From: a virus
Length of the DNA stretch: 35,668 bases
Direction: 5' to 3' (one strand)
Virus record (IMG/VR): IMGVR_UViG_3300042894_003880
Location: 1 to 35,668 of that record
Below are positions 1 to 35,668 of the stretch, in pieces. Positions within the stretch are counted from its first letter, which is position 1, and the number at the start of each line of letters is the position of its first letter. The position numbers were made by a program, and so were the translations under genes. A model generated the notes under the pieces. It did not search any database. It was not told where the DNA came from and saw only the letters and a program-made list of their open reading frames with translations.

Positions 1-748
1 CGCGCCCTGGAACTCTAGACCAATGAATATCAACAGCTTTATAATCACTCTTTTTACTTACTGCATCCATCCACATTTTGTAGTATAAATTCATACCACG
101 AGGAGTAGATACAATAATAATTTTTGTAGTTTTACCTGATGAAATTACAGGATATGTTGAAGTAAAGAATTCTTCTGCTAAGTTATTATGAACGTGAGCA
201 AACTCGTCCATAAATACAAGGTTAAATGATCCGCCACGAACAGAAGAAGCAGCAGTAGAAGCTGCTAACATCTTAGAACCATTTTCTAACTCAATACTAC
301 CTTTATTCCATATAACAATACCTTGTTGTAGCCACATAGGTAAATTTTCATATGCTAATTGGTATCTAGATAGAATCTCAACAGCTAATGATTTTTTATT
401 GGCAGTAATAGCAATGTTATAATTTTCAGTAAATAGCGATAACCATAAAAGATAACCAACAGATGTGGTGGTTTTACCTGATTGTCGACCAATTCTTACA
501 ATAGAAAATCTATTCTCATGAAATGCTTGAACCATTTCTTCTTGGTAATCATGCATATCAAAATAAACAAGACCTTCATCAAGATTAATAATTTTTACAT
601 AATTTCTAATAAAATATATTGGATTATTAATACATTTTCTAATCTCATCTCTTTGGAATTCATCAAATTCCCAATTTTCAATGCCTGCTCTTCTTAAATT
701 AGGGTTATCTCTATAATATAATTTATTACTGCCTTCAAAATCAATCAT
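1..748 (-). CDS. 17: Terminase large subunit gp17 (partial, C-terminus off window)
   Basis: DNA-packaging motor: ATPase plus headful nuclease that drives DNA into the prohead through the portal. The first 249 codons are visible and the gene runs off the left edge. Seen: Walker A GRQSGKTT at residues 87-94, Walker B LVFMDE at 177-182 with the catalytic Glu, and a coupling motif STPRG at 214-218. These match the N-terminal ATPase domain of T4 gp17. The nuclease domain lies outside the window. The ATG (746-748) overlaps the gp16 stop as ATGA, which implies translational coupling of the two terminase subunits. The open frame uses no unusual codons. The identification rests on motifs together with the 16-17 gene order and is firm. 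Confidence 0.97.
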   Translation of the reverse strand, partial: MIDFEGSNKLYYRDNPNLRRAGIENWEFDEFQRDEIRKCINNPIYFIRNYVKIINLDEGLVYFDMHDYQEEMVQAFHENRFSIVRIGRQSGKTTTSVGYLLWLSLFTENYNIAITANKKSLAVEILSRYQLAYENLPMWLQQGIVIWNKGSIELENGSKMLAASTAASSVRGGSFNLVFMDEFAHVHNNLAEEFFTSTYPVISSGKTTKIIIVSTPRGMNLYYKMWMDAVSKKSDYKAVDIHWSRVPGR

Positions 749-1176
749 TCAGTATTCTCATTTTTAATAGATCTTATTAAATCTTTTGTGGATCCAACGA
801 AAACTGCATTTTTTATATTTTGTGTAACGGTTTCTTTTTTTCCGGTAATGTCGCGCATTTTCTTTTGAACTTCTAGTAGTTCTTTTGATGCATCAACAAC
901 AGTTTTGATCATATTACCTGCGACTTCAAAATCGCGAGCTTTTTCTGATTGCCTAGCAATAGCTAACATATCATCAATTGCTTCAGTTCCTTTTGATATT
1001 AATATATCGATACTTTCGCGGGTTCTTTCGTAATCAGTTTTTAAATCATGATCGAGTAATGTTGAAAGGTTATGCGTTGATTCTACAGGTAAAAATTCTG
1101 CAAATTCAGTTTCTTCTTCTGTCACCGGTGAAGGAACGTTAAATAAATCCTCCATCGTTCTATTAAATTTACTCAT
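745..1176 (-). CDS. 16: Terminase small subunit gp16
   Basis: Small terminase subunit, which recognises phage DNA and regulates gp17 ATPase and nuclease activity during packaging. The protein is 143 residues, close to the roughly 160 of T4 gp16. It is acidic at the N-terminus and mostly helical, with a central stretch (about residues 45-110) typical of the oligomerising coiled-coil core of T4-like small terminases. No enzymatic motif is expected and none is seen. It lies three bases after gp15 and overlaps gp17 by four bases (ATGA). The call depends on its position directly before gp17 as well as on the sequence pattern. In some T4-like phages the pac-like recognition sequence lies within the 3' part of this gene; I did not identify one here. 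Confidence 0.9.
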   Translation of the reverse strand: MSKFNRTMEDLFNVPSPVTEEETEFAEFLPVESTHNLSTLLDHDLKTDYERTRESIDILISKGTEAIDDMLAIARQSEKARDFEVAGNMIKTVVDASKELLEVQKKMRDITGKKETVTQNIKNAVFVGSTKDLIRSIKNENTE

Positions 1177-1179
1177 AAG

Positions 1180-2142
1180 TTATATTGTTTTATCAATTAT
1201 TACTACATCTAATGCATATGGACCAATTGGTGGAAAAGTATTTGGAGTTGGAGTTATTGATGTTGCATAAACTAATCCGCTTTCGGGTAATTCTCCTATA
1301 AAATATTCTGCAGATCCTGCAACATTTCTTAGTAATGCGTGTTTAGTAAATGAGCCTATTACATTTGACACAGATAATATTTTTGTATATTTATCCCATG
1401 AAGCCACTGTTGCTTTTGCTGAAGCTGTGTCATAATTATATCCTTGATATATATTTTCCCCTCCAACAAAATCACCGAATCCATCAATTAATTTTAAATT
1501 AATGTAAGTATAATTTTGAGGAATATACATATTTGTATTCGCAGTTAAAATTGGAATATATGTTAATGGCGGTTGGTAAATAAAACTTCTGGCTGTAAAT
1601 GTTAACGTTCTAAATACCGATCTAACTGGAGAATCAAATGAACCTGTTGAATCTTCTTCTTCGGAATCTCCATTAAATGTTACGGGTATAGTTTTAATTA
1701 TACCTGCTTCCGGAACCATAACGATACGCATATTATAATCCGGTTGAAAATGCGATAAAATATATTCCATTATTTGATTGGCATCTTCAATATTTCTTGT
1801 GTACAATATTAATTCAAAATTAAAATTATATGGAATAGGTGAATTAACATAAGTATCTCCTAATCCAGCGCACCCCATCAATTTATTTACAGGGTTTAAT
1901 TTTCTATCTACATCATACTCCATGGTCGTTAACCCATATTCAATACGAGGTAAAGTTATTTGGACTTTTTCGCGCGAAATATCTAATCTTTTTACATATT
2001 TTTCTTTATCGCCATAGATAATAGGAACTATCATTCTTTCTACTTCTATCCCATTATCATCGTATTTTATTAATGGAATATCTTTAAATAAACTAGCAAA
2101 TGTAATGGTAGTTTTTCTTATTGATTGTAATCTGTATGTCAT
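1180..2142 (-). CDS. 15: Tail sheath stabiliser / tail completion protein gp15
   Basis: Caps the finished tail and joins it to the neck. Residues 1-200 follow T4 gp15: an N-terminal helix, a VPIIYGDKEKY segment (T4 has VPITYASKEHF), LPRIEYGL (T4 LPRINLHL), PIPYNFNFELILYTR (T4 PIKMIYELSIFTR) and a YQPP/YIP region. At 320 residues it is longer than T4 gp15 (272). The extra C-terminal part, about residues 215-290, is a GGENIYQG...VASWD module that also occurs in gp14, gp8 and gp7 of this phage. The start ATG is preceded by AAAGGT, which overlaps the end of gp14. Operon order 13-14-15-16-17 is as in T4. Confidence 0.93.
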   Translation of the reverse strand: MTYRLQSIRKTTITFASLFKDIPLIKYDDNGIEVERMIVPIIYGDKEKYVKRLDISREKVQITLPRIEYGLTTMEYDVDRKLNPVNKLMGCAGLGDTYVNSPIPYNFNFELILYTRNIEDANQIMEYILSHFQPDYNMRIVMVPEAGIIKTIPVTFNGDSEEEDSTGSFDSPVRSVFRTLTFTARSFIYQPPLTYIPILTANTNMYIPQNYTYINLKLIDGFGDFVGGENIYQGYNYDTASAKATVASWDKYTKILSVSNVIGSFTKHALLRNVAGSAEYFIGELPESGLVYATSITPTPNTFPPIGPYALDVVIIDKTI

Positions 2143-2151
2143 ATTTTACCT

Positions 2152-3015
2152 TTAGTATTTTAAACTACCAAAACCTTCTGATGGGTCTAAGAATCCAATT
2201 ACTTCATTAAATATAGGTAAATTATCAAATTGAGATTCACGAATTTTCGTATCAACGACAGTTAATAAATAGCTAGAATTACTTGTTTGACCAACAATAG
2301 ATCCTGCTGTGTTAGAGAATTCCCCTTTGGTATTCATTACAACTAATATTGTATTTGCTGCATCCCAAGAAACTACTTCAGCTTGAGCTAATTTATTATT
2401 TGCAGCTCCTTGATAAATAATTTCGCCAGCCACGTAATTACCGGTTCCATTTTGAACGTCAATTATCGTTTTATATGCTTCAATAAGTTCTATTTCATCA
2501 ATAAACTCAATACCAGTATCAAGGCTTTCGTCATTATATTTGAACGGTTCAAGAGATAATTCGTAATAAAATGGTCTTATTCTACCTAGAGTATATAAAT
2601 CTTTTGATGTGTTAACAAACTTAATTTCAAATAATTCGCCTGAATCTTTAAAAAATGGAATAAAAATTAAATTTCCTTCCTTTGGAACTTCGAACTGATT
2701 ATTAGTTCGTTTCATAAATTCTTTAAAGGTAAATTGAATTTTAGTCTGGTTTCTTACTTCCAATCCAAATTTAGAAAAGAAATCCTGTTCGTCTCCATAA
2801 TCCATTGTATTGACAAGATACATATCCATTTTATACGCGTCATCAAAATGCTTTAAAGGATCGTCTCCATAGATCAAATCTCGTCCTTCAACGTTCGTAT
2901 TTGGAATATAGTACCCGCTAAAGCCTTGGATATTTATCGCCTCGTTGTAGAGATCCTCAATTAAATTTATCTCGACTGCAGGTTTACCATAATTCTGAAA
3001 ATATTTACTTGGCAT
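2152..3015 (-). CDS. 14: Neck protein gp14
   Basis: Forms the head-tail connector neck with gp13. The T4 gp14 signature is visible: GYYIPN followed by DLIYGDDPLKHFDDAYK (T4: YYVPR and DLIFGEDLKNKFTKAWK), then FFSKFGLEV (T4 FFSNFGMQV) and PKEGNLIFIPF (T4 PKEGDLIYFPM), and an LFEIKFV strand. The protein is 287 residues against 256 in T4. The difference comes from a C-terminal insertion (about residues 188-262) with the YVAGEIIYQG...VVSWD pattern shared with gp15, gp7 and gp8. Five bases separate gp13 and gp14, so they are co-transcribed. Confidence 0.93.
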   Translation of the reverse strand: MPSKYFQNYGKPAVEINLIEDLYNEAINIQGFSGYYIPNTNVEGRDLIYGDDPLKHFDDAYKMDMYLVNTMDYGDEQDFFSKFGLEVRNQTKIQFTFKEFMKRTNNQFEVPKEGNLIFIPFFKDSGELFEIKFVNTSKDLYTLGRIRPFYYELSLEPFKYNDESLDTGIEFIDEIELIEAYKTIIDVQNGTGNYVAGEIIYQGAANNKLAQAEVVSWDAANTILVVMNTKGEFSNTAGSIVGQTSNSSYLLTVVDTKIRESQFDNLPIFNEVIGFLDPSEGFGSLKY

Positions 3016-3020
3016 AATGT

Positions 3021-3767
3021 TTATCCAACTAAAAATTGAACGGGTAATTCGTATCTATCTTGCATTTCAGTTTCCAATCTTTGAATATCTGCTGTTGCTT
3101 CGTCAAATGTTTCTTTACCATTTAGCGTCAATCCACCTGGAAGTTGGATTCCTCCAAATTTCTTCATATTATCGCCCCATTGACGTTTAAATAATGAAGT
3201 AACGTATTCTTTTAGCCAACGGTCATTATAAACGCTTTCATATGTTTCTGGATCAATAGCTTTATATCCTTCTGCAATTACATTAGTACCAACTGGTATT
3301 TGAGCAGAACCCCAACCCCAATCAACATATAATTTATGGGTATGGCGCTGAAATCTAATTGGAACATCTCCTGTAAACATTTCGCTTAAATTTTGAAGAT
3401 GCTGCATTGTAATAGAGAAATTGGTATAAGATGTTGATGTAAAATCATATAATTCGTGTAAACGAAGTTGATATCTTAAATCAAACATATTATTTTTTGT
3501 GATTGTATCATTAAGAGGAAATACTCTTGTAATGCCTAAAATGCCTGGATCAACATTAAAATATCTTTGATCAACATCTTCTTGTGTAATTACATGCATC
3601 CAATAAAAAGATTCAGTTGCATCATAATGGTAATCTTGATAGAATTGTAATGCATCATCTATTCTATCTTCTAATTGATCATCATCAACATTTATCTTTA
3701 TTACTGGAGCACCTAATCTTCTTAGAGCATAATCTTTTAATTCATCTCTTGTTGTAACTTGAGCCAT
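3021..3767 (-). CDS. 13: Neck protein gp13
   Basis: Head-completion/neck protein that binds below the portal before the tail is joined. It is 248 residues (T4 gp13 is 309). The N-terminus LKDYALRRLGAPVIKIN is the highly conserved opening of this family in T4-like phages, followed by a DDDQLEDRIDDALQFYQDYH helix. The C-terminal half has the WGSAQIPVG and YVTSLFKRQWGDNMKKF segments typical of the family. The start ATG at 3767 has only a weak AGG upstream. It lies directly downstream of the fibre gene, so it may be read through from there or have its own promoter in the 80-base gap. Confidence 0.93.
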   Translation of the reverse strand: MAQVTTRDELKDYALRRLGAPVIKINVDDDQLEDRIDDALQFYQDYHYDATESFYWMHVITQEDVDQRYFNVDPGILGITRVFPLNDTITKNNMFDLRYQLRLHELYDFTSTSYTNFSITMQHLQNLSEMFTGDVPIRFQRHTHKLYVDWGWGSAQIPVGTNVIAEGYKAIDPETYESVYNDRWLKEYVTSLFKRQWGDNMKKFGGIQLPGGLTLNGKETFDEATADIQRLETEMQDRYELPVQFLVG

Positions 3768-3847
3768 TTTAAATGCCTATTTGTATCTATTGTAGTATTG
3801 GAATTGATAAATTAAATATGTAAAAGTAAATATCGCCTAATATATTT
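3768..3847. other. Intergenic gap between fibre gene and gp13
   Basis: Eighty AT-rich bases, the largest gap in the window. I see no hairpin followed by a T-run on the minus strand, so there is no clear terminator for the fibre gene. A TACAAATA octamer (minus strand, 3785 to 3778) resembles the T4 late promoter box at 7 of 8 positions, but it lies only about 10 bases from the gp13 start codon, which is too close for a normal leader. Confidence 0.4.
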
Positions 3848-6800
3848 TTATTTTTTCTCTAATTCATCAATTCTGTTAGTCAATTCTTTTATCGCTTCTA
3901 TTAAATATGCAATAATACCTGAATAGTTTACGCTTTTTAATCCAGTATTATTAGTATTGACTAAAAATGGTAATATACTTTCTAATTGTTGCGCAATAAC
4001 ACCAGCGCTTTTATTTTTATTAGATTTCCATATAAATTCTACTCCGCTAATATTGTTTATTACATCCAAACTATTCGTTATTTGTGTGACGTCAGTTTTA
4101 ACGGATTCGTCAGATAAAGAATTAAATGTAGTAGAATTTAAAGTTCCTGTGTTTGGGTTAAAATATAAATTAGTACTCGAAGTATTTGCAGTTGCTAATG
4201 TTCCGGATGATACATTTGCTAATAATAAATTGTAATCGTAATCAGTTGTTGAATCATCTGAAATCTTTATACCAGTATTAGCTCTAGCAAATGCAGCAGT
4301 AGAAATTGCTACACCAGTATTAGCTTGAGCAAATGCTGCTTGTCCTATCGTTTCTGTATTAGCTCTAGCAAATGCAGCAGTAGAAATTGCTACACCAGTA
4401 TTAGCTTGAGAGAATGCTGCTTGTCCTATGGTTTCGGTATTTGCTCTTGAAAACGCTGCTGTAGCAATTGTTACTCCAGTATTAGCTTGAGAGAATGCTG
4501 CTTGTCCTATGGTTTCGGTATTTGCTCTTGAAAACGCTGCTGTAGCAATTGTTACGCCAGTATTAGCAACACCATATGCTGCAGTAGAAACTGTTACGCC
4601 AGTATTAGCAACACCATATGCTGCAGTAGAAACTGTTACTCCAGTATTAGCAACACCATATGCTGCAGTAGAAACTGTTACGCCAGTATTAGCCTGACTA
4701 AATGCAGCTTGACCTATATTTTCTGTATTTGCTCTAGCAAATGCAGCTTGACCAATTGTTACTCCAGCGTTAGCTTGAGTAAACGCAGAGTTAGCCTTAC
4801 CAAATGCAGCTTGACCTATAGTTACTCCAGTGTTAGCCTGACTAAATGCAGAGTTAGCCTGACTAAATGCAGCTTGACCGATTGTTACTCCAGTGTTAGC
4901 CTGACTAAATGCAGAGTTAGCCTGACTAAATGCAGCTTGACCGATTGTTACTCCAGTGTTAGCCTGACTAAATGCAGAGTTAGCCTGACTAAATGCAGCT
5001 TGACCGATAGTTACTCCAGTGTTAGCCTGACTAAATGCAGCTTGACCTATAGTTACTCCAGTATTTGAGTTATTGTAAGCAGAGTTAGCCTGACTAAATG
5101 CAGCTTGACCTATAGTTACTCCAGTGTTAGCCTGACTAAATGCAGAAATACTTAAATCCGTAAAGTATGTTCCATGTTGGCCATCAAGTAAATCTGCATT
5201 AAGGTTTGATACGTTAGTATTAGATACAACAGAAAAAGGTGCAGTACCATTTGCAACCGAAAAACTAGGAGTAGTTAATAACGCATTACTTGCTAATACA
5301 ACAGTACTTCCTGTTCCAGTTCTTCCAGAAATCATTGAAGACGTAACTGTATTGCTATCCCCAGTAGAAATTAATGTTCCAGTATTTCCAGGTAAAGTTA
5401 ATGTCGCATTATTTGCAATTGCATTTGTTTGGATATTAATATATCCACTAGAAGAACCGTTTAATGTTATGATTTTTCCGCTATTTAATGCAATATTTTC
5501 TGAACTAGTCCACGCATTAGCAGTTCCGCCAACCCAGTTAAGAGTTTTGTCAGTCGTTCCTTTAATGGTAATACCGCCACCATTAGCTGTATTATCAGAA
5601 GCAGCGCTAATACTAGCGTCAAATGCTCCTGGAATTTGACTATTTCCACTTAATATTAATTTATTGTTAGCAGAATCAATAGATAAAATAGTTGCGCCAC
5701 CTGCAGGAGAACCAGTACCTGCATTTATTTTTATGATAGTCATGCCTGGAATCAACCCAACAACAGTATTTGAGCCAGATATTAGTACTGTTGCATTTGA
5801 TGTAGAAGTCGCATATAATTGTATATTAGCAATAGCTACTACATCGCCTAAAGTTATATTTTTATCATCAATTGATAATGTATTTGTATTTAAAGTTGTT
5901 GTTGGTCCATTTACAGTTAAACTTCCAGAAATAACAACATCACTACCAAATGAAATATTATTATTAATTTTATTATTAATATAATCATACAAGAATGTAT
6001 TAGCTCCATCTAATTCATTCTTTGTTGTTATTTTATTAAATACAGTTGGATTATCAACATCCCTTAATTGCCATTCTTTTCCTGCATTATACCATCTAAA
6101 TATAGCATTAGCTCCACTATCTACTGATCTATTTACTATAATTTCCGTATTTCCAGTAATAGTTGAGCCTGTATTGGATTGGAATATATACTGGCTTGAA
6201 TCTGTTACCGTCGCTCCATAGTTTATAAATGTTCCAGTAACATATAGATTTGACGTTGATAGTGTATCTATAGAAGCATTAGTCGCAAAAATTGTATTAT
6301 TTACTTTTAAAATATTAGTAAATATATTTGAACTTGAAATACTTGTATTAGAAACAATTGATCCATCTGTGAAAATTGAATTTGCATTTGTTGATTTAAT
6401 TGTATTATAAAATACAATATTTCCAGATAAATATGTGTTATCGTTTAAATATGTATTTCCAGAAGTAGAAATAGTTCCGGTTAAACTTGTATTACCAGCT
6501 AATGTTGTATTACCAGAAGCATATGTGTTTCCAGTTAAACTTGTATTACCAGCTAATGTTGTATTACCAGAAGTAGAAATAGTTCCGGTTAAAATTGTAT
6601 TCCCTGTTAAACTAGTATTTCCAGAAGTAGAAATAGTTCCGGTTAAAGTTGTGTTACCTGTTAAACTTGTATTACCAGTCAATAAAGCAGAAATAGTTCC
6701 TGATAATGTTGTGTTTCCTGTTAAACTTGTATTACCAGATAAAGTTGTATTACCGGAAGCGGAAATAGATCCTAATAATGCTGTATTTCCTGTTAAACTT

Positions 6801-8479
6801 GTATTACCAGCTAATGTTGTATCCCCCGAAGTGGAAATAGTTCCAGTTAAACTTGTATTACCAGCTAATGTTGTGTTCCCAGAAGTAGAAATAGTTCCTG
6901 ATAATGTTGTATTCCCTGTTAAACTTGTATTTCCAGAAACAGATACTAATCCGATTAAGATAGTATTACCGGATAGATTTGTGTTCCCAGATAAAGTTGT
7001 ATTACCAGAAGTAGAAATAGTTCCTGATAAATACACGTTACCCGAAGCATATGTATTTCCAGATAAACTAGTATTTCCAGTTAAACTTGTATTTCCAGTC
7101 AATAAAGCAGAAATAGTTCCTGATAATGTTGTGTTTCCTGTTAAACTTGTATTACCAGATAACGTTGTATTTCCGCTTAAACTAGTTCTTCCGGTTAAGC
7201 TTGTATTACCTGATGTAGAAATAGTTCCCGATAAATATACATTACCCGAAGCATATGTATTTCCGGTTAAACTTGTATTACCAGAAGTAGAAATAATTCC
7301 AGATAAAGTTGTGTTACCTGTTAAATTAGTATTTCCAGCTAATGTTGTATTACCTGAAATAGATACTAATCCAGATAGATTTGTATTACCAGCTAATGTT
7401 GTATTTCCAGAAGTAGAAATAATTCCAGATAAATATACATTACCCGAAGCATATGTATTTCCGGTTAAACTGGTATTACCAGAAGTAGAAATAGTTCCTG
7501 ATAATGTTGTGTTTCCAGTTAAACTTGTATTACCAGCTAATGTTATGTTACCAGAAGCAGATACTAAGCCATTTAAATAAGTTTTATCAGAAAGATATGT
7601 GTTACCAGAAGCATATGTATTACCAGCTAAACTAGTATTTCCAGATAAATTAATTTTTCCATTTACAACCGTATTACCCGCTAAACTCGTATTACCTGAT
7701 GTAGAAATAGTTCCCGATAAATATACATTACCCGAAGCATATGTATTTCCGGTTAAACTGGTATTACCAGAAGTAGAAATAATTCCAGATAAATATACAT
7801 TACCCGAAGCATATGTATTTCCGGTTAAACTGGTATTACCAGAAGTAGAAATAGTTCCAGTTAAACTTGTATTACCAGCTAATGTTATGTTACCAGAAGC
7901 AGATACTAAGCCATTTAAATAAGTTTTATCAGAAAGATATGTGTTACCAGAAGCATATGTATTACCAGCTAAACTAGTATTTCCAGATAATCGTGTAATG
8001 CCAGAAGTAGTAATTAGCCCAGTTAAATAGGTATTGTTAGTTAAATAGGTATTTCCAGATAAAATTGTATTTCCAGAAATAAGAATACTTCCAGATAAAT
8101 TGACAGAATTAGCAACAATTAAAGAATTATTTACTGTTGCTATTTCTGCGACCAAATTAGAAGAAGAAATAATTGTATTACTATTAATACTTCCTGAAGC
8201 GAGTATGCTTGTATTTTTAAATATGCTTAATGTATCATATAATATAGTTGGTGCATATATATCAACAATACTTCCTGTTACTCCCCCAATAGAAACATTA
8301 CCACCAAAAATAGAAGAATTTGCTACATATAAACCAGTATTAGGAGAATTTAAATATAATGTTCCGAGATTTTTAAAGAAATCTCCGGTAAGAAGGTTGT
8401 TCATATTTGTCACTAGTTGATTTGTTGTTATCATCCAGTGAGAAAATGTATTAGAATATGTAATCGGTGATATAGCCAC
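3848..8479 (-). CDS. Giant repetitive tail fibre/adhesin with C-terminal S74-type intramolecular chaperone
   Basis: 1543-residue probable trimeric tail fibre, likely receptor-binding. Start is GTG, preceded by AAGGGA seven bases upstream. Residues 1-60 contain TFSHWMITTNQLV, an N-terminal pattern seen in marine T4-like fibres and probably the attachment part. Residues about 130-690 are hexapeptide-like repeats (xL[ST]GNT), which suggest a beta-helix. Residues about 700-1100 hold common phage-fibre segments: LTVNGPTTTLNTNTLSIDDK, then GGGITIKGTTDKTLNW, then NADLLDGQHGTYF. Residues about 1105-1410 are Ala-rich 21- and 14-residue repeats (AFSQANTGVTIGQ). Residues 1456-1543 match the intramolecular chaperone (peptidase S74) domain, with the Ser-Lys dyad S1456/K1461 in SDESVK and VNYSGIIAYLIEAIKEL. 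Self-cleavage is predicted between S1456 and D1457. It occupies the place of T4 wac (fibritin) or gene 12, beside gp13. Confidence 0.88.
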   Translation of the reverse strand: MAISPITYSNTFSHWMITTNQLVTNMNNLLTGDFFKNLGTLYLNSPNTGLYVANSSIFGGNVSIGGVTGSIVDIYAPTILYDTLSIFKNTSILASGSINSNTIISSSNLVAEIATVNNSLIVANSVNLSGSILISGNTILSGNTYLTNNTYLTGLITTSGITRLSGNTSLAGNTYASGNTYLSDKTYLNGLVSASGNITLAGNTSLTGTISTSGNTSLTGNTYASGNVYLSGIISTSGNTSLTGNTYASGNVYLSGTISTSGNTSLAGNTVVNGKINLSGNTSLAGNTYASGNTYLSDKTYLNGLVSASGNITLAGNTSLTGNTTLSGTISTSGNTSLTGNTYASGNVYLSGIISTSGNTTLAGNTNLSGLVSISGNTTLAGNTNLTGNTTLSGIISTSGNTSLTGNTYASGNVYLSGTISTSGNTSLTGRTSLSGNTTLSGNTSLTGNTTLSGTISALLTGNTSLTGNTSLSGNTYASGNVYLSGTISTSGNTTLSGNTNLSGNTILIGLVSVSGNTSLTGNTTLSGTISTSGNTTLAGNTSLTGTISTSGDTTLAGNTSLTGNTALLGSISASGNTTLSGNTSLTGNTTLSGTISALLTGNTSLTGNTTLTGTISTSGNTSLTGNTILTGTISTSGNTTLAGNTSLTGNTYASGNTTLAGNTSLTGTISTSGNTYLNDNTYLSGNIVFYNTIKSTNANSIFTDGSIVSNTSISSSNIFTNILKVNNTIFATNASIDTLSTSNLYVTGTFINYGATVTDSSQYIFQSNTGSTITGNTEIIVNRSVDSGANAIFRWYNAGKEWQLRDVDNPTVFNKITTKNELDGANTFLYDYINNKINNNISFGSDVVISGSLTVNGPTTTLNTNTLSIDDKNITLGDVVAIANIQLYATSTSNATVLISGSNTVVGLIPGMTIIKINAGTGSPAGGATILSIDSANNKLILSGNSQIPGAFDASISAASDNTANGGGITIKGTTDKTLNWVGGTANAWTSSENIALNSGKIITLNGSSSGYINIQTNAIANNATLTLPGNTGTLISTGDSNTVTSSMISGRTGTGSTVVLASNALLTTPSFSVANGTAPFSVVSNTNVSNLNADLLDGQHGTYFTDLSISAFSQANTGVTIGQAAFSQANSAYNNSNTGVTIGQAAFSQANTGVTIGQAAFSQANSAFSQANTGVTIGQAAFSQANSAFSQANTGVTIGQAAFSQANSAFSQANTGVTIGQAAFGKANSAFTQANAGVTIGQAAFARANTENIGQAAFSQANTGVTVSTAAYGVANTGVTVSTAAYGVANTGVTVSTAAYGVANTGVTIATAAFSRANTETIGQAAFSQANTGVTIATAAFSRANTETIGQAAFSQANTGVAISTAAFARANTETIGQAAFAQANTGVAISTAAFARANTGIKISDDSTTDYDYNLLLANVSSGTLATANTSSTNLYFNPNTGTLNSTTFNSLSDESVKTDVTQITNSLDVINNISGVEFIWKSNKNKSAGVIAQQLESILPFLVNTNNTGLKSVNYSGIIAYLIEAIKELTNRIDELEKK
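4551..4676. repeat. Three tandem 42-base units in the fibre gene
   Basis: Units begin at 4551, 4593 and 4635 and are nearly identical (GTTACGCCAG or GTTACTCCAG starts). Each encodes 14 residues of the pattern TGVTVSTAAYGVAN on the minus strand. A partial fourth unit follows at 4677. The period is a multiple of 3 and of 7 residues, so a gain or loss of units keeps the frame and a heptad pattern. Confidence 0.9.
4851..5040. repeat. Tandem 63-base units in the fibre gene
   Basis: Near-perfect units begin at 4851, 4914 and 4977, with partial and diverged copies on either side. Each encodes 21 residues (AFSQANTGVTIGQAAFSQANS on the minus strand is the repeat phase), which is three heptads. Almost identical DNA points to recent expansion rather than selection on the protein alone. 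Confidence 0.9.
7513..7648. repeat. 136-base perfect direct repeat, copy A (fibre gene)
   Basis: Reading base by base, 7513-7648 is identical to 7855-7990, and the match ends with a mismatch on both sides. The offset is 342 bases (114 codons), so recombination between copies would delete or duplicate 114 residues in frame. Confidence 0.9.
7855..7990. repeat. 136-base perfect direct repeat, copy B (fibre gene)
   Basis: Second copy of the 7513-7648 repeat. A 72-base (24-codon) tandem repeat, with units beginning near 7716 and 7788, lies between the copies. Confidence 0.9.
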
Positions 8480-8512
8480 TTGTTATTCCCTTAAAATAAA
8501 TTTTTACAACAA

Positions 8513-8520
8513 TATTTATA
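8513..8520 (-). promoter_or_regulatory. T4-type late promoter box TATAAATA upstream of fibre gene
   Basis: On the minus strand this reads TATAAATA, a perfect match to the T4 late promoter -10 box, which is the only sequence element those promoters need. It sits 34 bases before the GTG start of the fibre gene, leaving room for a leader with the AAGGGA ribosome site. It overlaps the last codons of the preceding small gene. The octamer is expected by chance several times in DNA this AT-rich, so the support comes from its position. Confidence 0.55.
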
Positions 8521-8758
8521 ATCCAGTTTTAGAATTTATAAACTGCAGTAAAATATCTCTAATATCTTTAATGTCTAATTTTAATTCTTCAATTTCAGTT
8601 TTTACGCCATTAAGATCGTTTTCCATACTATTTATCAGTATATTTTTTCTTCTATTTGCTTTATGTGCTTCTAAGGCAGATATATCGCTATTTAACACAG
8701 CCTTTGAGGTTGGATCTTTGACCCAACCTGGAACATCTTTAACTTTTAGTTTTTCCAT
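8516..8758 (-). CDS. Small coiled-coil protein between tail genes (unknown)
   Basis: 80-residue protein of unknown function. I place the start at the ATG 8758-8756, one base after the TAA of the upstream gene. An earlier start five codons upstream would overlap that gene and adds only MLLYN. The N-terminal half has VPGWVKDPTSKAVLNSDISA, a pattern I associate with small proteins encoded near baseplate genes of marine T4-like phages. The C-terminal half (about residues 38-75) has a regular Leu/Ile spacing consistent with a short coiled coil. There is no signal peptide or membrane segment. Its position between the tail-protein and fibre genes suggests a tail component or fibre assembly helper; this is inference only. 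Confidence 0.75.
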   Translation of the reverse strand: MEKLKVKDVPGWVKDPTSKAVLNSDISALEAHKANRRKNILINSMENDLNGVKTEIEELKLDIKDIRDILLQFINSKTGL

Positions 8759-8759
8759 A

Positions 8760-10247
8760 TTATACAGTAGCAATAACTCTTAAATTTTTAATAGATGGAA
8801 CTTTTGCTGAATCCTCTGAATACATTACAATTTTAACTTGCAATCTATTAAATGATGTATATTGAACTCCATTTATTCCCGCATAAGATATATTTAAATT
8901 TTCATAAAGTTCTTCAATATAATCTGATGCCAATAATGCTGGGGTTGCGCTTGATTTTTTGGGTAATCTATACCATATTGTTTCGTTTATTTCTAAATCA
9001 GTATCATATCTATTTAATACTCTACAAAATACTTCAATATCTGTTCCAACCGGTTTGTTAACGTCGACGTATAAAGTTATACCATCAGCATCAAAATCTT
9101 CATTTAATGTTACAGATTTTGATACATATTTAGCATAAGCAGCCCCAGTTAATGCAGCCAATTCTGAATCAGATACTTCTGTGCTATATGCGTTAATAAA
9201 ATTTTTAATTAATTTAACGCCAGTTCCATTTATATCTATAATAGGAGTTAAATTTTTATCTGTGTTTGTTAACGTTAATGTAAATGGCAAACCTTTGGTT
9301 TCGTGTAACTTAGAATGCGATGGCATATTTATATTACTATTTAATAACATAGGAATTTGCGTTAAAATGTCAGTATAATAATCAAAAGAACCGACTTCGC
9401 ATTTGCTTATATATGATATTTCACTAAATTCTTTTATTGATGTTGCTAATGTTACAGTATCAAAATCATATGTTGGTCGATCGCCGAGGTTTAAATATAC
9501 AACTGCCTCGCCAACGTCAAAAACAGCTTGATGTAACATAAAACATAAATCTTTAGTTGGATCAATAACCCATGATACCCCTTGATTGGAATAAATAAAA
9601 TCTCCTAAATATGGATTAACTACAACTTTACCTGAATTTAAACCTGCTTTACCATTTTCAGAAATAAAAACTGAAAAATTAAACGAATTAGTTTTTAATG
9701 TAAAGCAGTAATATCCGGCAGAAAGATATAGCGGAAATTCAAATTCAAAATCCATTGTAGAATACTGAACGTTTGCATCAACTGCTGGATCCCACTCATA
9801 TGTTTGTGGATCCCCTGATTGCGTAACTACTACTTTTGACAATGGAATTACATCTCCAGGAACCCCATTTACTAATGGTCTAACATCAAGAGTTATTGAT
9901 TCGTCTGTAGAATCTTGTCGAACAAATATTGTAATTTTAGATAAAAACATCCCTTTTGGATATGTTTTTGCATCAATTAAAAATGTTTGTCCAATATAAT
10001 CATTATAAGTCGGTGCATAAGTTAACGAACGATCGTGATCAATTGAATACGTCGCTTCAAATTCAGAATCAAATACGCTTAATTCCCATTTAGAATTTAC
10101 TATTTGATTAACCCAATAACTAATTTCCTCTGGAAAATATTTTATATCTGCATTTTTATCAGGGTATTTTCTTTCTTTTATGTAAGGCGATGTTACGAAT
10201 TTATTCGTAACATACGCGTGTATTAAACCTTTATCTAATGTTGCCAT
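8760..10247 (-). CDS. Tail/baseplate structural protein of the DUF4815-associated type
   Basis: 495-residue structural protein. Seen: ITIFVRQDSTDESITLDVRP followed by a VNGVPG turn, a YLSAGYYCFTLKTNS strand pair, NPYLGDFIYS, then near the C-terminus FDADGITLYVDVNKPVGTDI with VFCRVLNRYDTD and a final SIKNLRVIATV. In marine T4-like phages these segments are, from my memory of the family, commonly found in the C-terminal part of DUF4815-type tail proteins. Here they form a separate gene directly after the large DUF4815-type gene. AGAAGG lies just upstream of the ATG at 10247. A likely role is tail periphery or fibre attachment; the exact role is unknown. There is no T4 gene I can equate it with. 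Confidence 0.8.
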   Translation of the reverse strand: MATLDKGLIHAYVTNKFVTSPYIKERKYPDKNADIKYFPEEISYWVNQIVNSKWELSVFDSEFEATYSIDHDRSLTYAPTYNDYIGQTFLIDAKTYPKGMFLSKITIFVRQDSTDESITLDVRPLVNGVPGDVIPLSKVVVTQSGDPQTYEWDPAVDANVQYSTMDFEFEFPLYLSAGYYCFTLKTNSFNFSVFISENGKAGLNSGKVVVNPYLGDFIYSNQGVSWVIDPTKDLCFMLHQAVFDVGEAVVYLNLGDRPTYDFDTVTLATSIKEFSEISYISKCEVGSFDYYTDILTQIPMLLNSNINMPSHSKLHETKGLPFTLTLTNTDKNLTPIIDINGTGVKLIKNFINAYSTEVSDSELAALTGAAYAKYVSKSVTLNEDFDADGITLYVDVNKPVGTDIEVFCRVLNRYDTDLEINETIWYRLPKKSSATPALLASDYIEELYENLNISYAGINGVQYTSFNRLQVKIVMYSEDSAKVPSIKNLRVIATV

Positions 10248-10268
10248 AAAACCTTCTATTTATGTAAA

Positions 10269-13200
10269 TCAATTTGAAGAATTATCCCAGTTTTCGTACG
10301 CTTCTTCTTCGCTGGCATAACCAAAAGCAGTAAACCAACCAACTGCAGCAGCAGGCGCTGGTGGTGATACTGTATTTATAACTGGACCTATTTCTTTAAA
10401 ATCTGGAGATATAACTCCCCATCCTGGGCTTTGATCAGCGGATAATTGCCCTACCGCTGTAAGAGTTGTGGTTCTTTCTACAATTGTTACGGGAGAAACA
10501 GTAGTCGCTGCATATACAGTGTTCATTGCTGCTTTTGCAGCAGCTGCTTCTTTATTAGCATTTTCTACAGCTAAAAGAGCTGCCGCATCTGCTGCTTGTT
10601 TCTCTACTAATGCAGCAGCTACTTTGGCAGCTTCACCGTTTGCGTTTGCAGGAACTATGTCATATTTTGTATCGACAGTTTTTGCTTTTGAAACAATAAC
10701 TTTCCCGTTTGAATCAACAGTTTCTGTAATTGTCGATGTAGTAGTAACTTGAGTTACATTAATCGCATCAGCTTTTAATTTAACTCCGGATATTAATAAC
10801 GTTACTTCCCCATTAACATAATTAGAAACGCCTGGAAGTTCAAGATCCTCGTCATCAGTTTTAGTTTTTATTGCTGCGGTCGTATTAATGTTGAATACTC
10901 CAGGAATTGTCTCCATTCCGTCGTAATCCTCAGTATCAACGTATTTCTGTGCATTAGAAACCGAAGCAGTTATGTCTCCTTTTACCGATGCGGCGGCTCT
11001 TGGCTTAACATACATAGGATCATCTTTTGGTAATAAAGCTGTAGAAACAACGCTTACGGAAACATCAGAAATATCTGTATATACGTCTGGAGTTAAAGCT
11101 AATTTCGCAGTGCCTGTAGCATCCCTCCATTTTCCTCCATCCTGATATTCGCCGCCCTTCCATTTACCCGCATTGCTTGAAGCCATTGTTACTAAGATAT
11201 CACCGTTATCAAGATACGTAATATTATTAATATTCGTACTTCCTATTTCAAGGTCTAACCCAACTTTTGGAATTGTTCTATCCGCAACATATTCAACAGT
11301 AGTTACTGTATTGGTTCTAGTAGTAACTGGTTCTTTTGCAAAAAGCGGCGTCGGCGTCGGCGTAGGCGTAGGAGTAGGCGTTGGCGTCGGCGTAGGCGTA
11401 GGAGTAGGCGTTGGCCATGGCGTAGCTGCAGGTGGCAAAGATGGCGTTGGTGTTGGTGTTGGCCATGGTGTTGGTGTTGGCCATGGTGTTGGTGTTGGCC
11501 ATGGTGTTGCTGGAGGATAATATGGTACCGGTTCTGGTGGATAATAAATTAACCCATTTGTTAATTCAAACGAACACGAATTAGCACTTCTTGGTCCAAT
11601 ACCTCCAGTATAATCAAAAATTGCATAATATTTAGATGTAGTATATCCAGGAAGACTTGCTCCTGTCATTTTAAGAATATTGTTACCCCAATTCCAATTT
11701 TGATCTGTTAAAGTTATGCTAGTGTGATCGGTAGGATATATCGTTCCACCTTTTGTTGTATCTGATGAAGACATCGTAACCGTGACGTTTCCATCAACTG
11801 GTGGAGTTTTTAATTGAATTAAAAACGGAACATCAGCTCTATGATTGTTATATTGAGTTCTATCTCCATAACAAGTAATAGCAACAGCTGGCCAAATTAC
11901 GTTTATAGTATTTCCTGAATCTTTATTTTTCATTGGAACTACAGTTGTCAAATTATTCCAATCAGTATTCGCGCTAGATGAAGTTAATGTAACATTATAA
12001 TCTACTATAGTTTCGTGATGTAAATTTGCATTAGTTACACCTTTTACAATAACAGTTTTCATTACATTCCAAGTACCTTTGGTAAATGTAATTGTGTTTG
12101 ATGAAACTGCCGTTAACCCATCTTCGGAAACTTGGTAAATTATTCCTCCACCAACTATATCATCTGAGGCTGCAGTTATAATAACATCAGATTCTGGTCG
12201 TTTACTTATTGATACATCAATAACTTGTGTAGTTCCAAGAGAAGTTGTAATTCTTGGAGCATTTAAAATAAGCCCATCCGTTGATGATAATTGCGCATTT
12301 TGATGAACACGAATTTCTGGATCAGGAGCTAATAATTCTGCGCCAACAGTAATAGGCACTGTTTCTGTAATTGCATCCCAATTTGAATTAGGAGATTGGG
12401 TTGTAACCGTAACAGTAGTGCTTCCTACATTTAAACCAACAAGCCAATATGTAAATTTCAATATTTGATGATCTGGTTTTAACACAGTTAACACGTTACC
12501 AGAAACTACATTAGAAAATTCATAATCGGTATATTCTGAATTTGTTATTTGCGCAACTGAAGTATTTGCAACAGTTGCAGTAAATTTTAATGGATATGTA
12601 GTTATTGAATCAGTCCACCATCCAATATCATTTCCTCCTCCATATGTTACTGTAAAAAATGATTGTCCAGCAACATTTGATACTGATACAGGCGAGACTG
12701 ATATATATGATGATTTTTCAGCGGCAGGACCTACATTTGGATCAAATTTTTTGTATGGAACTAAATGGGTTGATGTAACTCCTTTTATAGGAAACGGTCT
12801 TAACCAAGATCTTAATGGAACTGCTGATCCACCATAATCGTATTGCGGATCAGCAGATGTAGAATAAAATTCAATATAAGATGGTAAATTATTATCGATA
12901 AATGTATCGATTTCATCTCCGCCAACTTGACGTCTATTTCCTAAATTATATGTTAATATTACATTTTGAGGAGTGGACCAAGTATTTTCTGTAAATGTTA
13001 ATGTAGAATGATTTGTAGTAATTGAACAATTTGACGACATGTCTTCTGACGCGTTTACAAGAACAGCAACGGTAACAGTTGTATTTGGTTGTTTGTTTAA
13101 AAATACAGGAACTGTAATGTTGCCAGATTTTATTGAATCATAATCTACGCTATAATCAAATACCTTATAATCGGCGCTTAAAGGTGCAATTATTCCTGCA

Positions 13201-16200
13201 GTTTGATTAGGAAGACTTGGGGTTACATTTCCAATTTTAGAAATATATGGTTTTCTAATTGAATCTATAACAGTTTGATAATAATTTGTTTTTGCATAGA
13301 AAGTTCCATTTGATACAGACATGGCTTTTGATAAATTGTAATGCGGCGTATCTACAATCGAAATTAATAATTCTCCTGCATCAAAACTTATTATATCATT
13401 AGTTAATTGTATTAACCCAGAACATGTTCCAAATCTATTTGAATACAACGTCATCCCTTTAACTGGGGCTGTCGACACCTGAACAATTGCAGTATTAGTA
13501 TTTGCTCCAGTAATTGTAAGCAGATTATTTGCGCTTCGTGGATATCCTTTCCCTGGGTTACTTGTAGTAACAGATTCGATAGCTCCACCGACAACTAAAA
13601 CGTTAAATTGCGCTGTAGTATTTGCTGTTGCCGAAATAGTTGCCGTTACTCCGGAATTACTATATCCGCTTCCAGGATTAATAACATTTATTGAACTTAT
13701 TACTCCTAATGGATTTTCATCCGGAATAACAGAAGAATTCATTAGATGTCCATTAATATACAAGAACATACGCGAATATGGAGCTAAACCAGTTGCATTA
13801 AATTTAATATTAATAGATTTAGTTTTTGGAATTATATTCTGCGATAATAGATCTATTTTTGTTGTTTTTGTTACATCAAGAACAGTTTTAATATCATAAT
13901 TTACATTATTGTAATTTACAGCAACGCTTGATGCCGTAGGATCCGCAATATATGGGTGAGCTGAAAAATATGTATTCCAATCATTATACATTAATCCAGG
14001 AATTTCAGAAGCATTCATAAGATCAGCTGTATCATTAGTGATGTTATATGTCACTCCAGCTTCTTCAACAAATATATTTCTTTGTGGATCTAAAAATAAA
14101 TCGCCATTATATGCAACAACATCAAATTGATTAACTCTTGTCCATGAAGTTGCTTGATTTTGAACAACAATCTCTGATTCCGTATAATTAAAACCAATTA
14201 AATTGGATTTTTTAATTAATTTGGTTTCTCCTGTACCAAAAAATGGATATAAATTAAATTCGCCTCTACCAAAAGATGGACGAGCTAAATTATTTTCCAA
14301 ATCTATAGAAATGTTTCTTCTGCCATGTGTTAAATCAACAATATTAAAATTGGTAAATGAATCAACTATAAATCCATTTTTTAATCTCGTCCCATATTGA
14401 TCGTTAATATTTGTTGCCAATGTAGCTTTTTCTGCAATATTTAATGCAGTATAATATTCAACATTTTGTATTCTGGTTTCCAAATTACCAATATCGTCCA
14501 TCGTATATCTACGATGTTTTGCATATTTAATTTTTATAGAAGTCATATCTGGGGAATATGGATCAAATTCTATTGTTGCAATAGTCATTGCATTAGATAA
14601 GTCTTTTGGCGGAATCCAATTTTTATATGAAGAAGCGCCTTTTAACCAAGATAATTCTCCTTCTTTAGTTAATACTATTTTATCAGTTCTACCAAGATAA
14701 TAAGACATATTATATGTTAAATTAGAATCAGTAACTGATGATGGAATTCTATAATCATCGAATTCAATATTATCGAAATTAGTTGAATTTTTTCTACGAG
14801 GTCTAAAATCAATATAATCTTTTAGAGAATATTGTGTATTATTAATATTCACTGTTGGGATTTGATTGTATGTAACTGGGTAAGAATCAAAGGCAATAAA
14901 TTCTCCATCTGTTGAATGTGTATAGTAATCAAATAACACAAAAACAGTTCCAGCATCTGCACTAGATTTCGCTGTAATCGAACCAAAGTCGTACAAATAT
15001 TCTGTTTGTCCGTTGTTAACTTTAAATTTAGAAGAAACTTTTTGTAAAACGTTCCAATATTCTGAGTTAATCGAAGGAGAGTTTGAAACGTTTGAATTTT
15101 TCGCGGAAATAAATAAATTTTGTCCTTGTCTAACAACGTCATTTATGGAATAAATGACTCCACTAGTCCAATTACCCGCATATGTAGTTTCATTAAGATT
15201 ATTAGTTTTAAAAACTCCTTTAAATCTAGCAATATCAGAATACCCAATACTTGTTGGATATACTGATGCGTTTACTTTAACTACTTGGTTTTGATTTAAA
15301 GTTTTAGTTTTCTTTTGTGTAGAAAGATAATTTAATGGATATTTTATGTCAATTTGCCCTGAATATCCAGAGTTAAATGTTAATATAGCTTGATATCCAC
15401 CACCAACGGATTTAACTTCAATATTAACTTCAGATAAATCTACAAATTCGCCTGCTGTATATGATCCATTAGTAGATTTAGTTACAACAATGAAATTTTG
15501 ATTTTTATCTTCAGTTGATAGTGATGGTGAAACCCCTACTGGAAATTGTTTGTATACAGAATTAGTTGAAATCGTTGCAACATTTGACGTAACTGATAAT
15601 GTTGTAAATAAATCTAAAGTTATGTCGGCAACGTTTACAGAAGCAGGGTTAGTATATTCTAATTTAAACAATAATTTATCGAATGATGGGTCTTTTATTA
15701 CTGTTTGTGAAGAAGTATTTAATATTGTATTAGCAGAAAATCCTGTAGAACCCATTGCTAATACTGATTTTATATTTGCTACATTTTGTTTAGGAACTGT
15801 CATATTATACAAATACAATCCATATTCGTTTGTGGTTGTATAATCAATATTTCTAATATATGCGTACCCTAATAGAGAATCTGCAGTTGTTATGCCTTTT
15901 GCTGTAGAATATAAAGCTACTTTTGCGCCAAGAGTTGGCGCAGGCATTAATCCGCTTAAATCTTTAATTCTTATGCTATTTCCATAATAAGAATTTGATA
16001 TTTTCGTTCCTGAATTTGCGGTTTCTCTAGCTTTATCTACTTGAATATTTGTTGGAAATTTCGCATCAATTGGATATCCATATACATAAGCTTTTCCTGA
16101 AGAAATACTACAATTTAATTTTTGTTCTTCGTTTGCAAAATTAGAATTATTAAATGATAATGTAAAAGGAGAAACAATAAAATTTCCCGCATGATCATAT

Positions 16201-17303
16201 AATTGTTTTGCTAAAACGTGTTCAAGGTCTCCTAAAGTTGGATCCGTATTATCTGAAATAACAATACCATCTTTTATTCTTAACAATTCAATAAATTTGG
16301 TTGTTGTTAAATATGTCACATCAATTGTGCCGCCAAGTAATGGTTTTGACACTAAATTTAAATAAATTTTATATCTATCGGCTCCTGGAGCTGTATAGTT
16401 ATATGAACCTTGTGCTGGATCAAGTAATGACGTATCATCTATAAAATCTACCATGGATTCTAGAATTTCAAATCCAATAACGCATGATGGAAATTGCGTC
16501 TTATTATTCGGAACAATAGATTGCGGCAAAGATTTCACAAACGTATTATTTGTAAAATATACTCCAGTATCAACATTTACTTCTAATACAACTCTTGATG
16601 CAAATTTAGTTATTTTTAATGGAACGTTAGTATAATCTCTGGTTAATTGTTTGTTAACGGAAATTATTGAATTTGTATTAACATTGGTTACAATATAATT
16701 AACGGAATAATTATCTACTTCTGCAGTAATTACATCTCCAACATCGACGATCGACGAATTAATCGTAAATTGTGTAGAATTTATAGAACCAAAGCAATTA
16801 TTAATTGTTGTAGATGCATCTGATGTTAATGTAGCTGTATAATCTGATAATATTGAATTATCTTGCATATATTGATACGCAACATCTTTTCTAGAAAATA
16901 TTTTTAATATTTCGCCAGAAGCATAATTACTTTGTCCACTTTGGACAGATTTTACAGTAATATAATAGTTTAATACGTCAATAGAAGTAATTAAACTAAT
17001 ACATCTAGAAGTTTCGCCAATAACATACATTCCAGAAAAATATTGAATATCAGTAGCAATATTTCCTATGTTTGCTAAATTTAGAGATTTGACATTTGTA
17101 TCTATAGAATAATTTCCACCGCTAACAATAGAACCATCTGACAACACAAATTTGCCAAATTTGCCAATTTGATCCTGTAATATTGATTGAACTTGCGTCA
17201 ATTCTCTTGCTTGAACTGCAACTCCAGGTTTAAATAAAATTTTATGAAAATTTTTATCTTCATTGAAATCATCATAATATGGTTTTGTATTGAAATTTAA
17301 CAT
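10269..17303 (-). CDS. Giant DUF4815-type baseplate/tail protein with Pro-Thr hinge
   Basis: 2344-residue virion protein. The N-terminus (FNTKPYYDDF, then NFHKILFKPGVAVQARELTQ) is the opening of the DUF4815 family of cyanophage-like tail proteins. About residues 713-753 resemble a CBM5/12 carbohydrate-binding module (WTSGVIYSINDVVRQGQNLF ending in YW). About 1195-1250 are Gly-Ser-Gly-Tyr beta repeats. Near 1385-1455, 1690-1755 and 1820-1900 are three beta-sandwich-like repeats with a TFT..TW or LTDQNW edge. About 1918-1990 is a Pro-Thr/Trp hinge (WPTPTP units). About 2222-2255 is an Ala-rich helix, and the C-terminus ends in GWFTAFGYASEEEAYENWD. It follows gp8, where T4 has genes 9-12, so it may replace gp9/gp10/gp11-type functions. 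Adhesion or fibre anchoring is inferred. Confidence 0.85.
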   Translation of the reverse strand: MLNFNTKPYYDDFNEDKNFHKILFKPGVAVQARELTQVQSILQDQIGKFGKFVLSDGSIVSGGNYSIDTNVKSLNLANIGNIATDIQYFSGMYVIGETSRCISLITSIDVLNYYITVKSVQSGQSNYASGEILKIFSRKDVAYQYMQDNSILSDYTATLTSDASTTINNCFGSINSTQFTINSSIVDVGDVITAEVDNYSVNYIVTNVNTNSIISVNKQLTRDYTNVPLKITKFASRVVLEVNVDTGVYFTNNTFVKSLPQSIVPNNKTQFPSCVIGFEILESMVDFIDDTSLLDPAQGSYNYTAPGADRYKIYLNLVSKPLLGGTIDVTYLTTTKFIELLRIKDGIVISDNTDPTLGDLEHVLAKQLYDHAGNFIVSPFTLSFNNSNFANEEQKLNCSISSGKAYVYGYPIDAKFPTNIQVDKARETANSGTKISNSYYGNSIRIKDLSGLMPAPTLGAKVALYSTAKGITTADSLLGYAYIRNIDYTTTNEYGLYLYNMTVPKQNVANIKSVLAMGSTGFSANTILNTSSQTVIKDPSFDKLLFKLEYTNPASVNVADITLDLFTTLSVTSNVATISTNSVYKQFPVGVSPSLSTEDKNQNFIVVTKSTNGSYTAGEFVDLSEVNIEVKSVGGGYQAILTFNSGYSGQIDIKYPLNYLSTQKKTKTLNQNQVVKVNASVYPTSIGYSDIARFKGVFKTNNLNETTYAGNWTSGVIYSINDVVRQGQNLFISAKNSNVSNSPSINSEYWNVLQKVSSKFKVNNGQTEYLYDFGSITAKSSADAGTVFVLFDYYTHSTDGEFIAFDSYPVTYNQIPTVNINNTQYSLKDYIDFRPRRKNSTNFDNIEFDDYRIPSSVTDSNLTYNMSYYLGRTDKIVLTKEGELSWLKGASSYKNWIPPKDLSNAMTIATIEFDPYSPDMTSIKIKYAKHRRYTMDDIGNLETRIQNVEYYTALNIAEKATLATNINDQYGTRLKNGFIVDSFTNFNIVDLTHGRRNISIDLENNLARPSFGRGEFNLYPFFGTGETKLIKKSNLIGFNYTESEIVVQNQATSWTRVNQFDVVAYNGDLFLDPQRNIFVEEAGVTYNITNDTADLMNASEIPGLMYNDWNTYFSAHPYIADPTASSVAVNYNNVNYDIKTVLDVTKTTKIDLLSQNIIPKTKSINIKFNATGLAPYSRMFLYINGHLMNSSVIPDENPLGVISSINVINPGSGYSNSGVTATISATANTTAQFNVLVVGGAIESVTTSNPGKGYPRSANNLLTITGANTNTAIVQVSTAPVKGMTLYSNRFGTCSGLIQLTNDIISFDAGELLISIVDTPHYNLSKAMSVSNGTFYAKTNYYQTVIDSIRKPYISKIGNVTPSLPNQTAGIIAPLSADYKVFDYSVDYDSIKSGNITVPVFLNKQPNTTVTVAVLVNASEDMSSNCSITTNHSTLTFTENTWSTPQNVILTYNLGNRRQVGGDEIDTFIDNNLPSYIEFYSTSADPQYDYGGSAVPLRSWLRPFPIKGVTSTHLVPYKKFDPNVGPAAEKSSYISVSPVSVSNVAGQSFFTVTYGGGNDIGWWTDSITTYPLKFTATVANTSVAQITNSEYTDYEFSNVVSGNVLTVLKPDHQILKFTYWLVGLNVGSTTVTVTTQSPNSNWDAITETVPITVGAELLAPDPEIRVHQNAQLSSTDGLILNAPRITTSLGTTQVIDVSISKRPESDVIITAASDDIVGGGIIYQVSEDGLTAVSSNTITFTKGTWNVMKTVIVKGVTNANLHHETIVDYNVTLTSSSANTDWNNLTTVVPMKNKDSGNTINVIWPAVAITCYGDRTQYNNHRADVPFLIQLKTPPVDGNVTVTMSSSDTTKGGTIYPTDHTSITLTDQNWNWGNNILKMTGASLPGYTTSKYYAIFDYTGGIGPRSANSCSFELTNGLIYYPPEPVPYYPPATPWPTPTPWPTPTPWPTPTPTPSLPPAATPWPTPTPTPTPTPTPTPTPTPTPTPLFAKEPVTTRTNTVTTVEYVADRTIPKVGLDLEIGSTNINNITYLDNGDILVTMASSNAGKWKGGEYQDGGKWRDATGTAKLALTPDVYTDISDVSVSVVSTALLPKDDPMYVKPRAAASVKGDITASVSNAQKYVDTEDYDGMETIPGVFNINTTAAIKTKTDDEDLELPGVSNYVNGEVTLLISGVKLKADAINVTQVTTTSTITETVDSNGKVIVSKAKTVDTKYDIVPANANGEAAKVAAALVEKQAADAAALLAVENANKEAAAAKAAMNTVYAATTVSPVTIVERTTTLTAVGQLSADQSPGWGVISPDFKEIGPVINTVSPPAPAAAVGWFTAFGYASEEEAYENWDNSSN
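10373..10380 (-). promoter_or_regulatory. Possible internal late promoter box TATAAATA
   Basis: Perfect TATAAATA on the minus strand inside the 3' end of the giant DUF4815-type gene, about 126 bases before the start of the 495-residue gene. It could give extra late transcription of the downstream genes. Chance occurrence in AT-rich coding DNA is a real alternative. Confidence 0.25.
11353..11412. repeat. Perfect 30-base tandem duplication, GC-rich
   Basis: 11353-11382 and 11383-11412 are identical and consist of GGCGTC, GGCGTA, GGAGTA and GGCGTT hexamers. On the minus strand they encode (Pro-Thr)n. The composition is very GC-rich against an AT-rich background, and the Pro and Thr codons used here (CCG, ACG, CCT, ACT mixtures) are unlike those of the rest of the gene. 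Confidence 0.92.
11443..11510. repeat. 18-base tandem repeat encoding Trp-Pro-Thr-Pro hinge
   Basis: Units GGCCATGGTGTTGGTGTT begin at 11461 and 11479, with a partial copy at 11497 and a diverged one at 11443. They encode PTPTPW on the minus strand and form the N-terminal half of the Pro-Thr hinge. Confidence 0.9.
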
Positions 17304-17315
17304 GCCGTTTAAACC

Positions 17316-18686
17316 TTAATAATTAAGCGTTAATCTAAATTGTTCTAATCCAGAAGAAGTTCTTTGTATTTTTTTTCTATTTTCAATGTATAAAATATTT
17401 CCGGAATATGGTATTAATTGTTCAATTGTTTCTTGTAAAACTAAACGAATAAGTTTTGACGTAGTACCATTTAACGGTTGATTTATAGATATCGTTCCAT
17501 GAGTATTTATAAGGTATAATAAATTATTTATCGAGTCAAAATTTAAAACTCTTCCTGAGTATGTTGGATTTAAAAGTTGCCCTTGATATACAATTTCGTC
17601 TTGGATATACGCCCCAGAACCTTGTGCCAATAAAACATCGTGCGTTGCACGATATATGCTAGAATTTGCAAATTGAGCTGTTACGCCAACAGTTATTTCC
17701 GGATTAGAAATTAATCCAATCTGTCTATAATCTATATCAGTTGGTAAAGTGGAACCTTCGGTTTGGTTAAATTCTGTTGTGATAATTATTGTTTTACAAC
17801 CCAATTCAGAGATTAAATCGTAACCATGCCCTCCAATAGGAGAAACTTCGGCAATCAATTGCGCTCCATTACCACTATATCCAAAATTTGCAGTTATATT
17901 GGCAGTAGCATATGTGTAATTTTTACCAGAATTGGTTACTAATATCTGGGATAATACATTACCAGATATAACTGCCGCAGCTGTTGCGCCTGTTCCATCT
18001 CCATCTATGCGTATAGTTGTTGTAGTTCCATTTCCAGAATCATCAATATAATTATTTCCGCTATTATAGATATTGATAACCGATATATCTCCGGAACCTA
18101 GTATGCTTGTTGATAAGGATTTTCTATGTTCAGCAACAGGTAATGGTATCCAATCTTGATCAAAAAATTTTAATTTTGCTCCTGGATCTATTGTATACAG
18201 ATATTTCCATTTATATCCATCTCCAGTAAAAATAATATTACTTGTAAAATTGACAGTATAATCTATTATTGGTTCAATAGTGGAAGCAATTCCATTTACA
18301 TGAATTATGGATTCGCCATTATATAAACATTTAAATACTTGATCATATGAATTTCTAACATAATAATTAATTTCGCCTATTCTATTAGAAGAATACTGTC
18401 CATAAGTTGTCCCGGATTTCCAATCAATTCTTTTTATTACTGGACAAATATCGTTAGAGTTTATCTTTTTAACTGCTACTAAATTTTTATGTATATTTTT
18501 TATATAAAAATCTGAATTTTCTGGTAATGGCGGACTTTCTTCATTAACCCAGGGATCAACTTTTGCGATAAAACAATATAAATTTAAAAATTCATTACCT
18601 GTATTTTTTAATATTAACTCAGGAGAATAATAATATTTTAAAATTTCTTTAGAAAATGCGGAATAAGGGATTAAACCTTGACTCAT
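17316..18686 (-). CDS. 8: Baseplate wedge protein gp8
   Basis: Wedge subunit that joins the gp7/gp10 arm to the inner baseplate. Visible T4 gp8 correspondences: KVDPW near residue 43 (T4 RSEPW), VIKRIDWKSGTTYGQY (T4 VIPRRDWGDTRYPDPY), GDGYKWKYLYTI (T4 GDGYVWEYLFEI), DYRQIGLISNPE (T4 GFRQISIITNPL) and the C-terminal SGNILYIENRKKI with a final LTLNY (T4 SGEMIYMENRPPI, ILFTF). The protein has 456 residues against 334 in T4. The excess consists of a Gly-rich GDGTGATA/NSGKNY repeat region at about 205-290 and an EIVYQG module at about 345-420. It starts two bases downstream of gp7. Confidence 0.93.
   Translation of the reverse strand: MSQGLIPYSAFSKEILKYYYSPELILKNTGNEFLNLYCFIAKVDPWVNEESPPLPENSDFYIKNIHKNLVAVKKINSNDICPVIKRIDWKSGTTYGQYSSNRIGEINYYVRNSYDQVFKCLYNGESIIHVNGIASTIEPIIDYTVNFTSNIIFTGDGYKWKYLYTIDPGAKLKFFDQDWIPLPVAEHRKSLSTSILGSGDISVINIYNSGNNYIDDSGNGTTTTIRIDGDGTGATAAAVISGNVLSQILVTNSGKNYTYATANITANFGYSGNGAQLIAEVSPIGGHGYDLISELGCKTIIITTEFNQTEGSTLPTDIDYRQIGLISNPEITVGVTAQFANSSIYRATHDVLLAQGSGAYIQDEIVYQGQLLNPTYSGRVLNFDSINNLLYLINTHGTISINQPLNGTTSKLIRLVLQETIEQLIPYSGNILYIENRKKIQRTSSGLEQFRLTLNY
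17514..17521 (-). promoter_or_regulatory. Possible internal late promoter box TATAAATA
   Basis: Perfect TATAAATA on the minus strand within the 3' part of gp8, about 211 bases before the start of the giant DUF4815-type gene. It could boost expression of that gene. The same chance caveat applies as for the box at 10373. Confidence 0.25.
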
Positions 18687-18688
18687 AT

Positions 18689-21388
18689 TTACACCGTTGT
18701 ATAAGTTGTAATAGTATTTGATAACAATTCTTTAATTACTGTAATATTTGTTGGATTTAAAGTATTACCATTTAAATTTAATTGATTCGTAAAATAGATT
18801 ATATTATTTGAAATATTAATAATTTCTTGCGGACTATTATTTGGAGTAGAAATTGCGTCTCCTACGCGAATAAATGTATTTACAGAATATTTATCAATGT
18901 TATAATTATTACCATTTGTTAGTATTATAGTATTTCCTTGAGTAAAACCGCTATAAACATTAGGAAATTTATATTGAACGAAATCAGTAAGAGTTAATAA
19001 ATTGCTATCAATATTAATATTGGCAATTGTTGAATAAACATTAAGGTTAGTAGGACCAGAAATATAAATATGTGTATTAACTGTAAAAATTGTATCGATA
19101 TCTAAATCGGTAATAATTTGTACTGTATTGGTATAATACGAATCTACGTTTTGTATTAATAGTGAGTTTACATTAGCTAATAAATATCCCATTTGGGCTG
19201 CAGAATTTTGCGCTAATCTATATGATGTATTTGATTTTAGTAAATTCTTAGTAACTAATCTACTACCTATTGGATGTATTAAATTTTCTAACACAGTTTT
19301 GTATGAATCGTAACTTTTTTCGGTTGCAATTACATACGTAGATAAATTGTATATATCGCTTTGAACTATAGAATATGAAGAAAGTTGGCCATCATTATTT
19401 AAATATCTTCCAGAATCTTCTATTAATCCATTTAAAAATTTAGCTGAAGCTTTAGCAGAACCATCACCATATATTTTTATCCCATTAGTAAATTTGGTAT
19501 CAGAATAATTTTGTTGTATTATCAACTCAATAAATTCGTTTGTTTCTGTATTACGCACGAATAATGCAGAATTATTCGCAGATATAGTTCCAATATAATC
19601 GTAAACTTGAATAGAAAATAATTTTTCGGAAGTTAATGGATTATAATATATTGAATTAATAGAATTTATATTTCCAGTAAATGTAGGTAGCTCATAATTA
19701 CCCTGATATACTATTGATGTAGTTAAATTTACATCAGAAGCGAACTCTAAACCAGAAACAACTATATCTTGTATACGCAAAGATACATTTGGAGCATTTA
19801 TATAATCTTCTCCGTTTTCTGTTAAAGTTATTTTAGTGATAGCTCCAATTTTATCAGTTTCTACAGTATATTCAACTCCAGTTCCTAATATTGCTGGTAT
19901 AGTTAACACAGCATTAGCTCCTGTTGGCGAATTAACGGTCACAATAGGCAAATTATCATTCGTATAACCCATGCCTCCTAACCCATAAGGAGTATTTGCG
20001 TTATAATAATATCCAACACTAGTTATCGATCCTGAAGATACATTAACAGAATTAATTTTTGCAAACGCAAAATTACCATCTCCTCCAGAAATTGTTATGA
20101 TATCATTTATGGTATATCCAGTTCCTGGATTAACAATTTTAATTTTAGCTAAAATTCCTAAATCTTTTAAATTTTGATTATATGTTTGAATATTTGTATT
20201 TGCTGTAAACGTTGATTGAACATTTAAAATTGGCTCTGAAGTAAACCCGCCGCCACCATTTAACACGGTTATTGCTATTATCGGATATACTGGATATCCG
20301 ATTAAATTAAAGAAATTACTTAATTGCGTGTTTGCATTTGCGGTAGAGGAAAAATTATAATTAGCAGCACCAATATTAACAAATAATTGATTTTCAATAC
20401 AATCATTAGAAATATACGCAACATTAGAACCTAACGACCCATCAACAACAGAAACTTGACAATCAGCTTTTCCTGATACATCATTAGTAACACTTACGGA
20501 CGAATTTGGTGCAACTCTATAACCATATCCCCCTTTTGTAACTACAATATTTTGAATTTGTCCCGTTGTAATCTCAGAGATTATTGCTTTAGCTCCAATT
20601 GGATTGGCTATTTGCGTATTAAGCCCTCCAGTAATTACAACTGGATCTCCAACTGTATAATATTTACCTCTTCTAGCCGGAACGATATCAATATTAGAAA
20701 GAGATCCGATAATTTTTGATGTTAATTTTACTGACCCTACAGGATACTTATCTGTGTAAGGGAAATACTCTCCATTAAAAAAATACACAGGGTTATTATC
20801 ATAATCTAATATTGTAATAGTCTCTCCAGACATAAACAATCTTTGAATATTTGATATATAAATTTGTATAAATTTTCCATTAACTTTACTTTGTTCTATA
20901 GTTGCTATAGATTTTGAAGTTTCTCCAAAGATTTTAAAGTTATTAATGTGTAAAAAATTTGAATCCGTCGATTTAATTTTTATTGATTTTGGAACTAACC
21001 ATCTTCCATAACTCGGTCTTAATATAAATTGACTTGTAGGATATACTTCCGCGTGAACGTTAAATAATGCTCTAAATAAAAATTTAAACGAATCAGGAAT
21101 ACCTTTTGCTTTATATAATTCTTTAGCTATTTTTATTAATTTTACTTTATCTGTTGCTATCGTATCGATATCAGGAAAATACGGCAAAAAATCCTGAGCA
21201 AAATAAGGGTAAAATTGTTCAAACCCCGAATCAATATCTAATTTTTCGCCAAGACCATAAATATCGTATGTATCATCAAACCAATTATAATATGCTTCAA
21301 AAAATTGGATAAATCTTGAATATGCTGGGTCATCTGCAATAAATGCAGGCAGTTTAGAAGCAAAAATTGTAGAATATTTAGTTGACAT
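18689..21388 (-). CDS. 7: Baseplate wedge protein gp7
   Basis: Wedge scaffold protein. Residues about 20-130 (FIQFFEAYYNWF, then ELYKAKGIPDSFKFLFRALF) match a segment in the C-terminal third of T4 gp7 (FCEAYIQYL and FYSTKGIEASYKFLFKVLYN). A late VLENLIHPIGSRLV corresponds to T4 VIRFVHPVGFGF. The roughly 600-residue N-terminal part of T4 gp7 is absent. Between the two conserved blocks the protein is filled with Gly-rich beta repeats (GGYGYRVAP, GGGGFTSEP, NPGTGYTINDIITISGG, ENGEDYINAP), about residues 230-545, and an IVYQG module at about 560-650. At 899 residues it is near the T4 length (1032) but built differently. The ATG overlaps the gp6 stop as TAATG. Confidence 0.88.
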   Translation of the reverse strand: MSTKYSTIFASKLPAFIADDPAYSRFIQFFEAYYNWFDDTYDIYGLGEKLDIDSGFEQFYPYFAQDFLPYFPDIDTIATDKVKLIKIAKELYKAKGIPDSFKFLFRALFNVHAEVYPTSQFILRPSYGRWLVPKSIKIKSTDSNFLHINNFKIFGETSKSIATIEQSKVNGKFIQIYISNIQRLFMSGETITILDYDNNPVYFFNGEYFPYTDKYPVGSVKLTSKIIGSLSNIDIVPARRGKYYTVGDPVVITGGLNTQIANPIGAKAIISEITTGQIQNIVVTKGGYGYRVAPNSSVSVTNDVSGKADCQVSVVDGSLGSNVAYISNDCIENQLFVNIGAANYNFSSTANANTQLSNFFNLIGYPVYPIIAITVLNGGGGFTSEPILNVQSTFTANTNIQTYNQNLKDLGILAKIKIVNPGTGYTINDIITISGGDGNFAFAKINSVNVSSGSITSVGYYYNANTPYGLGGMGYTNDNLPIVTVNSPTGANAVLTIPAILGTGVEYTVETDKIGAITKITLTENGEDYINAPNVSLRIQDIVVSGLEFASDVNLTTSIVYQGNYELPTFTGNINSINSIYYNPLTSEKLFSIQVYDYIGTISANNSALFVRNTETNEFIELIIQQNYSDTKFTNGIKIYGDGSAKASAKFLNGLIEDSGRYLNNDGQLSSYSIVQSDIYNLSTYVIATEKSYDSYKTVLENLIHPIGSRLVTKNLLKSNTSYRLAQNSAAQMGYLLANVNSLLIQNVDSYYTNTVQIITDLDIDTIFTVNTHIYISGPTNLNVYSTIANINIDSNLLTLTDFVQYKFPNVYSGFTQGNTIILTNGNNYNIDKYSVNTFIRVGDAISTPNNSPQEIINISNNIIYFTNQLNLNGNTLNPTNITVIKELLSNTITTYTTV

Positions 21389-23430
21389 TAAATTTTTGAT
21401 TGTATATTAGTAATTATTGACGTATCATCCATAATATCTAGAGTTATTATTTTATCTTTTGTAGACGAAAATATCGTAGATTCCGGTGTTACCATAATAG
21501 GGAAATATCCTAATAGATTATTTATATTATATGCATTAAAATTATTTAATGTAACTGTTCCTTTAGAATAGTTTATTTGGCCAATATTATCCTGAATAAC
21601 TGTTTTTATATTATTAACATAATAGTAACTTCTTAATTTAACTGTATTTCCAGTTAAATTTGGAACTATTACTGCTCCAGTTCCTCCGCCTCCAGAAACA
21701 ACTGCAACAGCTTGGGTATAGTTTAATCCTGCTGATGTAATATTAACCGAAGTTATTGTACTGTTAGTAACGTCCGCTGTAGCTGTAGCGCCAGTTCCAT
21801 CTCCATAAATTGTAATAGTTGGAATAGAAGAAAATCCGCTACCTCCATTTATTATCTGTATTGATTCTAATGTGTTAAATACAGATGGAGATTCTTCAAT
21901 TTTAGCATTTTGGTATAAAGAACCATTTGATGCAATACAATCAAAATATCCACTATCTAAAGTTCCTTTTTTCAACGGGACTTCAAAATTAAATGTATGT
22001 GAATTGTCTGTTCCAAATATAGGAATAAATCTTTTTTCTAAAGAAATAGTTGATTCTGATGTAATAATTGCTGCATCGGTATTTTTAATTTTTGTTATCA
22101 AATCTGCTAATATGAATACAGAATCAAATGTATTAAGAGAAGTATTACAAAAATCCATTATAGATAATTTTATTAAACTTAATATTTGGTAAGGATCATA
22201 AATAGATTTTTGTTTATCAAAAAATACATTAGTGTTTATTCTTATAAATGTGTAATCTACATCAACAATTTCAGGTATAGCTGTGATTATGCTGAACGGT
22301 TTTATGTATTCATTAATCAATCTATATTTTTGCAATTCAGATAAATTATATCCACCCGTTGGTTTAATGCATATAAAAATTTTACCATATTCAGGTGGAT
22401 CTATATCTTCTCCTCCCCAAACATTAACAGCTTGAATTGGAATTATCGGATTATCTCTTTTTAATAATTCAAGGTAATCAGATTTACTTACAGCTCTATT
22501 TTGAGAAGAATATGCTTTTGGTGCAGAATATTTAATTGATTCAATCGATTCTTTTGCGCTACCGCCAGTTGCTGTATCCCCGCTACTAGTAATAATAACT
22601 CCAGAATAATTACCGATTTTATCCATTAACGTAAATTTATATGCGCCATTTGGAGCTTCACCTTTAGTTGTTAAATATTCTATAACAATAACATTACCAG
22701 TTTTTAATGAAGAACCTAAAATACCATCACCAAAATATATTTCAAATAAACCAGATAACCCTTCTTGAAGGAAATATACTTTAGAAGTATCATCTAAAGT
22801 TAAATGGTTAGAAGCCAACTCAAATTTAGTAAAAACTGTCGACTGTGATGATTCATAAACCAAAACTTGTAGAGATGTCGTATCAACTTCGCTATCTGGA
22901 ATAGTAAAGGTTGATGATTCATTCTGGAAATTATTAACCGAATATGTGTATCTTACTGGGTTCCCTTGATATATTGGAACATAATAAAATTGCGCAGTAT
23001 TATTATTTGCAGTTACTGTAATCGATTCCAATGTAACAAATGGATAATTCACGCCATCAATTGCTTGCGAAGAAAATTTAGTATATTTTGGAATAGTAAA
23101 ATTAGCCGATGTAGTTCCATTAAATTTTAAATCAATATGCGCCATTGATGCTTTTGCTGAAGATGGAACGTAATTAAGTAATTTAGCATGAGATACAACT
23201 GATCCACGTTTTACTGCAGTATCTAAAAATGCTTCATTAGCGACCATATTAAGATAATATGCATTATAATGAGTATTATATGCTAGTAAATCTAATACAG
23301 TAGAAATAACTGAACTTTCAAAATCATAATCATTAAATTTATCTTGACCGCGCAAATAGTTTTTAAAATTATTTTTAATTGCGTCAAAATCTAATTCTGC
23401 AATATTAACTGATGAATTGGCACTGGCCAT
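21388..23430 (-). CDS. 6: Baseplate wedge protein gp6 (baseplate J-like)
   Basis: Forms the continuous ring of the wedge that drives the baseplate shape change. 680 residues against 660 in T4. The N-terminus (LDFDAIKNNFKNYL, then LLAYNTHYNAYYLNMVANEAFLDTA) is the hallmark of gp6 in T4-like phages. Further on, YFGDGILGSSLKTGNVIVIEY and SKSDYLELLKRDNP belong to the baseplate J-like fold. A Gly-rich insertion (GGSGFSSIPTITIYGDGTGA and SAGLNYTQA, about residues 523-597) is the same type of repeat as in gp7 and gp8. The start ATG is preceded by AGGGGA. A GATAAATA box (23464 to 23457) lies 27 bases upstream and differs by one base from the late consensus, so weak late initiation there is possible. 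Confidence 0.94.
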   Translation of the reverse strand: MASANSSVNIAELDFDAIKNNFKNYLRGQDKFNDYDFESSVISTVLDLLAYNTHYNAYYLNMVANEAFLDTAVKRGSVVSHAKLLNYVPSSAKASMAHIDLKFNGTTSANFTIPKYTKFSSQAIDGVNYPFVTLESITVTANNNTAQFYYVPIYQGNPVRYTYSVNNFQNESSTFTIPDSEVDTTSLQVLVYESSQSTVFTKFELASNHLTLDDTSKVYFLQEGLSGLFEIYFGDGILGSSLKTGNVIVIEYLTTKGEAPNGAYKFTLMDKIGNYSGVIITSSGDTATGGSAKESIESIKYSAPKAYSSQNRAVSKSDYLELLKRDNPIIPIQAVNVWGGEDIDPPEYGKIFICIKPTGGYNLSELQKYRLINEYIKPFSIITAIPEIVDVDYTFIRINTNVFFDKQKSIYDPYQILSLIKLSIMDFCNTSLNTFDSVFILADLITKIKNTDAAIITSESTISLEKRFIPIFGTDNSHTFNFEVPLKKGTLDSGYFDCIASNGSLYQNAKIEESPSVFNTLESIQIINGGSGFSSIPTITIYGDGTGATATADVTNSTITSVNITSAGLNYTQAVAVVSGGGGTGAVIVPNLTGNTVKLRSYYYVNNIKTVIQDNIGQINYSKGTVTLNNFNAYNINNLLGYFPIMVTPESTIFSSTKDKIITLDIMDDTSIITNIQSKI

Positions 23431-23459
23431 TATTTTCCCCTAAATCCTTTTATTAGTAT

Positions 23460-23864
23460 TTATCTAAGTCTTGATAAAATAAAATCTGCTGTAAATGGTT
23501 GAACCAAGTTATTAATATAAAATGATATAGTTACTTGGTATGAGTTATAATCATATAACGCTTCAACGTTAACAGAAGTTAATGTAACTCTGTAATCAAA
23601 ATTCTTTATTACATAAGTTATTTCTTTTGTTAATGCAGAAGATGTAATTGGGCTCATTGGTTCAAATAACAATTTACGAAGATTTGACCCATAATTTGGC
23701 TGAAATGGCTTTTCGTAATAATTTGTCAATAATAAATTTTTCAACGCCCTAGTAACAGCTAATTCCCCAGTGGAAAGCATTAAATCTTTTTTAGCTGGAT
23801 GTGGTTGAAATGTCATATCCAAATCAGAATATCCGCTAAAATTTTTTATTTCTGTAGATTTCAT
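23460..23864 (-). CDS. 25: Baseplate wedge protein gp25
   Basis: Small inner-wedge protein that nucleates sheath and wedge contacts; the fold is shared with phage P2 gpW-like and T6SS TssE proteins. It is 134 residues, essentially the T4 length (132). Seen: an N-terminal region with LMLSTGELAVTRALKNLLLT, then YYEKPFQPNYGSNLRKLLFE, a conserved block containing the PF/GS/LF pattern of the gp25 family, and a C-terminal beta hairpin (VTISFYINNLVQPFTADFIL). One base separates it from gp5, and a 29-base gap precedes gp6. The gp5-gp25-gp6 neighbourhood is typical of marine T4-like phages. Confidence 0.93.
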   Translation of the reverse strand: MKSTEIKNFSGYSDLDMTFQPHPAKKDLMLSTGELAVTRALKNLLLTNYYEKPFQPNYGSNLRKLLFEPMSPITSSALTKEITYVIKNFDYRVTLTSVNVEALYDYNSYQVTISFYINNLVQPFTADFILSRLR

Positions 23865-23865
23865 A

Positions 23866-24852
23866 TTAGTTTAAGTTTATTGGTGAACCTTTAATATTAG
23901 TTGCTCCACTACTTGTTTGGTTTATAGTTCCAGCAACAGTTGTTGTCATATTTCCATTAATCGTCATAGTATAATTCCCATCAATAGTTGTATCACAATT
24001 ACCAATAATATAAACTTTATTACTTCCTTCAATTGTAACTGAGCAATCTCCAGAAATAGATACTTTATCATTATTTAATACAACAGTATATCTATCTTTA
24101 ACAATTTTCTCGACCTGTGAACCATCTGGATGCGTCTCAGAGAACGTTCCGCTTCTATGATACAAATGTATCCGTTCATGCCCAGGAGAGTCGTCAAGCT
24201 CGAAATAATGTCCTGATTCAGTGCTTACAACTTGATTGTATGGATACTTTGTATTATAAGGAGAATTAGGTTCAGTCCAAGCAGTTGCACCTTTTGGTCC
24301 TTTAGCTTTTTTAACAGAATCATTTTTTGCTTTAACAATAGTTGTATCTATACTTTCATTCCTTGATAGTCTACTTGTAGTAGGTTGGTCAAGTCTATTT
24401 GGATAAGTATTTGCTGCTGGGCGCTCAGTAATTTTTGCGCCACCTTTAGTTGAATAATCAATTGTCTGCGGTTTTCTCGGAGCAGCTTTTAATTGTTCGT
24501 CAGTTCTTGGGTCATTAAAACCTTTTTCTCTGTCAGGGCTATCTTCTGGTATTCCATGAAACATACCCATAATTATTGGATATTGGCTTGATGCGCCATC
24601 CATAAAAAAACCCATTACAAAATCCCCTTCTTGTAGCGTAGAAGGAGTAGACGTTGACCCATTAATAGAAAATAATGGTTGCGCCCAAGGTAATGTATTT
24701 GTTGGAACTTGCGCTTTTGTTCCTTCGTGTAATCCTTGTATTCTTACTCTACACCGACCAAGATTTAATGGATCCATTCTATCTTCGATAACGCCGATCC
24801 ACCAAACGAATCCATTATGGCCTATGAAATTTCCTCTTCTATTATTACTCAT
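23866..24852 (-). CDS. 5: Baseplate hub spike protein gp5, without lysozyme domain
   Basis: Central spike that punctures the cell envelope. The N-terminal OB-fold is at about residues 15-110 (WWIGVIEDRMDPLNLGRCRV, then WAQPLF and EGDFVMGFFMDG). After a charged linker, a stretch with SGHYFELDDSPGHERIHLYH precedes a C-terminal repeat of about eight-residue units (SISGDCSVTIEGSNKV and on to the end), which predicts the triple beta-helix needle. It is 328 residues against 575 in T4. The T4 lysozyme domain between the OB-fold and the needle is missing, and no catalytic Glu motif is visible. It sits in the hub order with the gp27-like gene upstream. The lysozyme function appears to be in the 1032-residue protein at 31696. 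Confidence 0.92.
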   Translation of the reverse strand: MSNNRRGNFIGHNGFVWWIGVIEDRMDPLNLGRCRVRIQGLHEGTKAQVPTNTLPWAQPLFSINGSTSTPSTLQEGDFVMGFFMDGASSQYPIIMGMFHGIPEDSPDREKGFNDPRTDEQLKAAPRKPQTIDYSTKGGAKITERPAANTYPNRLDQPTTSRLSRNESIDTTIVKAKNDSVKKAKGPKGATAWTEPNSPYNTKYPYNQVVSTESGHYFELDDSPGHERIHLYHRSGTFSETHPDGSQVEKIVKDRYTVVLNNDKVSISGDCSVTIEGSNKVYIIGNCDTTIDGNYTMTINGNMTTTVAGTINQTSSGATNIKGSPINLN

Positions 24853-24853
24853 A

Positions 24854-26209
24854 TTATCTTACTTCTTTCCAACCTGGATTAGTATTATCATATTTAAATG
24901 TTTTATTAGGATAAGAATCTTTACATAGTTCTAGTATCGTAGTAAACCTATTTTCTTGTGTTATTATATGTCTTAATGCAGTAATAAGATATTTTCCTGA
25001 ATAAATTGGATCAGAAGTTTTTTCTTTGCTTTGTGGATTATTATAGCTTATTTCTGGTTTATCAAAATCAACAATCATACCAACAGTTAAACCAATATCT
25101 CCAGGAATAATAATTTTTATTCTATTAGACCACATAAGAGATAACTGCGAAGATCTAACTGAAGTAGTTTTTTCTGGAGAAAACTCATTAACCGGAACTT
25201 CTTTATCTTTAATATATTTATTTTCGCTTTGACCGGAAGTTGATATTACAAATTTAACAGCTCCTACAGTTTTATTCATTGTATCTCCCATTCTATTTTC
25301 TGCTGAATTAGGAAGAGAAGCATAGTCTAATGATTGGACGTTTTTTGTATATTCATTATAATCATGAGCATTTTCTCCAAATTTCAACCTTAATGGATCG
25401 ATTGTTATTGTCTTACTTGCCATCGTTCCTTGTTTAACTGCAGAAATAGAATCAAATGCGCTTATATGTTCAAACGCAATAACATTTACGAATTCTTTAT
25501 TGACGTCAGAAATTAAATCATTTTGTGTTGATTTCAAATTCTTTTCTTCGTATTTGTATTTTCTTGCAGTTTTTTGTTTATACAAATTTAAAACTGATCT
25601 AAAAGAAAATCCATATTTATCTTCGTAGAATAGAAAAAATGCTCCTGCATTTTTATCTTGATCAGCTTGTGCAAATGTTGTTAACCAGTTTATTGCTTGA
25701 AATGGTTTTAAATTTGGAACTAAAATATCATGAACTCCAGAAGTTTTATCAAAATTTATTAAAAGGTCCGGATTAATTTTTAAATCATTTTCTAAAATAC
25801 CATGAACAATATCCGCAATTATCATATTTTTATATGACTTAGATATTTTGTATTGTTCATTTAAATACGCTTCCTCTGAACAAAAATGTATGATATAATT
25901 TTCATTTGAAGTTTTTGTTTGAGATCTTCCGCTATGTTTGTAAATCCTAAGTGTCTTTTTTAATGGATCATCTAGTCCAGGTTTATCTATTTCAAGAATT
26001 AATACTTCTTGTCCTTGAAATTGAAACATTTGAATAAGGCCAACAGAATCATTTATAACCAATGCTCCACTAACAAAATTAGAAAAAATATCCTCAAAAT
26101 AATTTATCTCAACAACCATAGCTGAAACATCAGTTGGGTGTCCAGAAACGCCAACAATTTTGCAAGATACAATTGATACATCTTGTATATGTAATAATCC
26201 ATCAGCCAT
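24854..26209 (-). CDS. 27: Baseplate hub protein, gp27-like
   Basis: Probable hub ring that links the gp5 spike to the tail tube. It is 451 residues (T4 gp27 is 391). The N-terminal part (DVSAMVVEINYFEDIFSNFV with VINDSVGLIQMFQFQGQEVL) is the first tube-like domain. LKPFQAINWLTTFAQA with GAFFLFYEDKYGFSF matches the family pattern in which a Trp-containing helix is followed by an F..(Y/W)(E/Q)D..G strand (T4 FVFVWQDIMGVNM). The C-terminal SGKYLITALRHIIT with TTILELCKD is the second tube-like domain. It overlaps gp53 by eight bases and is one base from gp5. The call rests on architecture and context more than on identity to T4 gp27. Confidence 0.82.
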   Translation of the reverse strand: MADGLLHIQDVSIVSCKIVGVSGHPTDVSAMVVEINYFEDIFSNFVSGALVINDSVGLIQMFQFQGQEVLILEIDKPGLDDPLKKTLRIYKHSGRSQTKTSNENYIIHFCSEEAYLNEQYKISKSYKNMIIADIVHGILENDLKINPDLLINFDKTSGVHDILVPNLKPFQAINWLTTFAQADQDKNAGAFFLFYEDKYGFSFRSVLNLYKQKTARKYKYEEKNLKSTQNDLISDVNKEFVNVIAFEHISAFDSISAVKQGTMASKTITIDPLRLKFGENAHDYNEYTKNVQSLDYASLPNSAENRMGDTMNKTVGAVKFVISTSGQSENKYIKDKEVPVNEFSPEKTTSVRSSQLSLMWSNRIKIIIPGDIGLTVGMIVDFDKPEISYNNPQSKEKTSDPIYSGKYLITALRHIITQENRFTTILELCKDSYPNKTFKYDNTNPGWKEVR

Positions 26210-27341
26210 AATATGTTCTCATTAAAACTTTTAATTCTTGTTCAATTTGTGGAACATACTCTTTTCTAATTAAATTAATTGTACGTTTATTTTCATTTTG
26301 TTCTAATTCGTATTCATAAATAGATAATCTTTGTTTTTCAGTAGAAATTACAATATTCTCAGATTCTTTTGTTTGTGTTGCATAATTTAATATGGGGAAA
26401 TCGTATCCATTTCCTCCTCCATTATATGCTTTTTCGTCAATGTAAATAGTTTCTGATGTTTCTTTTCCTGTAATATTATCAGTTGTAGTAATAGTTGCTC
26501 TATATCCAAATGGATCTTTATTTCTTGTAACTAACGTATATTCCAAGCCATTAGTGTAAGTTTTCCAATAATCTGCATTAGAAATAGTTATTCCATTAAC
26601 AGAATTTGATGTATTATTTTGTTTACAAATATAAATTATCCCATTATACGTTGTAACATCATCTGTATTGTATTGTATATTATTTTGCCAATCCCCTTTC
26701 CAATAAGCCCCATCATAAATTCTATTCCAATATTTTTTAGCTAACGCATCTTTAAACGTTCCAATTCGCGCAGGTTTGTGTGTATTTGTGCAAATAAATG
26801 CTGTATTACTTGTAACGATAATATCATTTACATTGTATTCAGCAACAATATCTATATCATTTGGCCCATCTTCAAGGACTACGCTTGTAATTGTAATTCC
26901 AGTATTGGAATTATATATGTATTCGTATGTTCCGCCTTCATTGTATGTAATTGATCCTGCAGGATATAAAATGCCATCAATCGTATAATATTCAGTTGCA
27001 TCCCATTCACCTCTCCAATTACCTTCTTTCCATTGTTTCGTACTATTTCCTTCATTTTTATACTTATCCATAAGATATTTTGAAAATACCGGATAATCTA
27101 AAGAATAATCAAAAAACGGATTAATTGTATCATTGGCTAACATTACAATCCAATGACGCTCAGGATCTCCATAATATTTTGCTGCAATAATTTCTGGAGT
27201 ATCCCCTTCTTGCATATCATATGGATAATACATCGACAATTTATTTGAATATTTTTGTCTAATTGCTATTCTTGTAACAATATCAGTTACAATTTTACTA
27301 TTAATATTAAGTAATGGATATTTTGAAAAAAATGAAGACAT
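26202..27341 (-). CDS. 53: Baseplate wedge protein gp53 with carbohydrate-binding-like inserts
   Basis: Wedge protein that connects wedges to the hub. The gp53 core is visible as SNKLSMYYPYDMQEGDTPEI, then YYGDPERHWIVMLANDTINP (T4: IYGNPQLYWVLLMCNDNYDP), and a C-terminal helix NLIRKEYVPQIEQEL ending MRTYYG (T4 ends with MEKSYG). At 379 residues it is nearly twice T4 gp53 (196). The insertion, about residues 100-290, contains two modules with the spacing of CBM5/12 (chitin-binding type 3): EYNVNDIIVTSNTAFIC...YWN and WKGDWQNNIQYNTDDV...GIIYIC...YW. This could add a sugar-binding surface to the baseplate. It lies three bases downstream of gp48. Confidence 0.92.
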   Translation of the reverse strand: MSSFFSKYPLLNINSKIVTDIVTRIAIRQKYSNKLSMYYPYDMQEGDTPEIIAAKYYGDPERHWIVMLANDTINPFFDYSLDYPVFSKYLMDKYKNEGNSTKQWKEGNWRGEWDATEYYTIDGILYPAGSITYNEGGTYEYIYNSNTGITITSVVLEDGPNDIDIVAEYNVNDIIVTSNTAFICTNTHKPARIGTFKDALAKKYWNRIYDGAYWKGDWQNNIQYNTDDVTTYNGIIYICKQNNTSNSVNGITISNADYWKTYTNGLEYTLVTRNKDPFGYRATITTTDNITGKETSETIYIDEKAYNGGGNGYDFPILNYATQTKESENIVISTEKQRLSIYEYELEQNENKRTINLIRKEYVPQIEQELKVLMRTYYG

Positions 27342-27344
27342 ATA

Positions 27345-28727
27345 TCAATATCCTTGATCTATTTTATCTCTTGTTAAAATTTCAGTTTCTTTAAACATCA
27401 ACGTCAATCGAGTTTTAACTGGCATACCATCATTATATGTAACCCAACCAACTTCTGGTGCATAATCAACAACAATACTTGTTAATACACAAGGAGCAAA
27501 TTTATGTAAATTTTCATTTCTTTTTTCTAGGTGCATATATTCAATTTGAAATACTGAAGGAACGTCAAAATATCTACCTTCATATCCACCATACAAATTA
27601 GGAGCAGCGTGTTTTCTAAACAATTTTATGATTTCTCTAACTGTTTCAGCTTCATTTGGGCTTTTTGGTGTAAACGTAAAGTCAAATTGAAATGTTCTCA
27701 TATCCATTGCCGAAAAAACAACTTCAAATTGAGGGTTGATTGCATATCCAGCTTTACTTAAAAGATATTTTCCAACAGCAGCTCCGTCGTTTACAATACC
27801 AAGCGCACCTGCTGCTTGGCCAGCTCCTTCTAACACAAGAGGCTTATAATCATTTTCTTTTATTGTTTTTATTGTATCTGATGACATTAAACCGTTTTTT
27901 TGGTTTTTAAATGAATCATATAATGAAGCAGCACTATTCTTTATTCCTTCGGCTTCCTTCATTCCTTCTGCAACCCCTCCAGTCATACCTAATGCATCAG
28001 TCATTTTTAAATCATTATATGCGGCATGCTGACTCATAGAAACGGTATCCGGCATGTATAAATTTATATACCCACTAGGTTTAACGGATGACGGTTTAAA
28101 AACTGGACCATTAGTTTGATCTTTTCCTTGTTGGGTTGAACTTGCTGAACTAAATGCTTTTGCAGGGTCATTTAAAAAATCTTTTATAGAATTAAAAGCA
28201 GAAGTTGCAGACCCCATTGGATCTTTTAAGAAACTAGAAACTCCAGGAATTGAACTTGCTGTTGATGCAATTGAAGATAATCCATTTATCCCACCAACAA
28301 CTCCAGATAACGCGGTTAATGGGGAACCAGCAGAAAAACCTCCAGTAATAATACTTTTTGCTCCAGATACAACGCCAACTACAGAAGCAGCTGTTCCCGC
28401 AAGTTGATTTGCTGTACTAAGAGCTTTATTAGCTACACCAGCAACTGCTCCTATTGTATCAGTAACAGATGATACGGCTGAAGATGCTTGATTTGCGACT
28501 TTTTGTATATTAGCTAGAGCATCAAAATGCCCAGAAGATATATAATCTGCTCCTTTAGAAGAAACAATCCCAGTTTCTTGGTATGTTGATTTTGTTGGTA
28601 TCAACACAGAAAATGTAATGAAATGCCCTTGCCTTGAACTACCCAATGAATTTGGATATGATAATACAGGCATATCATTTTTACTAGCATATAGAGCTTT
28701 TAACGGCGAATTAGGATCTACTGACAT
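27345..28727 (-). CDS. 48: Baseplate tail-tube cap protein gp48
   Basis: Caps the baseplate and is the platform for the tube initiator. First gene of the leftward operon, 460 residues (T4 gp48 is 364). The C-terminal half carries MDMRTFQFDFTFTPKSPNEA (T4 AENRTKVFTWDLTPRSTEDL), then the FKFAPCVLTSI-like segment HKFAPCVLTSIVVDYAPEVG (T4 FGPCQIQSIRFDKTP), and LTLMFKETEILTRDKI (T4 LEITMREIITLNRASL). The central part, about residues 75-200, is rich in Ala, Ser and Gly (SSAVSSVTDTIGAVAGVANK), longer than in T4 and probably flexible. The leader is A-rich with no strong ribosome site. Confidence 0.88.
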   Translation of the reverse strand: MSVDPNSPLKALYASKNDMPVLSYPNSLGSSRQGHFITFSVLIPTKSTYQETGIVSSKGADYISSGHFDALANIQKVANQASSAVSSVTDTIGAVAGVANKALSTANQLAGTAASVVGVVSGAKSIITGGFSAGSPLTALSGVVGGINGLSSIASTASSIPGVSSFLKDPMGSATSAFNSIKDFLNDPAKAFSSASSTQQGKDQTNGPVFKPSSVKPSGYINLYMPDTVSMSQHAAYNDLKMTDALGMTGGVAEGMKEAEGIKNSAASLYDSFKNQKNGLMSSDTIKTIKENDYKPLVLEGAGQAAGALGIVNDGAAVGKYLLSKAGYAINPQFEVVFSAMDMRTFQFDFTFTPKSPNEAETVREIIKLFRKHAAPNLYGGYEGRYFDVPSVFQIEYMHLEKRNENLHKFAPCVLTSIVVDYAPEVGWVTYNDGMPVKTRLTLMFKETEILTRDKIDQGY

Positions 28728-28800
28728 ATTTTTATTTCTTTTTTGTTGGATTAACTAAATACTATTTATATGTTATTTTATAAACTTTTTTGATTATTTT
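28728..28800. other. Divergent intergenic region between gp48 and gp4
   Basis: Seventy-three AT-rich bases from which the two structural operons diverge. The minus-strand late box at 28763-28770 serves gp48. For the plus strand I see only TATAAACT at 28779-28786 (6 of 8 matches to the late box), 14 bases before the gp4 ATG, which would leave almost no leader; no Shine-Dalgarno sequence precedes that ATG. Confidence 0.55.
28763..28770 (-). promoter_or_regulatory. T4-type late promoter box TATAAATA upstream of gp48
   Basis: Perfect TATAAATA reading leftward from 28770, 36 bases before the gp48 start in the divergent gap. Its position in non-coding DNA, at the head of a 28 kb unidirectional gene run, makes it the best-supported promoter in the window. 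It implies the phage encodes gp55/gp33/gp45-type late transcription factors elsewhere. Confidence 0.65.
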
Positions 28801-29244
28801 ATGAGTAGATATCCTAAACCAAGGAAATGGGTTCCAAAGAACAAAGCAAAATATAAAGGGGATTGGGATAATATAATATCTAGATCTTCATGGGAATTGC
28901 GAGTATTTAAATGGATGGACGATAACCCATCAGTGTTGGAATGGGCATCAGAAGAATGCGTTATTCCATATAAATCTCCAGTAGATAATAAGCTACATAG
29001 ATATTTTCCAGATGTTTGGGCAAAAGTAAAAGGAGCTGATGGTAGAATTAAAACATATTTATTAGAGATTAAACCGGAATATCAAGCAAATGCTCCAGAA
29101 GTTAAAAAACGAATAACTAAACAGTATATAACAGAAGTTTGCACCTATGCAATAAATCAAGCTAAATGGAAAGCAGCAAGAGAATATTGTATGGATAGAA
29201 AATGGGAATTCAAAGTATTAACAGAAAAGGATTTAGGGTTATAA
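28801..29244 (+). CDS. 4: Head completion nuclease gp4
   Basis: Acts on the DNA-filled head before tail joining (head completion; called gp4, 50 or 65 in T4). It is 147 residues, about the T4 size (150). Seen: W-x-PKNKAKYKGD near the N-terminus, SSWELRVFKWMD, EWASEECVIPYKSP, HRYFPDVWAKV, YLLEIKPE and a C-terminal REYCMDRKWEFKVLTEKDLG. The E...D...ExK arrangement (Glu in SSWE, Asp in RYFPDV, EIK) is the PD-(D/E)xK nuclease core shared with the TnsA N-terminal family. First gene of the rightward operon; its stop is directly followed by the next ATG. Confidence 0.95.
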   Translation: MSRYPKPRKWVPKNKAKYKGDWDNIISRSSWELRVFKWMDDNPSVLEWASEECVIPYKSPVDNKLHRYFPDVWAKVKGADGRIKTYLLEIKPEYQANAPEVKKRITKQYITEVCTYAINQAKWKAAREYCMDRKWEFKVLTEKDLGL

Positions 29245-29877
29245 ATGAATAATATGCAACCTGGACCAGCTGAACCTTTAGATTCAAAATTTCATTTTAA
29301 ATTTACGTTAAGAAATGTTACTGAAGCAATAACGTGGTTTAAAAATGAAATAAAATCTTTACAAAGTATAGGATCAAAAGAAAAATCAGAACATATTCCA
29401 AAACAAAAAGATTTATTGGCTCCTGGCGCTAATAAAACTAATATGTTCGAAGTTGGTAAAATGTATTTGTTTCATTATGATCCAAAAGGAAGAAAAAGTT
29501 TACCATATTACGATACATTTCCATTAATTTTTTTAACAGGAATACATCAAGGCGGATTTACTGGATTAAATTTACATTATTTACCACCAGAACCAAGATT
29601 AATTTTGTTGAGCAATTTAATGCAAAAATCAGTTACTAAAGATGGACAATTAGATAGATTAAACATTAAATACGAAAATCTAAAAGGAGTTCAAGAATTT
29701 GCATTTTTTGAACCTTGCTTTAAACAATATTTAAAATCTAATATTAGATCAGAAATAAAATTAATTCCCCCTGAAGATTGGGGGTTCGCAGCTTCTCTTC
29801 CAATTGAATCATTTATGAAAAAATCAAAACAATATGTATGGAAAGAATCTATGGCTACACAAGATATGACACTTTAG
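29245..29877 (+). CDS. Putative DNA end protector (gp2-like) or other head/tail completion protein
   Basis: 210-residue protein. The core motif (MYLFHYDPK, LPYYDTFPLIFLTG, GGFTGLNLHYLPP, followed by RLILLSNLM) is one I associate with a small conserved family in marine and other T4-like phages that is often labelled DNA end protector gp2. In T4, gene 2 is adjacent to gene 4, as here. T4 gp2 protects packaged DNA ends from host RecBCD. I cannot align it to T4 gp2 residue by residue, so no symbol is given. The start follows the gp4 stop without a gap, with AAAAGGA inside the end of gp4. There is no signal peptide or membrane segment. Confidence 0.6.
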   Translation: MNNMQPGPAEPLDSKFHFKFTLRNVTEAITWFKNEIKSLQSIGSKEKSEHIPKQKDLLAPGANKTNMFEVGKMYLFHYDPKGRKSLPYYDTFPLIFLTGIHQGGFTGLNLHYLPPEPRLILLSNLMQKSVTKDGQLDRLNIKYENLKGVQEFAFFEPCFKQYLKSNIRSEIKLIPPEDWGFAASLPIESFMKKSKQYVWKESMATQDMTL

Positions 29878-29889
29878 AGGAAAACAATA

Positions 29890-30759
29890 ATGTCATTTTT
29901 CGATACACTATCAGATACAGCCGGAAGTATTAAAAGCGGTTTTAATACTTTAATGAATGGGTCGGGTCCAGAAACAAAAAATAATATGGCAGAAGGAATA
30001 GCTGAATTAAGAAAATATGATGTTGGTAGAACTGCATATTTTAAAGTTGAAATATTTTCACAAATACCCCCCGATCAATCTTCTGGAAATTTTACTATAT
30101 CGGGAGGCAGTTCATCAGAAAAAAGTTTATCATTTTTATGTCATTCTGCAGAATTACCTGGAGAATCTACTGCAACAGTAACACAGAAAATATATGGAGT
30201 TACTGAAAAATTTTCAGTTATGACTGGATATAACGATATTACATTAGCATTCTATACAAGAGGATCTGGAGTAGAAATTACTAGAAAATTTTTTCAAAAA
30301 TGGATTTCTTTTATAACAGGAAGAGCAGAAACTATAAATTATAGAGGTAAAAAAGTACAAGAAACAACATATAATGTACAATACAAAGCAGATTATGTTG
30401 GGACAGTAAAAATTACACATTTTGCTATTACTGGAGATCCATTGGTAGAAGTAACATTATATGATGCATTTCCCGTATCAATAAATCAAGTACCATTATC
30501 TTGGTCAGCTCAAAATGAAGCCCAATCATTAAATGTTACATTTGCATACACAGAATATTCATACAATTTCTTATCAGTAGAAGGAACTGGGAACTATTCA
30601 CGAGGTCCATTAGGAGAATTATTAGGAACAGCAATTCAAACTGCTGCAACAATAAATAGCATAAAAGGAGCTTTCAAAAGCGGAAATCCTGTAGCTGCGA
30701 CATCGACATTGCCTAATCTTGGGTTGTCGAACTTTACAATATCATCTGGATTAAGATAA
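29890..30759 (+). CDS. 54: Baseplate tail tube initiator, gp54-like
   Basis: Probable starter ring for tail tube polymerisation on gp48. It is 289 residues (T4 gp54 is 320; tube protein gp19 is 163). The tube fold is visible: YFKVEIFSQI, a hydrophobic FLCHSAELPG strand, DITLAFYTRGSG, a KFFQKWISFITG helix, and the C-terminal DAFPVSINQVPLSW with QSLNVTFAYTEYSY, as in gp19/gp54 proteins. The C-terminal extension beyond the tube domain (about 40 residues, Ala/Gly-rich) and the length favour gp54 over gp19. AGAGG lies before the ATG. In T4, genes 48 and 54 are adjacent on one strand; here they are on opposite strands. Confidence 0.75.
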   Translation: MSFFDTLSDTAGSIKSGFNTLMNGSGPETKNNMAEGIAELRKYDVGRTAYFKVEIFSQIPPDQSSGNFTISGGSSSEKSLSFLCHSAELPGESTATVTQKIYGVTEKFSVMTGYNDITLAFYTRGSGVEITRKFFQKWISFITGRAETINYRGKKVQETTYNVQYKADYVGTVKITHFAITGDPLVEVTLYDAFPVSINQVPLSWSAQNEAQSLNVTFAYTEYSYNFLSVEGTGNYSRGPLGELLGTAIQTAATINSIKGAFKSGNPVAATSTLPNLGLSNFTISSGLR

Positions 30760-30775
30760 AATAGGATTATAAAAT

Positions 30776-31501
30776 ATGAGTTTGTTACCAAAAATTGATA
30801 TGCCAACATATACAGTTAAATTACCAATATCAGAATTAACTGTAAAATATAGACCTTACAACGTAAAAGAACAAAAGATTCTAGCCATGGCTAAAGAATC
30901 AGGAGATAATAATTCATTAGTTGATGCGATAATTCAAATAGCACAAAATTGTTGTGTTGATTCAACAGAAGTTGCTGATTTACCATTAAATGATGTTGAA
31001 TTTTTATTTTATCAATTACGAGCAAGATCTGAATCTGAAATCCTTGAATTAAAATATAGATGCGAAAATATAACAGAAGAAGATAAAAAATGTAATAATA
31101 TTATGGAACACGAATTAAATCTTTTGACTGAATTGGAAATAATTAAACCAGATATTTCTCCTATTATTGAAGTAACAGATAAAGTTGGATTAAAATTACG
31201 TTATCAAAGATTTGAAAAAGATGCTATTGGTGATGCATTACCTACTCCGCAGCAAATTCTTGAAATAATTGCTAAAAACGTTGAGTTTATTTATGACGAT
31301 AATTCAGCTTATAGCGCAAAAGATGTTCCATTACAAAATATTGTTGATTGGATTGGAGAATTACCTCCAGAAAAATATGTAAAAATAGAAGAATTTTTTG
31401 CAAATGAACCAAAAATCGTTAAAAAATTAGGTATTAAATGTAATAAATGCGGATTCGATCATTCTATAGAAGTACGAGATATTTTTGATTTTTTTATTTA
31501 A
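30776..31501 (+). CDS. Baseplate hub assembly chaperone, gp26/gp51-type (short form)
   Basis: 241-residue T4_baseplate-family protein, corresponding to the T4 gp26/gp51 hub assembly proteins. Seen: YTVKLPISELTVKYRPYNVK at the N-terminus, a central VEFLFYQLRARSESE helix, a first Cys pair (YRCEN...KKCNN) and a second pair near the C-terminus (IKCNKCGFD) that together could bind zinc, ending DIFDFFI. AGGA lies nine bases before the ATG. The gene ends with a run of seven T residues (31489-31495) one sense codon before the TAA. A -1 shift there gives the longer form described at 30776-31695. It sits directly before the lysozyme/tape-measure-like gene. Confidence 0.85.
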   Translation: MSLLPKIDMPTYTVKLPISELTVKYRPYNVKEQKILAMAKESGDNNSLVDAIIQIAQNCCVDSTEVADLPLNDVEFLFYQLRARSESEILELKYRCENITEEDKKCNNIMEHELNLLTELEIIKPDISPIIEVTDKVGLKLRYQRFEKDAIGDALPTPQQILEIIAKNVEFIYDDNSAYSAKDVPLQNIVDWIGELPPEKYVKIEEFFANEPKIVKKLGIKCNKCGFDHSIEVRDIFDFFI

Positions 31502-31695
31502 TTCTTGGTAATGTTGATCTTACAACTTTTTATAAAACAAATTTTAACATGATGCAACATCATGGATACAGATTACATGAGTTGGAAGAGATGATCCCTT
31601 GGGAAAGGGAAGTTTATGTAGGTTTATTGGTGCAGTATCTAAAAGACAAAGAAGAAAGACGAAAACAACAAGAAGCTAAAAGGAATATGCAATAG
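30776..31695 (+). CDS. Predicted -1 frameshift fusion: hub/tail assembly chaperone, long form
   Basis: Predicted 306-residue product: residues 1-240 of the gp26/gp51-type protein joined to 66 residues read in the -1 frame from 31495. The extension includes GNVDLTTFYKTNFNMMQHHG, then YRLHELEEMIPWEREVYVGL and a charged helix KDKEERRKQQ. It stops with TAG at 31693-31695, directly before the ATG of the next gene. The -1 frame is closed just upstream (TGA at 31486), so the open stretch begins exactly at the slip site. The MIPWERE(V/I)Y pattern is one I associate with C-terminal parts of tail-chaperone proteins. The same arrangement, G then GT then tape measure, is known from lambda. Separate translation from ATG 31549 is possible but has no ribosome site. 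Confidence 0.72.
31489..31495 (+). promoter_or_regulatory. Candidate -1 ribosomal slip site T-TTT-TTT
   Basis: Seven T residues placed in the X-XXY-YYZ register of the chaperone frame (codons TTT 31490-31492 and TTT 31493-31495), followed by ATT and TAA. Slippage of both tRNA-Phe by one base restores Phe-Phe pairing exactly. No strong downstream hairpin is evident; only a four-base stem GTTG/CAAC at 31513-31526 is seen. Transcript slippage on the T-run is another possible mechanism. Confidence 0.7.
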
Positions 31696-34600
31696 ATGGC
31701 AACTAATAATTCAGATACATCATTTTTAGATAATGCAAAAGAATATGCAAGTAATGCATATAATCAAACAAAAGATGAATTTTCTCGCGTAAGTCAAAAT
31801 AGCAAAGATAGAAATTGGATTGTTGAAAGAGAAAGTAAATTAAATAATTTAACTTTAAGTCAAAAAGAACAATTAAAATACATATCCAGCGCTGATGATG
31901 CAATGAAATTTGTTGAAGCAGCAACTGCTGGCGATAGACAAGGTGCAGAAAAATTATATAACCAAGCATTAAAAGGTCAAGGAGGAGCAATAGCATCTTT
32001 TGCAGGAGATGTTGCTACTACTGCACTTGGAGGAGCAGCAGGTAAAGCTGCATTTAAAGCTGCTCCAAAATTGTTTAAGGGTGCTGCTGAAGTAATTGGC
32101 GAAAATATTCCTTCATTAAAAAAAGTAAGTAATGTATTTAAAAGTGCTGCAGATAAAGCAGACGAAGCATTATCTGCAGAGCGGGCAGCAAGAGCAGCTG
32201 CCCGAGAACAACGCGCACAGGAATCTATTCAAAGAGCGCAAGCAGAACAGCAGCAAGCAAGAACTGCAACAAATTCCACTCCTACAGAAACTCCATTTAG
32301 AAGTAACACAACAAGAGCGACGGAAACTGTTCAAGAAACAATAACTCCGCCGCCAGAACAAAGTATTTTTGGTAAAGTTGCAGATTGGACTAAAAATAAA
32401 ATTGTTCAGGGCGCAGATTGGGCTGGCGGAAAGGTTGTCGAGGGAGCAAAATCTGTTGGTAGTGGAATTGCAAGTTTAGGTAAAACTACATTAAAAGGAG
32501 CAGGATTAGGTGCTGCTATTGGAATACCAGCAGGCGAATATTATGAAAATTTATCTGACGAAGAAAAAACCAAATGGCAAGAAAAAGCTCAAAAGGGAGT
32601 AGATTGGGTTGATAACGCAATTGATCATCCAGGAGAAGCATGGGAAGATATAAAAAAAGGAGCAGGTAATTTATTAGGAGATGTAGCAGGTGGAGCATTA
32701 GGGGCAGCTGTTGGAAAAGGGTCAAATCCATTTAGGGGAATTAGCGCAGGGACGGGATCATTATTTGCCGGCGGAGGTTCAGTTGGTTCAACATTTAATT
32801 CAATGCCCTCTGGCGGGGATTCTGGTAGAATCGGTGAAAGTCATTTCGGTGGCGGAGACGTTCAAGGAAAATCTGCAATTGAAGTATTAAATAAAATTTA
32901 TAATGTATTAGCAAAAACAAATGATACTATTAATTCAATATCTAGAGATGTTTCTTCGTTAACGCGATCACAATCACAACAAAATGCTACAAATGATTTA
33001 AATTCTGCAAATATGCAAGCTCGTCAGAATGAAATGGGATCTGCAACCCCCATTTATGGCGGAGGCGGGGGAGGTTTAGGCGGAGAAGAAGGAGGAATGG
33101 GTGAAGCAGATAAAGGTTTCTGGTCAAAACTATTGGGTAAAATTAACCCTAAAGCTGCAGGCGCAGCTGCTGTTTCTGCGCTAAATCCAGCAAAAAAAGT
33201 TGGCTTACTCTCAAAAATAGGAAAAGGAATTTTAGGTGGCGCTAAAGCTGTAGGAAGTGCAGCAAAAACTGTAGCCCCTACAGCAGCAAGAGTTGGCGGA
33301 GCAGTTGTCGGAGCTGAATTATTAAATGGGGGAGGAGACGATAAAGCAGCATATGCAAAAAACTTCTTTGTGAATAAGGGATATACAGAAGAACAAGCTG
33401 CAGGAATTGTTGGAAACTTACAAGGAGAATCAGGAAATTTTAACAAAGATGTAATATCAGGAGAAAGACGCGGAGATGGAGGCAAAGCAGTAGGGATAGC
33501 TCAATGGCACCCAGATCGCCAAGCTAAATTTAAAGAAATAATGCATAAAGATTTAGTTGGAGCTTCTCTCGAAGATCAGTTAGAATTTGTAGATTGGGAA
33601 TTAAATAATTCACATAAAAGTGCAGGAAACGACCTTCGAAAACAAACTACTGCTGAAGGAGCTGCTAAATCTGTTGAAAGAAAATACGAAATAACTGCAG
33701 CAAGTATGCATGGAGGGCATTCTCCAGAAAGAGTAAGAAATGCCGAAAAACTTATGGGTAAAAGTTTACCTGATAAAAAAGAAACTTCTTCAGCAAAACC
33801 TGTAATAAAAGGAGTAGAACTTACTGGTGATAGAAAAAGAAATCCATATTTTATAGCTCCAGGAGAAGAAGAAAAATCCAGCCCATATGACGTTTCTGCA
33901 GAAGATGTAAATGAAAATACAAATAAAGCCCCTGAACAAGAAAGGTTGCCATATGTATTATCAGATAAAGGGGATGGAAAATTTGCTAAAATTGATATAT
34001 GGACCCGCAAAAAAACTACAGCAACTCCAGAAGAAATAAAAAAATATCAAGAACAAACTGATAGAGATAATGGAAAAACTGCTGCTCCTGCTACACCATA
34101 CAGCGATGTTCCTGATTCAGAAAAACTTGATGCGCCAAAATTTCATTTATATAAAGATTCAATAGGTACAATGCAAAAACAGGATTTAGAAACTGGAGAA
34201 GAATTTTTAGCAACTGATGATGACATAAAACAAGATAAGGAACAAAAAGAACGCGAATCGCAATGGGTAGAAAAACATAAAATTAGTCCGTCAGAGCAAT
34301 TACAAATAGATGTCGATAAAACAGCTGAAGCTTATGTAGCTGCAAATCCTACAGCATCATTTGTTGAGAAACCTACTGCAACACCTCTTTCAAAAAAAGA
34401 ACAAGATATGTTAAAAGAAGTTGATGATATAGATGCTGAACGTAGCAAATTACAAAGCGAATATGATGCTGAACCGAGATATAAAGATTATGGTGATGAT
34501 AAAGAATCAATGGAAAAAGATTTACATCGATTAGACGAAAATTATGCTAAAAGTAAAGAATTGGATGAAAGAAGAAATAATATAGCAGGAACACAGGAAT

Positions 34601-34794
34601 ATCATGACGCAGTTATGAAACAACAAGGAAAAGCTCCTCAACAAGCCCAACAACAGCAAGCTCAACAAACTCCTCCTCCACCTGCTCCAGCAGGAACAGG
34701 AAAATCTGTTCCTGGGGTAAGAAACGATGATCCAACTATAAAAATGATGGAAGAAGGGAGTATGTGGAGTACGCAAGGTGGATTAATGGCATAA
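31696..34794 (+). CDS. Hub/tape-measure-like protein with phage tail lysozyme domain
   Basis: 1032-residue protein. About residues 95-150 and 250-350 hold Ala/Gly-rich helical segments (TTALGGAAGKAAFKAAPKLF, GAGLGAAIGIPAGEY). About 160-200 is a charged helix (RAARAAAREQRAQE). About 450-480 is a Gly-rich linker. Residues about 553-690 match the phage tail lysozyme family (PF18013-like): KNFFVNKGYTEEQAAGIVGN, then LQGESGNF with the probable catalytic Glu at 578, and AVGIAQWHPDRQAKF. The rest is hydrophilic, with a Gln/Pro-rich end. It directly follows the chaperone genes, the position of the tape measure in other tailed phages. So it may set tail length, form hub material (T4 gp29 role) and supply the cell-wall hydrolase missing from gp5. 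AAAAGGA precedes the ATG. Confidence 0.82.
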   Translation: MATNNSDTSFLDNAKEYASNAYNQTKDEFSRVSQNSKDRNWIVERESKLNNLTLSQKEQLKYISSADDAMKFVEAATAGDRQGAEKLYNQALKGQGGAIASFAGDVATTALGGAAGKAAFKAAPKLFKGAAEVIGENIPSLKKVSNVFKSAADKADEALSAERAARAAAREQRAQESIQRAQAEQQQARTATNSTPTETPFRSNTTRATETVQETITPPPEQSIFGKVADWTKNKIVQGADWAGGKVVEGAKSVGSGIASLGKTTLKGAGLGAAIGIPAGEYYENLSDEEKTKWQEKAQKGVDWVDNAIDHPGEAWEDIKKGAGNLLGDVAGGALGAAVGKGSNPFRGISAGTGSLFAGGGSVGSTFNSMPSGGDSGRIGESHFGGGDVQGKSAIEVLNKIYNVLAKTNDTINSISRDVSSLTRSQSQQNATNDLNSANMQARQNEMGSATPIYGGGGGGLGGEEGGMGEADKGFWSKLLGKINPKAAGAAAVSALNPAKKVGLLSKIGKGILGGAKAVGSAAKTVAPTAARVGGAVVGAELLNGGGDDKAAYAKNFFVNKGYTEEQAAGIVGNLQGESGNFNKDVISGERRGDGGKAVGIAQWHPDRQAKFKEIMHKDLVGASLEDQLEFVDWELNNSHKSAGNDLRKQTTAEGAAKSVERKYEITAASMHGGHSPERVRNAEKLMGKSLPDKKETSSAKPVIKGVELTGDRKRNPYFIAPGEEEKSSPYDVSAEDVNENTNKAPEQERLPYVLSDKGDGKFAKIDIWTRKKTTATPEEIKKYQEQTDRDNGKTAAPATPYSDVPDSEKLDAPKFHLYKDSIGTMQKQDLETGEEFLATDDDIKQDKEQKERESQWVEKHKISPSEQLQIDVDKTAEAYVAANPTASFVEKPTATPLSKKEQDMLKEVDDIDAERSKLQSEYDAEPRYKDYGDDKESMEKDLHRLDENYAKSKELDERRNNIAGTQEYHDAVMKQQGKAPQQAQQQQAQQTPPPPAPAGTGKSVPGVRNDDPTIKMMEEGSMWSTQGGLMA

Positions 34795-34796
34795 AA

Positions 34797-34818
34797 AAAG
34801 GGAGCCGAAGCTCCCTTT
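34797..34818. terminator. Bidirectional intrinsic terminator between convergent genes
   Basis: AAAGGGAGC, loop CGAA, GCTCCCTTT: a nine-base-pair stem with a tetraloop, preceded by a run of A and followed by TTTCTT. It has the features of a Rho-independent terminator on both strands. It starts two bases after the stop of the 1032-residue gene and ends five bases before the stop of gp32, so it separates rightward late transcripts from leftward gp32 transcripts. Confidence 0.93.
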
Positions 34819-34823
34819 CTTAT

Positions 34824-35668
34824 TTAATCATCACCTACAAGTTTAGAGAAATATGACATATCGTCATCTTCCTCGTCATCAATTACAGCTGCAGCAAATG
34901 AAGCAGTAGTTTTCTTTTCAACTACATTTTGTACAAATACTTCATCTTCAACCTCATCAAGAGATTTCGCTGTATAATCTTCAGCAGTTTTGTATTTTGA
35001 TTGATTAGTTTGACCTAAAACTCTTTTTAACCTAGCATCTAAATCCGCATAAGATTTAAAGTTTTTAGGTTCCAATAATTCTTGTAAAGAATATTGTGAT
35101 TTCCAAAGTTTTTCTAATTTATCATCATCTTCAAACAACGGACCTGCGCTATCAAATTCAGCTAAATCGTAATTTTGATAACCGTCAACTTTACGAATTT
35201 TTAATTTAAAGTTTGCGCCAGCCCAGAAATCAAATGGATCGATTGGTTTATCATCTTCAAACTGAGGATTCATAGCTTGAGTAATTTTTTCAAAAATTTT
35301 CTTACCATAAACATATTTAAATACTTTTCCTTCATGTTCAGGATGTTTTGTATCTTTAACAATATAAATGTTAGAGACATAATGCAATCGACGTTTTTGC
35401 TTACGTGCTTGCTCCTTGTTAGCCTCAATTCCTGATTCCCATAGTTCGCTATTATATTTTCCTAACGGATCGTCAAGACCGATTGACGTTAAAGATTTCT
35501 CGATATACCAACCACCTGGACCTTGAAAGCCATGATCATAATATTTTGCCCATGGAAGACCATCTGATTCCGCATCTTTTGGAGATGTTGGAAGAAAGCG
35601 AATAACTGCATAACCATTACCAGATTTGTCTAACTCACATTTCCAGTATTCATCTGCATCGCTATTTT
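34824..35668 (-). CDS. 32: Single-stranded DNA-binding protein gp32 (partial, N-terminus off window)
   Basis: Coats single-stranded DNA in replication, recombination and repair, and binds its own mRNA in T4. 280 codons are visible; the frame is open to the right edge and the true start lies beyond it. A TTG at 35385-35387 is internal (Leu in RRLHYVSN), not a start. Seen: NGYAVIRFLP (T4 NGQAVIRFLP), NHGFK-like YDHGFQG with WYIE, VSNIYIVKD (T4 ANILVVKD), EHEGKVFKYVYGKKIFEKI (T4 ENEGKVFKYRFGKKIWDKI), FWAGANFKLKI and an acidic tail (VIDDEEDDDMSYF). The T4 zinc-finger segment between WYIE and the KRK(T/R) block, with three Cys and one His, is replaced by a Cys-free stretch (DDPLGKYNSELWESG). Confidence 0.96.
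   Translation of the reverse strand, partial: NSDADEYWKCELDKSGNGYAVIRFLPTSPKDAESDGLPWAKYYDHGFQGPGGWYIEKSLTSIGLDDPLGKYNSELWESGIEANKEQARKQKRRLHYVSNIYIVKDTKHPEHEGKVFKYVYGKKIFEKITQAMNPQFEDDKPIDPFDFWAGANFKLKIRKVDGYQNYDLAEFDSAGPLFEDDDKLEKLWKSQYSLQELLEPKNFKSYADLDARLKRVLGQTNQSKYKTAEDYTAKSLDEVEDEVFVQNVVEKKTTASFAAAVIDDEEDDDMSYFSKLVGDD

Follow-up and report, generated by a model that had tools for sequence, protein, structure and literature searches.

A predicted −1 ribosomal frameshift joins gp26-type and gp51-type domains of a tail assembly chaperone in an uncultured T4-like virus

In phage lambda, where genes G, T and H follow one another in the sequence record, a −1 slip on the heptamer GGGAAAG, close to the 3′ end of the gene that precedes the tape measure gene, gives rise to the short gpG and the long gpGT. 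For T4-like phages, the abstract of a study of their tail assembly chaperones (TACs) reportedly states that frameshifting is conserved in several groups and that T4 uses genes 26 and 51. That study, in which Vladimirov, Gautam and Davidson (Virology 2022) identified the TACs of T4-like phages, is cited in two papers on whose available text we rely: the PRFect paper (PMC10885494) cites it for T4-like phages that have a short gene alongside a longer, fused one, and the Adele paper (PMC12846349) credits it with poly-T −1 frameshift signals in T4-like TAC-N genes. The original prediction, which took this device to be undescribed for T4-like phages, was therefore mistaken on novelty; as far as the available text of these papers goes, frameshifted chaperones in T4-like phages are already in print, and the locus presented here is a sound new example. 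In Pakpunavirus Adele and the Vandenendeviridae, the available text of PMC12846349 describes a −1 frameshift at a T-rich site ending TAC-N, as at our locus, with an extension of more than 200 bp that either carries a hypothetical-gene annotation or is treated as intergenic; these phages differ from ours in their GTTTTT motif and belong to another phage family. The T4-like TAC-N and TAC-NC (gp26 and gp51), as presented in those same texts, are of the same family and form the same short/long pair as the products predicted here, whereas our locus comes from an uncultured lineage and T4 itself has two genes and no frameshift.

We analyzed a 35,668-nucleotide stretch of viral DNA (IMG/VR record IMGVR_UViG_3300042894_003880, positions 1 to 35,668, hereafter “the window”), in which all features of the locus lie on the plus strand. 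An ORF at 30776–31501 encodes a 241-aa protein and ends, in the 0 frame, with GAT TTT TTT ATT TAA, the TAA being at 31499–31501. The heptamer T TTT TTT at 31489–31495 fits the X XXY YYZ slip register, as predicted; it had been placed two codons before the stop, but a single sense codon (ATT) lies in between. Direct reading of the sequence also bears out the predicted boundaries of the second frame: a TGA at 31486–31488 closes the −1 frame directly 5′ of the slip site, 66 codons are then open (31495–31692), and the TAG at 31693–31695 adjoins the ATG, at 31696, of a 1032-aa tape-measure-like gene (31696–34794). The predicted long product, made of the first 240 codons and the extension (31495–31695 with its stop codon), would be about 306 aa. 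Upstream lies a tail-tube-like gene (29890–30759; phrog_45, 6.7e-25; PF23849, 1.4e-6).

Profile searches support the assignment, made in the original prediction, of both parts to a T4 gp26/gp51-type protein. The 0-frame ORF encodes a gp26-family protein, as judged from its matches to PF12322 T4_baseplate (3.6e-47; 161.3 bits against a curated cut-off of 24.5) and phrog_150 (3.4e-48). By the same kind of evidence the extension is a gp51-type C-terminal domain (TAC-C): its matches are phrog_634 (3.5e-26), the gp51 family labeled “baseplate hub assembly catalyst”, and the C-terminal end of phrog_150 (positions 231–281, 1.2e-5), and the profile comparison with the T4 gp51 C-terminus that had been proposed as a check gave a match when run (aa 200–243; hhalign E 1.5e-5, prob 79.6). 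The predicted chaperone gene pair lies directly 5′ of the tape-measure-like gene, whose match to phrog_9570 (1.5e-29) makes its predicted role as the tape-measure gene plausible. This gene also carries a tail lysozyme domain (PF18013 Phage_lysozyme2, 1.7e-26), and a separate protein of a hub/tail-lysozyme family (phrog_430, 3e-90) is encoded on the other strand at 23866–24852.

T4 displays the same two parts in a single reading frame. While T4 gp26 consists of the PF12322 domain alone, T4 gp51 is one continuous protein comprising PF12322 (aa 1–201, 3.9e-52) followed by the extension (phrog_634, 1.2e-23), and on these matches T4 makes the same short/long pair from two genes, which in the T4 group lie on opposite strands. 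SdyM_006, Kc304 and Aeromonas 31 likewise have a gp51 ORF of 248–257 aa with PF12322 and an adjacent, shorter PF12322 gene on the opposite strand, and RB43 has a PF12322 ORF of 247 aa.

Based on this anatomy and on the comparisons below, we consider it very probable that a programmed −1 frameshift yields a TAC-N and TAC-NC tail assembly chaperone pair. Most ribosomes would read the ORF at 30776–31501 and stop at the TAA at 31499, producing the gp26-type TAC-N of 241 aa. A minority, with TTT codons (31490–31495) paired in both the P and the A site, would slip back by one base and then read the 66 codons of the −1 frame, producing a TAC-NC of about 306 aa whose C-terminal domain would be what annotators call gp51. 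That the slip occurs, that its rate would favor the short product, and that the products act as chaperones are what we infer from these comparisons. If they work as lambda gpG and gpGT do, the short form would coat the tape measure protein, and the long form would connect the resulting complex to the tube subunits.

The slip site is conserved among relatives of the window. A query with gp26 only, which selects loci independently of the extension, retrieved 27 IMG/VR viral contigs (16 distinct 120-nt junctions), all 27 of which carry an in-register heptamer (T TTT TTC or T TTT TTT) together with a −1 extension, two of these being cut by the contig end. We assembled a larger set of 112 loci, counting the window, from the gp26 search, an extension search (best 80 of 234 relatives) and three named cyanophage/pelagiphage regions; T TTT TTN is present in 65/65 of its distinct junctions, with the extension-search loci limited to those best 80. 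A third scan used the extension profile with DNA patterns that lacked the Phe-Phe start, and again the heptamer was found in 80/80 loci (44 ending in C, 28 in T, 7 in A and 1 in G), the 0-frame stop lying 0–24 nt past it; these loci are the best 80 of 598 relatives, and at least 7 of them exactly duplicate an earlier junction. Clustered at 80% identity, the extensions form 25 clusters in the first set and 68 overall. Across the 25 clusters Phe-Phe is preceded by different residues (Ser in 13, Asp in 10, Asn in 2), always with a codon that ends in T, while only 2/93 background X-Phe-Phe sites, taken from other positions in the long ORFs of these loci, are written as T TTT TTN. Under a weaker null that considers codon usage alone, the probability is about 0.62 per cluster, and 25/25 would still be unlikely (<1e-5, calculated by hand from the counts). 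In the proposed conservation check in relatives, the heptamer and the −1 frame are conserved, and in the window clade the GAT and first TTT codons are fixed in 16/16 and the second TTT in 15/16, but the synonymous identity of that clade across the final six gp26 codons, although high, is not exceptional (36/237 windows are as high), and we dropped synonymous constraint as an independent proof of frameshifting.

The same arrangement is found in named phages. By tblastn, 793 phage records matched the extension and 1,079 matched gp26; window gp26 is below 60% identity to all of the latter, and the best named matches of the locus are Kyanoviridae-type relatives. We picked 20 named-phage gp26 junctions by hand for diversity; in 16 of them T TTT TTN is present and the −1 frame stays open past it: Vibrio XZ1 and VS2, Cronobacter S13, Moby, ACP17, ORM_20, Melnitz-3, Aeh1, phiN3, Cr30, HTVC008M, S-SKS1, P-SSM2, S-WAM1, Mosig and AG-345-L05, which include Schizotequatrovirus and cyanophages. 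The other four (SKML-39, phiEa2809, SeSz-1 and Vibrio VPALA) have (A/G)ATTTTC or ACTTTTC before the stop, a shorter slip tract, found in Ackermannviridae and in VPALA, and their −1 frame is open. The −1 frame runs for 143–197 nt at the 20 junctions; the +1 frame was rejected as a source of the extension, as it ends no more than 82 nt past the gp26 stop at all of them. When the −1 peptides of ten of these twenty phages were compared with PHROGs, nine matched phrog_634, with values from 1.2e-21 to 0.024, the weakest match, that of Moby, being marginal (0.024), and for Vibrio VPALA no PHROGs family was matched. The three Ackermannviridae peptides, those of SKML-39, phiEa2809 and SeSz-1, match phrog_634 weakly (1.1e-5 to 2.8e-3), beside their own family phrog_9633 (function unknown).

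These observations bear on how gp51 has been annotated. In the available text of a review of the T4 tail (PMC3004832), gp26 and gp51 are hub assembly chaperones, gp51 being needed yet absent from the particle. Sullivan et al. 2010 (PMC3037559), in the text available, report that cyanophage gp51 has only about 20% of its usual length, that in cyanophages and marine vibriophages the ~200 N-terminal residues of gp51 are absent, and that Aeh1 has no gp51; the available text of the Shigella AG3 paper (PMC3121705) contains nothing on a gp26/gp51-type gene. We found that gp51 is present in Aeh1, unannotated, as a −1 extension of the gp26 gene (phrog_634, 9.3e-15). Frameshifting would supply the ~200 residues missing from gp51 (PMC3037559) from gp26, and would account both for the short cyanophage gp51 and for the “missing” gp51 of Aeh1, correcting a common annotation problem. 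It would also provide a clear case of one short/long pair that some lineages make by frameshifting and T4 makes from two genes.

A distinct origin of the extension product was weighed in the form of a separate small gene (gp51), translated from its own start or by reinitiation after the gp26 stop. Many GenBank records do annotate separate gp51 ORFs (57 aa in P-SSM2, 44 aa in Mosig), but the annotated starts differ among records and S-WAM1 has none annotated. A potential start (ATG, GTG or TTG) precedes extension residue 20 in the −1 frame of 12/25 clusters and is lacking in the other 13. The window's extension has its first standard start codon at ATG 31549, for which no ribosome site was found in the preceding sequence TTTATAAAACAAATTTTAAC, and the conserved extension residues F1, F2, L11 and F19 are all encoded upstream of it; the −1 frame also has an ATT at 31501 as a candidate start, and T4 is reported to use a non-standard AUU start for its 26′ product. 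The continuity of the gp51 domain with a full gp26-type domain in T4 is a further argument against a free-standing gene, and given the clusters that lack start codons and the lack of a ribosome site at ATG 31549, we disfavor an independent gp51 start and regard it as very unlikely. The extension is under selection as protein: in 12 diverged pairs of the window clade (of the other three relatives, two were too similar and one too short), pS in the −1 frame is 0.31–0.66 and pN 0.03–0.22. The earlier impression that it reads like real protein is borne out by this excess of pS over pN together with the phrog_634 match.

Frame-shifted mRNAs could also arise by transcriptional rather than ribosomal slippage, given that RNA polymerase can slip on homopolymers and that the window run consists of seven T's. 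However, the best 80 of 598 relatives include 44 in which six T's are followed by C, 7 in which they are followed by A and 1 by G, and T6 is short for bacterial transcriptional slippage; what stays constant is the ribosomal heptamer register, and a Shine-Dalgarno-like element in many relatives and a hairpin in some lie near the site, so that slippage of the polymerase appears very improbable. As for an open frame due to chance, or one gene split by a sequencing or assembly error, the viral contig is AT-rich and T TTT TTN occurs in register at 7/11,345 codon positions of 21 window ORFs, leaving six such sites besides the slip site; only the slip site lies close to where its ORF ends (4 codons), and the remaining six are at least 116 codons away. 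This frame break is shared by 65 distinct junctions and by independently sequenced isolate genomes, and because the heptamer and the frame are conserved in relatives, chance and assembly error are refuted as origins of the slip site, with hardly any probability left to them. Ribosomal frameshifting into a short and a long tail assembly chaperone, the core claim of the original prediction, is well supported by comparison.

We then considered stimulatory elements at 38 sites, which include close relatives and are not fully independent. An 8-mer ending 7–8 nt 5′ of the heptamer pairs with the anti-Shine-Dalgarno string (mean −5.8 and −5.5 at the two distances), against values between +1.2 and −3.0 at distances of 11–59 nt. 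In aggregate, this Shine-Dalgarno-like element is stronger than 300/300 synonymous shuffles (mean −5.86 vs. −4.41); a conserved pair, [E/K/R/Q]-Gly, present in most sites, explains much of the signal, and the element is singly significant (p<0.05) at only 4/38 sites. Downstream, the hairpin z-score relative to synonymous controls is below −2 at 12/38 sites (mean z −1.39), the lowest values being those of P-SSM2 (−5.5), AG-345-L05 (−5.0) and ACP17 (−4.8). Stems of 11 bp are predicted about 5 nt past the heptamer in P-SSM2, AG-345-L05 and S-SKS1 (z −5.5, −5.0 and −4.4). In the window, folding against synonymous controls revealed no downstream hairpin (z +1.0), and its Shine-Dalgarno-like element does not stand out from synonymous shuffles (p 0.26). 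A hairpin as a general feature was rejected, only 12/38 sites being below −2 and the window having none. Since the window has neither a clear hairpin nor a clear Shine-Dalgarno-like element, the bare heptamer must suffice there or another stimulator exists. One tentative reading, which we hold to be possible but somewhat doubtful, is that the heptamer is near-constant across T4-like phages while stimulators are lineage-specific modules: a Shine-Dalgarno-like element ~7–8 nt 5′ in many cyanophage-type lineages, a strong stem-loop just 3′ in some, and in Ackermannviridae a reduced (A/G)ATTTTC site, with the window clearly showing neither of the first two. The short:long ratio would then have been retuned repeatedly, and in the T4 group two genes, 26 and 51 on opposite strands, would have taken its place altogether.

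The original prediction further proposed that the locus unifies the T4 hub chaperones with the G/GT system of lambda. Like gpG and gpGT, the window locus has a predicted short and long form, a predicted −1 slip and a position before the tape-measure-like gene; the slip heptamer is a different one, and neither domain is detectably similar in sequence. In the suggested profile check, run with single lambda sequences, gpG and gpT gave hhalign probabilities of 0.1–0.2 over 7–13 columns against the window domains, so that with these single sequences no homology to lambda G or T was detected. In a PDB sequence search the gp26 alignment had two chance-level matches, and the extension alignment had none. 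An AlphaFold2 model of the gp26-type protein, built from 22 sequences (pLDDT 87.4), had the HK97 tail assembly chaperone 2ob9 as its top two rows in a Foldseek search of the PDB, with weak E values (0.47 and 0.71, prob 0.72). With VIA-align, the matches were 3fgx (Z 8.0), 2ob9 (Z 7.1, rmsd 4.8 over 85 residues), 3klu (Z 6.5) and 5ir0 (Z 5.3), the next row being at Z 2.8; according to the tool's own note, a Z below 8 may be merely a common arrangement. All these matches fall inside residues 1–96: the HK97 chaperone and YqbN (3klu) show a moderate fold likeness to the N-terminal ~90 residues, as does the uncharacterized 3fgx, whereas the gp26-type protein has a further ~150 residues relative to the HK97 chaperone and YqbN. 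The modeled N-terminal domain may thus resemble the tail assembly chaperone fold, a suggestive likeness that stays below strong thresholds. The extension is helical in its model (pLDDT 86.9), and a fold search with this model in a viral library gave no match at E ≤ 0.001. With no sequence match to lambda, the proposed unification rests on mechanism, gene position and the modest fold match.

Elsewhere in the window, a 2344-residue protein encoded at 10269–17303 matches only families of unknown function, the best being phrog_358 (4.3e-182, with the best stretch at 582–1392 of 2056). The neighboring protein at 8760–10247 matches the C-terminal end of phrog_358 (1855–2054), and the two look like one large protein split in two.
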